IMG/VR virus record: IMGVR_UViG_3300035183_000067
Coordinates: 1-46,692 of that record
Source: a virus
Direction: 5' to 3' (one strand)
DNA: 46,692 bases
In this document: one piece after another, positions 1-46,692 of the stretch
Layout of the letters: each line of letters starts with the position of its first letter
Numbering within the stretch: the first letter of the stretch is position 1
Notes under the pieces: generated by a model
The model's input: the letters and a program-made list of their open reading frames with translations, nothing else
The model's database searches: none
What the model was told of the DNA's origin: nothing
Made by a program: the position numbers and the translations under genes

Positions 1-148
1 CTATAAAAATAAACTTTCCCTATATATATATTATATCTAGATATATCTAGATATATATCTTAGATATATAATATATCCTAGATATATAATATAACCTAGA
101 TATAATATATCTTAGATATATAACTAGATATATAAATATATATCCTAG
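1..148. repeat. Left copy of terminal direct repeat
   Basis: The first 148 bases recur at 46547-46692 in the same orientation. The only difference I see is one TA dinucleotide: (TA)5 in the left copy and (TA)4 in the right, just after the shared CTTTCCC. This shows the contig is terminally redundant. It could be a true direct terminal repeat or an assembly overlap of a circular map. The 2-base difference argues against a simple exact k-mer overlap. Confidence 0.9.
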
Positions 149-240
149 TATATCTAAATATATCTAGATATATAAATATATAACTAGATATAACTAGAAT
201 AAATATACTAGAATATATAATATCTTAGTATAACTAGAAA
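20..240. repeat. AT-rich CTAG/TATCTAGATA repeat tract
   Basis: About 220 bases of nearly pure A/T, punctuated by CTAG tetranucleotides in variants of TATCTAGATATA, CCTAGATATA and ACTAGATATA. Many units are palindromic. CTAG is normally rare in proteobacterial and phage DNA, so this density is striking. A related tract lies at 36361-36480 and shares the exact 18-mer CTAGATATATCTAGATAT. I see no gene in 1-540. Origin, recombination or terminus function is possible but inferred. Confidence 0.8.
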
Positions 241-254
241 AGAAAAAAGAAAAA

Positions 255-300
255 AATATTATCTAAGTTAGATATTAGGATATCTAACTTAGATAATATT
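255..300. repeat. Perfect 21-bp inverted repeat with 4-nt loop
   Basis: Arms at 255-275 and 280-300 are exact reverse complements, separated by TAGG. Purine tracts of almost identical sequence (AAAAAGAAAAAAGAAAAG type) lie on both sides. Read on the minus strand it resembles an intrinsic terminator, a strong hairpin followed by a T-rich run, but no minus-strand gene lies upstream of it. It could also be a cruciform or replication-terminus element. Confidence 0.85.
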
Positions 301-368
301 CAAAAAGAAAAAAGAAAAGATATACTCCATCACCGTCTTTACCCGAGGAAGGTAACTTCACGTATATG

Positions 369-384
369 AAGTAAGTACTTACTT
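369..384. promoter_or_regulatory. 16-bp perfect palindrome upstream of late promoter
   Basis: AAGTAAGTACTTACTT is a perfect palindrome 75 bases before the -35 box of the 459 promoter. The position would suit an upstream protein-binding site, but no regulator can be assigned. Confidence 0.4.
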
Positions 385-458
385 ACACTAGAAAGGGCAT
401 ATTTCCTAGGGTCTTGCAATTTCTGTATAGAAATATTTAAAAAATTTTCAAAAACCTC

Positions 459-487
459 TTGACAAAATCTTAAAAATGTGGTATAAT
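459..487 (+). promoter_or_regulatory. Consensus sigma70 promoter for structural genes
   Basis: TTGACA at 459-464 and TATAAT at 482-487 are both perfect consensus boxes separated by 17 bases. Transcription should start near 494, about 47 bases before the first packaging gene at 541. This is the best candidate promoter for the whole rightward block and implies use of host RNA polymerase. Confidence 0.9.
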
Positions 488-524
488 ATATATAATAGCA
501 AATAGAAAAATTTATACGCATTTC

Positions 525-538
525 GCTGATCAATCAGC
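525..538 (+). promoter_or_regulatory. Inverted repeat at the terS start codon
   Basis: GCTGAT-CA-ATCAGC forms a perfect 6-bp stem ending two bases before the ATG at 541. No Shine-Dalgarno sequence is visible where one is expected. The hairpin or operator occupies that place, which suggests translational or repressor control of the first late gene (inference). Confidence 0.5.
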
Positions 539-540
539 TT

Positions 541-1215
541 ATGTCTATCCCAAAAGGACTTTCTGATCTTTCACAAGTAGATACTGATCTTCCTCAACCA
601 ACCAATGGGGAACTTCCCATTGACTGGTCTCTTGTTCCAGAGGTCTTGGAACCTAAGAAAGTTCCTACCCGTCCTACAAAGAGGGAAAAAAGAAAGCTCC
701 AAAAGCATGCTCCCGGACAGTGGTGGCCAGAAGAGATGAGAATAGCAGCAGTGACTGCCTACGCTGCTACAGGGAGCTTGAAAAGAGCTTCAGAAATTAG
801 CAGGGTCACTTACGGCACTCTCAAGCGATGGAAGACAGAAGATTGGTGGCAGGAGATGCTCTCCAGAGTCCGCCAAGAGAAGGACGAAGAGCTAGACGCC
901 AAGTTCACCAAGATTGTTGACAAAACTCTTGACACTATCGAGGACAGACTTACCAACGGAGAGTTGGTCTATGACACCAAGCGAGGAACCATTGTCAAGG
1001 TCCCAGTGTCCACAAGAGATGCAGTCAAAGTTGCAGCTTTGGCAGTAGAGAAGAGACAGTTGCTCAGAGGAGCTCCCACTTCAAGAACAGAGCACATTCG
1101 GTCTAGCGAAGTTAAAGATAAACTCCAATCCTTGGCAGAAGAGTTTAAGAAATTCGTAAAAGCAAGGGACGTAACCCCTACTAAAGAACAAAACGAAGAA
1201 ACAAAGGATGCTTGA
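541..1215 (+). CDS. terS: Terminase small subunit (TerS)
   Basis: 224-aa protein, predicted to recognise the packaging site and load phage DNA onto the large terminase. Residues about 65-98 form a helix-turn-helix-like segment (MRIAAVTAYAATGSLKRASE region). It is followed by a charged helical stretch suited to ring formation and a basic C-terminus. The call rests on this fold, on position directly before TerL and on an 8-base overlap with it. ATG 541 is the only start available after upstream in-frame codons. It has no clear ribosome binding site and is preceded by an inverted repeat. Confidence 0.8.
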   Translation: MSIPKGLSDLSQVDTDLPQPTNGELPIDWSLVPEVLEPKKVPTRPTKREKRKLQKHAPGQWWPEEMRIAAVTAYAATGSLKRASEISRVTYGTLKRWKTEDWWQEMLSRVRQEKDEELDAKFTKIVDKTLDTIEDRLTNGELVYDTKRGTIVKVPVSTRDAVKVAALAVEKRQLLRGAPTSRTEHIRSSEVKDKLQSLAEEFKKFVKARDVTPTKEQNEETKDA

Positions 1216-2686
1216 TGCAAAGGTTATCGAAGGATTTGTCAGAACTCTTCTGTGGAAGAGATTCGACAATGCAGTAGAGATTCCTCAATGTCACAGAGAG
1301 TGGTGGGAACTCTTTACAAGCAATGATACCTTCGTAGCACTTGCAGCACCTCGGGGACACGCTAAGTCAACAGCAATTACTCATTCATACACACTTGCTT
1401 GTGTCCTCTTTAGGGAAGCCAAGTTTGTAGTCATTGTCTCAGATACTGAAGCACAAGCCTCTCTGTTCTTAAATGACATCAAGAGCGAGTTAACAGATAA
1501 CGAGAGCTTGATTGATGTCTTTGGAGTAAAGAGATTTACAAAATTCACAGAGACTGACATTGTTGTCGAGATGAACGATGGCTACCGCTTTAAAATTGTT
1601 GCTAAAGGGGTAGATCAGTTCAAGCGGGGTCTCAAGTGGGAGGGAAGGCGTCCAGACTTGATCATCTGCGATGACTTGGAAAACGAAGAAATTGTTTACA
1701 ACCAAGATCGCAGAGAGAAGTTTAGAAAGTGGTTTTATGGTACTCTCCTTCCTGCAAAGAGTGACAAAGGGAAAATCAGAATCATAGGAACCATCTTGCA
1801 CCTTGACTCTCTCCTAGAGAGATTGATGCCTAAAGGGGAGTACTGCAAAACAGTTGGTCTAAAAGAGATTAACACGAATCCGAAATCCTTGTGGAAATCG
1901 GTTAGATATAGGGCACATAACGAAGATTTTTCTGAAATTCTTTGGAAAGAGAAGTTCTCAAAAGAGAGACTTCTCCAAATCAGGAAAGAATACGTTGACC
2001 AAGGGATGCCTGATGTGTACTCTCAAGAGTACCTGAACTATCCCTTGGACTTGTCAAGAACCTACTTTAGACGGGTAGATTTCATTGCTCAGACAGAGGA
2101 AGACAAAGAAAGACCTCTCAGATATTACGCTGCAATGGATTTGGCGATCAGCCAAAAAGATAGAGCAGATTACACTGTAATCGTTGTTGTTGGAGTAGAT
2201 GATAGGGGAATCCACCACGTAGTTGATGTCCGAAGAGATCGGTGGGATGCTTTCGGGATTATCAACGAAATGTTCTCTGTTCAGCAGAGATATGAACCAG
2301 AACTCTTCGGAATGGAAAAGGGAATGATTGAGAGGTCTCTTGGTCCGTTCTTGAGAGCAGAAATGATCAAGAGAGGAGTGTATATCAACATCCACTATCT
2401 TCCTCCAACAAAAGACAAGCAAGCAAGAGCACGGTCTCTACAAGCTAGGATGAGAGCAGGAGGAGTAAGATTTGACAAATCGGCAGATTGGTATCCTGCT
2501 CTTGAACAAGAAATGCTAAGATTTCCAAGAGACAGACACGATGACCAAGTGGATGCTCTCTCGTGGATTGGATTGATGTTAGATTTGTTTGAAGAAGCTC
2601 CCACAAAAGAAGAACTTGAAGAACAAGAATACGAGGAAATGCTGAATGAGTTCCCTTCTGGCAGAAGCGCAATCTGCGGATATTGA
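1208..2686 (+). CDS. terL: Terminase large subunit (TerL)
   Basis: 492-aa packaging motor with ATPase and nuclease halves. Walker A is APRGHAKST at residues 47-55, and Walker B is LIICDDLE at about 151-158. The RNase H-like nuclease half starts at MDLAIS (Asp311) and ends with the RHDDQVDALSW motif near residue 450. All key acidic residues are present. Length is normal for the family. The start overlaps the terS stop, which suggests translational coupling. Confidence 0.95.
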   Translation: MLDAKVIEGFVRTLLWKRFDNAVEIPQCHREWWELFTSNDTFVALAAPRGHAKSTAITHSYTLACVLFREAKFVVIVSDTEAQASLFLNDIKSELTDNESLIDVFGVKRFTKFTETDIVVEMNDGYRFKIVAKGVDQFKRGLKWEGRRPDLIICDDLENEEIVYNQDRREKFRKWFYGTLLPAKSDKGKIRIIGTILHLDSLLERLMPKGEYCKTVGLKEINTNPKSLWKSVRYRAHNEDFSEILWKEKFSKERLLQIRKEYVDQGMPDVYSQEYLNYPLDLSRTYFRRVDFIAQTEEDKERPLRYYAAMDLAISQKDRADYTVIVVVGVDDRGIHHVVDVRRDRWDAFGIINEMFSVQQRYEPELFGMEKGMIERSLGPFLRAEMIKRGVYINIHYLPPTKDKQARARSLQARMRAGGVRFDKSADWYPALEQEMLRFPRDRHDDQVDALSWIGLMLDLFEEAPTKEELEEQEYEEMLNEFPSGRSAICGY

Positions 2687-4784
2687 GTACAAAGAAGAGG
2701 GTTCCTACCTCTCAATCGAGGAGATTGTAAATTCCCCCAATGTAGCAGAGTTGCTTGACGAGCAGGAAAGGTCTCGTATTGCTTCTGAAGTTCTCTCTGG
2801 ATTTTACAGGGATTTGGATTCCAGAAGAGAGTGGGATGAGAGGATGGCAGAAGCCACCAAGCTCGCCTTGCAAGTGATGGAAGAGAAAACCTTCCCGTGG
2901 CCGAACGCATCCAACGTCAAGTTTCCTCTGCTGACTATTGCAGCACTTCAGTATCATTCTAGGGCATATCCTGCTCTTGTGTCTGGTACGGATATCGTTA
3001 AAGCTAGGGTCTTTGGAGAAGACCCGGATGGATCGAAAACTGCTCGGGCAGAGAGAATTTCTGCCCACATGTCTTTTCAACTTCTGGAAGAAGACGAGAA
3101 TTGGGAAGACCAGACAGATAAATCCCTTCTTGTGCAGGCTATCCTAGGATGCGTTTTCAAGAAGAGCTATTTCGATGTTACAAAAGGCCACAACGTATCT
3201 GAGATGGTTCTTCCTAAAGATTTGGTTGTCTCCTATTGGACAAAGTCTTTGGAAACTTCTCCACGAATTTCTCACATTATTGAGATGAGTGGGAATGAAA
3301 TCTTGGAGAGAATTGGCCGTGGACTTTTTCTTGAAACTGATCTTTCTAGGAAGCCCGGACCTTCTACAAGAGTAGATAACCAAGGCATTGCTAGAGACGA
3401 AGCACAAGGAGTGACTCCGTCTTTGGAGGACCCTTTCCGTCCGTACAGAATCATCGAGCAGAGCACCTATCTTGATTTGGATGGGGATGGGTATAAGGAG
3501 CCGTATGTAGTTACTGTAAGAGAGGATACGGCAGAGCTTCTTAGAATTGTTCCTAGGTTTTTCAAGGAAGATATTGTAAGAAAGAAGGGGAGAATTATCC
3601 ACATCACCCCGATGCACTATTACACGAAGTACTCCTTCATTCCTTCTCCTGACGGGGGATTCTACGATCTTGGGCTTGGTGTTCTTCTTGGGCCGATTAA
3701 CGAATCAATCAATACGCTGATTAACCAGCTTATTGATGCTGGCACTCTTGCGAACACTCGTGGGGGGTTTCTTGGGAGAGGAGTTAAGTTTCGTTCTGGT
3801 GAGAACACCTTTAAACCGTTTGAGTGGAAAAGAGTAGATAGTACTGGGGACGATCTCCGTAAGAGCATCTTCCCTCTCCCTGTTGGAGAGCCTTCTCCTG
3901 TTCTGTTCCAGCTTCTTTCTCTGCTTGTCAATTATGGCGAGCGTATTGTTGGAGCCACGGATGTCATGGTGGGAGTTTCTCCGGGGCAGAATACCCCGGC
4001 AGAAACTACTCGCCACGTTGTAGAACAGGGGATGAAGGTTTTTTCTGGAATCTTCAAGCGCACCTACAGGGCAATGAAAGAAGAGTTCAGGAAGCTTTAT
4101 ATCCTGAATAGGCTCTACCTAAATGCGGATACTGCATTCCAGAATCTCTCCACCGGGCAAGGGATGTTGATTTCTCCGGACGATTATATTGATCCTCCAA
4201 CTATTATCAGACCTGCTGCCGATCCTGATATCGTTTCGAACGCACAAAAAATTATGCGGGCGCAGGCTGTCTTGGAGGCTGCAAAAATGTTCCCAGGATA
4301 TAACTTGTATGAAGCCAACAAGATGTATCTGAGAGCTTTGCAAGTGCCGGGGATTGAAGTTATTTATCCTGATCCTAATGGTCCTAATGCTGTTCCTCCG
4401 ATTCCGAATCCGAAGGTTGTCGTGGAGCAGCTCAAGCAAGAGACTAAGCAGAAAGAGCTTCAACTTAAGATGCAAGAAACTCTTCTTAAGTTGCAGCAAG
4501 ATGCAGAACTCAATCAGGCCAAGATTCTTCAACTCCAAGCTCAAGCCATTAAACTTTTGGCTGAGGCCCAAGGAGTTGAAACGGGGCATCAGATTGCCCT
4601 TATTGAAGCAGAGATCGGGGCTGCTAAGCAGCACAATGAGCGAATCATGCACATGATAGATACGATTAGGGAGTTGGCAATTGCGAGCGCAAATTACGAA
4701 CAACGAATGGCAGGAATGGAAACAGCATCCAGTAACAAAGGCTCTGTGGGAGCTCTTGGTCAAACTTCACCAAGAAACTCTTGA
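2646..4784 (+). CDS. Portal protein
   Basis: 712-aa protein, predicted to form the dodecameric portal for DNA entry and the head-tail connector. The N-terminal region carries the FPWPNASNVKFPLL and HSRAYPALV patterns seen in large podovirus portals. The C-terminal ~120 residues are a Gln/Lys/Glu-rich coiled coil (from about 590), probably the barrel or crown. Start ATG 2646 lies inside the TerL end (41-base overlap) with GAGGAA upstream. The length and the place after TerL support the call. Confidence 0.9.
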   Translation: MSSLLAEAQSADIEYKEEGSYLSIEEIVNSPNVAELLDEQERSRIASEVLSGFYRDLDSRREWDERMAEATKLALQVMEEKTFPWPNASNVKFPLLTIAALQYHSRAYPALVSGTDIVKARVFGEDPDGSKTARAERISAHMSFQLLEEDENWEDQTDKSLLVQAILGCVFKKSYFDVTKGHNVSEMVLPKDLVVSYWTKSLETSPRISHIIEMSGNEILERIGRGLFLETDLSRKPGPSTRVDNQGIARDEAQGVTPSLEDPFRPYRIIEQSTYLDLDGDGYKEPYVVTVREDTAELLRIVPRFFKEDIVRKKGRIIHITPMHYYTKYSFIPSPDGGFYDLGLGVLLGPINESINTLINQLIDAGTLANTRGGFLGRGVKFRSGENTFKPFEWKRVDSTGDDLRKSIFPLPVGEPSPVLFQLLSLLVNYGERIVGATDVMVGVSPGQNTPAETTRHVVEQGMKVFSGIFKRTYRAMKEEFRKLYILNRLYLNADTAFQNLSTGQGMLISPDDYIDPPTIIRPAADPDIVSNAQKIMRAQAVLEAAKMFPGYNLYEANKMYLRALQVPGIEVIYPDPNGPNAVPPIPNPKVVVEQLKQETKQKELQLKMQETLLKLQQDAELNQAKILQLQAQAIKLLAEAQGVETGHQIALIEAEIGAAKQHNERIMHMIDTIRELAIASANYEQRMAGMETASSNKGSVGALGQTSPRNS

Positions 4785-4929
4785 GAATTGGGGAAGCGGA
4801 GCTTACACAGCAAGCACGATAGAAGCAACTGCAATGCTCAATGCAGAAGCTCTAGGAAGACTGGATGCAATTAAACGTCTAATTGAGTTAGATTACGAAG
4901 GACTAGTAGGAGGATTGAATGGAGAATAA
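4681..4929 (+). CDS. Small hypothetical structural-operon protein
   Basis: 82-aa protein of unknown function (NEWQEWKQHPVTKALWE near the N-terminus), mostly helical and acidic. It starts at TTG 4681. The call is supported by AGGGAG seven bases upstream, although the start lies 104 bases inside the portal gene in another frame. The end overlaps the GroES-like gene by 11 bases. Its place between portal and chaperone suggests a role in head assembly. Confidence 0.7.
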   Translation: MRAQITNNEWQEWKQHPVTKALWELLVKLHQETLENWGSGAYTASTIEATAMLNAEALGRLDAIKRLIELDYEGLVGGLNGE

Positions 4930-5227
4930 ATCTGGGATTCACCCAGTAGGTCATCGCATTTTGATTCGTCCTTTTGAAATCGAAAAGATGACTAAAAGTG
5001 GAATTATTCTGTGTACAGAGAATCAAGCTGTCAGGGAGGAGATGGCACAAACACAAGGAGTAGTGATTGCTATAGGAGATGGCTGTTATCTTGAAGAGCC
5101 AGAACCGTGGTGCAAAGTAGGAGATAAAGTTATCTTTGCAAAATATGCAGGCATCCTTCAAGAAGGACTCGACGGAAACAAGTATAGAATCATGAACGAC
5201 ACTGACGTTGTCGCAGTTATTGAATAA
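4919..5227 (+). CDS. GroES-like co-chaperonin
   Basis: 102-aa Cpn10-family protein. It starts with the VGHRILIRPFE strand, then TKSGIIL, the mobile-loop region, GVVIAIGDG, KVGDKVIFAKYAG and the final DTDVVAVIE strand. All GroES landmarks are present at normal length. By analogy with T4 gp31, it would replace or adapt host GroES so that GroEL folds phage proteins, most likely the capsid protein. It lies between portal and scaffold, which fits a head-assembly role. Confidence 0.88.
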   Translation: MENKSGIHPVGHRILIRPFEIEKMTKSGIILCTENQAVREEMAQTQGVVIAIGDGCYLEEPEPWCKVGDKVIFAKYAGILQEGLDGNKYRIMNDTDVVAVIE

Positions 5228-5239
5228 GGAAAGATAGGA

Positions 5240-6082
5240 ATGATTGGTCAAGCAGAATTTGAAAACGATGAAAAAGAACCTGTGAACACCGCTCCTGCTG
5301 AGGAGGATCACGAGGACCCCGCAATTATTCAAGAAGCTCTCTCTATGGGGTGGACGCCACGAGAAGAGTGGAAAGGTGATCCTAGCAAGTGGCGCTCTGC
5401 TGCTGAGTTTGTTGAAAGAGGGAAGGAGATTCTTCCTATTGTCAACAAACGTCTTGAGCAGGAACGTCAGCGTAGTGCTCAATTGGAAAGAGAGCTCCAA
5501 GAAATGCGCGCTACGCTGCAAGAGTTCAGAGAATACAGCAAGCGAGACAAAGAGCGCATGTATAAGCGCGCTCTTGAAGAGTTGAAGGCAAAGAAAAAGC
5601 AAGCTTTGGAAGAAGGCGATGCTGACGCCGTTCTAGAGATTGACGATGCTATTTTGGAGCTTCGTGAGTCCAACAAGAAAGCCCTTGAAGAAGAGAAGCC
5701 CACAGCTCCTACGTATGATCCCACTAACGATGTGGTGTACCAGACGTGGCTGTCAGAGAACAGGTGGTATGGAACTGATGTAGAGCTTACCTATTACGCA
5801 GATGCAATTGGTCGAGTGCTCGCACACAACAATCCTGAGCTCAAAGGCAGACCTTTCTTGGATGCGGTCAAACAGAGACTTCGGGAACAGTTCCCGGAGA
5901 AGTTTGATAATCCGAGACGCAAAATTGCTACTGTAGAGGGTACTTCTGTAGGAACTGCTTCTTCTAAATTGAAGAGAACCTATGAGAATCTTCCTCCTGA
6001 TGCCAAAGCTGCCTGTGATCGCTTCGTCAAACAAGGTTTGATGACTCGTGAAGAATATGTTGCCGAATATGATTGGGAGTGA
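5240..6082 (+). CDS. Capsid scaffolding protein
   Basis: 280-aa, very charged protein with a long coiled coil (about residues 65-160, rich in Glu, Arg, Lys). It has an acidic N-terminus and a C-terminal region ending MTREEYVAEYDWE. This composition and the position just before the capsid genes are typical of podovirus scaffold proteins, which shape the procapsid and then leave. No protease motif is visible. GGAAAGATAGGA precedes the ATG. Confidence 0.8.
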   Translation: MIGQAEFENDEKEPVNTAPAEEDHEDPAIIQEALSMGWTPREEWKGDPSKWRSAAEFVERGKEILPIVNKRLEQERQRSAQLERELQEMRATLQEFREYSKRDKERMYKRALEELKAKKKQALEEGDADAVLEIDDAILELRESNKKALEEEKPTAPTYDPTNDVVYQTWLSENRWYGTDVELTYYADAIGRVLAHNNPELKGRPFLDAVKQRLREQFPEKFDNPRRKIATVEGTSVGTASSKLKRTYENLPPDAKAACDRFVKQGLMTREEYVAEYDWE

Positions 6083-6087
6083 TTATA

Positions 6088-6579
6088 ATGTCTCGAATTA
6101 GAGAAACTATGGGGAAAGAATCTGTCGAGGGGTCTTCTTCGCCGAGTGAAGAGAAAAAAGAGGTAGTGAAAAAAGAGCGCAGACAGAGGATTCCTATCGG
6201 AGTTCCTCGGCAAAAACTTTCAGTTAGCAACGAAATCCCCGGATACCGCCTGTATTGGTTTAATGACTATCCCGGGCGGATTGAAGCTGCCGAAGCAGCG
6301 GGGTATGAATTCGTCACTAATCAGGAAGTTAAAATCAATGATTTTGTAACTGTCGGTAATGCTGACCTTGGTTCCAAGGTTAAGCGACTGGTAGGAAAGA
6401 ATGAGGATGGGTCTCCTTTGTATGCGTATCTTATGAAAATCCGCCTTGAGTGGTTTGAAGAAGATCAGAGGGAGTTGCAAGCACAAATTGATAGAACTGA
6501 TTCTTCTATCCGTCGAGGCACTCTTTCTCCTGCTGAATACCAATACGTCCCATCCTCCGGCATCACTTACAAAACGTAA
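6088..6579 (+). CDS. Head-associated hypothetical protein
   Basis: 163-aa protein starting MSRIRETMG. ATG 6088 is preferred over an in-frame codon at 6073 because GGGAG lies eight bases upstream. It has a charged, disordered N-terminus (about 40 residues), then a compact domain (IPGYRLYWFNDYPGRIEAAEAAGYEFVT, here described by its ends) and a helical C-terminus. It sits between scaffold and decoration/capsid genes, so a head role is likely. The exact function is unknown. Confidence 0.75.
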   Translation: MSRIRETMGKESVEGSSSPSEEKKEVVKKERRQRIPIGVPRQKLSVSNEIPGYRLYWFNDYPGRIEAAEAAGYEFVTNQEVKINDFVTVGNADLGSKVKRLVGKNEDGSPLYAYLMKIRLEWFEEDQRELQAQIDRTDSSIRRGTLSPAEYQYVPSSGITYKT

Positions 6580-6594
6580 TTCTCGGAGGGTTAA

Positions 6595-7263
6595 ATGGCT
6601 AACACTAATCCAAACCGGCCCTTTGGTTTTCGTCCTTGGAGATTCCTCAATGGAAATCCTTGGAACGGGGCGGTGAATCTTTATTTCATTCCGGCGAACG
6701 ACACTAACGTGTATTCTCCGGGCGACATTGTGAAGTCTGTCGCTGAATCTACTGGCGCAGGTCTCTATGACATCAATGGGGTCCCCGCAGTGACTAAAGC
6801 AGTTGCTGGGGATACTCCTAGAGGTGTTGTGGTTGCTTGCAGCCAGACTTATCCGGGGGCAACCTCTTCGCTTCAAGGCAATTCGCTTGCTCTTGAACAA
6901 ACTTGGCTGAGTGCTACTAAGCCCGCTAATGGTGCTTATGTTTGGGTGTGCGATGACCCCAACGTTATCTTTAAAGCCCAAATGAATAATGCTACCATTG
7001 GTGGTGGTGGTACTCTTGCCTCTTCGTTGTCGAAGAACTGCAACTACGCTGTTACTCCGGGCACTTTTGTCAGCGGCACTGTTTTGAATGCCTCTACGGT
7101 GGCCACTACGTCAACTCTTCCGGTTCGTCTCCTCGGTCTTGTCAATGGTGCCGAAAATGTTGGCATTACTGATATGACTTCGACGACTGGGGATTATGCG
7201 GTGTTCCAGTGCATGTTCAATGTGCATGAACTTGGTCGCACCACTGGCGGCGCTGGCGTGTAA
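6595..7263 (+). CDS. Head structural/decoration protein
   Basis: 222-aa Ser/Thr/Gly/Asn-rich beta protein starting MANTNPNRPFGFRP, directly before the major capsid gene. Low charge and repeated beta-strand patterns resemble capsid decoration proteins encoded beside the major head gene. GGAGG lies just upstream of the ATG. Codon use in this and the next gene is richer in C/G third positions than in neighbours, as expected for highly expressed virion genes. Confidence 0.65.
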   Translation: MANTNPNRPFGFRPWRFLNGNPWNGAVNLYFIPANDTNVYSPGDIVKSVAESTGAGLYDINGVPAVTKAVAGDTPRGVVVACSQTYPGATSSLQGNSLALEQTWLSATKPANGAYVWVCDDPNVIFKAQMNNATIGGGGTLASSLSKNCNYAVTPGTFVSGTVLNASTVATTSTLPVRLLGLVNGAENVGITDMTSTTGDYAVFQCMFNVHELGRTTGGAGV

Positions 7264-7274
7264 GGAGATAACAA

Positions 7275-8189
7275 ATGGCGGGTATTATCACTACTTCTAA
7301 TCACCCAAAGGCTCTTTGGCCGGGTGTTAAAAAATGGTTCGGTAGAGCTTATAACCAATATCCTACCGAATACACTGATCTGTTCGATACGGAGACCTCT
7401 AACAGGAACTATGAAGAGCTGGTGCAAATCACTGGTTTCGGTCAAGTTCCTGTCAAGCAGCAAGGCGCTGGGGTTGCGTATGATACCGAGATTCAAGGCT
7501 TCACCACTCGCGTGGTGCATGTGGCCTATGCTCTTGGTTACATCGTGACCCACGAAGAGCTGCAAGATAACCTGTATGCCGAGGTTAGCAAAACTCGCGC
7601 GACGGCTCTTGCTAACTCCTTCCGGCAGACCAAGGAAACGGTTGCAGCGAACGTGTACAACCGTGCGTTCAACCCTGCCTATACTGGCGGCGATGGCGTC
7701 TCTCTCATCTCGACGGCTCACCCCAATGTCAGTGGTGGGACGTACTCCAACAAGCTGCCGGTGGATGCTGATTTGTCCGAGGCTTCCCTTGAGGATATGA
7801 TTATTCTCATTATGGGGACTACGGATGATCGTGGTCTGCTCATCAATGCGATGCCGAGGTCTCTGATTGTTCCTCGTCAAGAGTGGTTTAATGCAAACCG
7901 CATCTTGAAGTCGATCTATCAGCCCGGAACTGGCAATAATGATATCAACGTGCTTAAGGCCACGAATGCTATCCCCGAAGGCATCAAGTTGAATCATTAT
8001 TTGACCAATCCTCATGCTTGGTTTATCCGCACCAATGTCCAGAATGGCATGATGCACTTTGTGCGCGAGCCGCTGTCCTTTACTCAGGACAATGACTTCG
8101 ACACGATGAATGCTAAGGCCAAAGGGTATGAGCGGTATAGCTTCGCGTGGGGCGATCCTCGTGGTCTGTTTGGTTCTAATGGACCCTAA
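7275..8189 (+). CDS. Major capsid protein
   Basis: 304-aa protein, predicted HK97-fold major head protein. Features include an N-terminal AGIITTSNHPKALWPG segment, the FDTETSNRNYEELVQ region, a TRVVHVAYALGYIVTHEEL segment typical of the Mu/P22-like head family, and a C-terminal YERYSFAWGDPRGLFGS. Order after scaffold and decoration protein supports it. A strong AAGGAG site precedes ATG 7275. A G/C-rich hairpin follows the stop. Confidence 0.88.
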   Translation: MAGIITTSNHPKALWPGVKKWFGRAYNQYPTEYTDLFDTETSNRNYEELVQITGFGQVPVKQQGAGVAYDTEIQGFTTRVVHVAYALGYIVTHEELQDNLYAEVSKTRATALANSFRQTKETVAANVYNRAFNPAYTGGDGVSLISTAHPNVSGGTYSNKLPVDADLSEASLEDMIILIMGTTDDRGLLINAMPRSLIVPRQEWFNANRILKSIYQPGTGNNDINVLKATNAIPEGIKLNHYLTNPHAWFIRTNVQNGMMHFVREPLSFTQDNDFDTMNAKAKGYERYSFAWGDPRGLFGSNGP

Positions 8190-8196
8190 TAGTAAC

Positions 8197-8242
8197 TAAC
8201 TAAGGAAGGCGAGGGGAGAAATTCCCTTGCCTCCTTTCCTCT
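8197..8242 (+). terminator. Hairpin after the capsid gene
   Basis: A GGCGAGGG arm pairs with CCCTTGCC, and outer GGAA/TTCC adds to the stem. It lies just after the major capsid stop. No run of T follows, so it is more likely an RNA-stabilising or attenuating hairpin than a full intrinsic terminator. Confidence 0.45.
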
Positions 8243-8257
8243 AGAAAGGAATTCTAA

Positions 8258-8335
8258 ATGTCTTGTCCTATTGAAGAGGCGAAAGGGAAGCGTCCTCCTG
8301 TTCCTCCTATTCCCTCTCCTTTCAAGAAAAAATAA
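8258..8335 (+). CDS. 25-aa basic proline-rich micro-protein
   Basis: A short reading frame of 25 codons, MSCPIEEAKGKRPPVPPIPS followed by PFKKK. AAAGGA lies seven bases before the ATG, a very good ribosome binding site. It sits in the otherwise empty interval between major capsid protein and the next virion gene. The function is unknown. A small capsid-binding or cement peptide is a guess based only on location. Confidence 0.5.
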   Translation: MSCPIEEAKGKRPPVPPIPSPFKKK

Positions 8336-8350
8336 ATCTTTTTTTCCTCA

Positions 8351-8368
8351 AGACGCCGCAAGGCGTTT
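8351..8368 (+). other. Small hairpin before decoration gene
   Basis: AGACGCC-GCAA-GGCGTTT forms a 7-bp stem with a GNRA-type loop, preceded by a T-rich run. It lies about 28 bases before the ATG at 8396. It may modulate the ratio of capsid and downstream transcripts. Confidence 0.35.
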
Positions 8369-8395
8369 GCCATTTAACGTCTTAGGAGAATTCAA

Positions 8396-9082
8396 ATGGC
8401 TGGTCGTCCTATCAATTTCACTAATGGTATTTCTACTGTTTCCAAAATCAAACCTCTTGGGGATTTTCCTCTCCCTGACCCGTTCCATTCTAGCAGCAAT
8501 GACAATCTTGGCGTTGCTCACTACGCGCACGATTTCCTTACTACAACCACTTCTGACTATACTGTAACTGGTACTGGTTCAACGTTTGCCCTTACCAATG
8601 CAGTTGGGGGAGCTGCTATCCTCACTCCCGGGGGCGCAACTACTGCTTCGTCTGCCTACAAGACGAACACATTTCTCCAGTTTTCTCAAGGGAAGAGAGC
8701 GTGGTTTGCTTCTAGGTTTATGATCTCTTCTGTGACTGGTCCGACTGCCTATGTTGGATTGCAGGCAGGGAGCTCTACTGCTGATGGTCTGTGGTTTGCG
8801 ATGGCTTCGGGTGGAGCGTTCAATCTGGTCTCTACTGTGTCTTCTACTGCTACTACTCTGGCTTCCGGGGTAGCAACTGCTGCTAATGCTACTTGGATTG
8901 AATTGGCTTTCTATTACAACGGCACTGACGTGTTGGTTTTCGCTAATGGCAATCTGGTAGCTCGTGCGCTTTCTCCTACTCTGACTTCTGCTCTTCTTTC
9001 TCCTGTGTTCCAAATTACTCCTACGGCAACCCAAACTCTGACTGTGGACTTCGTTTTGGCTGCTTTTGAGATGAATAGATAA
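8396..9082 (+). CDS. Beta-sandwich virion (decoration/fibre-like) protein
   Basis: 228-aa low-charge protein starting MAGRPINFTNG. Residues about 45-228 alternate short strands rich in Thr, Ser, Ala and Val. They include FASRFMISSVTGPTAYVGLQ and WIELAFYYNGTDVLVFANG, a pattern like concanavalin/jelly-roll sandwich domains in capsid decoration proteins. TAGGAG precedes the ATG. The precise role is unproven. Confidence 0.6.
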   Translation: MAGRPINFTNGISTVSKIKPLGDFPLPDPFHSSSNDNLGVAHYAHDFLTTTTSDYTVTGTGSTFALTNAVGGAAILTPGGATTASSAYKTNTFLQFSQGKRAWFASRFMISSVTGPTAYVGLQAGSSTADGLWFAMASGGAFNLVSTVSSTATTLASGVATAANATWIELAFYYNGTDVLVFANGNLVARALSPTLTSALLSPVFQITPTATQTLTVDFVLAAFEMNR

Positions 9083-9084
9083 TT

Positions 9085-9354
9085 ATGCCTAGCTCTCCAA
9101 ACTACGTAAGGGATTACAAGCAAGAATATAAATCCCAGCACGCTTCTGAAAAAGCCAAGAAACATCGAGCGGCTAGAAACAAAGCTCGTAGGGAAATGGA
9201 GAGGCAAGGACGTGTCCATAAGGGAGATGGCCGTGACGTGGATCACAAGCGGCCTCTCTCTAAAGGCGGGAGTAATAGCAAGAGCAACCTAAGGGTTGTC
9301 TCAAGAGAAAAGAATAGAAGTTTTAAGAGAAATAAAGACGGGAGTATTGCATAA
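9085..9354 (+). CDS. HNH endonuclease
   Basis: 89-aa basic protein. The N-terminal ~45 residues are a Lys/Arg/His-rich helix. The C-terminal half holds the HNH signature GRDVDHKRPLSKGG followed by SNLRVVSREKNRSFK, including the D-H pair and the Asn. HNH proteins next to packaging or capsid genes often assist terminase cleavage, but this one lies 6 kb downstream of terL and could also be a homing-type nuclease. Its stop overlaps the next ATG. Confidence 0.8.
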   Translation: MPSSPNYVRDYKQEYKSQHASEKAKKHRAARNKARREMERQGRVHKGDGRDVDHKRPLSKGGSNSKSNLRVVSREKNRSFKRNKDGSIA

Positions 9355-9758
9355 TGGCTAATGCTGTTACTACGCAAGTCCTTGTTGACGGGCCGAGAAA
9401 TGTGATTATCAAAGTGGATGGTTATCTGGATACTTCTGATTATCCTGCCTCTGCTATTGCTGATCCATCTACTCTTAGCTACGTTGACAATGGAAATACT
9501 TATAGAGCCTCTCAACTGAGAATAGATAGAATTATTTATGCTATTGATGAGGGGCTTGTTGTTACTCTTTTGTGGGATGCCACTACGCCAGTAAGAGTTG
9601 TTGACCTTGCAAGATCAGGACACATGGAGTTTCAAAAAGGGCAAGGACTCCAAAATAATGCTGGTGCTGGCAAGACAGGGAAAATTCTGCTTTCTACTGA
9701 AGGATGGGGTTCTGGTATTAAAGAGTTTACTCTTTACCTTGAGCTAGTGAAACAATAA
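9354..9758 (+). CDS. Hypothetical virion protein
   Basis: 134-aa beta-rich protein (VLVDGPRNVIIKVDGYLDT near the N-terminus, IKEFTLYLELVKQ at the C-terminus). The pattern is a recurring small structural-protein type near capsid genes in phages. No enzymatic motif is visible. Overlap of ATG with the HNH stop suggests coupling. Confidence 0.7.
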   Translation: MANAVTTQVLVDGPRNVIIKVDGYLDTSDYPASAIADPSTLSYVDNGNTYRASQLRIDRIIYAIDEGLVVTLLWDATTPVRVVDLARSGHMEFQKGQGLQNNAGAGKTGKILLSTEGWGSGIKEFTLYLELVKQ

Positions 9759-9760
9759 AT

Positions 9761-10090
9761 ATGGGGCGTTATGATTATTATAAGCCCGGAGATTGGAACG
9801 CCATCTGTGAAGTTTGTGGCCAGAAGTTCAAGGCATCCAAACTGAAAAGAAGGTGGGACGGTCTCCTTGTCTGTAAAAAAGATTGGGAGCCGAGGCATCC
9901 GCAAGACTTTGTAAGAGGAGTTAAAGACAAGCAATCAGTTCCTTTCACAAGGAAAGAACCTCCAGATTCAGTAGTAATGTTGTGTGGTCCTTGTGAAAGA
10001 TCAGCAGTAGCTGGGATTGGAGTTGCCGGATGCTCTGTGGCAGGAAATCTTCTTTCTCCAGATGAAATTCTTGTCTGTCTAGGAATGTAA
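9761..10090 (+). CDS. Zinc-ribbon protein, hypothetical
   Basis: 109-aa protein with a CEVCGQKF knuckle near residue 16, a second Cys in LLVCKKDW at about residue 38 and a C-terminal pair MLCGPCE. The Cys pattern predicts zinc binding. The YDYYKPGDWNAICEVCG start is common in small proteins of phage structural operons. The role is unknown. It directly precedes the tail-fibre gene. Confidence 0.7.
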   Translation: MGRYDYYKPGDWNAICEVCGQKFKASKLKRRWDGLLVCKKDWEPRHPQDFVRGVKDKQSVPFTRKEPPDSVVMLCGPCERSAVAGIGVAGCSVAGNLLSPDEILVCLGM

Positions 10091-10094
10091 TAGA

Positions 10095-10928
10095 ATGCCT
10101 AGTACTACTTTTGTAGATAACTTTACTGTTATAACTGCTCAATGGCTGAATGAAGTCAACACTCTTGTGTGGGGAGTGTTCAATGGAGCAACCACTGCTG
10201 CTGCGGCAAGAGCAAGCATTAATGCCGCACAAGCTGGTGCTAATACTGACATTACCTCTCTAAACTCTCCCAATATTGGAGCAGCTACTGCCACTACTCC
10301 ATCATCTGGGGATAATAGTACAAGAGTTGCTACAACTGCCTTTGTAGCTACTGCTTCTGTGGCTAATGCAACCAATCTTACTGGCACCTCAATTTCCAAT
10401 ATTCCCACCTCCGCCCTTGGAAGCGGAACGGCGGACAATACTGTATTCCTTCGCGGAGATCGAACTTGGGCAGCAGCAACGCCAGCAATCGCATCCACAG
10501 CAGAAGCGCAGGCCGGCACCGATAACACCAAAATGATGACGCCTCTGCGGGTGAGGGATGCATTCAATGCCAGCGGTTCAGCTCCGGTTTATGCCTGCCG
10601 GGCATGGGTGAATTTCGATGGGACAACGACGACCCCGACGATTCGAGCAAGCGGTAACGTAAGCAGCGTCACAAAGAATGGGGCAGGCGACTATACGATA
10701 AACTTCGCTACGGCTTTGCCGGACACCAACTATGTGATTTGTGGCGCGATAAATAGCTACGGCTCGTCAATAGCAAACGGAATGGGGCCGTTAATTGCCT
10801 CTTCGTCAGGTTTCTCATCTAGTCCTGCTTTAATGACGACCACGCAAGTTAGGATACTTGTTGGCGGCGTGAGTGGGATAGCCACAACAAGCGATGTTTC
10901 AACTTGCCTGATCGCTGCATTTAGATAG
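10095..10928 (+). CDS. Tail fibre / receptor-binding protein (mosaic)
   Basis: 277-aa fibre protein. The N-terminal ~95 residues (FVDNFTVITAQWLNEVNTLV and an Ala/Thr/Ser/Asn-rich shaft) are AT-rich like the rest of the phage. From about base 10390 the DNA becomes markedly GC-rich. The C-terminal knob (APVYACRAWVNFDGT, TLPDTNY-type strands) resembles receptor-binding tips of proteobacterial prophage fibres. This suggests the host-recognition tip was swapped in by recombination while the virion-attachment part was kept. Confidence 0.82.
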   Translation: MPSTTFVDNFTVITAQWLNEVNTLVWGVFNGATTAAAARASINAAQAGANTDITSLNSPNIGAATATTPSSGDNSTRVATTAFVATASVANATNLTGTSISNIPTSALGSGTADNTVFLRGDRTWAAATPAIASTAEAQAGTDNTKMMTPLRVRDAFNASGSAPVYACRAWVNFDGTTTTPTIRASGNVSSVTKNGAGDYTINFATALPDTNYVICGAINSYGSSIANGMGPLIASSSGFSSSPALMTTTQVRILVGGVSGIATTSDVSTCLIAAFR

Positions 10929-10936
10929 GAGTGGGC

Positions 10937-11185
10937 ATGTCAAAAGTAATCATTTACAAGCAAGACAACGGCATCCCTGCCATCATCGTCCCAACTCAAG
11001 AGGCAATAGATCGATACGGCATCATGGCGGTTGCCATCAAGGATGTTCCGGCGGGGAAGCCGTTCAAGATCATCGACGCAAGCGAACTGCCGCAGGGCAT
11101 TCCGCAAGAGGCGTGGGAGATTGACGAGGCCGAGCTGACCGATGGCATTGGTGGTGAGTCCAACGAATTTCCGGAGGGCGTATGA
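10937..11185 (+). CDS. Fibre-module accessory protein
   Basis: 82-aa acidic protein starting MSKVIIYKQDNGIPAIIVP. ATG 10937 is preferred over the in-frame GTG at 10931 because GGAG sits five bases before it. Small proteins of this kind follow tail-fibre genes in proteobacterial prophages and probably help fibre assembly. It lies wholly inside the GC-rich island and overlaps the next start by 4 bases. Confidence 0.65.
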   Translation: MSKVIIYKQDNGIPAIIVPTQEAIDRYGIMAVAIKDVPAGKPFKIIDASELPQGIPQEAWEIDEAELTDGIGGESNEFPEGV

Positions 11186-11490
11186 GCATCGTCAGGATCA
11201 ACCCGCAAAAAGTGGCCGAGAGGGCCATCGCCGAGTTCACGACAAAAGTCCAAGCTCGTCTTGATGCCTTCGCCCGCACCCGTGGGTACGATGACATCCT
11301 TTCGGCCTGCACTTACGCCACGAGCGCGAATCCCAAGTTCGCCGCCGAGGGCCAATATTGCGTGCAGGCGCGGGATGCAACGTGGGCGAAGTGCTACGAA
11401 GTTCTGAACGCTGTGCAGTCGGGCCAACGGCCCGTTCCTACGTGGGAAGAGCTTGAGGCCGAGCTTCCTCCTCTGGAGTGGCCTGCATGA
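11182..11490 (+). CDS. Fibre-module protein, tail-assembly type
   Basis: 102-aa protein (MSIVRINPQKVAERAIAEF at the start, TWEELEAELPPLEWPA at the end). The ATG overlaps the previous stop, and the stop region overlaps the next gene by 4 bases. GC content is much higher than in the flanking phage genes. The sequence style matches small proteins beside fibres in prophages of Beta- and Gammaproteobacteria. The function is unknown. Confidence 0.65.
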   Translation: MSIVRINPQKVAERAIAEFTTKVQARLDAFARTRGYDDILSACTYATSANPKFAAEGQYCVQARDATWAKCYEVLNAVQSGQRPVPTWEELEAELPPLEWPA

Positions 11491-11912
11491 AGACGATCGA
11501 GTACCACTACCCCAAACTTCCGTGGCTGGACCGGCTTCTCAATGCTTGGCCTCTGTGCCTGCATGTGGAATCCATCAAGCCGCTTTTGGAGGTCGAATAT
11601 GGCGCGAATCCAGAAAGCGCTGAGCGTCCTGCCTTCTCGGCTCTCTCCATCCGCACGGGAATGGCTTGCAGCACTCGCAGCCTGTTCCGTAATGGCCTGC
11701 TTTACCTTCGCTTGCTCTGGCCATTTGGGGTATTCGTGCATCTGCGCTGGTGTGGCGCTTGTCGTCGCGCCTTTCTGCAAGCAGGAATTGGGTGGAAATT
11801 GAATGGAAGATTCTCAATCCTGTTCCGTATCCAGTCTGACAAAAGCGCAGAAGAAGGGACTTGGGGAAGGAATGTAGGTCAGGCGAAAGGATGGGCTGCC
11901 GGGGAACATTAA
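11487..11912 (+). CDS. Hypothetical protein of GC-rich fibre island
   Basis: 141-aa protein starting MKTIEYHYPKLPWLDRLL with GGAG eight bases upstream. It has hydrophobic and aromatic segments (LLYLRLLWPFGVFVHLRW) and a soluble C-terminus ending AGEH just before the next ATG. Another good reading frame (11599-11802) is nested in it, so either or both may be expressed. The coherent C-terminal part (IGWKLNGRFSILFRIQSDKS) argues that this frame is real over its full length. Confidence 0.55.
   Translation: MKTIEYHYPKLPWLDRLLNAWPLCLHVESIKPLLEVEYGANPESAERPAFSALSIRTGMACSTRSLFRNGLLYLRLLWPFGVFVHLRWCGACRRAFLQAGIGWKLNGRFSILFRIQSDKSAEEGTWGRNVGQAKGWAAGEH
11599..11802 (+). CDS. Nested small membrane protein
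   Basis: 67-aa frame starting MARIQKALSVLPSRLSPS with GGAGG six bases before its ATG, a stronger site than that of the enclosing gene. The C-terminal two thirds is hydrophobic and Cys-rich (LAALAACSVMACFTFACSG, ICAGVALVVAPF), predicting two membrane segments. It lies entirely inside 11487-11912 in another frame. Nested membrane proteins in phages are often lysis proteins, but nothing here proves that. Confidence 0.4.
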   Translation: MARIQKALSVLPSRLSPSAREWLAALAACSVMACFTFACSGHLGYSCICAGVALVVAPFCKQELGGN

Positions 11913-12116
11913 ATGTCAGAGTCTGCTTTTTATCCTAAAACAAAACTTGGAGAAACCCTGCTAGAATTGAGACGTAATTACTTATCTTCTGGTGGCATTT
12001 TACTCTCTTCAGAGGAATTGGATAAAGAATTAAGATTACGTCGTGAGGATAAAATTTGTGACGGAGAGGATGAATCTGTGCAGTCGGTGCATCCACAATA
12101 CCGGTCTAGATGCTGA
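11913..12116 (+). CDS. Small hypothetical protein
   Basis: 67-aa charged protein (MSESAFYPKTKLGETLLEL start). AT-rich codon use returns here, marking the right edge of the GC-rich island. The ATG follows the previous stop directly. There is no recognisable family. The C-terminal 19 codons overlap the next gene. Confidence 0.6.
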   Translation: MSESAFYPKTKLGETLLELRRNYLSSGGILLSSEELDKELRLRREDKICDGEDESVQSVHPQYRSRC

Positions 12117-12246
12117 TCTGATAGTAGAAATAGATATTAAAACAGGACGAGTGATTATTCCTCCAAGTTGTGAGCTCAACATGCCGGGATTCCCGAACGC
12201 GAAGAACTGCAATGCTTTTTACGAGTTGCCGATTGATGGAGATTAA
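12058..12246 (+). CDS. Small Cys-containing hypothetical protein
   Basis: 62-aa protein with CSRC near the N-terminus and two further Cys (PPSCELN, NCNAFYE), a possible zinc site. GTG 12058 has GAGG nine bases upstream. An in-frame ATG at 12070 and GTG at 12043 are alternatives with poorer sites. The function is unknown. Confidence 0.55.
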   Translation: MTERMNLCSRCIHNTGLDADLIVEIDIKTGRVIIPPSCELNMPGFPNAKNCNAFYELPIDGD

Positions 12247-12269
12247 GGAAGCTGCTGGAGAATACTAAT

Positions 12270-12887
12270 ATGACTATCATGATCCGAAAAGGAGAGACTT
12301 TTCGCCGTGTGCTGAGACCAACAGCAAAGCCATATATTTACAAACCAATCACGGCAATTACAAAGTCTGCTCCAGTTACGATTACAGCTCCTAATCACGG
12401 TCTTGTCAGTGGGCAGCTTGTTGCTATTGTCTCCGTTAAAGGTATGGTAGAGATCAACTCTCCGCTTGACTCCAATGGAGAGCCTGAACTTACTGCATAT
12501 CGCAAGGTTACTGTAGTAGATGCCAACACCATCACCATTAACGATATCAATTCTTCAGATTTTGGAACTTATACGTCTGGAGGTTATTTGCAGTTCTTCA
12601 CCCCGATAGATATGACGGGGTGTAAGGCAAGACGCAGCATCAAAGACAGAGAAGGCGGAACACTACTGTTGAGTTTAACAACAGAGAATGGTGGTCTGGT
12701 TATTGACAACACAGCTCACACTATAACTGAAATTATTCCTGCTAGTGTTACTGAAACACTTACATGGAGTCGGGGCGTAAGTGATCTTGAATTGGTAAAT
12801 ACAGTTTCTGGGGAAGTCAGCAAAATAATTACTCATGGCGGGAGCCATATTGAGGATGTGGTGGTACTTGGTGAGATTACCACATGA
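12270..12887 (+). CDS. Structural protein with beta-rich domain
   Basis: 205-aa protein starting MTIMIRKGETFRRVLRP, a form common in baseplate/fibre-associated phage proteins. The central part (PVTITAPNHGLVSGQLVAI) is an immunoglobulin/ubiquitin-like beta domain pattern found in tail-associated proteins. GGAG nine bases upstream supports the start. The stop overlaps the next ATG. Confidence 0.65.
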   Translation: MTIMIRKGETFRRVLRPTAKPYIYKPITAITKSAPVTITAPNHGLVSGQLVAIVSVKGMVEINSPLDSNGEPELTAYRKVTVVDANTITINDINSSDFGTYTSGGYLQFFTPIDMTGCKARRSIKDREGGTLLLSLTTENGGLVIDNTAHTITEIIPASVTETLTWSRGVSDLELVNTVSGEVSKIITHGGSHIEDVVVLGEITT

Positions 12888-13384
12888 TTGAAGTAATTGA
12901 AGTTCATCCTGTCATAGTTGAAGAACTTCATGTCACGGTTGTAGAAACCGTTGACAAGCAAGTTGTATTTGTAGGGGAACAAGGTCCACAAGGACCCCCC
13001 GGACCTCAAGGTCCTCAAGGTCCTCCCGGTTCAGCAGGAGCTCAAACACTCACTATCACAGCTGCTCAAAATCTTTCTGGCCATCGGATGGTGGTCGCTA
13101 CACCGTCTGGTGCAGTCTATGCCGACCCTACCAATCCTGCGCACGCCGATGCGCTTCTCGGGCTGACCACAGGAGCTGCGTTGTCAGGAGATCAAGTAAC
13201 TGTGCTTGCAGCTGGGGAGATGGTAGAACCTTCTTGGTCTTGGACACCGGGATTGCCTTTGTATGTTACTTCTTCTGGGCTTTTGTCGCACACTCCTCCT
13301 TCTACTGGATGGGTTCAGATTGTTGCTTTGGCGGTTACTCCCACAAGTATTCTTCTGACTCCCCGTCAAAGCATCTTTCAATAG
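12884..13384 (+). CDS. Collagen-like fibre protein
   Basis: 166-aa protein. Residues about 31-47 are six collagen-type G-X-Y triplets (GPQGPPGPQGPQGPPG). They follow a short N-terminal domain and precede a beta-rich head domain. Such triplets form a trimeric rod in phage fibres. The C-terminal domain resembles that of the next gene (ITAAQNLSGHRMV versus IQASENLAAGDFV), suggesting duplication. Confidence 0.75.
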   Translation: MIEVIEVHPVIVEELHVTVVETVDKQVVFVGEQGPQGPPGPQGPQGPPGSAGAQTLTITAAQNLSGHRMVVATPSGAVYADPTNPAHADALLGLTTGAALSGDQVTVLAAGEMVEPSWSWTPGLPLYVTSSGLLSHTPPSTGWVQIVALAVTPTSILLTPRQSIFQ

Positions 13385-13399
13385 ATATAGGAGATTATT

Positions 13400-13912
13400 A
13401 TGGCTGCAAAAAAATATCTTTCGCTTAACAATGGTCGTATCCAAGAAGTCCAAGCAACTGTCGTCGGGGGTACGGCGGCACAAGATGGAAACATTGTTGC
13501 TTTGGATGCCAATGGACGACTGGACAATAGTATTATGCCAGTTGGTATCGGTGCAGATACTGCAACCATTCAAGCTAGCGAAAACCTAGCTGCTGGTGAC
13601 TTTGTGAATATTTGGAACTCTGGTGGTCCACGAGTCCGTAAAGCCGATGCTAGCACTTCTGGAAAGGAGGCTCACGGTTTCGTGCTTTCCGCAGTGTCAT
13701 CTGGGTCAAACGCTACAGTTTATTTCGAGGGAACAAACAATCAGGTTACTGGTAAGACTGTGGGGGCTCGTCAGTATCTCTCTGCCACCACTCCCGGCGC
13801 AACTACTGAAACCCCGCCCTCTGGTTCTGGGCAAGTTGTGCAATTTCTTGGGGTAGCAACGTCGGCAACTTCCATTGCTACCGAAATGGAAGACGGTATC
13901 ATTCTGGCTTAA
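13400..13912 (+). CDS. Fibre/virion protein, NGRIQE paralogue 1
   Basis: 170-aa protein starting MAAKKYLSLNNGRIQEVQ, probably a virion-attachment motif. The following domain has the same layout as the 12884 protein (QASENLAAGDFVNIWN, then a YLSATTPGATTETPPSGSG strand). AGGAG precedes the ATG. It likely forms part of a fibre or surface spike. Confidence 0.65.
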   Translation: MAAKKYLSLNNGRIQEVQATVVGGTAAQDGNIVALDANGRLDNSIMPVGIGADTATIQASENLAAGDFVNIWNSGGPRVRKADASTSGKEAHGFVLSAVSSGSNATVYFEGTNNQVTGKTVGARQYLSATTPGATTETPPSGSGQVVQFLGVATSATSIATEMEDGIILA

Positions 13913-13915
13913 ACG

Positions 13916-14530
13916 ATGGCAACCAAACGTCCACTCGTTCTATACAACGGACGAATCCAAGAGCTGCTTTCTGGGGATAATGTTCCGCAGTATCCGGATA
14001 TTGCTTATCCTAAGCGTATCTCTACTCCAAAGATTGTTGGAGATGCTGTGGGAGCGTCACTAGGAACATTGGCTTTAACAGCATCTAGGCTGTATTTCAT
14101 CCCGTTGGTCGTGCCTCGTGATGTTGCGCTGACTGGTCTTCGCATCTCTGTTACCACGGCGGCGACTGGAACAGCATCAATTGGTATTTACGATAATACT
14201 GTAATAAGTGAGGGAGATAATCCAGGATCACTGTTGGTGTCTGTAACTGGACTTGATACTGGGACAACAGGGGATAAAACTGGAACCTTGAGCTATACAC
14301 TTAAGGCAGGGACGCTTTATTGGGCGTGCATGATTGCCTCTGCCGCAGCAACGGTTCGGTCGCTGTCTTTTAATGCCCGATGTGTTGAGCTTGGACGTGT
14401 AGTTGGTAGTACGTCAAGCGCTACGCATCTCTATGCAGCAGGAAGTGGATCAACATTACCAGCAACCGCTCCCACATCTTTATCCGTTGCTGCTGGAACG
14501 TCAACTCCCGCCATATATCTTTTGGAGTAA
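13916..14530 (+). CDS. Fibre/virion protein, NGRIQE paralogue 2
   Basis: 204-aa protein whose N-terminus (MATKRPLVLYNGRIQELLSG) matches that of the preceding gene. The rest is an unrelated beta-sandwich-like domain (TAATGTASIGIYDNT, KTGTLSYTLKAGTLYW). The shared anchor with different tips suggests alternative or stacked fibre components. Confidence 0.65.
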   Translation: MATKRPLVLYNGRIQELLSGDNVPQYPDIAYPKRISTPKIVGDAVGASLGTLALTASRLYFIPLVVPRDVALTGLRISVTTAATGTASIGIYDNTVISEGDNPGSLLVSVTGLDTGTTGDKTGTLSYTLKAGTLYWACMIASAAATVRSLSFNARCVELGRVVGSTSSATHLYAAGSGSTLPATAPTSLSVAAGTSTPAIYLLE

Positions 14531-14545
14531 ACTGATTGAGGTACC

Positions 14546-15022
14546 ATGACATCAGAAATTGACACTGTCGTATATGTCTGGCGATGGTTTGACGGCGAGG
14601 ACATGATCCGTGTACTAGCAGATGGTCCTAATGCGGAAAGACCTGCTGGAGTTCCAGAGAATGCCGATCTAGTCGAACAAATTGCCGAAGCTTGGTGGGA
14701 TGAAATCATTGCCCGCGGAAAAGATAAGAGATGGCTCAAGCCACTTGCTAATATCATCGGAGATGGTCGAAAAGCAACATGGACAGTAACTGCTCGCCAA
14801 CTTCGGCTTGCACTACGAAAGGTTGGCCTTCGAGATGCAGTGGAGCAAGCTATAGCTTCCAGCGGTGATCCTGAGCTGCATGATTGGTGGGAATATTCAA
14901 CAGAGTATGATAGATATCATCCCATCGTGTCGGCTGTGTTGCCTGTGTTATCTACAGTGGCTGGCTCTCCAATCACGGAAGAAATGGTGGATAACGTCTG
15001 GGCCTTGGCGGAGACACTGTAA
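14546..15022 (+). CDS. Hypothetical protein
   Basis: 158-aa acidic, Trp-rich protein with no family I recognise (WWDEIIARGKDKRWLKP, HDWWEYSTEYDRYHP). It lies between the fibre cluster and the head-completion genes and ends directly before the next ATG. A virion assembly role is likely from context only. Confidence 0.6.
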   Translation: MTSEIDTVVYVWRWFDGEDMIRVLADGPNAERPAGVPENADLVEQIAEAWWDEIIARGKDKRWLKPLANIIGDGRKATWTVTARQLRLALRKVGLRDAVEQAIASSGDPELHDWWEYSTEYDRYHPIVSAVLPVLSTVAGSPITEEMVDNVWALAETL

Positions 15023-15742
15023 ATGTCAACTAGCGGAACTTATAGTTTCACTGTAACTAGAGACACAATTATCAATGCTGCTTTGAGAGCTCTTGGTGTT
15101 CTTGGAGCGGCTGACACAGCAACTGCAACAGACATCAAAAACTGTTCTGAGGCTCTAAATCTCATCATCAAGAATCTCTCTATTGAGGGGGCAGAGCTAT
15201 GGGCTATCGATGAAATTCAAGTTCCTTTGGTTGCTGGTGTATCTAGTTATACTATTGGTCCAACCGGGTCTGTTTATTCCCCCTATCGTCCTTTGCGTCT
15301 GATTGATTCTTGTTATATCAGAGATGCACAAGGAAATGATGTTCCTTTACAAATTATCTCTAGACAGGAATATAATCAGCTAGGTCAAAAAACTTCTCTT
15401 GGCATTGTCAATCAAATCTTCTATGATCCCCAGATTCCAGACGGAGTGTTGTATGTGTTCAATACTCCGGTAGATTCTACAAGGACCATTCATCTTGTTG
15501 TTCAACGCCCCATTCAAGACGTCTCTTCCGGAACAGATAATTTTGACCTTCCGCAAGAGTGGTTCCTCCCTTTGAAGTGGATGTTGGCAGAGGAGATTTG
15601 CTCTGAATACGGGGCATCCCAAGCTAAAACTCAACTAGCAATCAGCAAAGCTGCTTTCTATAGAGAAAGACTTCCGAATTGGAGTCAAGAAGAAGCCTCT
15701 GTGATGTTTGTTCCTGATCCAAGGATGGGCTTTTCTAGATGA
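15023..15742 (+). CDS. Head-closure adaptor, P22 gp4-like
   Basis: 239-aa protein. It begins with TRDTIINAALRALGVLG and contains ALNLIIKNLSIEGAELWA, then a beta domain and PQEWFLPLKWMLAEEIC near the C-terminus. This pattern is shared by P22 gp4-like and T7 tail-tube-A-like adaptors, which bind the portal and extend it. Length and order before the gp10-like gene agree. Confidence 0.8.
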   Translation: MSTSGTYSFTVTRDTIINAALRALGVLGAADTATATDIKNCSEALNLIIKNLSIEGAELWAIDEIQVPLVAGVSSYTIGPTGSVYSPYRPLRLIDSCYIRDAQGNDVPLQIISRQEYNQLGQKTSLGIVNQIFYDPQIPDGVLYVFNTPVDSTRTIHLVVQRPIQDVSSGTDNFDLPQEWFLPLKWMLAEEICSEYGASQAKTQLAISKAAFYRERLPNWSQEEASVMFVPDPRMGFSR

Positions 15743-17154
15743 GACACAGACTTCCAATAGCCTCTAGCATTGCTTCTAGAAGTGCTTCTGCAAACACTGA
15801 TGCAAAACTTGTCAACTGTTTTGTAGAAACACTTCCGGATAAGCAGCACCGAGCTGTAATCAAACGCCCGGGGCTGTCTGTGTATTCGTCTGTTACTCCT
15901 GCCCCCGGGCTTGGAATCCATGCTTGGGGAACAGACATCTACGCAGTCTTTGGGAACACTGTTTACAAGAATGGAGTTGCTCTTGCTGGGACAGTAGATT
16001 CTACTGCTAGGTATTGGTTTACTGAAGTTCCTCCAAGCCACGACGGGTCTCAGCCAGCAAGATTGGTTATGCACAATGGCGTTAAAGCATACACCATCTC
16101 TACTGGGGGAACAATTACACAGATTACTGACCCAGACCTACCTTTTCCTTTGGTAGCAGGTATCGCATATCTAGATACCTACACTTGCGTGCTGACTCCT
16201 AAAGCAGAGATATATAACTCTAATGGTGGAGACCCAACCAACTGGAATGCTTTGAACTTTCTTACTGCTCAGTTGGAACCTGCTCCGGGAGTTTGGATTG
16301 GGAAGCATCTGAACTACCTAATGGTTATTACTCAGTGGTCCACTGAATTCTTCTATGATGCTGCCAATCCAACAGGCTCTCCTTTCTCGCGTGTTGATGC
16401 TGCAAAATTGCAATTTGGGAGTTATGCAGCTAATTCTATTGTAGATATTGACGGAAATAAAATTTGGATTGCCAGAACTAGGAGCGGCTCTCCTTTTGTT
16501 GTTCTTTTGGAAGGGATGAACCCGTCTGTGGTCTCTACCAGACCCATTGAGAGAATTCTTGATGATGCAGATATGAACCAGCTATATGCTTGGGGATATA
16601 GAGACTACGGGCATGCTTTTTATGTGCTTAGCCTTAAAAGTGAAAATAAAACTCTTGTATATGATCTCCATGAGAAAGAGTGGTATCTGTGGAACTATAA
16701 TGGAGGATACTTTCCATTTGTAGGATATGCTCCTACAATTGAGCAAAAACACCTCATTCAACACGAATCAGACGGAAAGATATATTCTATTGATTCTAAC
16801 AATTTGGACGATGCTGGCACACCTATTACAGTAGAAGTAATTACTCCGATTTATGATGGTGGAACTACAGATAGAAAATCCATTTCTAGAATAGAAATTA
16901 TCGGAGATACCCAATCTGGAAGCACAGTTTATCTTTCTTGTTCCGACAACGATTACGCCTCTTTTGGAGGAACCTATAAGATAGACATGTCTAAAGAAAG
17001 AAAGTATGCAACTCGATTGGGAGCTTTTAGGAGAAGAGCTTTCCGTCTCCAGCATACTGATAACACTCCTTTGAGAATGACGTATCTTCAAATAGATGTA
17101 GAAATAGAGAGCGAAGATGTCCAACCAGATTCCTCCGCCTCCGCTGTACGCTAA
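15739..17154 (+). CDS. Packaged-DNA stabilisation protein, P22 gp10-like
   Basis: 471-aa protein starting MRHRLPIASSIASRSASA. It has the typical VNCFVETLPD and KRPGLSVYSS motifs at residues about 30-55 and a long beta-propeller-like region with repeated W/Y-rich blades. It should plug the connector and keep packaged DNA in the head. Overlap of 4 bases with the gp4-like gene gives the P22 gp4-gp10 order. Confidence 0.85.
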   Translation: MRHRLPIASSIASRSASANTDAKLVNCFVETLPDKQHRAVIKRPGLSVYSSVTPAPGLGIHAWGTDIYAVFGNTVYKNGVALAGTVDSTARYWFTEVPPSHDGSQPARLVMHNGVKAYTISTGGTITQITDPDLPFPLVAGIAYLDTYTCVLTPKAEIYNSNGGDPTNWNALNFLTAQLEPAPGVWIGKHLNYLMVITQWSTEFFYDAANPTGSPFSRVDAAKLQFGSYAANSIVDIDGNKIWIARTRSGSPFVVLLEGMNPSVVSTRPIERILDDADMNQLYAWGYRDYGHAFYVLSLKSENKTLVYDLHEKEWYLWNYNGGYFPFVGYAPTIEQKHLIQHESDGKIYSIDSNNLDDAGTPITVEVITPIYDGGTTDRKSISRIEIIGDTQSGSTVYLSCSDNDYASFGGTYKIDMSKERKYATRLGAFRRRAFRLQHTDNTPLRMTYLQIDVEIESEDVQPDSSASAVR

Positions 17155-17569
17155 GACAGACCAGCCAGTATGGCTAGATTGGTTTGTAAGAGTTGCTACT
17201 ATTGTTAACCAAACGGCGGCGTCGCAAGTAAACGATCACCAAGCTCTCCAAAATCTTCAAGGCGGAAATGCTACAGAGAGATACCATCTCTCCGCTTCTC
17301 AGTACGGCAATCTCACTGGAAATACAGCTCCCCCATTCTCAATTACTGTAGGCTCTTCTCCGTTCAGTTACCAAAATAGTTTAACTGGAGCTTTGGATGT
17401 AATTGTGAGAGGAGGAACAGTTTCTAATATTGAATTTTCTAGGGACGGTTCTTCTTGGTATCCTTTAGGGGTCACTCAAGGAATGTTTCATCTATCGCCG
17501 AGTGACTATTTGAGAGTTACTTATTCCTCTGCTCCAACTATGACTGGTGTTCCTAGAGGGTATTTGTAA
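17117..17569 (+). CDS. Tail spike/needle-type small protein
   Basis: 150-aa protein starting MSNQIPPPPLYAKTDQPVW. It has a helical region followed by ERYHLSASQYGNLTG, a motif common in the shaft of phage fibres, and a beta-rich C-terminus. It overlaps the gp10-like gene by 38 bases. Its place after gp10 recalls the tail-needle position of P22, but similarity to gp26 is not evident. Confidence 0.55.
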   Translation: MSNQIPPPPLYAKTDQPVWLDWFVRVATIVNQTAASQVNDHQALQNLQGGNATERYHLSASQYGNLTGNTAPPFSITVGSSPFSYQNSLTGALDVIVRGGTVSNIEFSRDGSSWYPLGVTQGMFHLSPSDYLRVTYSSAPTMTGVPRGYL

Positions 17570-17575
17570 AGAAAG

Positions 17576-18016
17576 ATGAAAATAGAAAAGTGGTTGTTTG
17601 ATCTTCTAAAAGAAACTGTTGACCCGTGGACAGTGCAGTGGCCATCTCTGACAAAAGAGCAGTGCATCGCTACTATCCTTGAGGGAGTTCGCCAAGGAGT
17701 TTCTTTCTTGATCGGATACAAAGAACATAAAACTGCTTTTTTGATTAATAAAGAGACCGAGTTTGTCGGAGACATCCACGTCTTTTCTGTAGCAACTACT
17801 CCGTGGGATATTGTCAAAGCTTCCCGCAAGATGATGAAATGGATTAAAACTGAATCTCCATTTATTAAGATTCGAGGCAAAAGTCATTTGAAAGACATCT
17901 TCACTTTAGCCAAAAGGAATAAGTGGGATATTGAAGGATACTCTAAAAAATCATTTGTAAATAAAGATGGCACTTTATCTGATGAAGTGATCTTCGGATT
18001 TGTTGTGAGGGAATAA
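17576..18016 (+). CDS. T7 gp13-type internal virion/assembly protein
   Basis: 146-aa protein with a GNAT-like layout: an N-terminal helix-rich part (TVQWPSLTKEQCIATILEG), central strands (HKTAFLINKETEFVGDIHV) and IKIRGKSHLKDIFTLAKRNK. Similar small proteins precede the ejection-protein genes in T7-like phages. No acetyl-CoA pyrophosphate loop is clear, so an enzyme is unlikely. The assignment rests on context. Confidence 0.5.
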   Translation: MKIEKWLFDLLKETVDPWTVQWPSLTKEQCIATILEGVRQGVSFLIGYKEHKTAFLINKETEFVGDIHVFSVATTPWDIVKASRKMMKWIKTESPFIKIRGKSHLKDIFTLAKRNKWDIEGYSKKSFVNKDGTLSDEVIFGFVVRE

Positions 18017-18019
18017 TAT

Positions 18020-18916
18020 ATGGGAAGCGCCGTAAGTAATATAGTTGGTGTTGCTGCTCCAATTGTGGGGGCTGTTTTTGGAGGTCCTGCTGGGGCGGCT
18101 ATTGGTGCAACAATTGGCGCGAAAGTCGCGCAGTCTCCCACTATTAAAAAACTAGATACTCTTGCTGGGCTAGCAAGCGGAGCTTATGGCTTAGCTACTG
18201 GCAATTGGGGTAGCTTTGGAGACTTAGGAAATATCTTCGGAAATCTTGGTGGAGGGGGAGTAAGAGGAGGAATCTTTTCTCTTCCCGGCAGTGCTTCTAC
18301 TCCAATCGGAATTCCGTCTTCGCCGGGGGGACTTTCTGGAATTCTTGGTGGGATGTCTTCTGGAGGATGGGGGAGTGTTGCAAAACTTGGGCTGTCTCTC
18401 TATGACATCTATTCTTCAGAGCAACAAAGAAAATTAGCAGAACAACTTGCAGCGCAAGCAGACCCATTTGCTGCACACCGGGCTTTCTATGCAAGCCAAC
18501 TCGCCAGACTTCAAGCTAACCCTGCTTCCTATATGGCCAATGATCCGTCCTATAAATTTATGATGGATCAAGGATTAGAGGCAATCCGCCGAAGAATGGC
18601 TGCTGGTGGGTATGCTCATAGCGGCAATGAACTTCTTGCTCTACAAGAGTATGGTCAAGGACTTGCTGCACAGACGCTGTTCCAAGAGAAGCAACGACTG
18701 GCTGCGTTGGCTGGCGCTGGCATTGATGGTGGAGCAACTGCTGCGAAGATCGCTCTGATGGGCCAACAAGCATTGCCGGATGCAATAGGAAGGGTTGCTG
18801 GGTTGTACGGAATCTTCTCAGGAGCAGATCGTCCGACTTCCCAAGAGTCCCGTCCTTCTGGGGGAACACTATACGGAATAACTCCGAGGCAGTATAGCGA
18901 GGCTTGGGGGTATTGA
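18020..18916 (+). CDS. DNA ejection / internal virion protein (small)
   Basis: 298-aa protein. Residues 1-50 are Gly/Ala/Val-rich and membrane-compatible (IVGVAAPIVGAVFGGPAG). A flexible Gly-rich segment (about 60-120) follows, then a helical Gln/Ala-rich region (SEQQRKLAEQLAAQ, MAAGGYAHSGNELLALQ). P22 gp7- and T7 gp14-like ejection proteins share this layout and insert into the host envelope during infection. It is followed two bases later by the next ejection gene. Confidence 0.7.
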   Translation: MGSAVSNIVGVAAPIVGAVFGGPAGAAIGATIGAKVAQSPTIKKLDTLAGLASGAYGLATGNWGSFGDLGNIFGNLGGGGVRGGIFSLPGSASTPIGIPSSPGGLSGILGGMSSGGWGSVAKLGLSLYDIYSSEQQRKLAEQLAAQADPFAAHRAFYASQLARLQANPASYMANDPSYKFMMDQGLEAIRRRMAAGGYAHSGNELLALQEYGQGLAAQTLFQEKQRLAALAGAGIDGGATAAKIALMGQQALPDAIGRVAGLYGIFSGADRPTSQESRPSGGTLYGITPRQYSEAWGY

Positions 18917-18917
18917 T

Positions 18918-20135
18918 ATGTCTGTAATCGGAAGTGCTCTCGAAACTTCTCAGGGTTTGGCTCAGCTCCAAGCTACCCAACTTGAGAACCAAAGAAGACA
19001 ACTTGCTCTCCAGACGGAGATGCGAAAACAAGCTGCTTGGCAAGAAATTGCTAACACAATGTCTTCGCCTGCTTCTCAAAGAGAGCAGGGCAAATCTTTG
19101 TCTTCTTCCGGAGAGCAAGCATTAAAGGAAGCAGGAGTATCTAAAGACACTCCATATTTTCATGCTGCTTCAAGAAGAGTGCTGGCAGATGTTAGCCAGA
19201 TTCAAGAGATTCAGCAACAAGCAAATGAATACCGAAGAATTGCAAGTATCTTGATGAAAGCAGACCCTCAAGAAGCTCTCAGATATCAAGATGAAGCTAG
19301 AAAGCTGGATGCTTCTGCGTCTCTTATCAACAAGAGAATTCACGAAACTATTAAGGAAGGCTTGGAAAGATATCACAATATTCTTGCTGGTGTTGTTGAA
19401 GGAGATGTAAATTCTTACAGAAATGCTATACGGCAAGCTCTAGAAGAGGGTTTGATTGATGCAGAAGACTTGGCACATCTCCCCACAGAAGAGCAATTTC
19501 TGAATGATCCCAATGTCTACCAAGCTATCAGACAAGAAGCAATGTCTTCAATGTCTGCTAAGGACAGGCTTTTGTTTAATCTCAGACAACAAGAACTAAA
19601 AGAACGGGAGACAAGAGACAGAGCAAAAGAAGAGCTAGAACGAGAAAAACTCGCTCGGCAAAAACAAAAAGATGCGTGGCAAAGAGAAAAGGAATCGCAA
19701 AAACCCAAAACTTTATCAAGAGAAGATAAACTTCTGAAAGAAGGTTATTCTGAAATCCAAAGACTTGGTGCTAGATACCAAACTTCAATTAACAATTTAC
19801 AAAAGAAATGGCAAACAGGAGTAATTACAGACCCAGAGGTATACAAACGAGAACTGAATAGAATTTATTCTCTATACCAAAATGATCTTCAAGGGATCAA
19901 AGACAAATACTACAATCTTGGAATTAATCTCCGCACCACTTACGATGTTGACAAACCGCAAACCAATAAACAAAAAGTTTCTATAAAACTTCCTTCTGGA
20001 TTTAAACCTTCTTCACAACAAGAAAAAGCAATTAAAGAAGCAGTAAAAGCAATTGAAAGTGGAAGAGACCCAGAAGGAGTAAAGAAACTTCTCGAATCTT
20101 ATTTGGGCCAAAAAGTAGAAATTGAACATGAGTGA
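18918..20135 (+). CDS. Coiled-coil DNA ejection protein
   Basis: 405-aa, strongly helical and charged protein (long coiled coils at about residues 10-50, 85-140 and 205-265, rich in Gln, Glu, Lys and Arg). It resembles P22 gp20/T7 gp15-type ejection proteins in position and composition. The stop overlaps the start of the following giant gene. Confidence 0.65.
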   Translation: MSVIGSALETSQGLAQLQATQLENQRRQLALQTEMRKQAAWQEIANTMSSPASQREQGKSLSSSGEQALKEAGVSKDTPYFHAASRRVLADVSQIQEIQQQANEYRRIASILMKADPQEALRYQDEARKLDASASLINKRIHETIKEGLERYHNILAGVVEGDVNSYRNAIRQALEEGLIDAEDLAHLPTEEQFLNDPNVYQAIRQEAMSSMSAKDRLLFNLRQQELKERETRDRAKEELEREKLARQKQKDAWQREKESQKPKTLSREDKLLKEGYSEIQRLGARYQTSINNLQKKWQTGVITDPEVYKRELNRIYSLYQNDLQGIKDKYYNLGINLRTTYDVDKPQTNKQKVSIKLPSGFKPSSQQEKAIKEAVKAIESGRDPEGVKKLLESYLGQKVEIEHE

Positions 20136-23100
20136 TATCCCAGATTTCAGCAAAGTCCCTCTTGTAGAATCCCCTAAAGAGGACTCTATCCCAGACTTCA
20201 GCGCTGTTCCTCTTGTGTCTGAACAGAAACCTGCTTCTTCTAAGCCAAAAACTGACAAGAAAAGTCTTCTTGAAGTTGGCAAGAAGATTGCTGAACCTGT
20301 TGTTGGAGTAGCAGAATTTGGCATTGGGAGTATTCTAGATATTCCTCAAGGGCTTGTTGCTGCTGGAGAACGGCTCGGAGCTGGTACTGCATCTTTTCTT
20401 TCTGGAAAAGGATATGCTACTGGAAGTGCTGCTGCGGAGAAAGCACGTCCTCTTTCTAAATATATTCCCAGCTATGAACTAAAAACAGAAACTGCAAAGA
20501 AGATCGGGGAAGTATTTGAGAAGGGCGTTGATACTGTAGCAGATTTGGCCTCTACTACGTTCAGAATGGCTCTTGGCCAGAGAGTTCCCTCCAAAGCGCT
20601 TGGAGAATCAGACAACGTAAAAGCCTTTGTCTCTGATGCTATTGGCGCAGGGATGTCTGTGGCTGCTGCAAAGGGAGTGCTTTCCATAAGAGCAAAAGTA
20701 CCTAAAAAAAGTTCTGCACAGGAATTGAAAAGTTCTGGACAGGAAACTGGAATTTATCCTATTAGGGGGCACGAAGAAATTCCAGTTGTAATGATTAAAG
20801 ATCATTACGATCCTACTGCTATTCCTCCGCGTCCTATCTATGGTCCTCTTCCAAACGGAAAGGTTCTTGAAGTTGCTCCGTTTGATCCTAAAGGAAAATT
20901 GTCCCCCGAATCGTATGAAGCTAACGTAAAAGCTGCTCTAGCTATTACTGAAAATGCTTTCCGCAGGGAACAAGGGATCGAACTTAAGAAAGACCCCCTG
21001 CACGGTAATTATGTCAATGCAATGAAGCAGCTTGGTCTGAGCCGTGCGTATGCTGATCTAGAAGCACAAAAAGCAAAAGAACCCGGACTAAAACCTGCTT
21101 TTGATGACAAGCTGTGGAAGAATAAAGAGCACGAGATTCTTGACGAGCACCTTGACAATCTGCTCGAAAATAGCTTCTTGCCGATGTGGGGGAAAACACA
21201 CACTTCGGATATCGTCAAGGGGCTAGAAGATGCTGGAATAGGAAAAGAGACTATTCTTTCTATTCTTCCTGAAAATGCCTCTTGGGAAAGTGCAGCTTCT
21301 CAAGAAGCAATCAATCGTTTCGCCTCTCAGGTTGCTAAGGGAGAAGATTGGTATGTTCTTGACCAAGGAACAGGTCAAGTTACACCCCTAGTAACTGTAG
21401 ATCGTGTTGATAGGAGAGCTCGTGGAAGCGAAATAATTATTAAGCGCAAGGGTGCTGGAAGCAATGAATTTGAAATCATTGATACTGGCCCCGATGTGAT
21501 GACTAATTGGATCGAGGGAGCCATCAACAGATGGGCACCCAAAGTTGATCCTAAAGCCCTTGGTGGAGTGGGAAAGAAAGGGTTCGGACAGGGAGGAGCA
21601 GTTGACCCAAGAGTTCTTGCAGAAGCCTTGGCTAAGGCTGGTCGTTCTGCTGAAGAGATTGTTGATTATCTCAACAAAGAGTACGGGGATGCCATCCGAA
21701 ACATTGCCCCTGCTATTGCCAGTAGGGCACTGAGCAATCAAAAAGATGTAACAGAGGGAATCAAGAACCTCTCTTCTAATCTTCCTACTAATAGCAAAAG
21801 TACTTCTGTTTTTGGTGGATTTGAAGTCTTTGAAGATACCCCCATCAAGGTACTTAACTCTGAAAACATAACTAATGAGTTTTATAAACTAGCAAACAAA
21901 TCCATTCTGGATAAACTCACCATTTTGGATACTCTTAAGAAGATTCCAAAAGATGAACTAGAAATTCTTTCTTCTGAGGATTTCTATCACGCTTTGGAAG
22001 CAGACCAAGCAAATCTTACTCCAACTCAAAGAGCGCTTCGGGACAAATACATTACTCCTCTTAGGGAGGAGCTTGTACGCATCTATAACAAGCTGAAGGA
22101 TGCAAACCTTGACCCTGACGTGGATGCGTCCACTTATGTTCCAAGGATTGTTCCTAAATACAATAAATTGTTTGACCCAGACAATCCAATTGCGTCAGGG
22201 ATTCGTCAAGGAACAACTTCACTTGGTGCAAAACCGGGACCACTTAAGTCAAGAAAGATGATGGCCCTTGTTGATGAACAAGGTAACCGTAAGATTGTAG
22301 AAATAGACGGAAGGAAAATCTTTGCTTTTGACGAACAAGGCAAACCGTTTCTTGTTGTAGAAACTGATAGAGTTCCGAAAAAGGGACAAGAGATCGGGGG
22401 ATTCCGTCTGGAAGATGCTACCACAAAAGAGATCGAGGCCAATACTCCTGTAAGATATAACAAGAATGCTCTAGTCAACTTCTTGTACTCTGTAGAGAGA
22501 ATGAGAAGGGCAGAAAGAGAGTTGGACTTTCTTAATACCCTCAAATCCTCTCCAGAGTGGAGAACTATTGCTGTTCCGTTCGGAGAAGGAATTCCTCCGC
22601 TTGGGTGGGCAGAGGCAGAGAATCCAGCTCTTCGGGGATGGTACATCGAGCCTCGCATCAGAGAGGCTCTAGATGATTTTGCCGGGAAAGGTCCTTCTGA
22701 TGTTGTTGCCTTCTTGGAGGGAGTAAATAGAATAATCGTCGGCTCTCTGTTTATCAATCCAGTCCCACACTTGTTGAACATTACTGACCACTGGTTTACT
22801 CAGAGAGGGCTTACTGGATGGGTAACGCCTTGGGGATTAAAGAGGCTTATTGACACTGCTCCCATTGCTGCAAAGGAAGTTCTTACACAAGGACCTTTGT
22901 ATAGAGAATTTCTAGCTAATGGCGCCAGTCTTCAGTGGGCTAGAGTTCTCACACAAGATTTTTATCAGAAACTCTTGCCGCAGCTCGAAAAAGACCCCGG
23001 TTTTGTTGAGATCGCCAAAGCTGTTGGGAAGAGCCCTGCAAAGCTTGTTCGATCTCTTTATAGGGGCGCTTCTCACATTATGTGGGCTCTCAGCGACGTA

Positions 23101-23931
23101 ATGCAAATGCAAGCCTATCTTGAGAAGAAAGCTAAACTTCAAAGCCAAGGCAGATATGAAAGTCTTGGGCAGGTATTCAGTGAAACAGACAAGCACATGC
23201 CTAACTATAGAGTTGCTCCTAGGATTGCAGAGAAAGAACTCTCTAGAGTCCTAGGAAACAAAGCTGGAAGCATTGTGTCTAGAGGCGCTTCTATTGTGAT
23301 GCGCGCTCCTTTGATTAACACGTTCGGAAGATACAAGTACGGACGTGCTGCATCCCTTGTTCACATGGCAAAGGATTTGATTAAAGGAGATATGAAAACC
23401 AAAGCAGAAGCTCTAGATAAAATCGCTGCCTTGGCTGTTGCAGTCTATCTAGTTTATCCTCTTCTCTCTAAAATCACGTCCTACCTCACTGGAGAGAACA
23501 TAGAAGCAGAGAAGTTTGGGGGATCAAAGGTACTGCAAACTTTCTATGATTTTGCTAATGGGGATAAAGATTATGATAGAGTGCTCAGCCTGTTCTGGCA
23601 GATGCCTCCATTGACTAAAGCAGGGGTTGAGCTTGCTTCCAATAGAGAGCTGTTTACTGGAAAACCTGTAATTTATCCCGGACAAGATATCGAAGGCAAG
23701 GGAATAGACTTGCTGGAGTATATCATGAAAAATGTTCCGGTTTTCCAGATGGGGGCAGCTCCGACTTACTTTGCCAAAGACCCAGAAGAGTTTTTGCTAC
23801 AGCAATTGGGAATGCGTAAGGTAGAGACAGAAGAAAGAAAAAAAGCTATTGCGAAGAAAATGAAGCAAAGACAGCTCAGACAACATTTGATGCAACGTAG
23901 AAAACGGGAAAACAAGAGGCAGGAAAGATGA
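20128..23931 (+). CDS. Large internal virion / ejection protein
   Basis: 1267-aa protein, the largest in the window. ATG 20128 is preferred to TTG 20122. The N-terminus carries a duplicated motif, IPDFSKVPLVE then IPDFSAVPLVS, which occurs at the N-terminus of several podovirus ejection proteins. A membrane-compatible segment lies near residue 1110 (ALAVAVYLVYPLLSKITSYL) and the tail is extremely basic. I see no lytic transglycosylase motif. It probably forms the envelope-crossing DNA channel. It overlaps the ATP-grasp gene by 4 bases. Confidence 0.78.
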   Translation: MSDIPDFSKVPLVESPKEDSIPDFSAVPLVSEQKPASSKPKTDKKSLLEVGKKIAEPVVGVAEFGIGSILDIPQGLVAAGERLGAGTASFLSGKGYATGSAAAEKARPLSKYIPSYELKTETAKKIGEVFEKGVDTVADLASTTFRMALGQRVPSKALGESDNVKAFVSDAIGAGMSVAAAKGVLSIRAKVPKKSSAQELKSSGQETGIYPIRGHEEIPVVMIKDHYDPTAIPPRPIYGPLPNGKVLEVAPFDPKGKLSPESYEANVKAALAITENAFRREQGIELKKDPLHGNYVNAMKQLGLSRAYADLEAQKAKEPGLKPAFDDKLWKNKEHEILDEHLDNLLENSFLPMWGKTHTSDIVKGLEDAGIGKETILSILPENASWESAASQEAINRFASQVAKGEDWYVLDQGTGQVTPLVTVDRVDRRARGSEIIIKRKGAGSNEFEIIDTGPDVMTNWIEGAINRWAPKVDPKALGGVGKKGFGQGGAVDPRVLAEALAKAGRSAEEIVDYLNKEYGDAIRNIAPAIASRALSNQKDVTEGIKNLSSNLPTNSKSTSVFGGFEVFEDTPIKVLNSENITNEFYKLANKSILDKLTILDTLKKIPKDELEILSSEDFYHALEADQANLTPTQRALRDKYITPLREELVRIYNKLKDANLDPDVDASTYVPRIVPKYNKLFDPDNPIASGIRQGTTSLGAKPGPLKSRKMMALVDEQGNRKIVEIDGRKIFAFDEQGKPFLVVETDRVPKKGQEIGGFRLEDATTKEIEANTPVRYNKNALVNFLYSVERMRRAERELDFLNTLKSSPEWRTIAVPFGEGIPPLGWAEAENPALRGWYIEPRIREALDDFAGKGPSDVVAFLEGVNRIIVGSLFINPVPHLLNITDHWFTQRGLTGWVTPWGLKRLIDTAPIAAKEVLTQGPLYREFLANGASLQWARVLTQDFYQKLLPQLEKDPGFVEIAKAVGKSPAKLVRSLYRGASHIMWALSDVMQMQAYLEKKAKLQSQGRYESLGQVFSETDKHMPNYRVAPRIAEKELSRVLGNKAGSIVSRGASIVMRAPLINTFGRYKYGRAASLVHMAKDLIKGDMKTKAEALDKIAALAVAVYLVYPLLSKITSYLTGENIEAEKFGGSKVLQTFYDFANGDKDYDRVLSLFWQMPPLTKAGVELASNRELFTGKPVIYPGQDIEGKGIDLLEYIMKNVPVFQMGAAPTYFAKDPEEFLLQQLGMRKVETEERKKAIAKKMKQRQLRQHLMQRRKRENKRQER

Positions 23932-25247
23932 ACATTCTTTTGATTGATAGTCAATCCTGCTTTCTTGATTTCGCTCTTCGTTGCAGAGAAGCAGGACACA
24001 ACATCAGGTGGTTTGTTGGTCCTAACAAGGACTTTAGCAGATCACTTACTGGGCTTGGGTTCAACATGAGGGTTCCTAGTTGGGAACCCCACATGAGGTG
24101 GGCAGACTTGATTGTCCTATCAGACAATGCCAAGTATCTGCACGACCTTGAGTCCTACAGGAACAAAGGATTCCCTATTTTTGGTCCTAACAAAGAGGTT
24201 GCTTCTTGGGAATTAATCAGGAAAAAAGGACAAGAAGTTCTAGCCAAGCACGGCATTGAAATCATTCCTGCTGCCTCTTTTAGAAACTATGATAAGGCTA
24301 TTGCCTATGTAAAAAGCACAATGAAAAGATACGTCTCCAAGCCTAACGGAGACGCAGACAAGGCATTGTCTTATGTTTCTAAATCTCCCGCAGATTTGGT
24401 CTTCATGCTAGAGAAGTGGAAGAAGAATGGGAAGCTAAAAGATGAATTCTTCCTGCAAGAATTCCGTCCCGGCATAGAGGTTGCCGTAGGCGGCTGGATG
24501 GGATTAAATGGATTCTCCCAGTGGTGGTGTGAGAACTTTGAGCACAAGAAGCTGATGAATGACGACAAGGGTGTCAACACTGGAGAGATGGGCACAGTCC
24601 TTAAATATGTTAAGGAGAGCCGCCTTGCTGACTATCTCTTGAAGCCTCTAGAAGCAGAACTCATCCGGCAAGGATATTCTGGCTATATTGATGTGTCTGC
24701 TATCATAGACAAAAATGGAAGGATTTGGCCTCTTGAGTTTACTTCAAGACCGGGGTGGCCTCTATTCCAAATTCAACAAGAAGTCCACAGAGGAGACCCA
24801 GCAGAGTGGATGTTGGATGCCTTGAACGGAGAAGATACCTTTGAACCTTCTACTGACATCTCTCTTGGTGTCGTCGTAGCGATGCCGGACTTTCCTTACT
24901 CTAGACTCACTAAGAAAGAGTGCTATGGATATCCGATATATGGTATAGATAATCTAAGCATCAGGAAACATGTTCACCCTGCCGAATGTGCTTGGGACAC
25001 TGCACCAGCAGAGGAAAATGGAAAGATTGTTGAAAAAGAGATGCTGGTGACTGCTGGAGATTATGTTCTCATCTGTACTGGATCGGCTTCTACGGTGGAA
25101 GAAGCAAAAGAAAAAGCCTATAAAATTGTGGAAAAGGTTGAGCTTCCTAATAGTCCTATTTATCGCACGGATATTGGATGCAGGTTGGAGAAACAACTTC
25201 CTGAATTGCAGAAATTGGGCTTTTGTACGGAGTGGAAATACAAATGA
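23928..25247 (+). CDS. ATP-grasp ligase, PurD-like
   Basis: 439-aa protein with the domain order of phosphoribosylamine-glycine ligase. The N-terminal part is Rossmann-like (MNILLIDSQSCFLDFALRC, GPNKEVASWE). The ATP-grasp core has KPNGDADKALSYV as the Gly-loop region, then QEFRPGIEVAVGGWMG and the metal/ATP-binding PLEFTSRPGWPLFQIQ. A C-terminal PurD-C-like domain follows. The family joins a carboxylate to an amine via an acyl phosphate. It is odd that it sits among virion and lysis genes, away from the minus-strand amidoligase cluster. Substrate unknown; it could modify a virion component or salvage purines. Confidence 0.8.
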   Translation: MNILLIDSQSCFLDFALRCREAGHNIRWFVGPNKDFSRSLTGLGFNMRVPSWEPHMRWADLIVLSDNAKYLHDLESYRNKGFPIFGPNKEVASWELIRKKGQEVLAKHGIEIIPAASFRNYDKAIAYVKSTMKRYVSKPNGDADKALSYVSKSPADLVFMLEKWKKNGKLKDEFFLQEFRPGIEVAVGGWMGLNGFSQWWCENFEHKKLMNDDKGVNTGEMGTVLKYVKESRLADYLLKPLEAELIRQGYSGYIDVSAIIDKNGRIWPLEFTSRPGWPLFQIQQEVHRGDPAEWMLDALNGEDTFEPSTDISLGVVVAMPDFPYSRLTKKECYGYPIYGIDNLSIRKHVHPAECAWDTAPAEENGKIVEKEMLVTAGDYVLICTGSASTVEEAKEKAYKIVEKVELPNSPIYRTDIGCRLEKQLPELQKLGFCTEWKYK

Positions 25248-25405
25248 CGGAAGAGGAAATCAAAGCTATCGTCAGAGAAACTGTAAAAGAAGTCATCGAA
25301 GAATTGGGAAGTAATCTAAGTAAAGCAATCGTCAAAAGAGGATTGCAGATGATCTTTGTGGGAATTGTTTCTTGGGTTGCTTTCCATTTTGGATTCAAGC
25401 AATAA
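25244..25405 (+). CDS. Small C-terminally anchored membrane protein
   Basis: 53-aa protein: acidic amphipathic helix MTEEEIKAIVRETVKEVIE, then one membrane segment (MIFVGIVSWVAFHFGF) at the C-terminus. ATG 25244 overlaps the previous stop. It lies in the lysis-type cluster, so a holin accessory or spanin-like role is possible. There is no diagnostic motif. Confidence 0.6.
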   Translation: MTEEEIKAIVRETVKEVIEELGSNLSKAIVKRGLQMIFVGIVSWVAFHFGFKQ

Positions 25406-25406
25406 G

Positions 25407-25811
25407 ATGAAACTCTACCTTAGACGATTTGAATATGGAACAAATTATACCATTGGCCGTCTATTTGTTGACGGAGAATATCAATGCTATACTCTTGAAG
25501 ACAAGGTACGAGACACTAAAGTGTTTGGTGAGACAGCTATTCCTGCCGGCAAATACAAGGTTGTAATTGACTACAGTCCCCGCTTCAAGAGAGAACTTCC
25601 TCATATCCTTAACGTTCCCGGATTTGAAGGAGTAAGAATCCATCCGGGGAACACCTCCGAAGATACTGAGGGATGTATTCTTGTGGGCAAAACTTGGGCA
25701 GGAACTAACTTCATAGGACAAAGTAGAAAAGCTTTTGAGGAACTCTTTGCAAAGATGCAAGCTGCTGTCGCTGCCAAAGAAGAAATTGAATTGGAGATTG
25801 AAAATGCCTAA
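25407..25811 (+). CDS. DUF5675-like protein, candidate cell-wall enzyme
   Basis: 134-aa protein starting MKLYLRRFEYGTNYTIGRLF. It carries YTLEDKVRD, a TAIPAGKYKVVIDYSPRF strand and the motif VRIHPGNTSEDTEGCILVG. The conserved His, Asn-Thr and Gly-Cys resemble the active-site layout of L,D-transpeptidase-like folds. No other muralytic enzyme is visible in the window, and this gene sits beside the holin-type gene, so it is the best candidate for the lysis enzyme (inference). AATAAG precedes the ATG. Confidence 0.65.
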   Translation: MKLYLRRFEYGTNYTIGRLFVDGEYQCYTLEDKVRDTKVFGETAIPAGKYKVVIDYSPRFKRELPHILNVPGFEGVRIHPGNTSEDTEGCILVGKTWAGTNFIGQSRKAFEELFAKMQAAVAAKEEIELEIENA

Positions 25812-25956
25812 AGGAACTAAAGTAGAGCGATGCTATCAAAAAGTCAGGGCGCAAGGAGCTGATAAAGGGAAAGCTGCTAGAATTTGCCAAGCGTCAACCG
25901 GACAATCTCTTGCTACTGGCAAGCCTCCAAAAAGAAAAGGGAGAAAGAAAAAATGA
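25804..25956 (+). CDS. Small basic Cys-containing protein
   Basis: 50-aa protein, MPKGTKVERCYQKVRAQG then GKAARICQASTGQSL and a Lys/Arg-rich tail. Proteins of this type recur in podovirus structural and lysis regions. The function is unknown. A role in nucleic acid binding is plausible from charge. Both ends overlap neighbours. Confidence 0.65.
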   Translation: MPKGTKVERCYQKVRAQGADKGKAARICQASTGQSLATGKPPKRKGRKKK

Positions 25957-26198
25957 AAAACTATCTTCTTGTTCTTTTGTATGGTTTGGATGTGTTCATC
26001 AATAGCCTCTTCCCCGGTGCAGAGAAGGGGCAGACTATTTCTGCTAGGTGGGGGAAATACAGGAACAGCCTCCTAGAGAGATTTGGAGCGAAAGTTCTAG
26101 ACTCCATAGAGCCGGGACATGTAGAGAAAGCTGCTAGAACTTACGATAAAGTCAAGGAGGTATTAGATGCCGACAATTCTGGTAAGCCTGCTAAGTAG
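25953..26198 (+). CDS. Hypothetical protein of lysis cluster
   Basis: 81-aa protein starting MKNYLLVLLYGLDVFINSLF, a hydrophobic start that could be a signal or membrane anchor, then a soluble helical part. ATG 25953 has GGGAG ten bases upstream and is chosen over longer in-frame starts. It overlaps the holin gene by 32 bases. Confidence 0.6.
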   Translation: MKNYLLVLLYGLDVFINSLFPGAEKGQTISARWGKYRNSLLERFGAKVLDSIEPGHVEKAARTYDKVKEVLDADNSGKPAK

Positions 26199-26583
26199 TC
26201 TTCTCCCCGATGTAATCAAGAGAGTTCTTCCTCCCGAGAAGATGTCGGAGGCGGAAGCAGCTAAGCTGCAAGCAGAGCTGACTCTCGAACTAATGAAACA
26301 AGATTGGAGTAGAATAGAAGCTGAGTTTGCAGATAGAAACAGTGCTAGACAACTCGCTGCTGCTGAAATCGCAAAAGGAAATGCCCTTACTTCCTTTTTT
26401 GCTGCTGTTGTCCGTCCTTTGTGGGGAATCGGCGCATTCGTTCTTGTTACTTACTCTGTTATCTACGGAGTAGCCATCAGCAGCGTTCTTAACGATATTA
26501 TTCAGACAGTCTTGATGTTCTACTTCGGCGGAAGGGTGATTGAAAAGGTCACTCCTTCTATTGTAAATGCCTTCAAGAAATAA
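26167..26583 (+). CDS. Holin, 3TM gene-transfer-release type
   Basis: 138-aa protein with a helical soluble N-terminal half (LQAELTLELMKQDWSRIEAEF, here cited by its core). Two or three C-terminal membrane segments follow (VVRPLWGIGAFVLVTYSVI, IIQTVLMFYFGGRVIEKV). This layout and the FVRPLWG-like motif match the holin family known from gene transfer agents and many phages. It should permeabilise the inner membrane at lysis. It is the last gene of the rightward block. Confidence 0.8.
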   Translation: MPTILVSLLSSLLPDVIKRVLPPEKMSEAEAAKLQAELTLELMKQDWSRIEAEFADRNSARQLAAAEIAKGNALTSFFAAVVRPLWGIGAFVLVTYSVIYGVAISSVLNDIIQTVLMFYFGGRVIEKVTPSIVNAFKK

Positions 26584-26612
26584 AGAAAGCCCCTTTCGGG
26601 GCTTTCCTTTTT
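26584..26612 (+). terminator. Intrinsic terminator between converging genes
   Basis: GAAAGCCCC-TTTC-GGGGCTTTC followed by CTTTTT. The 9-bp stem and T-run suit termination of the rightward transcript. On the minus strand the same hairpin is followed by TTTATTTC, so it may also stop leftward transcription after the reductase gene. Confidence 0.9.
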
Positions 26613-28485
26613 AGAGATTACATCCGCCTGCTGTGCAAGCTAGTTCTTGACTCGAAACAGTATTGTCCTCCTTCTCATAGAAATCATTCCAATCAAAGAC
26701 AGGCATCTGAGCAACCATCTTTTCGTAGGTCTCCTTGTCAATTTCCTCAAAAGGTGCTTGCTTATAAACGTGGTCTGTGTGGGGCAAGAAGCTAACCCCA
26801 CTCATCTCATCGAAGTGTTTGTACACCCAAGCACCAACCTCCAGCCACTCGTGGTCTTTGACATAGACAGTAATTGAAGGCTTGTGCTCACACCAATGAC
26901 GCTGGTACAACAGCCAGTGCTCTAGCTGTTCTACAGCAGTCCTGTCGTCTCTGAAGACTGCTCCCTCCGGGGCTTTTTGAGGAAAGGAGAAGACAGTCGT
27001 TGTCTCTTCCTTACCAAAAGCAGGTTCGTGAGGCACACCAACAGACTTCAAAAAAGAAGTCAAAGGGTCCTTGTTATCCTGTCTGATCCTGCGGATATAG
27101 TATTTGCTATATCTAGGATGAATCCCCGGAGCAGTTCCTGCCAACTCAGAAACAGTGCCGCTAGGTTTCACACAAGTAATCGCAGCAGACTCTGGGATTC
27201 CCAATTTGGAAGCCCAGATTCTGTTGACCTCTCTTGCGTGATCTCGTAGCTTCTCAAGCATTTCAGGCAAATTGACATCTTTCCTAGTTCCGTTTGTCAA
27301 ACTGTTGTCCATAATACCAGTAAGACTAACCCCAAGCAACCTCTCTTCTTCAGTGTTTTTCTTCCACCCCTCACTCAAGAATTGGAAATCTGTGAGAGTA
27401 GCTTGTATAGTTCCAAGAATGGTAGCAATTTCAACCTTACGTTTCAAGGACTCAAAATCATCATTCTCCCTAATGATCACTTCAGTCAAGTTACAAAACT
27501 GCTTATCCCTTAGAATGATCTCAGAGCAAGGATTACATCCATAATTGAGATTCGGGTCTCGACGACCCCACCTCGATGCTTGCTTCCTAGCAGCAACCCG
27601 ATTGAAAATCCCCCTCTCACCAGACTTGGACTTCACAAGAGAAAGCCATTCCTCCAAGAAAGTCTCTGCATCTGGTTTCTCTGTGTAGGCAACACTGTTG
27701 TTGGCGAGTGCCCTCTGAGAATTTTCTTCCCACCACGCTCCTACTTTAGCTTCCCTCATCCTTCTATCAGTAAGATTGGAGAGACTAATTAGAGCGGAGC
27801 GACGAACGCCTCCTACCACAACAACCTCACCAATCATGCACATGATGTCATGGACTTCAATTGAAGTCAGTTTCCTTCCCGCCGCATTTTTGAAAACTCG
27901 AATAACGTAGTCAAACAGTCTCCGCAGAGGCTCCGGGCCGGAAGCGCGTCCCCCAAACGTATTAAGCCGCGACCCAGCCGGACGAATTCTTGAGTAGTCA
28001 ATCTTCGGAATGTCTCCTTCCCACAACGAAGACAAGAGCTTTTTAAAGGCTTTCGCCCATCCAAGTTTGCTGTCTTGAACAACAATTACATCCTCCACTT
28101 CCTTGAAAGTCTCTGGAACGGCGGGGAGATTTGCAATCTCCTGCCTCTCACAAGAGAACCCCACCCCAGTGCCATTCATCAAAATGTAGAGCGTCTCACT
28201 AAAAGCCCGTTTAGTGTTTACTGCAAGGTATGCACAGTTGTAAGCAGCAATGTTGTCCCTCTTGACTGCTTCTCCAGCAGTCATAAGAAGACGCATAGAA
28301 GGAACTACTTCCAAGTTCAGAATTGCTTTCCTTGCAAAGTCAAGAGGCTCTCCAACTCTTTCTTCCAGAAACTTGATAAGACGATCCACAGTTTCTTCCC
28401 AAGTTTCTCTCCTACCTTTCTCTGGGAGATACCGGGCATACCTACTCTTGTGGATTACACTTTGATACAAGTTAAGTGTAGTCAT
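26611..28485 (-). CDS. nrdJ: Class II (B12-dependent) ribonucleotide reductase
   Basis: 624-aa enzyme that converts ribonucleotides to deoxyribonucleotides. It has the SMRLLMTAGEA and YNCAYLAV region with the first active-site Cys, the NPCSEI motif mid-protein, and the C-terminal shuttle CTAGGC with two Cys five positions apart, as in monomeric adenosylcobalamin-dependent enzymes. No small-subunit gene is present, which fits class II. ATG 28485 lies inside the previous gene's end. Confidence 0.88.
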   Translation of the reverse strand: MTTLNLYQSVIHKSRYARYLPEKGRRETWEETVDRLIKFLEERVGEPLDFARKAILNLEVVPSMRLLMTAGEAVKRDNIAAYNCAYLAVNTKRAFSETLYILMNGTGVGFSCERQEIANLPAVPETFKEVEDVIVVQDSKLGWAKAFKKLLSSLWEGDIPKIDYSRIRPAGSRLNTFGGRASGPEPLRRLFDYVIRVFKNAAGRKLTSIEVHDIMCMIGEVVVVGGVRRSALISLSNLTDRRMREAKVGAWWEENSQRALANNSVAYTEKPDAETFLEEWLSLVKSKSGERGIFNRVAARKQASRWGRRDPNLNYGCNPCSEIILRDKQFCNLTEVIIRENDDFESLKRKVEIATILGTIQATLTDFQFLSEGWKKNTEEERLLGVSLTGIMDNSLTNGTRKDVNLPEMLEKLRDHAREVNRIWASKLGIPESAAITCVKPSGTVSELAGTAPGIHPRYSKYYIRRIRQDNKDPLTSFLKSVGVPHEPAFGKEETTTVFSFPQKAPEGAVFRDDRTAVEQLEHWLLYQRHWCEHKPSITVYVKDHEWLEVGAWVYKHFDEMSGVSFLPHTDHVYKQAPFEEIDKETYEKMVAQMPVFDWNDFYEKEDNTVSSQELACTAGGCNL

Positions 28486-28642
28486 CTTCCCCCAATTCCC
28501 GCAGAAGAAAATCAAATTTATCCTCGATGATGTCTTGGAATCTTTCTACTATATCCTCAGAAGTAATGCCAAGAAGTTCTAATAGAAAGCACTCCTCCTC
28601 TCTGGAAAGTTTTTCTTTCAGTTCCACAAACGTAGTAGTCAT
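28472..28642 (-). CDS. Small acidic hypothetical protein
   Basis: 56-aa acidic helical protein (MTTTFVELKEKLSREEECF, ELGEDDYT end). ATG 28642 overlaps the phosphoesterase stop (ATGA), and its own stop overlaps the reductase start. Tight coupling supports a real gene. The function is unknown. Confidence 0.6.
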   Translation of the reverse strand: MTTTFVELKEKLSREEECFLLELLGITSEDIVERFQDIIEDKFDFLLRELGEDDYT

Positions 28643-29454
28643 TTGCCATACCACTCCTTCAACTTCGACATAGGGATTATCTCATACCCTCCTCTAAAAT
28701 CTCCATTGTGAACATCCCGGAACACGTTAATACATCGGTACCAATCTTTATTATTCTGCTTTGCGTAGTTTTCTATTTGAGAAGGATCAAGAGCACATCC
28801 AGCAGAAACTCCCCAAATTCTATCCCCAGAAGCAGTGATCTCACTAGCCACGTCAGAAATGTGATTGTGACCAACAACTGTGGAACAGTGCTTCTCCCTC
28901 AGAAGAGTTCTAGCTGGCGCTTTTCCTGATGCGATTGGTTGTCCTGTTCCTCTTCCTTGCCAGTAGTGGACGTATGTAACTCCGTTGACGGTGAGGGGTT
29001 CGAGGAAAGGAACATATTCCCACCCAAATTCTTTGTGTCTCCCGTCTTCGACACCAATCGTTCCGTCAAGAAGAGGAGTTGTTTCAATAACTCGAAGAAT
29101 CCTTCCTTCAAAGTGATTACCTCCGAGTGCATAGAATGAAACGTTTCCTTTTCTTTTTCCGCTAGAACGCGAAGGATTGAGACTCCTTCGGATAGGAGCG
29201 ATGAACTTTTCTCTAGCGTCCCAAGCAGCTTCAAGGTCTCGTTTGTAGCGTCTTCCTTCATAACTTTTTTTCCCCATGTCGTAAGAAGAGAGGGATTCCA
29301 TATCCTCCCAATCTCCCATTTCGATAACAACTATGTTGTGATCTCGATGAGCCTCAATATAATCTCGTACAAAATTACCCATCCAAGTAAATCGATCATT
29401 TGGAACATCGGGTCTTGCATGGGCATCTCCAATTACAATGTGATCTGTAATCAT
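28639..29454 (-). CDS. Calcineurin-like metallophosphoesterase
   Basis: 271-aa protein with the metal-binding series of the family: GDAHARPD near the N-terminus, EMGDWED at about residue 46, GGNHFEGR at about residue 114 and a C-terminal VVGHNHISD motif. The substrate could be a nucleotide, cyclic nucleotide or phosphoester on nucleic acid. Its place between reductase and endonuclease genes suggests nucleotide or DNA metabolism. ATG overlaps the upstream stop. Confidence 0.85.
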   Translation of the reverse strand: MITDHIVIGDAHARPDVPNDRFTWMGNFVRDYIEAHRDHNIVVIEMGDWEDMESLSSYDMGKKSYEGRRYKRDLEAAWDAREKFIAPIRRSLNPSRSSGKRKGNVSFYALGGNHFEGRILRVIETTPLLDGTIGVEDGRHKEFGWEYVPFLEPLTVNGVTYVHYWQGRGTGQPIASGKAPARTLLREKHCSTVVGHNHISDVASEITASGDRIWGVSAGCALDPSQIENYAKQNNKDWYRCINVFRDVHNGDFRGGYEIIPMSKLKEWYGK

Positions 29455-29675
29455 GCTTCTGGCAAAACCTCCTTGGGGATTACAGCGAGATAGTCATTGA
29501 TGAAGTCTTCTTCAATCTTCTTCCTAATATCTTCTGGAATATTAGGAGACACCACTCCGCTGTCCACCAAGAATTGGAGAGCAAAAGTAGCAAGTGCCTT
29601 GATCTCATCTTCAGTGAAGTCTGAAGAGAAAGTATAAACGTTTCTAGGGCTCTTTATTTTTATTTTAAGTTCCAT
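29451..29675 (-). CDS. Hypothetical protein
   Basis: 74-aa acidic protein (MELKIKIKSPRNVYTFSSDF). GAGGAG lies eleven bases upstream. It overlaps endonuclease I at its start and the phosphoesterase at its stop. No family recognised. Confidence 0.6.
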   Translation of the reverse strand: MELKIKIKSPRNVYTFSSDFTEDEIKALATFALQFLVDSGVVSPNIPEDIRKKIEEDFINDYLAVIPKEVLPEA

Positions 29676-30093
29676 TTTGTTTGAATCTCCTCACCCATTT
29701 TTTAGGAATACCGTGACGAAAATCTGCCCACTCAAAACCGTTCTTTTCTGCCCAGTCTGCGTAGGTAGTTTTGCTCCCTTTCCTTATCTTCTCTGTTGCT
29801 CTCTCAAACAAGAACACAATAGTAATTCCCGGATTACTCCTTCTAAAGTGTTCGTACTTTTTCCTGTCGGATGCAGTTAATCTCCCCTTTACTTCAATGA
29901 TAAAGTTGTCACAGTGCTCAGGAACAAAATCAGGACAATATGATCTTGTTATCTCAGGTTGAATGTAAGAAATCTTAAAGGGCTCGTAACGGAAAGGTAT
30001 TCCTAACTGTGTGAAGTAATCTGCTACTCTCTCTTCAAGACCAGATTTATACCGACTATTCTTTTTCTTTTTTCGCAATTTCCCCAACTCCAA
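29665..30093 (-). CDS. Endonuclease I, T7 gp3-like Holliday junction resolvase
   Basis: 142-aa nuclease that cuts branched DNA and debranches concatemers before packaging. It has the PD-(D/E)XK layout of T7 endonuclease I: Glu20 in KSGLEERV, Asp55 in YCPDFV and Glu67-Lys69 in IIEVKGR. Length is near the T7 enzyme (149 aa). It belongs to the operon with the gp6-like exonuclease. Confidence 0.93.
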   Translation of the reverse strand: MELGKLRKKKKNSRYKSGLEERVADYFTQLGIPFRYEPFKISYIQPEITRSYCPDFVPEHCDNFIIEVKGRLTASDRKKYEHFRRSNPGITIVFLFERATEKIRKGSKTTYADWAEKNGFEWADFRHGIPKKWVRRFKQNGT

Positions 30094-30271
30094 TCAGATC
30101 AATGCTAGAGCGAGAGTCATGATGGAGTCGGCCATTAGGAAGCCAAGCACAAATTTGCCATCCGTCAGGACCCTCTATTGCTCCGTGGATTGTGTATTCT
30201 CCTCCTGCATTCCAGTTGTAGATTCTGACCCTTTGTCCGTTTCGCAAGAACCAAAATTTGGGATTTCCCAA
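30056..30271 (-). CDS. Small hypothetical protein, SH3-like pattern
   Basis: 71-aa protein with strand pattern FLRNGQRVRIYNWNAGGEY and WQICAWLPNGRL. It starts at TTG 30271 with GAGG a few bases upstream, inside the 3' end of the exonuclease gene in another frame, and runs into endonuclease I. The beta pattern looks like a true protein, while the overlapping exonuclease tail is low in complexity. Confidence 0.5.
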   Translation of the reverse strand: MGNPKFWFLRNGQRVRIYNWNAGGEYTIHGAIEGPDGWQICAWLPNGRLHHDSRSSIDLIGVGEIAKKEKE

Positions 30272-30948
30272 AGTTCCTCACCCCACTTTCTTTTTAGTTT
30301 TATTAAACGGGCATTTCTAAGAAAGTCTTCCTTCCAATTAGGAAGTCCTTTCTTCTTATACTGTTGTTCGTAAGTTTTAAGAACAACCTCCAACATTTCT
30401 TTTTCAGACATCTCAGGAACAAGGAGCTTGTCTGCAATCCTCTTCCCTATCCCGGGACATCCGGGAATGTTGTCTGTCCCCTTATCACCAATCAAACATT
30501 GCTTGTAGAAATTGCATAGCGCCTCCTCTTTTGTGATATAGAATTTCTCCTTAGTTACAAAGTTGTAATGCCACCCTTCGATTTGGTAGAGGTCCTTGTC
30601 TATAGAGCAGATACAAGTCTCCTCATTCTGTTCAATACCAAGAGCATCGTCTGCCTCCATACCGTAAATGATTTCAGCTCCGTGCGCTTTGACCAAGTGC
30701 TCCCTGATAGCTTCATAGTGTAATGGTTTCTCCGCTTTTCTATTTGCTTTATACTCAGGATATATCTTATACCTAAAATTGGATTTATCAGTTGAAGTCA
30801 AAAAACACTTGTACTCTTCACTCTTCATTTCAAGGCAGATGTCTTCAATCAGAGTATCTGTCCTTGCTAGAGCAATCCACTCCTCATCATTGTTCGTTGT
30901 ATATCCAATCCTATATGTGACGATGTCACAATCAATTAGAAGAATCAT
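30175..30948 (-). CDS. 5'-3' exonuclease, T7 gp6/FEN-like
   Basis: 257-aa flap/exonuclease. The N-terminal acidic motif is LLIDCD. A second acidic group EADDALGIEQ and CSIDKDLYQ follow. The helix-hairpin-helix region is DNIPGCPGIGKRIA. It removes RNA primers and degrades host DNA in T7-like phages. The last ~25 residues are low-complexity (Ser/Glu/Thr) where the next gene overlaps. It overlaps the dUTPase gene by 4 bases. Confidence 0.9.
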   Translation of the reverse strand: MILLIDCDIVTYRIGYTTNNDEEWIALARTDTLIEDICLEMKSEEYKCFLTSTDKSNFRYKIYPEYKANRKAEKPLHYEAIREHLVKAHGAEIIYGMEADDALGIEQNEETCICSIDKDLYQIEGWHYNFVTKEKFYITKEEALCNFYKQCLIGDKGTDNIPGCPGIGKRIADKLLVPEMSEKEMLEVVLKTYEQQYKKKGLPNWKEDFLRNARLIKLKRKWGEELWEIPNFGSCETDKGSESTTGMQEENTQSTEQ

Positions 30949-31406
30949 TTTCCAGTACTTCCGAAGCCAGAAGAAAACCAGCTTGCATCAGTCCCGAGAC
31001 GAGTTTCGGTCAGATTGTCAGCATCCACAAACTCAACCTTCGGAACTTCACAGATATACGCTTGTGCAATCCTATCTCCCGGACGTATAAGTAATGGACG
31101 ATAACCTCCCACAGTAGGCCCGAAGTTCAACGTCACTTTAACCTCTCCTCGGTAGGAGGAATCAATGACAATAGGAAATGCCGCCACTCTATACTTTAAA
31201 TTCAAATTACTTCGCGGAATGATCCGCATTAGACAGCCGGAAGGGATTTCAAACGACAGCCCAGTTCCAACAATGATTTGTTTCTCTAGATGTAGAAGAC
31301 TTCCTTCTACGACAGTAGCTGCATACAAATCAAAACAAGCAGCACCGTCGGTTGAATAAGACGGAATTACTGCGTTTGGATGCAGCTTTTTCACTTTGAC
31401 CTTCAT
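30945..31406 (-). CDS. dut: dUTP diphosphatase
   Basis: 153-aa trimeric-type dUTPase with all five motifs: GAACFDLYA, PRSNLNLK, IDSSYRGEV, GDRIAQAYI and the C-terminal GFGSTGK. It hydrolyses dUTP to dUMP, keeping uracil out of DNA and supplying the dTMP precursor. AGGAG lies just before the ATG. Normal length. Confidence 0.95.
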   Translation of the reverse strand: MKVKVKKLHPNAVIPSYSTDGAACFDLYAATVVEGSLLHLEKQIIVGTGLSFEIPSGCLMRIIPRSNLNLKYRVAAFPIVIDSSYRGEVKVTLNFGPTVGGYRPLLIRPGDRIAQAYICEVPKVEFVDADNLTETRLGTDASWFSSGFGSTGK

Positions 31407-31415
31407 GTCAACTCC

Positions 31416-31691
31416 TTATGCCTTTCTAAACCAATAGAAAGGGCGACCCCGATAACGATAACCGGGAGATAGCTTACTAGCCCGATTAAGATTATCTACA
31501 AGGCCCTTGATAGATCGTGGGTAAATCTTAACTTTAAGATAAGATTTCCAATGAAGCAATCCCACTTGCAACTGACGGATACTCCACTGGTGAGCTTCAT
31601 CATAGAAAAGCGGCTTCGTCTTAATAACTTTGCGACGGTATGGACTGTAACGATACAAGATATAACGAGTTCTATTATGTAGTTCTCTCAT
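31416..31691 (-). CDS. Hypothetical basic protein
   Basis: 91-aa, Arg/Tyr-rich, very basic protein (TRYILYRYSPYRRKVIK, SPGYRYRGRPFYWFRKA). The composition suggests nucleic acid binding. It sits between dUTPase and a tRNA gene and overlaps the upstream gene by 17 bases. No family recognised. Confidence 0.6.
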   Translation of the reverse strand: MRELHNRTRYILYRYSPYRRKVIKTKPLFYDEAHQWSIRQLQVGLLHWKSYLKVKIYPRSIKGLVDNLNRASKLSPGYRYRGRPFYWFRKA

Positions 31692-31875
31692 TTTCTTTCT
31701 TTGAATTACTTAAAGTATTTTCGTTCTCCCAGATTCTCTCTCTCAAGTTCTCTACTTCGTCTGCTAGTTTCCTAATAAGACAATAGGGATGGTCTCTTTC
31801 GCATCCTTGCCAGTGGGTCTTAATCACTTCCCTTTTGACCATCTCTCTGGCAATTTCTACAAGATCGTCTTCCAT
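31675..31875 (-). CDS. Small acidic hypothetical protein
   Basis: 66-aa helical protein with a CERDHPYC pair (HWQGCERDHPYCLIRKLA) that could bind metal. It begins 15 bases after the tRNA 3' end. No family recognised. Confidence 0.6.
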   Translation of the reverse strand: MEDDLVEIAREMVKREVIKTHWQGCERDHPYCLIRKLADEVENLRERIWENENTLSNSKKENERTT

Positions 31876-31890
31876 AACGATACCTCTGTT

Positions 31891-31966
31891 TGGCCCCCTC
31901 GGGAGGAATCGAACCTCCGTCTAGAGAGTTAGAAGCTCTCTGCGTCATCCACTACGCTACGAGGGG
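31891..31966 (-). tRNA. tRNA-Arg(UCU)
   Basis: A complete cloverleaf on the minus strand: acceptor CCCCTCG/CGAGGGG, D-arm GCGT/ACGC, anticodon stem GAGAG/CTCTC with loop CTTCTAA (anticodon TCT), T-arm GGAGG/CCTCC with TTCGATT, discriminator G and encoded CCA. It would read AGA, a codon used very often in this genome and usually scarce in proteobacterial hosts. Confidence 0.97.
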
Positions 31967-32006
31967 AAAATGTGGAGCGGTCGCCGCTTAATAGCGGCTT
32001 CCGCCC
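31967..32006 (-). terminator. Hairpin between tRNA and upstream gene
   Basis: GCCGCT-TAAT-AGCGGC with partly pairing flanks, followed on the minus strand by ACATTTT before the tRNA. It could be a weak terminator or a processing hairpin that helps release the tRNA 5' end. Confidence 0.4.
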
Positions 32007-32016
32007 CGTTGTTTGA

Positions 32017-32211
32017 TTAGGCTACCTTCTTAACAGAAAAGCCAAAGTCAGAAATTGCAGGGGTCCTCCACTTCAAAGAACGAACATGCGGGGGAACAAG
32101 CAGGGAAAACTTCTTCTTGCGCAGAAGTTTCCGGATATAGTTCCTCGCTTGGTCATAAGTCAGGAAAGTTTTAGAGTTATACCGCTTGCCTTTAAAGATG
32201 ATTTTGTACAC
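32017..32211 (-). CDS. Small basic hypothetical protein
   Basis: 64-aa basic protein (MYKIIFKGKRYNSKTFLTYD, YIRKLLRKKKF). Similar short Lys/Arg-rich proteins with a K-F-T-Y-D-Q-A pattern are common in phage replication operons. AGGAGG precedes the ATG. The function is unknown. Confidence 0.65.
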   Translation of the reverse strand: MYKIIFKGKRYNSKTFLTYDQARNYIRKLLRKKKFSLLVPPHVRSLKWRTPAISDFGFSVKKVA

Positions 32212-32228
32212 GCTACCTCCTTGCTAGA

Positions 32229-32750
32229 TCAATACGGAATGTCGTCAGTCAAGTCTTCAAGACCAGTAACAGAGAGATCAAATTTTCCTTTGTCTGCTTC
32301 CTCCTCTTCAACTTCAAACACCCAATTGCAGAATTGCTCTGCCAACTTCATCACCTCTTCGGCAGACGGAATGTTTTTTTCCGTCTTCAACAGGTCAATG
32401 GCTGCCGACAGGCTGGACTGCCGAACGATGAGCCGTTGACGGAGAGCCCTTTCTTCCGGAGTTTCATACCGGCTATTATCCTGTTTTTGAGGAACTGCCA
32501 CAGGAACACCTCCTACCTTAGACACATCTACCCACTCCCAAAATCCACGGTCGTTCTTCTCTGGCTTGACTTCCAAGACATCTCCTGCCTTAACTTGCGC
32601 CAGCTTGGCGAACACGCCCGGGTTTGAGAAAGACATTGCAGTGTACGTTCTTTGCTGTCCTCCTTGTTTGTAAGTAACGTTAATTTTTTGATAAGTGTTT
32701 TTACCTTTCTTTACAGTTTCCGTGCTGATGTCTTCTACTTTTACTTGCAT
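32229..32750 (-). CDS. ssb: Single-stranded DNA-binding protein
   Basis: 173-aa protein. An N-terminal OB-fold-like region (about 1-75: TYQKINVTYKQGGQQRTYTA, FAKLAQVKAGDVLEV) is followed by a helical part and an acidic C-terminus ending LTDDIPY, very close to the DDIPF tail of bacterial SSB. It lies directly after DNA polymerase and overlaps it by 10 bases. A perfect consensus promoter lies about 150 bases upstream, inside the polymerase gene. Confidence 0.75.
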   Translation of the reverse strand: MQVKVEDISTETVKKGKNTYQKINVTYKQGGQQRTYTAMSFSNPGVFAKLAQVKAGDVLEVKPEKNDRGFWEWVDVSKVGGVPVAVPQKQDNSRYETPEERALRQRLIVRQSSLSAAIDLLKTEKNIPSAEEVMKLAEQFCNWVFEVEEEEADKGKFDLSVTGLEDLTDDIPY

Positions 32751-33493
32751 GTGATCTCCTCATTTCTATCAAACTTTTTCAAGTTCAATAGATTCTTACC
32801 ATAAGAAACTTCCCCGGCCATAGGCACATTGAAGGGAAGTTTAAACACCTTCTCAAAGTTCTTGGGCAAATCCTCGAATACTTGTTCCAGTGTTATACAG
32901 ATATTATAACACAATTCTGGGTCGTTGTCAACATCCAACTGGATATCGTCGTGAACAGTATTGAAGAACTTGATCCTTTCTGGATATTCAGGCATTCTTG
33001 AGATTCTATTGAAGGCACTAATCCTTGCAATCATCATCAAGTCTGCACTGAACCCCTGCACTGGATAATTTAGAATTTGTGTTCTAGGCCATTCCATTTC
33101 TCCTTTGTAGTTGGGATACTGCTTGAACCTAAACGTCCTCCCGGTCGGGATGGTAAGAAATCCTTTGTTACGAATCGTCTCCCTGATGATAGTAGTATGC
33201 CACTTTGCGAGGCCCTTGTACTTCTTGTAGGTCCTCTCAATAACTTCTTCCCAGAATTTCAAGTCGCCAATGCCGTCAAAATCAGGGTCAACAGAATAAC
33301 TATAGGCACTTCCCCCATAGATAAGACGAAACAGATACTTCTTAGCAATGAGCCTTGAAGGAAGTCCGAACATCTTTTGGTTGTTTTCGTGTGCATCTAC
33401 TCCCTCTACAATTTCCCTAATAGCAACTTCATCTTGAGACAGATAAGCGGCAGCTCTCCACTCAAGCGCTTTTGCATCTACCTTGATTAGCAT
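32741..33493 (-). CDS. DNA polymerase A, C-terminal part (palm/fingers)
   Basis: 250-aa polymerase half. Motif A is VDAKALEWR (Asp6), motif B is R47-x3-K51-x3-F55-x3-Y59-G60, and motif C is HDD at 181-183. It is in the same frame as the upstream half, and its ATG follows that half's TAA directly. GAGG lies six bases before the ATG, so separate reinitiation is possible. Aligned to family A enzymes, the TAA replaces exactly one residue in the loop before motif A. The gene is thus either a split polymerase or one interrupted by readthrough or mutation. Confidence 0.92.
   Translation of the reverse strand: MLIKVDAKALEWRAAAYLSQDEVAIREIVEGVDAHENNQKMFGLPSRLIAKKYLFRLIYGGSAYSYSVDPDFDGIGDLKFWEEVIERTYKKYKGLAKWHTTIIRETIRNKGFLTIPTGRTFRFKQYPNYKGEMEWPRTQILNYPVQGFSADLMMIARISAFNRISRMPEYPERIKFFNTVHDDIQLDVDNDPELCYNICITLEQVFEDLPKNFEKVFKLPFNVPMAGEVSYGKNLLNLKKFDRNEEITCK
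32903..32931 (-). promoter_or_regulatory. Perfect sigma70 promoter inside the polymerase gene
   Basis: On the minus strand TTGACA (32926-32931) and TATAAT (32903-32908) are separated by exactly 17 bases. Both boxes are consensus despite lying in coding sequence (around residues 187-196 of the C-terminal polymerase half). Transcription would start about 145 bases before the SSB gene and give extra mRNA for SSB, tRNA, dUTPase and nucleases. Confidence 0.75.
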
Positions 33494-34657
33494 TTAATAC
33501 CTCGTGATAATAAACTCCCGAACTCCTTCCTCCACGTTTTGCATGTTAGGATTGCTACTAGACAATCTTCCAGTAGCAGCAACAGATTGGTTCAACTGTC
33601 CGTGCAAGATGTTGTCCTTGATTTCATACTCTTCAAGCATGTTAGGGAAACCAAGATAATAGCTGTCAATTGCTTTCATCAATTTGCTCCTCTTCAAGAG
33701 GATGTTGATGATGTGTTTCACCTTTTTGTTCCCTTTCAGAGACAGCAGAATCTTCTCGTTGGTTTTCCAATACCCCGGCTTAGCGCACTCTGTCTTCTTC
33801 AGAGGTTCTACCAAGCGAGGCATTTTGACTTCTTTGACTACCCAATGTTCCCTAACACGCTCTTCACCAGACTTAAGAACCTTGGTGTATTTCTCCCGGA
33901 CTTTATACTTGAGAATCCCTCCATATAGACAAGCACTGATGTGATCATCAGAGCTCCAATTGATGTGGGGATTGGGGAAAAACTTAAACAACTCTTGATC
34001 ACACTTCTTAACTTCTTCCTGAAGCTCTTTTCCTTTTCTCAAGAGTCCTTCCTTGTCTAGGAGCATTCCATTCCATTCCATCTCACACAAGATTTTCAAG
34101 TCCAACATCTGGAGCTTAAACAGACGCATCTTCTCTGGTCTGTCTTTGAACCACTCCATTTGTTTCTTGAAGCACTCTTCTGTTAGACGGACATCCTGCT
34201 CTAGATACTCAACAAGGATTTCTTCTGGGATTTGATCTGTGTTGTATCCCTCTTCCCAATACTTAGCGACTTTGTCTTCTTTCTTCCCAATGCCCCAATA
34301 ATCTGCAACATCATTCAAAGACGGGAGCTTTTGAGTCATGTTCGTCATGAGGAAGTGAGCAACCTGAACATCCCAAATCTGCTTGTCTTTCCACTCCTCA
34401 AATCCATACAGGCGAATCCAATGCAAATCAAACTTGGCATTAAAAGCTACAATAACATCACACGACTTCAGGCTCTCTTTCCAGATATTCCAAAGCTCGT
34501 CTGTCTGTTTCTCAGATTTGTACTTTACTGGAATAGTAACTACGTCTCCGTTGTTAGAGAAGCCAAGATACACAAGCTCGTTGTTAGGATTCCAAGGACT
34601 ACCACTTTGTCTTGTAGTAGTCTCTGTATCAAAGACAAGGTATTTCATGCTATTCAT
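33494..34657 (-). CDS. DNA polymerase A, N-terminal part (exonuclease/thumb)
   Basis: 387-aa half with an intact 3'-5' proofreading domain: FDTE (Asp10, Glu12), FNAKFD (Asn73, Asp77) and YLEQD (Tyr151, Asp155). The thumb/palm follows, up to TGRLSSSNPNMQN. It ends REFIITRY-TAA. ATG 34657 overlaps the upstream stop as ATGA and is preferred over 34672. Together with the downstream half it makes about 638 residues, near the T7 polymerase length (704). Confidence 0.92.
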   Translation of the reverse strand: MNSMKYLVFDTETTTRQSGSPWNPNNELVYLGFSNNGDVVTIPVKYKSEKQTDELWNIWKESLKSCDVIVAFNAKFDLHWIRLYGFEEWKDKQIWDVQVAHFLMTNMTQKLPSLNDVADYWGIGKKEDKVAKYWEEGYNTDQIPEEILVEYLEQDVRLTEECFKKQMEWFKDRPEKMRLFKLQMLDLKILCEMEWNGMLLDKEGLLRKGKELQEEVKKCDQELFKFFPNPHINWSSDDHISACLYGGILKYKVREKYTKVLKSGEERVREHWVVKEVKMPRLVEPLKKTECAKPGYWKTNEKILLSLKGNKKVKHIINILLKRSKLMKAIDSYYLGFPNMLEEYEIKDNILHGQLNQSVAATGRLSSSNPNMQNVEEGVREFIITRY

Positions 34658-34899
34658 GAAAGCCCGTCCCATTCAATATTGGCGCTGTAAATAATCCTGC
34701 TTGCTACTGCCAGTGCCTCTATAACATTAAAGCCAATCTTCCCAAATTCTATCGTATCCTCTGTAGTAGATGCTGCAACTAAGATGGCTTCGATATCTCC
34801 TTTCTTTGCTCTCTCAAGGAGAGATTCCAAAAACTCAACTATCTCTTGGTTAAAGACAGGAGGATTTGTTTTAGGGGAAATTTTTTTAATGTCCGCCAT
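34654..34899 (-). CDS. Hypothetical replication-operon protein
   Basis: 81-aa protein starting MADIKKISPKTNPPVFNQEI. ATG 34899 has AAAGGA seven bases upstream and is preferred over a longer start. The helical middle includes ESLLERAKKGDIEAILV, a pattern seen in small phage proteins of unknown role. Its stop overlaps the polymerase ATG. Confidence 0.65.
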   Translation of the reverse strand: MADIKKISPKTNPPVFNQEIVEFLESLLERAKKGDIEAILVAASTTEDTIEFGKIGFNVIEALAVASRIIYSANIEWDGLS

Positions 34900-35086
34900 G
34901 AGTAGTTCCTTTATCAAGGGGCCAAAAATAATCACATCTAGGCTTACGTCCTCCTACAACAAGAAGGTATTTAGAGAAATCCTCGTTGACTTGGCTCAAC
35001 GAAAGTTTTCTTATTTCGTGTCTCCAACACTCTTCCTTGCAAGGGCAAGTGTCAGATGTGCATCCTGTCACAAGAACGTTTCTCAT
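34886..35086 (-). CDS. Small Cys-rich hypothetical protein
   Basis: 66-aa protein with CTSDTCPCKEECWRHE at its N-terminus and a later Cys in KPRCDYFWP, a likely zinc or metal site. ATG 35086 overlaps the helicase stop as ATGA with GGAG six bases upstream. The function is unknown. Confidence 0.65.
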   Translation of the reverse strand: MRNVLVTGCTSDTCPCKEECWRHEIRKLSLSQVNEDFSKYLLVVGGRKPRCDYFWPLDKGTTHGGH

Positions 35087-36360
35087 GACTTGCTCCAATC
35101 AATCAAATCAGCGTACCGAGCAATCTCAGGTTGGATCAGCACGTCCACTTTTCCGTGTCGGAGTTCGCTGTCGCTGTCTTCGTCGCCAAGGAGTTTGTTC
35201 TTAGACGCATGCAAGTGTCGGACAAACTCCATTCCTTCTTTCCCAGAATAACCAATACCAAGAATCCAATCGGCTTCTCCCTGTTTAGCTGTTTTAGCGT
35301 ATGCCACATCATCCATTGTGAGATATCGCTTCCCCTCTCCAGACGCGGCAGCATGACACACTCCGATAACAGGACAGTATTCTTTAGCCAATTCCCTAGC
35401 CCACTGATAAATTTCTTTATAGACCAAGTCATCTCTGTCCTCTTTCCACCCCTTCAGCTTATCAATGGAGTCAAAAATGATCAGGCCCGGGTTATATTGC
35501 TTACAAATCATTTCTACTTGATGGCGATGTATTGATGCTTGATCATAGATTTTAATCCTTCCTCCTGTTCTCTTGAAGTATTCTTCAGTGTTGCGTTTCC
35601 TGTTTGCGAAGAGTTCATCAACAGTAAGACCCAATGTCGCCTGATAGTATCTGATCTTAACCCTATCTCCTGATTCCTCATTGTTGAAGTGTAGGATATA
35701 CTTGTCAGAGTTACAAGCGTGTAACTGCTCTGCCATGTAACTCACTTCGCTTGCTAGAAAGGTGGTTTTTCCCACCTCTGGCCTTGCGAAGAGGAAACCA
35801 AAATCACCCTTTCGCAGTGACCCAAGCATTTTGTTGAGGGTGTGTGTTCTCCACCGCAACCCCCGTTCTTTGACTGTGTGCTCGAACAGGTCTTCGAGGT
35901 CATCTGAAACGAACGAAACTTCTTCAGGAGACGCAAGTGAGAGATCAAGTCTAGAAATTTTACTTTCAAGTTCAGCATAGTCTCTTTTTCCTTCACTAAC
36001 TTCAAATGCAATTTTAGCTATCTCGAAAGAGATAGTTCTTTTTTTGTGCATCTCCAAAGACTGGAGAGCAATCTCTTCGTCTATTTCAGTAGAACGAAGT
36101 TTGTTAAAGACAGAGATGTAGTACTCTCTGTCGGCAGCTTTCATTGCAGGATTAGCGACGAAGAAAGCTGCCTCCAGATCATCAACTGAAAAATCTCTAT
36201 CTTTAAGACGAGCATGGATATTATCTACAACAGAGAGAATTTTATAGATTTCAGGATAGTTATTTCTATAATATTCTCTATTGATATAGATATTATATTT
36301 ATTATAATATTTATTATTTAATAATAGTTTTATAATATATAACTCTAGTATATTATTCAT
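35083..36360 (-). CDS. Replicative DNA helicase, DnaB/T7 gp4B-like
   Basis: 425-aa hexameric-type helicase. Residues 1-160 form an AT-rich-encoded helical N-terminal domain. Walker A is ARPEVGKTT (192-200), as in DnaB ARPSMGKT. Walker B is LIIFDS (293-298). Downstream RecA-core motifs include VIGVCHAAASGEGKRY. No primase domain is fused. The primase is the separate upstream gene, divided from this one by a promoter and an AT-repeat leader. Confidence 0.88.
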   Translation of the reverse strand: MNNILELYIIKLLLNNKYYNKYNIYINREYYRNNYPEIYKILSVVDNIHARLKDRDFSVDDLEAAFFVANPAMKAADREYYISVFNKLRSTEIDEEIALQSLEMHKKRTISFEIAKIAFEVSEGKRDYAELESKISRLDLSLASPEEVSFVSDDLEDLFEHTVKERGLRWRTHTLNKMLGSLRKGDFGFLFARPEVGKTTFLASEVSYMAEQLHACNSDKYILHFNNEESGDRVKIRYYQATLGLTVDELFANRKRNTEEYFKRTGGRIKIYDQASIHRHQVEMICKQYNPGLIIFDSIDKLKGWKEDRDDLVYKEIYQWARELAKEYCPVIGVCHAAASGEGKRYLTMDDVAYAKTAKQGEADWILGIGYSGKEGMEFVRHLHASKNKLLGDEDSDSELRHGKVDVLIQPEIARYADLIDWSKS

Positions 36361-36480
36361 AGATATTTAAATATAATTATTTAATTATTATATATACTAG
36401 ATTATATATTATATCTATATATCTAGATATAATTATATATCTATCTAGATATATCTAGATATTATATATCTAGTATATCA
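36361..36480. repeat. Internal AT-rich CTAG repeat
   Basis: About 120 bases of almost pure A/T with TATCTAGATA units. It shares CTAGATATATCTAGATAT (18 bases) exactly with the terminal tract. It lies downstream of the 36495 promoter and upstream of helicase, so it is the leader of the helicase mRNA. Placement at the heart of the replication genes suggests an origin or primase-loading region (inference). Confidence 0.75.
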
Positions 36481-36500
36481 CACTTCCGTCTTTATGTCAA
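36472..36500 (-). promoter_or_regulatory. Sigma70 promoter for helicase and polymerase
   Basis: TTGACA (36495-36500) and TATACT (36472-36477), spaced by 17 bases on the minus strand. The -35 box overlaps the last codons of primase. The transcript would begin in the AT-rich tract about 105 bases before the helicase ATG. Confidence 0.8.
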
Positions 36501-37253
36501 GAGGTATTTCTTGATCTCGTCTGTACTATACTCCTTGGGGTCTAGAGGAGAAACTACCACGTCTACCTTGTCGAACAGCACAGAAGCCTTTAGAGCCGTT
36601 TTGCGGGCCTCTAGCTGCTTGTCCATATCTAACCATAGGGTCAGGTGAGAAAACCGCTCAGAGAGCGTTCTGATGCGTTTTAGGGGTATTGTAGAGCCAA
36701 AGATAGGCATGGCACTACACACCCTCGAAACCTTGATGGCGCTCACTACGTCTTCCACAAGCACTATCCTTTCTCTATCTCCTTGTCTGTTCTCTAGAAT
36801 GTGATAGATATCCTCCTTGTATCCCCTAGTTATGTACTTAGGTCCAGAGTTCCCAAAGTTCCTTCCTTGCCAAAACAGCAGGTCCCCATTCACATCGAAC
36901 ACTGGGAACACAAGGAGAGGAGCTACTACCAAGTTTTTCTTTGCAAGTCTTACTCCTTCGTCTGACCACCCTATCCTGTTTCCGTGGATTTCCTTAATAG
37001 TGAGTCCATACTTACTCAACCAAGCCAGACCTTTAGGAGCAACACTGTAACTAAAATCATAAGGAAGATTAACATCACTCCGTTCCCTTTCTTTGTTATA
37101 GTTGTTATATAAGGAACTTCTAATATACGAAATCCCGTTAGGGAGTTCGATATATTTACACCCAAAGCACCAAGCGTGGCCGTCTGAGTACCTAGCCAGA
37201 TTATCCCTTGATCCACAATTGGGGCAAGGTTCATGCCTAACGAACTCAGACAT
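36492..37253 (-). CDS. DNA primase, T7 gp4A-like
   Basis: 253-aa primase. The zinc-binding domain uses C10, C13, C29 and C32 (CPNCG and CFGC). The TOPRIM core follows, with VEDVVSA (Glu167, Asp168) and WLDMDK (Asp209, Asp211). It makes RNA primers for the replisome. In T7 this domain is fused to the helicase. Here the two are separate genes. The start overlaps a possible small upstream frame. Confidence 0.88.
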   Translation of the reverse strand: MSEFVRHEPCPNCGSRDNLARYSDGHAWCFGCKYIELPNGISYIRSSLYNNYNKERERSDVNLPYDFSYSVAPKGLAWLSKYGLTIKEIHGNRIGWSDEGVRLAKKNLVVAPLLVFPVFDVNGDLLFWQGRNFGNSGPKYITRGYKEDIYHILENRQGDRERIVLVEDVVSAIKVSRVCSAMPIFGSTIPLKRIRTLSERFSHLTLWLDMDKQLEARKTALKASVLFDKVDVVVSPLDPKEYSTDEIKKYLLT

Positions 37254-37377
37254 TTTTAAACCATTCCTTTAATTTGTTATACCAAGAAGGAGGGAAACTC
37301 CAAAGATTGATTGGCGGAAACTTTAGGTCTGGCCAATTAATCTTTGTCGTTGTCCCACGGGTCGATGTCGAAGTCAT
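37246..37377 (-). CDS. Possible 43-aa protein
   Basis: A short frame filling the otherwise empty gap between the zinc-finger gene and primase. The second half looks protein-like (INWPDLKFPPINLWSFPPSW then YNKLKEWFKNV). The only ATG is at 37377 inside the upstream gene, and no good ribosome binding site is visible. Its stop overlaps the primase start by 8 bases. Confidence 0.35.
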   Translation of the reverse strand: MTSTSTRGTTTKINWPDLKFPPINLWSFPPSWYNKLKEWFKNV

Positions 37378-37585
37378 CGCTGTCCGTTTCGTCATAACTG
37401 ATGCACCCATCCTCTTTTTCTAGATCGTCATATGGACCAATGTTTTGTAGATTATCGTAAGTAATAATGCCTGTGTCTTTTAAACAACTAGAGCACAAAT
37501 CCACAAACTCATCAGTGAACAAGCTCCTTCTTGTCATTTCCCTATCTGTAAGGATTGCATTACAAGCTACACATCGCCCGCTCAT
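37337..37585 (-). CDS. Small zinc-ribbon protein with acidic tail
   Basis: 82-aa protein. CVACNAIL and CSSCLKD form a CxxC...CxxC ribbon in residues 5-37. The C-terminus is very acidic (DSDDFDIDPWDNDKD). Such proteins occur beside primase genes in T7-like phages. GGAG precedes the ATG. Perhaps a DNA-mimic or host-factor binder. Role unproven. Confidence 0.75.
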   Translation of the reverse strand: MSGRCVACNAILTDREMTRRSLFTDEFVDLCSSCLKDTGIITYDNLQNIGPYDDLEKEDGCISYDETDSDDFDIDPWDNDKD

Positions 37586-37587
37586 TT

Positions 37588-38358
37588 TTATTCTCCTTTT
37601 TGTTGTTGTTCTAGAAATTTCTCAATTGCTTCTTTGTACTTCAGAACAGTAGTGCCTTCAATGCCGGGAGCAGAGTTTACTTCAAAGACACAAGCAAGAT
37701 TTTTCTTTTCGTTATACCCTACGTCACAAGCGCCGAAGGTTAGCCCTACTGCCTTGATAGCTTGTTTTGCAGCTTCGGCGCAGCATTCAGGCAACTCTAC
37801 ACCTTCTCTGCAAAACACCCAGTCACCATGATTACGAATCTGATAGTTTACATCCTTAGCCTCCTTTCTTTTTTTCTTCTCCACAAAATCGATTACTTCT
37901 CCGTTGAAGACGTGAATCCTGAATTCTCGTTTCTTCTTAAAGTATTTTGTGTATAACGGAGCATCTGGCAATTCTTTCCCAGAATCTTTATTCCAGATAA
38001 TAATACCACGTCCTCCTTTTCCTGTCAAGATAGTCCTACACACAACAGTATCCCACCCAGAAGCTACTTCCTTGTCTGTTGTCCACTCAGGACAAGGAAC
38101 TTGATGTTCGCCGAACTTCTTGAAAGTTAGGAGCTTATCGCGGGAGATGGCAACACTTTCAGGCGTGTTCAGGATAACTTGGTTGGGCCACCTGTCCATC
38201 CACCAAGCACGCTTGCTATTGCCCCAATTGACAATTGGCCTCTTGAAATTGTTCCTGAACAATCCAAACTGTCTAACCCGTTTTATTCCAAGTGCTTCAG
38301 AAAGTTTTTTTGCTGAGCTTGAATTCATCTTATAAGGATACAAAACAGGTCGCCTCAT
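37588..38358 (-). CDS. ATP-grasp ligase, amidoligase cluster
   Basis: 256-aa compact ATP-grasp protein with the phosphate-binding loop TGKGGRGIII, KYFKKKREFRIHVFNG and the metal-binding FGACDVGYN and FEVNSAPGIEG motifs. Enzymes of this group ligate amino acids to carboxylates, as RimK adds Glu. It is two bases from the class II amidotransferase and heads toward the amidoligase genes, as in phiEco32-like clusters described by Aravind and colleagues. The substrate is unknown. Confidence 0.85.
   Translation of the reverse strand: MRRPVLYPYKMNSSSAKKLSEALGIKRVRQFGLFRNNFKRPIVNWGNSKRAWWMDRWPNQVILNTPESVAISRDKLLTFKKFGEHQVPCPEWTTDKEVASGWDTVVCRTILTGKGGRGIIIWNKDSGKELPDAPLYTKYFKKKREFRIHVFNGEVIDFVEKKKRKEAKDVNYQIRNHGDWVFCREGVELPECCAEAAKQAIKAVGLTFGACDVGYNEKKNLACVFEVNSAPGIEGTTVLKYKEAIEKFLEQQQKGE
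38000..38028 (-). promoter_or_regulatory. Possible internal promoter in the ATP-grasp gene
   Basis: TTGACA (38023-38028), 17-base spacer and TATTAT (38000-38005) on the minus strand. It falls on the conserved Gly-loop codons, so the resemblance may be forced by the protein sequence. It could boost the zinc-ribbon and primase genes. Confidence 0.35.
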
Positions 38359-38359
38359 T

Positions 38360-39658
38360 TTAAGCTCCTTTCACGAGGACTCTAGGGAACAAGGGGTGTG
38401 TGGTGTCCATTTGCTGAGCGATGGAACACTGCGGACAAAAGATAACTTTGTGTGCTTTATTCCAAATTGATCTTGAAATATCTTCACCTTTCACTTCAGA
38501 TTTGCAAATCTCACATCCGTTATTTTTAACCTCTTGGATGTCCTTTTCAGAAAGGTAGTGCCCATTTTTTGAAATGTAATTTGTAACTGTGACAACATTT
38601 TCAACAGAAACAACGTATTTGATTTGAGAGTTTTTAGCTTTGTTTTCCCTAATTTTCGTGACAGTTCCTCGAAGGAACCTAGCCAAGATAATGTTATCTT
38701 CTTCTTTGGAATCCACAACAGAAGACACTTGATACTCACTAGACCACGGAAAAGTTCCTACGACAAGAACTTTCCCTTTACCAATTCTTTTTGTATCCAC
38801 TAATTCAAAGTAAACTGTATTTCCTTCTCTGACAGGAGAATTCAAAAGCCTTGGCTTCTCTTTTACTACTTCGAGGGGTTTCTTTTCTTCTTCTTTGATC
38901 GGAGTAACTTCTACTGCCTTGGCAGGTACTTGAATAATAGGAATTCTGAATTTGTATTCTTTAACGTCCCAGTTGAGGCCGTCTTCAAAAACATCAACAG
39001 AGAACATTACTCCGGGGTAAACTTCTTCAATCTCAAGCCTGACTTGATTCCTTGCACTAATCCATTCCATAGCTCCCTTTTCAGAGGACAGCACAAGGAT
39101 ATCCTCATCCTCATTATATCCCATGAATAAGGGGCGTTCTTTGTTACGAATGAAATTAAGTCTTTCACTTCTTCTGTCATAAAAGACAAAAGCAAATGCT
39201 CCACTAATCCTCTCAAATACTTCTTCATAAGGGAGGTCACAAAGCAGAATAGGAACGATGCTGCTGTCCACCGACAGATTGTGCTCCTTCCACTGCGGAA
39301 ATTCATAGTGATTGTGCAAAGTCCCGTTGTGGACAAGCACAATATCTTTATACCAAAACGGGTGGGCGTTTTCACTGTTAACTTGTCCGCGAGTAGCGGC
39401 TCTATTGTGACCGACAATAGACACTCCACGAGCCAAAGAATCGCGTAAGAAAGAAGTCCCTTGAGAGTTCCCTAGAAAGTTAAATGGGTTCCCGTGAACT
39501 TTGGCAATGGATACCTTTTTGTTTCGATTAATCGTAAATGCTCCCGTTCCGTCTTCTCCCCTGACACTATCCACAATCAGTAGTTGTTTAAAAATGTCCA
39601 GATGATAGGAGAACAGGCCACCTTTTCTAAAACTCGTAACTGAAACAATTCCACACAT
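38360..39658 (-). CDS. Class II glutamine amidotransferase
   Basis: 432-aa protein. The Ntn-hydrolase domain starts MCGIV, so Cys2 becomes the N-terminal nucleophile after Met removal. GHNRAATRG and VHNGTLHN follow, then GAFAFVFYD. It releases ammonia from glutamine. Instead of a GlmS or AsnB synthetase domain, the C-terminal half is an unassigned region ending in a zinc ribbon (CEICKSE, FCPQCS). Ammonia could be passed to the neighbouring ligases. Confidence 0.88.
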   Translation of the reverse strand: MCGIVSVTSFRKGGLFSYHLDIFKQLLIVDSVRGEDGTGAFTINRNKKVSIAKVHGNPFNFLGNSQGTSFLRDSLARGVSIVGHNRAATRGQVNSENAHPFWYKDIVLVHNGTLHNHYEFPQWKEHNLSVDSSIVPILLCDLPYEEVFERISGAFAFVFYDRRSERLNFIRNKERPLFMGYNEDEDILVLSSEKGAMEWISARNQVRLEIEEVYPGVMFSVDVFEDGLNWDVKEYKFRIPIIQVPAKAVEVTPIKEEEKKPLEVVKEKPRLLNSPVREGNTVYFELVDTKRIGKGKVLVVGTFPWSSEYQVSSVVDSKEEDNIILARFLRGTVTKIRENKAKNSQIKYVVSVENVVTVTNYISKNGHYLSEKDIQEVKNNGCEICKSEVKGEDISRSIWNKAHKVIFCPQCSIAQQMDTTHPLFPRVLVKGA

Positions 39659-39678
39659 ATTTACTCCTTTCTTAGGAT

Positions 39679-40695
39679 TTAAACATCACCATTATCTTCT
39701 TCTTTTTTCCTCCTCTTTATTGCTCTCCTGTGAAACTCTGCGAAAGAGATCACAAGATTGTTGTTGTTCTCTTCACAATATTTAGTGAAATCTACAATAG
39801 AATTCGGGGGTGTCACACAATCTTTCACGTTGGAAATGGAACAAGAAAACTCTTTTTCAAATCCTTTTGTAGCAAGTAAAGGCAAAAGATTCCCGAAAAT
39901 CCTTCCTAGAAAGTTGTGGTATTCGCTCTTCACATTCAGATTTACAAGGGTTGTAACTAGATTTTCAAAATTAGTTACTTCCATTGCCGCCTTTTTCAAT
40001 GACAGAATTATATTAATCCAATTTACTATCAAGTCAACGTCTCTTGTTCCATACAAATGCCTGAATTCAACTGTTCCATACCTAAGAATTGGGAGAAGAT
40101 TTAGACCGAGGTATTTTTTCCACTCTTCTATAATGGACTTGAAAGCATGCAAATCATCAATTATAACTTCTGTCAGTTCCTTGTTATTTATTTTAACAGC
40201 ATTATAAATGTGGAGGAAATAATTCGTATTTTGAAGAGGAACACAAAAGATATTATTTTTCCTCTCTCTTCCAACAAATCTATAGAGAAGCCTTTCTGTT
40301 ACATAATACAACAAAACAAAAGATACAAGCTGATTGATATTCATGTCTTGCACATTGACATGAATGTGAATTCCTGTTCTTGACGTGAATTGAGGCTCGT
40401 TCTCTTCCTCTAATGCTTCCATCAATCTATCGAGAGCAAATCTTGCATACTTTGCTGGGATTGGCAAAGAGATAAACTCTCTTCCCCAGTTCCTGAGAGA
40501 GCCGTCTTCCGTGATATCCCAAATGTTAAGTGCTTCCTTATTTCTGATTGGATTACAAATGTTTTCTACTTCTACCTCAATCCCAATGAAACAATCTGGA
40601 AGAGGCGAATTGTTTTCATAAGGAGCCCCTATAAAATCAACAGGTTTGCATGGAGTTCCTTTTCCGAATACCAGATTAAACGGAAATTCTAACAT
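39679..40695 (-). CDS. Amidoligase, glutamine-synthetase-like
   Basis: 338-aa protein of the phage/fungal amidoligase family: FIGIEVEVEN (strand with metal-binding Glu), ITEDGSLRNWGREFIS, RTGIHIHVNVQDM (His pair) and a final YGTVEFRHLYGTRD. The GS-like core activates a carboxylate with ATP and joins it to an amine. ATG 40695 has AAGGAG seven bases upstream and is preferred over a longer frame. It overlaps the next gene upstream by 20 bases. Confidence 0.85.
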   Translation of the reverse strand: MLEFPFNLVFGKGTPCKPVDFIGAPYENNSPLPDCFIGIEVEVENICNPIRNKEALNIWDITEDGSLRNWGREFISLPIPAKYARFALDRLMEALEEENEPQFTSRTGIHIHVNVQDMNINQLVSFVLLYYVTERLLYRFVGRERKNNIFCVPLQNTNYFLHIYNAVKINNKELTEVIIDDLHAFKSIIEEWKKYLGLNLLPILRYGTVEFRHLYGTRDVDLIVNWINIILSLKKAAMEVTNFENLVTTLVNLNVKSEYHNFLGRIFGNLLPLLATKGFEKEFSCSISNVKDCVTPPNSIVDFTKYCEENNNNLVISFAEFHRRAIKRRKKEEDNGDV

Positions 40696-41359
40696 AGAGA
40701 TTCTCCTTGTCAAAGAAATCTTCTGCTTCCTGTAAGAAGTTTTTGTGGCAAAGTTTGAACAATTCTTTTTCCTTGTCTAGCTCCCCTATAACGTTTTGCT
40801 TCCTCAACAACATAAGTTTAACCCCCTCATTAGGAGAGGGAACAAACGCATAATTACTATCTACTGCTGCCGAAAATCGCTTCTGCGAAACAATAGAGTT
40901 GATTGCTTCAGAAGCAGAATAGAATTTCTTGTTGAATGTTTCTAGCATCTCTGACATCGTCCAGCTAAAAGAAAAGCTCTTTAGATTATCAATTAAAGGT
41001 CGCACAGGAGCAAGATAACTATAGTGCAAATGCTCAACAAGCTGTTTTTGCGGATTTACTACATAATGGCTTGCTTTACTAAGGCCCCTCTTCCACTGTC
41101 TTTCTGCATTTCTTACAATATACAAAACACCATCTTTGTAATTAACAAATCCTTCTGGTGTTTTGTGCAATACATTCAAATACTCTACAGGAACTTCCGC
41201 AGAAGTTCTAGGATGATGATAAACAATCGCAAAGATATCTCCCTCCAAATTCATGTGGAAGGAATCAATATAAATCGGGACAATTTCATCTCCTTCTTTT
41301 GACCAGAAGGTAGCTTGTGCATATTTCCTTCTGTAGTCTTCTAAGCTTTCCTCATACAT
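40676..41359 (-). CDS. Unknown protein of amidoligase cluster
   Basis: 227-aa protein without a family I can name. It has a beta-rich N-terminal half (DEIVPIYIDSFHMNLEGDIF) and a helical C-terminal half (LETFNKKFYSASEAINSIV). GGAGG eight bases before the ATG. It lies between the two GS-like ligases with overlaps, so it probably supplies the substrate or a partner of the pathway. Confidence 0.7.
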   Translation of the reverse strand: MYEESLEDYRRKYAQATFWSKEGDEIVPIYIDSFHMNLEGDIFAIVYHHPRTSAEVPVEYLNVLHKTPEGFVNYKDGVLYIVRNAERQWKRGLSKASHYVVNPQKQLVEHLHYSYLAPVRPLIDNLKSFSFSWTMSEMLETFNKKFYSASEAINSIVSQKRFSAAVDSNYAFVPSPNEGVKLMLLRKQNVIGELDKEKELFKLCHKNFLQEAEDFFDKENLYVRISV

Positions 41360-41371
41360 TTCTTTTCCTCC

Positions 41372-42163
41372 TTATTTCGGAATGATGAGAGAATATTTCT
41401 CAACAAAATAAGGAATGTTTTTCACTTTATTTTTGTTAATTGTTTCTTGAATCATTTCTGCATCTTCATCAACAGAGAAACCAGAATTGATAAAGTTAAC
41501 TGCTTGCATCGTTTGGTCATAGACCATTTCCATCAATTCTTTAGACGCAAGCCAGAAGTTACTCAGACTCCGATATTCAATCCCATAATCCTTGTGGCGC
41601 ATCGCTCCTGCTTTCCCGTAAAGTTTCCTGCGCTTTGTGTCTTTATCAATCAAAAGTGCAGGAATTCCTGCAAACACATCCATTGCTTTTGCAAGGGAAT
41701 AATTCAATTCAATGGACTTCTTGATGGACTTAAATCCAATGTGAATGTGCCCTCCCGCACTTCTCAGAAGTTTATTGCTTGCTCTTGGGCGGGGATTAAG
41801 TTGTCCTGTCCAAGCATTGTAATCGGGATCACATCCGAAAACTTTAGCCAAAGGATGTTCAAGTTCTTCTGGAGAAAACTCCGCAGAAGCGGAGATATCA
41901 AGTTTCCATTCCTTCTCCCTTACAAAGGAAGAGAGAAAATCCAAAGTATATTGGACAGATTCCACAAATTCTTCCTTTGTCTTTGCTGGCGGAATGTTAA
42001 ACTCTGCTGCTACATTGTCTTGCTGGATTGCAAATGCTCCGTTAAACTTAAACGGCATTGTTTTTGTTCCCGGGATAACCCCAATCGAGGAACGATACTT
42101 GCCTTCCTTGTCTCTTAGGAAAACTTCAGGATCGCATCCAATTGTTACGTTAGAAAGGATCAT
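41372..42163 (-). CDS. COOH-NH2 ligase type 2, GS-like (phiEco32-like)
   Basis: 263-aa protein. Signature parts are TIGCDPEVFLRD, DNVAAEFNIPPA, AEFSPEELEHP, the RSAGGHIHIGF motif and GIEYRSLSNFW, all expected for this GS-like carboxylate-amine ligase group known from phage phiEco32. It should form an amide bond using ATP. ATG overlaps the class I amidotransferase stop. Confidence 0.88.
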   Translation of the reverse strand: MILSNVTIGCDPEVFLRDKEGKYRSSIGVIPGTKTMPFKFNGAFAIQQDNVAAEFNIPPAKTKEEFVESVQYTLDFLSSFVREKEWKLDISASAEFSPEELEHPLAKVFGCDPDYNAWTGQLNPRPRASNKLLRSAGGHIHIGFKSIKKSIELNYSLAKAMDVFAGIPALLIDKDTKRRKLYGKAGAMRHKDYGIEYRSLSNFWLASKELMEMVYDQTMQAVNFINSGFSVDEDAEMIQETINKNKVKNIPYFVEKYSLIIPK

Positions 42164-42816
42164 AGCAAATACTCCTTGATGAGGTTAGAGCAATATTCTA
42201 CCCCAGGGTGACCGAGGGGCAGAAATTCAGGGTGCCCTTGAATTGCGAGGGCCTTTAGTTCCTCGAAGAATACAATTTCTGGCTCGATAACTTCTCCTTT
42301 CTCTTGTTTCGCTTCTGGAGGAAAGTAAACTTCTCTGTTCCATCCATCCAAATAAGTATCGCTTAATCCTTCTGTCCATGAAATGATCTTCTTCTTCTCT
42401 ACATTCCACGGATACATCATTTGGTGATGAGTAGAAGAGATAGGAATATCTTTTCCGTGAATTGTTTTGATGTAGTGGCTTGCTGTGTGATTTGTTACGT
42501 GTTGAATTAATCTGCCACCAGCCGCTACACAAAGCAATTGAGCACCCCTACAAATCCCCAGAATTGGGATTTTCATGTCCACTGCTTGGCGCACTAGATC
42601 GAATTCTAGGGAATCTCTAAACAAATCTGGTGAACTTGTAAATTTACCCCTAGGCTCTCTATATGCCTTGGGATTAACATCTGTTCCACCTTCAAGGATT
42701 AGAATGTCTCTCGGCTTGAAATCAAAATCGTGGTGCCGAATGACGACATTCTTTCGTGTAATTTCTGGAAAGCATGAAGCGACTCCAAACATTCCTAAAG
42801 AGGTTACAAATCTCAT
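42160..42816 (-). CDS. Class I glutamine amidotransferase (PuuD-like)
   Basis: 218-aa peptidase C26-type protein with a catalytic triad: Cys89 in GICRGAQLL, and His195 and Glu197 in QGHPEFLP. The N-terminal LILEGGTDVNP is typical. Relatives hydrolyse gamma-glutamyl amides such as gamma-glutamyl-GABA. In this cluster it may remove a protecting glutamyl group or deliver ammonia. It overlaps neighbours on both sides by 4 bases. Confidence 0.88.
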   Translation of the reverse strand: MRFVTSLGMFGVASCFPEITRKNVVIRHHDFDFKPRDILILEGGTDVNPKAYREPRGKFTSSPDLFRDSLEFDLVRQAVDMKIPILGICRGAQLLCVAAGGRLIQHVTNHTASHYIKTIHGKDIPISSTHHQMMYPWNVEKKKIISWTEGLSDTYLDGWNREVYFPPEAKQEKGEVIEPEIVFFEELKALAIQGHPEFLPLGHPGVEYCSNLIKEYLL

Positions 42817-43469
42817 TCCTTATCCTCCAAAAGTTTTACTTCTTCACAATATCGCATTGCGTCTTCAAAGTTATCAAATTCGGTTACATGCTCTCTTTCC
42901 TTAACACTTTCCATCGCCTTGTGAATAGACCACCAACGATAACGTCCCTCTTTAAATGGGACAAAAGGATGTTGTTTTTCCAATTCTTCTACAACATCCT
43001 TGAATGTTGCCCCTATAGGAAGAGTTTCCCAAAAATCTGGGCAAATATCGTGACAAGAGCGCTCAATGTTTCCTTGCAGTCTGTTTAGGACTGCATTGTC
43101 AATAACTGATACGTAGGGAAGAAATACGGGTTCCCTATGGTATTCAAAGGGAAGACGCCATAAGGTAGCAAAGAGAAGGATTTCGATTTGGGAGAATTGG
43201 GCGTCCAGAGTAACTGAAAGTTTCTGTTTTTCTTCATCCCAAGTTACTCTTTTCACCATTCGGGATGCTTCAGGAGTATTCAGCAACTGCTCTTGAAAAG
43301 GTTCTAATTTGTTTCCTTGGCAATAAACCCCAAGAGTGATTTCTGGATAATCACTCTTTCCTACTAGGTTCACCCAATCGGAAAAACAAACTCTTGGGAC
43401 ATAGGTTTTTCTTTTGAAATAGTAAAAGACGTTTGTTCTTTCGTAAAGGTCCATTTCTCGAATGTCCAT
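42813..43469 (-). CDS. Unknown protein of amidoligase cluster
   Basis: 218-aa protein with no recognised family (MDIREMDLYERTNVFYYFKR, IEILLFATLWRLPFEYHREP). It is translationally coupled to the class I amidotransferase, which suggests a shared pathway. No catalytic motif is evident. Confidence 0.65.
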   Translation of the reverse strand: MDIREMDLYERTNVFYYFKRKTYVPRVCFSDWVNLVGKSDYPEITLGVYCQGNKLEPFQEQLLNTPEASRMVKRVTWDEEKQKLSVTLDAQFSQIEILLFATLWRLPFEYHREPVFLPYVSVIDNAVLNRLQGNIERSCHDICPDFWETLPIGATFKDVVEELEKQHPFVPFKEGRYRWWSIHKAMESVKEREHVTEFDNFEDAMRYCEEVKLLEDKE

Positions 43470-43664
43470 TTATAACTCCTCTTTGATAAATCTCATCAAA
43501 TCATTGTCCTTTTCTCCCTTAAACTTCCTTAAGGAATCCCAAAATCCGAGATTCCCCCGGTCTCGTGAAAAATAAATACAATTCCTTGCATAAGGGAATC
43601 TTGTTTCTCCCCTACTGCAAAAGCTTCCAAAGTTTTCTTCGCAATCGTCACAAAGGAATTTCAT
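43470..43664 (-). CDS. Small Cys-rich hypothetical protein
   Basis: 64-aa protein with CDDCEENFGSFC and a later Cys (ARNCIYFSRD), probably metal-binding. TAGGAG, shared with the stop of the upstream micro-gene, precedes the ATG. The ATG of the next gene follows the stop. The function is unknown. Confidence 0.65.
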   Translation of the reverse strand: MKFLCDDCEENFGSFCSRGETRFPYARNCIYFSRDRGNLGFWDSLRKFKGEKDNDLMRFIKEEL

Positions 43665-43674
43665 TTCGGAACTC

Positions 43675-43749
43675 CTACAAAGAAAAAAGCATGATCAGGA
43701 ATACCCAAAAGAGGATTCCAACTAAAAGACCGCCAAAGAATTCTTTCAT
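43675..43749 (-). CDS. 24-aa membrane micro-protein
   Basis: A 24-codon frame, MKEFFGGLLVGILFWVFLIM then LFSL, a single hydrophobic helix. AGGAG lies nine bases before the ATG. Its start overlaps the stop of the upstream gene by 4 bases, and its stop provides the ribosome site for the next. Small single-span peptides like this often act on host membrane complexes. Confidence 0.6.
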   Translation of the reverse strand: MKEFFGGLLVGILFWVFLIMLFSL

Positions 43750-43949
43750 TTCGTTTTCTCTCCTTTGCAATACGGCCATTCGTAGATGGCCGAAATTTTA
43801 ACAGGGACTTCATCGACCCAATGGTTACAAGGTTGTAACTTGTAGAGCCGATGTTTGCCGTGAACAATATCCACGGCGTGGCCTACCTTTGCGGATTTTT
43901 CCACAAAGTAGGTTTTTCTTTTTCCTTTGTATTTCACCAAGGTTTTCAT
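43746..43949 (-). CDS. Hypothetical protein
   Basis: 67-aa basic protein starting MKTLVKYKGKRKTYFVEKSA. ATG 43949 has CGGAGAA eight bases upstream and is chosen over an in-frame start at 43979. A GTTACAA/TTGTAAC inverted repeat (43824-43839) lies inside. Function unknown. Confidence 0.6.
   Translation of the reverse strand: MKTLVKYKGKRKTYFVEKSAKVGHAVDIVHGKHRLYKLQPCNHWVDEVPVKISAIYEWPYCKGEKTK
43824..43839. promoter_or_regulatory. GTTACAA/TTGTAAC inverted repeat, copy 3
   Basis: GTTACAA-GG-TTGTAAC, the same arms as the sites at 44400 and 45246 but with a 2-base spacer and inside a small gene. It probably belongs to the same operator family. Confidence 0.5.
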
Positions 43950-44002
43950 GCTTATTCTCCGGTTAAGAAAATCATTCATAGTGAACTCTCGGCGGGTCTA
44001 AA

Positions 44003-44170
44003 CTAAATCATGTCCCATATTCTGTGGAGAAGTCTCCAAAGTTCCCGTTCGAGCCGCCGCTCTTTTAATTCCCCGGCGGCAAAAGCCGACTGTATCAGAA
44101 TACTGATCAGTTGATCAGCATCTGCGTTGGCGATTCTTTCGTTGACCTCTCGTAGCTCTTCCAGCGTCAT
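44003..44170 (-). CDS. Small helical hypothetical protein
   Basis: 55-aa protein, MTLEELREVNERIANADADQ at the start and a basic helical end. ATG 44170 has GGGAG nine bases upstream, and a longer in-frame start (44191) has a poorer site. Function unknown. It is likely an early gene. Confidence 0.6.
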   Translation of the reverse strand: MTLEELREVNERIANADADQLISILIQSAFAAGELKERRLERELWRLLHRIWDMI

Positions 44171-44198
44171 GATCACTTCTCCCAACTGCAAGTCTTCG

Positions 44199-44384
44199 TT
44201 ATGTGCAAACTAGCACGGGATGCGGCCTGCACAATTTCATGAAAATATCTTTTTCGATGCCGTGATTGTCTTTAGAATATGCAAAGGATTCAAAAAGAAT
44301 CCAGAGAAGAATTGCAAGCAAGGCCCCGATAATAATAAAAAGAGGCCAATTTCTTTTCCCCATGAAAACAACAACCCAGCGCAT
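44199..44384 (-). CDS. Small membrane protein
   Basis: 61-aa protein with one membrane span (LFIIIGALLAILLWILFES) after a basic N-terminus (MRWVVVFMGKRNWP). ATG 44384 has GGGAG six bases upstream. It is the first gene behind the 44480 promoter and its operator-like leader repeat, thus an early membrane protein. Confidence 0.6.
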   Translation of the reverse strand: MRWVVVFMGKRNWPLFIIIGALLAILLWILFESFAYSKDNHGIEKDIFMKLCRPHPVLVCT

Positions 44385-44399
44385 TTTTGTCTCCCGTAG

Positions 44400-44416
44400 G
44401 TTACAAGGGTTGTAAC
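44400..44416. promoter_or_regulatory. GTTACAA/TTGTAAC inverted repeat, copy 2
   Basis: GTTACAAGGGTTGTAAC, perfect 7-bp arms with a 3-base spacer, located in the leader downstream of the 44480 promoter. The same relation of promoter and repeat is seen at 45246, suggesting an operator or an RNA hairpin regulating early genes. Confidence 0.65.
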
Positions 44417-44456
44417 TCATTCCCCCAATGAGGAATATCCCCACCAGCATGACGCC

Positions 44457-44485
44457 ATTCTACGCCTTTCCCAGTCCCTTGTCAA
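44457..44485 (-). promoter_or_regulatory. Early sigma70 promoter 2
   Basis: TTGACA (44480-44485) and TAGAAT (44457-44462) with a 17-base spacer on the minus strand. It lies directly after the terminator of the first early gene and should drive the small genes and amidoligase cluster. Confidence 0.85.
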
Positions 44486-44495
44486 GTGAGGAGGC

Positions 44496-44531
44496 AAAAA
44501 AAAGGGAAGCCTAGCATTTACTAGACTTCCC
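44496..44531 (-). terminator. Intrinsic terminator after first early gene
   Basis: On the minus strand GGGAAGTCTAG pairs with CTAGGCTTCCC around a 6-base loop, followed by eight T. It separates gene 44545-45213 from the next transcription unit. Confidence 0.92.
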
Positions 44532-44544
44532 TAGTTCCGGGCAT

Positions 44545-45213
44545 TCACGCTGCCGCTTGGGACAAGAGACTGCGAAGCTCCGCCTTAACGGCTTCTTCGT
44601 CATCCGCAACTTCCCCCGCCTCTTCGGGAAGCGTGAATTCATCAACAAGGCGAACAAGTTTTTCGCCAAAGACAGAAGTCTCCGCGAACTCACGGGCACG
44701 GGCGGCCAGAAAGAGGGCGGCAACATAAACCTGATCCGCCGTAAGGGACTGCATCACGGTTTCGATTTCGTCCAAAGAGTATTCCTCTTTGATGACAACC
44801 CTTTCGGGGACTTTTTCGGCTTTCCCGGTTTTCTCCGCCTTTTTGCGCCCGCCTTTACCCTTCACGTCGTGGAGTTCGGCCAAGTCTGAGCACAAGGCCA
44901 TGATGGCGTGATACCCTTGGCCTTCACGATAGGCTTTTTCCAGATCGTCGAGCGCTACGGCGGCAACCCGGAAGAAGCGCCTAATTTCGGAAAGCCTCAC
45001 TTTTGCCGCTTCTTCGGTCATCCCCGAAGCGAGAAGGGCTTCCTTGCATCCCTTAATGAATGCGCTCACGGCTTCTTTTTCCAATCCGCTTTGACGTATG
45101 ACAGAGAAAAGTTCCGTAAGCCTCACCTTATCCGCCTTGGATTCGGCGGCAAGGGATTCTTCGATATAATGCTTGCCGCGGGCGGCCCAATCGATGTTTG
45201 CTTGCGCTTTCAT
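44545..45213 (-). CDS. First leftward early protein, unknown
   Basis: 222-aa helical, charged protein (MKAQANIDWAARGKHYIEES start). A Lys/Gly-rich linker (KGKGGRKKAEKTGKAEK) separates two helical domains. Third codon positions are more GC-rich than in most of the phage. GGAGG lies before the ATG. It has its own promoter and terminator, so it is a monocistronic, probably immediate-early gene. Host takeover or regulation is likely, but no motif shows it. Confidence 0.75.
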   Translation of the reverse strand: MKAQANIDWAARGKHYIEESLAAESKADKVRLTELFSVIRQSGLEKEAVSAFIKGCKEALLASGMTEEAAKVRLSEIRRFFRVAAVALDDLEKAYREGQGYHAIMALCSDLAELHDVKGKGGRKKAEKTGKAEKVPERVVIKEEYSLDEIETVMQSLTADQVYVAALFLAARAREFAETSVFGEKLVRLVDEFTLPEEAGEVADDEEAVKAELRSLLSQAAA

Positions 45214-45245
45214 GATAACCTCCGATTGTTAATGAACGAATGGCA

Positions 45246-45262
45246 GTTACAAGGATTGTAAC
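45246..45262. promoter_or_regulatory. GTTACAA/TTGTAAC inverted repeat, copy 1
   Basis: GTTACAAGGATTGTAAC in the leader of the first early gene, about 27 bases after the predicted start site of the 45320 promoter. It has perfect 7-bp arms and is a candidate operator. Confidence 0.65.
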
Positions 45263-45295
45263 TGGTGCCAAGGCCCTACCGCCTAGCACACGCCA

Positions 45296-45325
45296 ACTAT
45301 AGGCCAAGGCGGGATGCCTTGTCAA
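45296..45325 (-). promoter_or_regulatory. Early sigma70 promoter 1
   Basis: TTGACA (45320-45325) and TATAGT (45296-45301) with an 18-base spacer on the minus strand, driving the 44545-45213 gene. It diverges from the rightward small genes starting at 45447. Confidence 0.85.
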
Positions 45326-45369
45326 GCCCAAAGGCGATAGAATCTTTTTATGTTGCCCATAAGTAATTT

Positions 45370-45422
45370 TTGCTTGCCGCACCTATAATATGGGTCTATC
45401 GTGAGCATGCGCGCGCGCATGC
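45370..45422 (+). promoter_or_regulatory. Rightward cassette 1: promoter-like block and palindrome
   Basis: TTGCTTGCCGCA (45370-45381), TATCGT (45397-45402) and a perfect 18-bp palindrome, GCATGCGCG/CGCGCATGC (45405-45422), lead into gene 45447. The block closely matches 45619-45671, so both are probably copies of one promoter-operator unit. Confidence 0.6.
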
Positions 45423-45446
45423 GCGACATATAGAGGGAGTCTCGCC

Positions 45447-45590
45447 ATGAATCTGTCCCATGACGAGAAAAAAGCACTTCTCGATATTCTTATCCCTCTG
45501 GCCATCATTGCAATGGCCAATGGGGACGAAGAAGCGGAAAGCAAGATTTTAGACTTGCTTGTCCAGATTTTGGGAGACAAGCAAGATTAG
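45447..45590 (+). CDS. 47-aa early protein
   Basis: Small acidic helical protein, MNLSHDEKKALLDILIPLAI then an acidic end. GAGGGAG lies eight bases before the ATG. A weak GGGGC/GCCCC hairpin followed by ATAAAAAGATTTT comes after the stop. Function unknown. It is expressed from its own duplicated promoter cassette. Confidence 0.6.
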   Translation: MNLSHDEKKALLDILIPLAIIAMANGDEEAESKILDLLVQILGDKQD

Positions 45591-45618
45591 GGGCATTTAT
45601 AGGCCCCATAAAAAGATT

Positions 45619-45671
45619 TTGCTTGTCGCAACGGGAAAGAATGCTATAGTGGGCTTACGCGCAAATGCGCG
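45619..45671 (+). promoter_or_regulatory. Rightward cassette 2: promoter-like block and palindrome
   Basis: TTGCTTGTCGCA (45619-45630), TATAGT (45645-45650) and CGCGCA-AA-TGCGCG (45658-45671). It is the second copy of the cassette before 45447, aligned nearly end to end up to the ATG. Confidence 0.6.
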
Positions 45672-45694
45672 GGTTAACTTTGGGAGACTCTACC

Positions 45695-45934
45695 ATGAAA
45701 GAATGCAAGATTCTCGATGTTTCTTATCCCGGCCAATCCTATGAGTTTTGGGTATCTTGTGGGGCTGTTGTGGTAACTTGTTTTGATGACGGCAAATGCC
45801 AATACCGGGTTTGGAAAGATGAGCCCCTCCCGGAAGAAACCCTGCCGTGGGAAAGGTTTTACGAGAAATACAAAGGTAACAGAGTCGTTGATCAGGCGGA
45901 GGGAGAACGTAAATATAGGTTGGGGCTTAAGTAA
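45695..45934 (+). CDS. 79-aa early protein
   Basis: Protein starting MKECKILDVSYPGQSYEFWV, with a beta-rich first half (VSCGAVVVTCFDDGKCQYRV) and a charged second half. ATG 45695 has GGGAG upstream and follows the second promoter cassette. Unknown family. It ends shortly before a strong terminator. Confidence 0.65.
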   Translation: MKECKILDVSYPGQSYEFWVSCGAVVVTCFDDGKCQYRVWKDEPLPEETLPWERFYEKYKGNRVVDQAEGERKYRLGLK

Positions 45935-45948
45935 GCCCCTCCCCTCCG

Positions 45949-45974
45949 GGCGCCTTGTGGCGCCTTTTCTTTTT
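45949..45974 (+). terminator. Intrinsic terminator
   Basis: GGCGCC-TTGT-GGCGCC followed by TTTTCTTTTT, ending the rightward small-gene unit. Confidence 0.88.
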
Positions 45975-45982
45975 GTCCCCTA

Positions 45983-46057
45983 TATTAGAATCTGCTAATA
46001 TTCTTATTGGAAGTTCACTTTTGGCATAGGAAATTGGAATATTAGAGTGCGCTAATG
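45983..46057. repeat. Two ATTAG-N6-CTAAT inverted repeats
   Basis: TATTAGAATCTGCTAATA (45983-46000) and ATTAGAGTGCGCTAAT (46041-46056) share arms and spacer pattern. Two copies 58 bases apart in a gene-free region suggest binding sites for one dimeric regulator. Confidence 0.55.
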
Positions 46058-46103
46058 TGCTGATTGTAGGATCGGATAGTAAGCACTCACTTTTTCTCCC
46101 CCT

Positions 46104-46215
46104 AAATGAGAATCATTCTCATTTGCAAATAATTCTCATTTACATGTCCAGATAGACTTAGTCTAAGACTCTCGATAAGAATGTCCCCACAAACAAGAAT
46201 GATTCGCATTTAGAG
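46104..46215. promoter_or_regulatory. Fur-box-like cluster
   Basis: The core TGAGAATCATTCTCA (46107-46121) is a perfect 7-1-7 inverted repeat matching the Fur box layout, and three further A/T on each side keep the symmetry. Diverged copies in the other orientation lie at 46128-46141 (AATAATTCTCATTT) and 46197-46211 (GAATGATTCGCATTT). No gene starts nearby on the linear map. Across the junction, the next rightward gene is terS. Confidence 0.6.
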
Positions 46216-46546
46216 GGGCTTAGATTCTTTTTTGATCCTGGGCGCGAGACTTCTTTTTATGGGCCGGGGGAGGGGAAACTCGCATGCTCGCGCAGAAAGT
46301 CTGGCACTCTCACCTACCGCTATTAGTTTTCAAAATCTGAGTTGGGGTCATATTCCATATTCAGAAATACCCCTAGGAAGCTCTAGGATTGCGTATAAGC
46401 GACGATCTACCCTTGGGATATACCACCCTAGCTTGGAACTAAGAAAATTCGTTCTAGAGCTTTCTGACAAGTCCTAGGGGCATATCCGCTCGACATCACG
46501 TAAAAACGTGACGTCTCGCTAACCTCTCTCGAAAGAGAGAGGTTCC
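46216..46546. other. Gene-free structured region next to the terminus
   Basis: No convincing gene. It contains a long-range inverted repeat (CCCCTAGG at 46371 with CCTAGGGG at 46474, plus AAGCTCTAG with CTAGAGCTT). A TCACGT-AAAA-ACGTGA hairpin lies at 46496-46511 and a perfect 10-bp stem with a GAAA loop at 46521-46544, the latter ending two bases before the terminal repeat. It may be a non-coding RNA, packaging site or origin. Not provable here. Confidence 0.5.
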
Positions 46547-46692
46547 CTATAAAAATAAACTTTCCCTATATATATTATATCTAGATATATCTAGATATAT
46601 ATCTTAGATATATAATATATCCTAGATATATAATATAACCTAGATATAATATATCTTAGATATATAACTAGATATATAAATATATATCCTAG
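46547..46692. repeat. Right copy of terminal direct repeat
   Basis: 146 bases equal to positions 1-148 except for one fewer TA unit. It starts two bases after a perfect GAAA-loop hairpin. See the left copy. Confidence 0.9.

Follow-up and report, generated by a model that had tools for sequence, protein, structure and literature searches.

The OM43 phages MEP401 and MEP402, together with related metagenomic genomes, carry a family A DNA polymerase that is encoded by two genes, and the 2023 paper that described this split suggested an intron as its cause (PMC10580990). The split T4-like 43A and 43B products copurify with polymerase activity, and the split NrdA of Aeh1 is active (PMC2988022). 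Split family A polymerases appear in neither PMC2147016 nor PMC11348598. Here we describe a locus that shares the break site of MEP401 and MEP402, in a virus record of 46.7 kb from IMG/VR; the whole of this stretch is referred to below as the window, and it carries terminase, portal, helicase, primase, exonuclease and ribonucleotide reductase genes. A tRNA-Arg (TCT) gene at 31891-31966 (minus strand) lies between a dUTPase-like gene and the polymerase region, and a cluster of RimK/S6-glutaminyl-transferase-like, glutamine amidotransferase, amidoligase and COOH-NH2 ligase genes (37588-42816, minus strand) adjoins the replication module.

The polymerase of the window is laid out on the minus strand as follows, with the evidence for each feature in brackets.

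34672..33494, minus strand: N-half polymerase gene, with the 3'-5' exonuclease, the thumb and the first palm strand (ORF, Pfam, PHROGs, dN/dS).
33491..33503, minus strand: junction and putative stop-restart site, with GAGG at 33503-33500, TAA at 33496-33494 and ATG at 33493-33491 (sequence).
33493..32741, minus strand: C-half polymerase gene, with the rest of the palm, the fingers and motifs A, B and C (ORF, C-terminal part of PF00476, dN/dS).
33461..33478, minus strand: motif A, DAKALE, intact, five codons past the restart ATG (conserved in 100/101 aligned C-halves).
33311..33355, minus strand: motif B region, RLIAKKYLFRLIYGG (sequence and alignment).
32945..32956, minus strand: motif C, VHDD (sequence and alignment).

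The initial annotation, which left the strand unstated, had described two halves in one frame, a TAA followed directly by an ATG, and a GAGG just before it; all of this holds on the minus strand, where GAGG lies six bases 5' of the C-half ATG and zero nucleotides separate that ATG from the TAA. The N-half ORF comprises 392 amino acids counted from its first ATG and the C-half, in the same frame, 250. Position 34657, first given as the outer end of the gene, is indeed an in-frame ATG of the N-half, but the ORF already opens at 34672; another later in-frame ATG, at 34648, is where the relatives begin and is the likely true start.

Pfam placed PF01612 (32.6 bits) and the N-terminal part of PF00476 (profile positions 51-132, 56.3 bits) in the N-half and the C-terminal part of PF00476 (positions 154-379, 67.4 bits) in the C-half, all above the gathering scores, and PHROGs agreed with a call of DNA polymerase. 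The catalytic residues are all kept (DTE at 15-17, NAKFD, YLEQD and TGRLSSSNPNMQN; DAKALE, RLIAKKYLFRLIYGG and TVHDD), and the alignment of relatives, in which the active-site residues are conserved in about 100 sequences, confirmed that the exonuclease residues and motifs A, B and C are intact, as had been noted from the window. These residues, together with PF00476 and PF01612, place the enzyme in family A. The family A replicative DNA polymerase of the window is encoded by two genes that run in the same direction, and the break between their ORFs lies, as in MEP401, between the QN motif and motif A.

AlphaFold2 was run on the joined window protein, with the TAA read as Gly and an alignment of 75 rows. 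The resulting model (mean pLDDT 93.1, pTM 0.89) is of one chain and says nothing on the assembly of separate chains; its best Foldseek matches in the PDB were the PolA-fold enzymes apPol, Klenow and KlenTaq, with E about 1e-26. In this model the stop, residue 384, closes a three-residue turn that connects two strands, and a cut in such a turn is of the kind that two chains could tolerate. In the single-ORF relatives a short turn, SR(W/F)-xGGK-I(L/M)EADF, occupies exactly the break site of the split enzymes. The first reading, that the stop replaces exactly one residue, stands in a gapless comparison with Taq, in which position 2 of the C-half profile aligns with Taq L606; when the closest single-ORF relatives (SRW-eggk-ILEADF) serve as the reference, about three residues of the turn are lost at the break, and the count therefore depends on the comparison sequence chosen. 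The break falls inside the palm, and neither half holds a complete polymerase domain. Because assembly is something that we only infer, it is conceivable that the two proteins act apart, the N-half as a nuclease and the C-half in some other role, and never form one polymerase; this is very unlikely, as the polymerase residues of both halves are kept in spite of the break inside the palm, and no other polymerase gene was found among the 22 window proteins scanned.

Each half was searched by tblastn against 50,697 phage records. The top records common to both halves were MW202796, MEP401, MEP402, MW202697 and OK172329, with the halves at separate places. Their annotations show two polymerase genes with one small ORF between them in MEP402, 3.6 kb apart with several genes between in MW202796, with an R67-type DHFR-like gene between in MW202697, and with a one-base overlap in OK172329. 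Profiles of both halves then fetched about 150 loci from IMG/VR and the phage records, and a script placed the halves in stop-to-stop ORFs: they lay in different ORFs at 112 distinct loci and in a single ORF at 30. Three loci that the script scored as split (L043, L049 and L088) had unreliable N-half matches and were set aside, leaving about 109. All 30 single-ORF relatives are of the distant HMO-2011 type, with a C-half identity to the window of at most 36%, and from 40% upwards all loci are split. A family of small acidic ORFs (MEP402 gp14), which has no Pfam match, occurs between the halves in 38 loci, including L004:2766-2999, and in the uncultured phage MW202697 the gene between the halves (L006:3773-3979) is R67-type dihydrofolate reductase-like (PF06442, 2.7e-22).

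The break itself is constant, with N-halves ending at profile column 384/385 and C-halves beginning at column 1 at nearly all loci. Over all 112 loci with the halves in different ORFs, the N-half stop is TAA in 54 cases, TGA in 36 and TAG in 22, the gap between the halves ranges from -17 to +3598 nt, and the relative frames of the halves (37/28/47) are indistinguishable from uniform (p 0.09). The C-half starts with ATG at 101 of these loci, and a Shine-Dalgarno core of at least 4 bases was found at 63/97 C-half starts, against 258/1936 internal ATGs. Frames, spacing and starts together point to separately initiated genes, and as a general mechanism neither readthrough nor an intron is compatible with them.

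Two IMG/VR relatives bear directly on the junction. The first (L003, 98%) has, on an independent contig, the same TAA-ATG junction as the window, so that the search for this stop in relatives, proposed at the outset, was successful; the second (L002, 98% identical) has TGA with an ATG 4 nt later and its halves out of frame. Readthrough had been offered as one way to make the enzyme: a fraction of ribosomes would pass the TAA and yield a full-length polymerase beside the two halves. At low level it would give a plausible fusion in the window and in L003, where there is one frame and no gap, but we consider it very improbable, since the frame is random and the gap reaches 3.6 kb in relatives, the nearly identical L002 is out of frame, and the C-half has an ATG and a Shine-Dalgarno site of its own. 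The single frame across relatives that programmed readthrough calls for was not found. Stop-restart translation, the other initial proposal, accounts for the window and for loci whose halves overlap (-1 and -17 nt), but in most relatives the C-half is begun at a site of its own, further downstream by up to 3.6 kb; restart is thus only one variant of separate initiation.

A self-splicing intron interrupting the gene, as suggested for MEP401/402 (PMC10580990), would be in keeping with the frequency of group I introns in phage polA, and a probable one with an HNH ORF does occur inside the C-half at motif B in L055 (5326-5989), as also in L053 and L056; the L055 match (RF00028, E 1.2e-6) is below the gathering score and coexists with the gene split. 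At the break the same explanation is next to impossible: the zero-length junction refutes it in the window, where Rfam found no intron, group I or other, while other relatives have overlapping ends and in others still unrelated cargo genes separate the halves. Zero-length and overlapping junctions argue against an intron for the clade as a whole. An intein was rejected, as there is no intervening sequence.

Among the window, L002 and L003, each half shows about 44-123 synonymous but only 4.5-30 non-synonymous changes, and dN/dS was 0.014-0.035 for the N-half and 0.021-0.030 for the C-half; purifying selection is strong on both. Decay of the gene after a nonsense mutation could be read from a stop in frame within a conserved gene whose frame is kept on either side, but it is extremely unlikely: about 109 relatives have the split in common, dN/dS is very low before and after the stop, and all catalytic residues are retained. 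Nor is the window a lone mutant among uninterrupted relatives, a case that the initial annotation had set against its own reading. Sequencing error or chance was rejected on the independent contig of L003 and on dN/dS. That the locus encodes a two-subunit polymerase rather than a decaying gene is strongly supported by the split in about 109 relatives, purifying selection and conserved motifs. Taken as a whole, the initial interpretation is borne out in part.

A tree of 59 polymerases was built, including 39 main split representatives. These 39 form one clade (SH-aLRT 98) with all single-ORF rows outside, and the window groups with MEP402, apart from the single-ORF relatives (SH-aLRT 98). The main split clade thus has one origin, and a single ancient split, retained ever since, explains the window. 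The split of the ICP2 type falls among the single-ORF enzymes, outside the main split clade, and a tree with all split rows forced together was mildly rejected (AU p 0.037); ICP2 is probably a second, separate split, although the support for its separate origin is weak.

We consider it very probable that the window encodes a family A polymerase in the form of two subunits, often co-translated, which come together as one enzyme, the assembly being the part that we infer. The N-half ends at the beta-turn just before motif A, and initiation of the C-half would follow immediately, either by termination-reinitiation or at a Shine-Dalgarno site of its own; the two polypeptides would then associate non-covalently to form one active polymerase, and translational coupling would presumably keep their amounts nearly equal. 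With less certainty, the original split may go back to a single event in an ancestor, in which a free-standing homing endonuclease gene inserted at this site, and that gene may later have been lost or replaced by cargo genes. Such an origin is plausible, since in some relatives HNH genes occupy the junction; the window junction, at 0 nt, holds no HNH gene, and the origin is not readable from the window.

HNH genes in the relatives are associated with lesions of motif A, whereas the window's own motif A is intact. Of 114 C-halves examined, 14 have a motif A that is interrupted at a single point (DAK to LE), by -1, +1, +2, +4, +6 (with in-frame stop) or +8 nt, in a gene that is otherwise intact; six of the lesions hold an in-frame stop. 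The loci concerned, all with the lesion at the C-half start, are listed below.

L044, L048, L050, L052, L100, L113, L167, L170, L171, L176, L182, L186 and L200: IMG/VR loci with a motif A lesion.
L006: phage record MW202697, with a motif A lesion.

Where a cluster-4 HNH gene stands directly upstream, 11/12 loci have the lesion, against 3/102 of the others (Fisher p 6.6e-12, an optimistic value because the loci are related), and the ten HNH proteins with the best scores are each encoded immediately ahead of a lesioned C-half. C-halves behind lesions have dN/dS of about 0.03-0.14 in the pairs tested, which indicates purifying selection, and assembly error is unlikely because contigs from different samples share lesions. 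In 10/12 distinct cases the exact motif A would be regained if the ribosome slipped or hopped from one codon to a synonymous one, for example at CTT TAG CTA, CTG TAA CTG and CAA ATATG CAG; some of these matches could, however, be functionless outcomes of short repeat duplications or losses. The lesions are candidate natural ribosomal hops, and a 2016 review states that no natural in-frame stop-hop was known (PMC5009743). Introns had been entertained for L006, L044, L048, L050, L052, L100 and L113, whose C-half has no normal start, and were rejected, the DNA showing small motif A frame lesions instead. A group I intron running from the remnant MLxxA(D), which precedes the HNH gene, to the lesion was likewise dismissed, as no splice, on inspection, would bring back the D-x4-E spacing of motif A; Rfam found no intron in L100.

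Remnants of the original C-half start persist upstream of the HNH gene, in the stretch that follows the N-half stop (MLVNADV in L052, MLLQADA in L044, MLLQA in L170, MSLIQA in L113 and ILVNGDV in L048). A start remnant upstream and a recoded copy downstream of the HNH gene imply a cassette that duplicates its own insertion site. Such a cassette would comprise promoter-like sequence, the HNH gene, a Shine-Dalgarno site, a start codon and a recoded MLxxxDAKxL copy, and would meet the rest of the C-half at an imperfect joint inside motif A, which ribosomes would cross by synonymous-codon slips or hops, including natural stop-hops at CUU-UAG-CUA and CUG-UAA-CUG. We tentatively propose, with the chances slightly below even, that the window junction once held a homing cassette, since lost, of a kind that repeatedly re-invades split phage polymerases, and that ribosomes slip or hop across the motif A joints of the relatives. 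A different arrangement was seen at L223:3440-4240, where the N-half is followed by an HNH gene, a second copy of the N-half tail (RTGRLSSSRPNLQNFDGEIKGLFYSRYL) and an intact C-half.

With two subunits as the preferred reading, a replicative polymerase cut inside the palm, beside a catalytic aspartate, apparently works as two polypeptides across a large phage clade, and a testable model replaces the published intron suggestion. The natural split supplies ready-made split sites for PolA enzymes, and gene finders and marker-gene surveys should allow for polA being two genes in these phages. The HNH-linked motif A lesions are the more novel lead and deserve a study of their own, since the presence of HNH almost perfectly predicts the frame lesions and makes natural short ribosomal hops directly testable.

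Among the known systems, 43A/43B of Aeromonas phages 25 and 44RR is likewise a two-gene replicative phage polymerase in which a homing endonuclease gene can intervene (PMC2988022), but it belongs to family B, with an unrelated fold and split site. Aeh1 NrdA with mobE is an essential enzyme in two working polypeptides split by an HNH homing endonuclease gene (PMC2988022); unlike the window it is a ribonucleotide reductase, and its endonuclease gene is still there. T4 gene 39/60, a topoisomerase split by the homing endonuclease mobA and read through a 50-nt translational bypass (PMC5009743), has a decoding gap near the 5' end of its downstream half, as the HNH-carrying relatives appear to have, and the hops proposed here parallel T4 gene 60 with mobA (PMC5009743); the window itself is without a decoding gap. 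It works like the homing-endonuclease kind of gene in pieces, although we do not file it as a proven member.

Within family A, Vibrio phage ICP2 and ICP2_2013_A_Haiti (isolates L008 and L164) also have two ORFs split close to motif A, but 12-13 residues further upstream (after QNISN). An HNH gene lies between the halves in ICP2 and is absent from the Haiti isolate, which keeps the stop and the new ATG; ICP2 is annotated as one polymerase spliced around the HNH gene, an annotation that may be wrong. Uninterrupted homologues occur among HMO-2011-type and T7-like relatives, and the HMO-2011-type polymerases, the nearest single-ORF relatives at 32-36% identity in the C-half, differ from the window in having an uninterrupted ORF with the xGGK turn at the break site. 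The closest likeness is to MEP401/402, about 49% (C-half) and 40% (N-half) identical to the window, and the break site is the same in the window and L004. MEP401/402 have a small ORF of unknown function between the halves where the window has nothing, so that an intron is excluded in the window. The split itself had been reported for MEP401/402, and the window is a member of that already noticed clade, the meaning of which is now clearer.

Follow-up and report, generated by a model that had tools for sequence, protein, structure and literature searches.

The window analyzed here, a 46,692-nucleotide stretch (positions 1 to 46,692) of the virus record IMGVR_UViG_3300035183_000067, contains a seven-gene cluster that almost certainly belongs to the phage amidoligase ("peptidoglycan modification") cassette. 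The cluster encodes PF14395 and PF12224 proteins with their catalytic residues, a phrog_2599 protein, a class II glutamine amidotransferase (GATase), a C26 protein, and a protein of the type called g4 below. Taking the evidence as a whole, we lean toward an explanation in which this known cassette runs a pathway that includes a gamma-glutamyl step and would yield an envelope-precursor product. A more detailed proposal, which we stop a little short of favoring, is gamma-glutamyl-protected synthesis of an undescribed amide product, with g4 as a new core family holding together the GS-like ligases, which would build on a gamma-glutamyl carrier, and with the unrelated enzymes C26 and GGCT (gamma-glutamyl cyclotransferase) interchangeable for taking it off last. 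The initial annotation of the window had described seven tightly packed genes at 37588-43469, and an ORF check confirmed all seven at these coordinates, along with the gaps between them, all on the minus strand:

g7, 42813..43469, minus strand: 218 aa, first gene of the cluster, no assigned family
g6, 42160..42816, minus strand: class I GATase-fold protein, Peptidase_C26 (gamma-glutamyl hydrolase type)
g5, 41372..42163, minus strand: phiEco32-like COOH-NH2 ligase type 2 of a glutamine-synthetase-like family
g4, 40676..41359, minus strand: phrog_11055-like, putative core protein conserved alongside both ligases
g3, 39679..40713, minus strand: Amidoligase_2, second GS/GCS-like ligase
g2, 38360..39658, minus strand: class II (Ntn) glutamine amidotransferase whose C-terminal part is zinc-ribbon-like
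g1, 37588..38358, minus strand: ATP-grasp enzyme, peptide-ligase type
DNA primase, 36492..37253, minus strand: phrog_47, next module downstream of the cassette

From g7 to g1 the intergenic gaps are -4, -4, 12, -38, 20, and 1 nt, the g7/g6 overlap being ATGA, and an AG-rich Shine-Dalgarno-like stretch precedes most of the start codons. The start of g3 is doubtful, as the listed TTG at 40713 lacks a clear ribosome site and an ATG is present at 40695. Promoter-like and terminator-like sites occur in numbers close to chance expectation. As read from the sequence, g1-g6 are arranged like one operon adjoining the replication genes, and clustering of neighboring genes placed the primase family near the cassette in 39 loci. 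No membrane segment or export signal was predicted in the cluster proteins; their chemistry should therefore be cytosolic.

Families were assigned with the Pfam, PHROG, and NCBIfam profile libraries, and residue conservation was scored over 44-48 homologues. The ATP-grasp enzyme, class II GATase, GS-like amidoligase, COOH-NH2 ligase type 2, and class I GATase proposed by the initial annotation were all recovered by profiles, with the motifs it had cited present. The g1 protein belongs to phrog_2599 (ATP-grasp, E 2.3e-64) and has E145-x-R147, D212, and E226-x-N228 in 100% of homologues; placement of g1 in the R2K ATP-grasp clade is not supported, as R2K_2 scored 14.2 bits, below the Pfam cut-off of 26.2. 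The g2 protein matches GATase_6 (E 5.3e-18, 65.7 bits, cut-off 27) as well as phrog_4736 (E 4e-60), with the nucleophile C2 in 89% of homologues, R86, N111, and G112 in 100%, and C382/C385/C408/C411 conserved in the zinc-ribbon-like part. Both GS-like ligases keep their key residues in 100% of homologues: E46/E48/H116/H118/E216/R218 in g3 (Amidoligase_2, PF12224, E 1.4e-13, 51.7 bits, cut-off 22; also phrog_7469) and E13/E54/H139/H141/R189/E196/R198 in g5 (COOH-NH2_lig, PF14395, E 9e-13, 48.5 bits, cut-off 25; phrog_3815, E 2e-84). All five predicted enzymes of the cluster (g1, g2, g3, g5, and g6) thus have intact catalytic residues, in keeping with the earlier reading of an amide-bond-forming operon related to phiEco32 families.

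Two proteins of the cluster had been called unknown partners, and they turned out to differ. The g4 protein is, as judged from its conservation, a core part of the cassette. It matches phrog_11055 (E 9e-7), and an iterative HMM found its family in 39 of 48 loci, after g5 in 39/39 and before g3 in 36/36. In phages ECBP2 and Clew-3, hhalign links the gene occupying the g4 slot to g4 (probability 90%, E 1.8e-6); no significant counterpart was found in one further locus, L020. The AlphaFold model of g4 (pLDDT 86.8) has full-length fold matches to uncharacterised phage proteins only, with an N-terminal Tudor/SH3-like part; transfer of a Tudor/SH3 function was dropped because the Foldseek matches in the PDB were partial, with E above 0.01. 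A sequence comparison of g4 with solved structures gave no match, and no catalytic residues are obvious in it. The predicted gene g7, by comparison, is an extra gene private to this phage lineage. Searches of Pfam, PHROG, NCBIfam, and the phage collection retrieved no significant match for it, a profile comparison with g4 found nothing, and its AlphaFold model is unusable (pLDDT 43). Its sole relative is an 82% identical protein at the same position in IMGVR_UViG_3300017461_000005.

The g6 protein is a Peptidase_C26 (PF07722, E 1.6e-22) whose nearest solved structures are the glutamine-amidotransferase-like proteins 3fij and 7d4r, and the triad C89/H195/E197 given in the initial annotation is present in 100% of homologues. 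The window has this C26 gene and lacks GGCT. Among 79 whole records of cassette phages, C26 is missing in 17, GGCT is found in all 17, and no record is without both (Fisher p 6e-10). Nevertheless, 12 of the 62 C26-bearing records have GGCT as well, which means that the presence of one does not always exclude the other. Among 32 random viral contigs, picked by a 15-base pattern since the window's terminase relatives, considered as a cassette-free control, gave four short contigs only, C26 was found in none and GGCT in one. In the sister phages Slicky01 (GGCT) and KZY1 (C26), the position immediately upstream of g2 is filled by GGCT in the one and by C26 in the other. The GGCT gene is located within the cassette or next to it, has the cassette's orientation, in many cases overlaps g1, and keeps the YG(S/T)L and LEGY motifs. 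Explaining the GGCT-only state on the g5 tree takes 7 changes, of which 4 or more fall on well-supported branches; an underpowered tree-aware pair test, with only 4 supported independent pairs, gave GGCT the same direction in 2-3 of them and never the opposite (median p 0.5). Enzymes of the C26 and GGCT families both take off gamma-glutamyl groups, and both families act on other substrates too. Because the two replace each other and share this activity, a gamma-glutamyl-bearing intermediate is likely, and the cassette pathway probably, if by a narrow measure, ends in a gamma-glutamyl removal step. Both this replacement and the fixed position of g4 are new relative to the print that we found, and earlier mention of either in Iyer 2009 or Hardies 2013 may exist.

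In the pathway that we propose, g2 would free ammonia from glutamine, and g1, g3, and g5 would form up to three amide bonds in ATP-driven steps, with g4, whose gene is always flanked by the genes of both GS-like ligases, holding or aiming them. At least one intermediate would bear a gamma-glutamyl group as a carrier or protecting group, which g6, or GGCT in relatives, would strip last, following PuuA/PuuD or BtrJ/BtrG logic. As a weaker inference, the product may alter a host envelope precursor (a peptidoglycan stem peptide or other surface polymer) early in infection. We would like to note that assigning the target to the envelope or peptidoglycan is tentative, and a cytosolic modifier of envelope precursors is our best guess for the product. 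An envelope or superinfection role has been proposed in the literature (PMC5498523, PMC10580990, PMC11945000), and homologous genes are transcribed immediately in phage HP1 infection (PMC7082346), which counts for our preferred explanation and also for a small-molecule product. No enzyme activity, substrate, or product of the cassette is reported in the literature that we found.

Strict peptidoglycan modification, in which the ligases alter the precursor stem peptide by amidation or extra residues and g6 or GGCT cuts gamma-glutamyl bonds of peptidoglycan peptides to block superinfection or prepare lysis, is rather doubtful. It is the published proposal, the named hosts among the phage matches listed are Gram-negative, and in S. 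aureus peptidoglycan is amidated by MurT-GatD, a ligase paired with a glutaminase (PMC3267633). However, the Pfam, PHROG, and NCBIfam searches found no peptidoglycan-specific domain (Mur ligase, transpeptidase) or wall-anchoring domain in the cassette, the absence of predicted export or membrane signals in the cluster also speaks against it, a crAss-like phage has the same gene set, and the literature statements go back to sequence-based inference, with no experiment found. We give similarly limited credence to a small-molecule pathway, in which the cassette would make a free metabolite resembling a peptide, directed against some function of the host or of a rival phage or against a defense system. 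With three ligases, an ammonia source, and a deglutamylase, the pathway looks complete without a dedicated protein target, and gamma-glutamyl protection and deprotection is typical of small-molecule routes such as Puu and butirosin; on the other side, the clustered cassette neighbors include no recurrent family of transporters, sensors, or resistance proteins.

Tagging of a host or virion protein with amino acids by a RimK-like ATP-grasp enzyme and the GS-like ligases, with g6 or GGCT trimming the tag, is improbable. Tagging systems are not known to need as many as three different ligases plus a glutaminase. The phrog_2599 annotation of g1 is ribosomal protein S6 glutaminyl transferase and its ExR motif is that of peptide-bond ligases (PMC4431377), but g1 falls far under the NCBIfam RimK cut-off (23 vs 143 bits). 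Linkage of the product to phage genome bases is very hard to credit: the cassette does usually lie beside primase/helicase and polymerase genes, but the seven genes include no base-modifying family in Pfam, PHROG, or NCBIfam, and bulk DNA modification is unlikely because DNA of two cassette phages is open to many restriction enzymes, tf being cut by HaeIII and cloned from RsaI, HpaI, EcoRV, and SmaI fragments (PMC3517423) and U17 being cut by 11 enzymes (PMC11945000). The suggestion of a tag on DNA, virion, or host envelope in the initial annotation thus becomes unlikely in its DNA part, and envelope, protein, and small-molecule targets are the remaining candidates.

The cassette is widespread in phages, taking 5-6 kb of 45-kb genomes. 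Relatives of g5 are present in 317 records of the phage collection and, by two short patterns, in 476 IMG/VR stretches. Across 48 loci of unrelated phages, g1-g6 are the usual content in related orders, 11 of them with the window's gene order. The earlier description of the cluster as unusually complete therefore does not hold: this content is standard, a seven-gene form has been published (PMC5498523), and phiEco32 has the same order. A PurD-like gene was rejected as a pathway member, being found in 3 of 43 records only. The 12 loci from bacterial genome contigs, some of them short, include whole as well as incomplete cassettes. Several clearly adjoin replication genes of phages, and none of the 12 revealed a host operon with informative neighbors. 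While the six-gene cassette (g1-g6) was already known, published for phiEco32, LUZ24, RIO-1, and others, the mutual replacement of C26 and GGCT and the constant position of g4 point to testable chemistry: a gamma-glutamyl intermediate, deglutamylases of two unrelated kinds, and a g3-g4-g5 complex. If true, the gamma-glutamyl reading would be the first chemical constraint on the product of a pathway found in hundreds of phages. Should that product prevent superinfection or alter the cell wall, the cassette would represent a widespread means of host takeover among phages that are candidates for therapeutic use.

The preferred pathway resembles two known systems in logic only. In the Puu (PuuA/PuuD) and butirosin (BtrJ/BtrG) pathways, an ATP-using ligase adds a gamma-glutamyl group and either C26 (PuuD) or the GGCT-like BtrG removes it. 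The window cluster is a member of neither: a profile search found no oxidase or dehydrogenase of the Puu polyamine pathway among the seven genes, and the cluster lacks the aminoglycoside genes of butirosin. The cassette itself is known from phiEco32, LUZ24-like, RIO-1-like, Zobellviridae, and some crAss-like phages. A near relative, IMGVR_UViG_3300017461_000005, has all seven genes (g5 94%, g4 86%, and g7 82% identical) but is a 27-kb fragment only. Among named phages, Alcaligenes phage vB_Af_QDWS535 (OK172329) has the nearest relatives of both g5 (48%) and g6 (35%). It shares the window's gene order and differs in having both C26 and GGCT, in a 244-aa gene that separates g6 from g5, and in lacking g7. 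In phiEco32, phi32_80 and 83-86 form an amidoligase cluster of families credited by later papers to Iyer et al. 2009. A check of gene order, as the initial annotation had recommended, found the ligase and GATase genes and the g4-position gene in the same order in phiEco32 (g5-g4 slot-g3-g2-g1), with the same ligase, GATase, and ATP-grasp families. In contrast to the window, phiEco32 has GGCT (gp77) without C26, gp87 and gp88 upstream where the window has g6-g7, two small genes between g2 and g1, and longer g2 and g1. Finally, the RIO-1-like podoviruses (RIO-1, PSA-HP1), whose seven-gene form was already named a "peptidoglycan modification cassette" (PMC5498523), share the enzyme set, the seven genes, and the adjoining replication genes, while RIO-1 has the order GGCT-g2-g5-..-g3-g1 without C26 and the window has C26 and the order g6-g5-g4-g3-g2-g1.

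The window spans the whole of one IMG/VR virus record (46,692 bases), with a plus-strand half of structural genes and a minus-strand half of replication and early genes. The seven ORFs that the initial annotation had placed at 37588-43469 were all recovered there on the minus strand and are called g7 to g1 in transcription order (g7, 43469-42813, first; g1, 38358-37588, last), with intergenic distances of -4, -4, 12, -38, 20, and 1 bases. Profile libraries agreed with its family naming of the five enzymes as an ATP-grasp protein (g1), a class II GATase (g2), an Amidoligase_2 (g3), a COOH-NH2 ligase type 2 (g5, PF14395), and a class I GATase-fold Peptidase_C26 (g6, "C26"), and alignments with 44-48 homologues found the catalytic residues of all five retained in the window. 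No membrane-helix-like hydrophobic stretch was detected in the cluster proteins (largest 19-residue mean 1.49). Other features of the window are as follows:

23928-25247, plus strand: PurD-like (GARS) ATP-grasp protein among virion and lysis genes, far under the purD cut-off
26611-28515, minus strand: ribonucleotide reductase, phrog_367
32741-34672, minus strand: family A DNA polymerase in two in-frame ORFs, divided by a single TAA and then ATG (tattaaatg)
37337-37585, minus strand: small protein of 82 aa, CxxC type, immediately following g1
44503-44532, minus strand: strong terminator-like hairpin (13 pairs and a run of T) separating the first minus-strand gene from the early genes leading into the cassette

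The polymerase interruption may represent a split gene, readthrough, or a sequencing error; the polymerase of LUZ24-like phages is interrupted as well (PMC3890496). Only 3 of 43 cassette phages have the PurD-like protein, which also has a relative in Caudoviricetes MW202796 (49% identity). The 82-aa protein, common to loci L008, L010, L013, and L015 near their cassettes, is possibly a further cassette accessory.

The cluster had initially been regarded as unusually complete, which was not borne out: the phage collection has 317 records with a relative of g5, and two short patterns find one in 476 IMG/VR stretches. Among 48 cassette loci compared in detail, some of which are cut by contig ends, g5 was present in 48, g2 in 47, g3 and g1 in 45 each, g6 in 44, and g4 (by iterative profile) in 39. 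The commonest order, g6-g2-g5-g4-g3-g1, occurs in 16 loci, including that of Citrobacter phage CVT22, and the second main order, g6-g5-g4-g3-g2-g1, in 11, the window included. Loci L026, L046, and L048 have a second ATP-grasp (g1-like) gene between g6 and g2 and thus two such enzymes per cassette, and L085, L070, and L090 present the same parts rearranged, with a second g2-like ORF after g3 and a gamma-glutamyl cyclotransferase (GGCT) gene directly before g2. Bacterial assemblies yielded 12 contigs with a g5 relative, nearly all holding more of the cassette; in the longer contigs checked, the cassette's neighbours include phage-type primase, sigma-factor, or polymerase genes, and no chromosomal operon betraying the product was found among the 12.

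Two of the seven proteins had been listed as unknown partners. This description still fits g7, which is private to its lineage, with a single relative (from a near relative of the window phage) and an unusable predicted structure model, but not g4. The g4 gene adjoins g5 in 39 of 39 loci and g3 in all 36 where the locus continues, its ends usually overlapping those of these neighbours, and g4 is a core component of the cassette. The genes in the g4 slot of Clew-3 and ECBP2 are distant g4 relatives (hhalign probability 90%, E 1.8e-6); for that of L020, profile comparison did not establish kinship. The g4 structure model is good (pLDDT 86.8), with an N-terminal Tudor/SH3-like part and an alpha/beta remainder, and its full-length matches are uncharacterised phage proteins only, one of them from the cassette phage CW02. 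The only nearly invariant residues are G70, R83, R87, and G192, which is unlike an active site, and in the simplest reading g4 would be a subunit that serves the two GS-like ligases as a scaffold or gives them specificity.

Loci without g6 carried a GGCT gene (PF06094), and 79 cassette-bearing records were each searched whole for both families. C26 was found in 62, and all 17 records lacking it (13 named phages and 4 contigs of 42-129 kb) carry GGCT; 12 of the 62 have both, and none of the 79 has neither (Fisher p 6e-10). Among 32 random viral contigs, C26 and the cassette were each found in 0 and GGCT in 1. The GGCT genes share the strand of the cassette and often either overlap g1 or immediately precede g2; the five aligned keep the motifs YG(S/T)L and LEGY. 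Slicky01 and its sister on the g5 tree, KZY1, fill one and the same slot before g2 differently, the former with GGCT and the latter with C26. The GGCT-only state requires 7 changes on that tree, at least 4 of them forced by supported branches. A strict independent-pairs test gave 2-3 pairs for replacement and 0 against, a set too small for significance, so the pattern of replacement is well supported but falls short of proof against shared ancestry. Removal of gamma-glutamyl groups is known for both families (PuuD, GGCT, BtrG), and in the simplest reading the pathway passes via a gamma-glutamyl-bearing intermediate.

Most likely, g2 would supply ammonia, g1, g3, and g5 would form amide bonds, g4 would organise g3 and g5, and g6 would remove the gamma-glutamyl group. 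The ammonia acceptor is probably a protein other than g2, in which no synthetase domain was recognised; g2 homologues have a C-terminal zinc-ribbon-like motif (C382, C385, C408, C411; 87-91% conserved; window 38360-38520). Transcription of the homologous genes in HP1 starts immediately upon infection (PMC7082346), in keeping with a role in takeover. Candidate targets or products are peptidoglycan, a free metabolite, and a protein tag, with an envelope precursor slightly favoured given the published peptidoglycan proposal for the cassette and the analogy of the MurT-GatD pair, which amidates peptidoglycan (PMC3267633). DNA modification, also suggested initially, is unlikely, as tf and U17 carry the cassette, yet their DNA is cut by many restriction enzymes.

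Published accounts of the cassette reportedly trace to Iyer et al. 2009 and Hardies et al. 2013, and subject to the content of these two works, what is added here is the assignment of g4 to the core and the apparent interchange of C26 and GGCT. The system itself is already known, being named in part or whole in PMC3890496, PMC10580990, and PMC11945000. The window is a new member of it, and the gene-order comparison with phiEco32 proposed initially found g5-g4 slot-g3-g2-g1 common to both.
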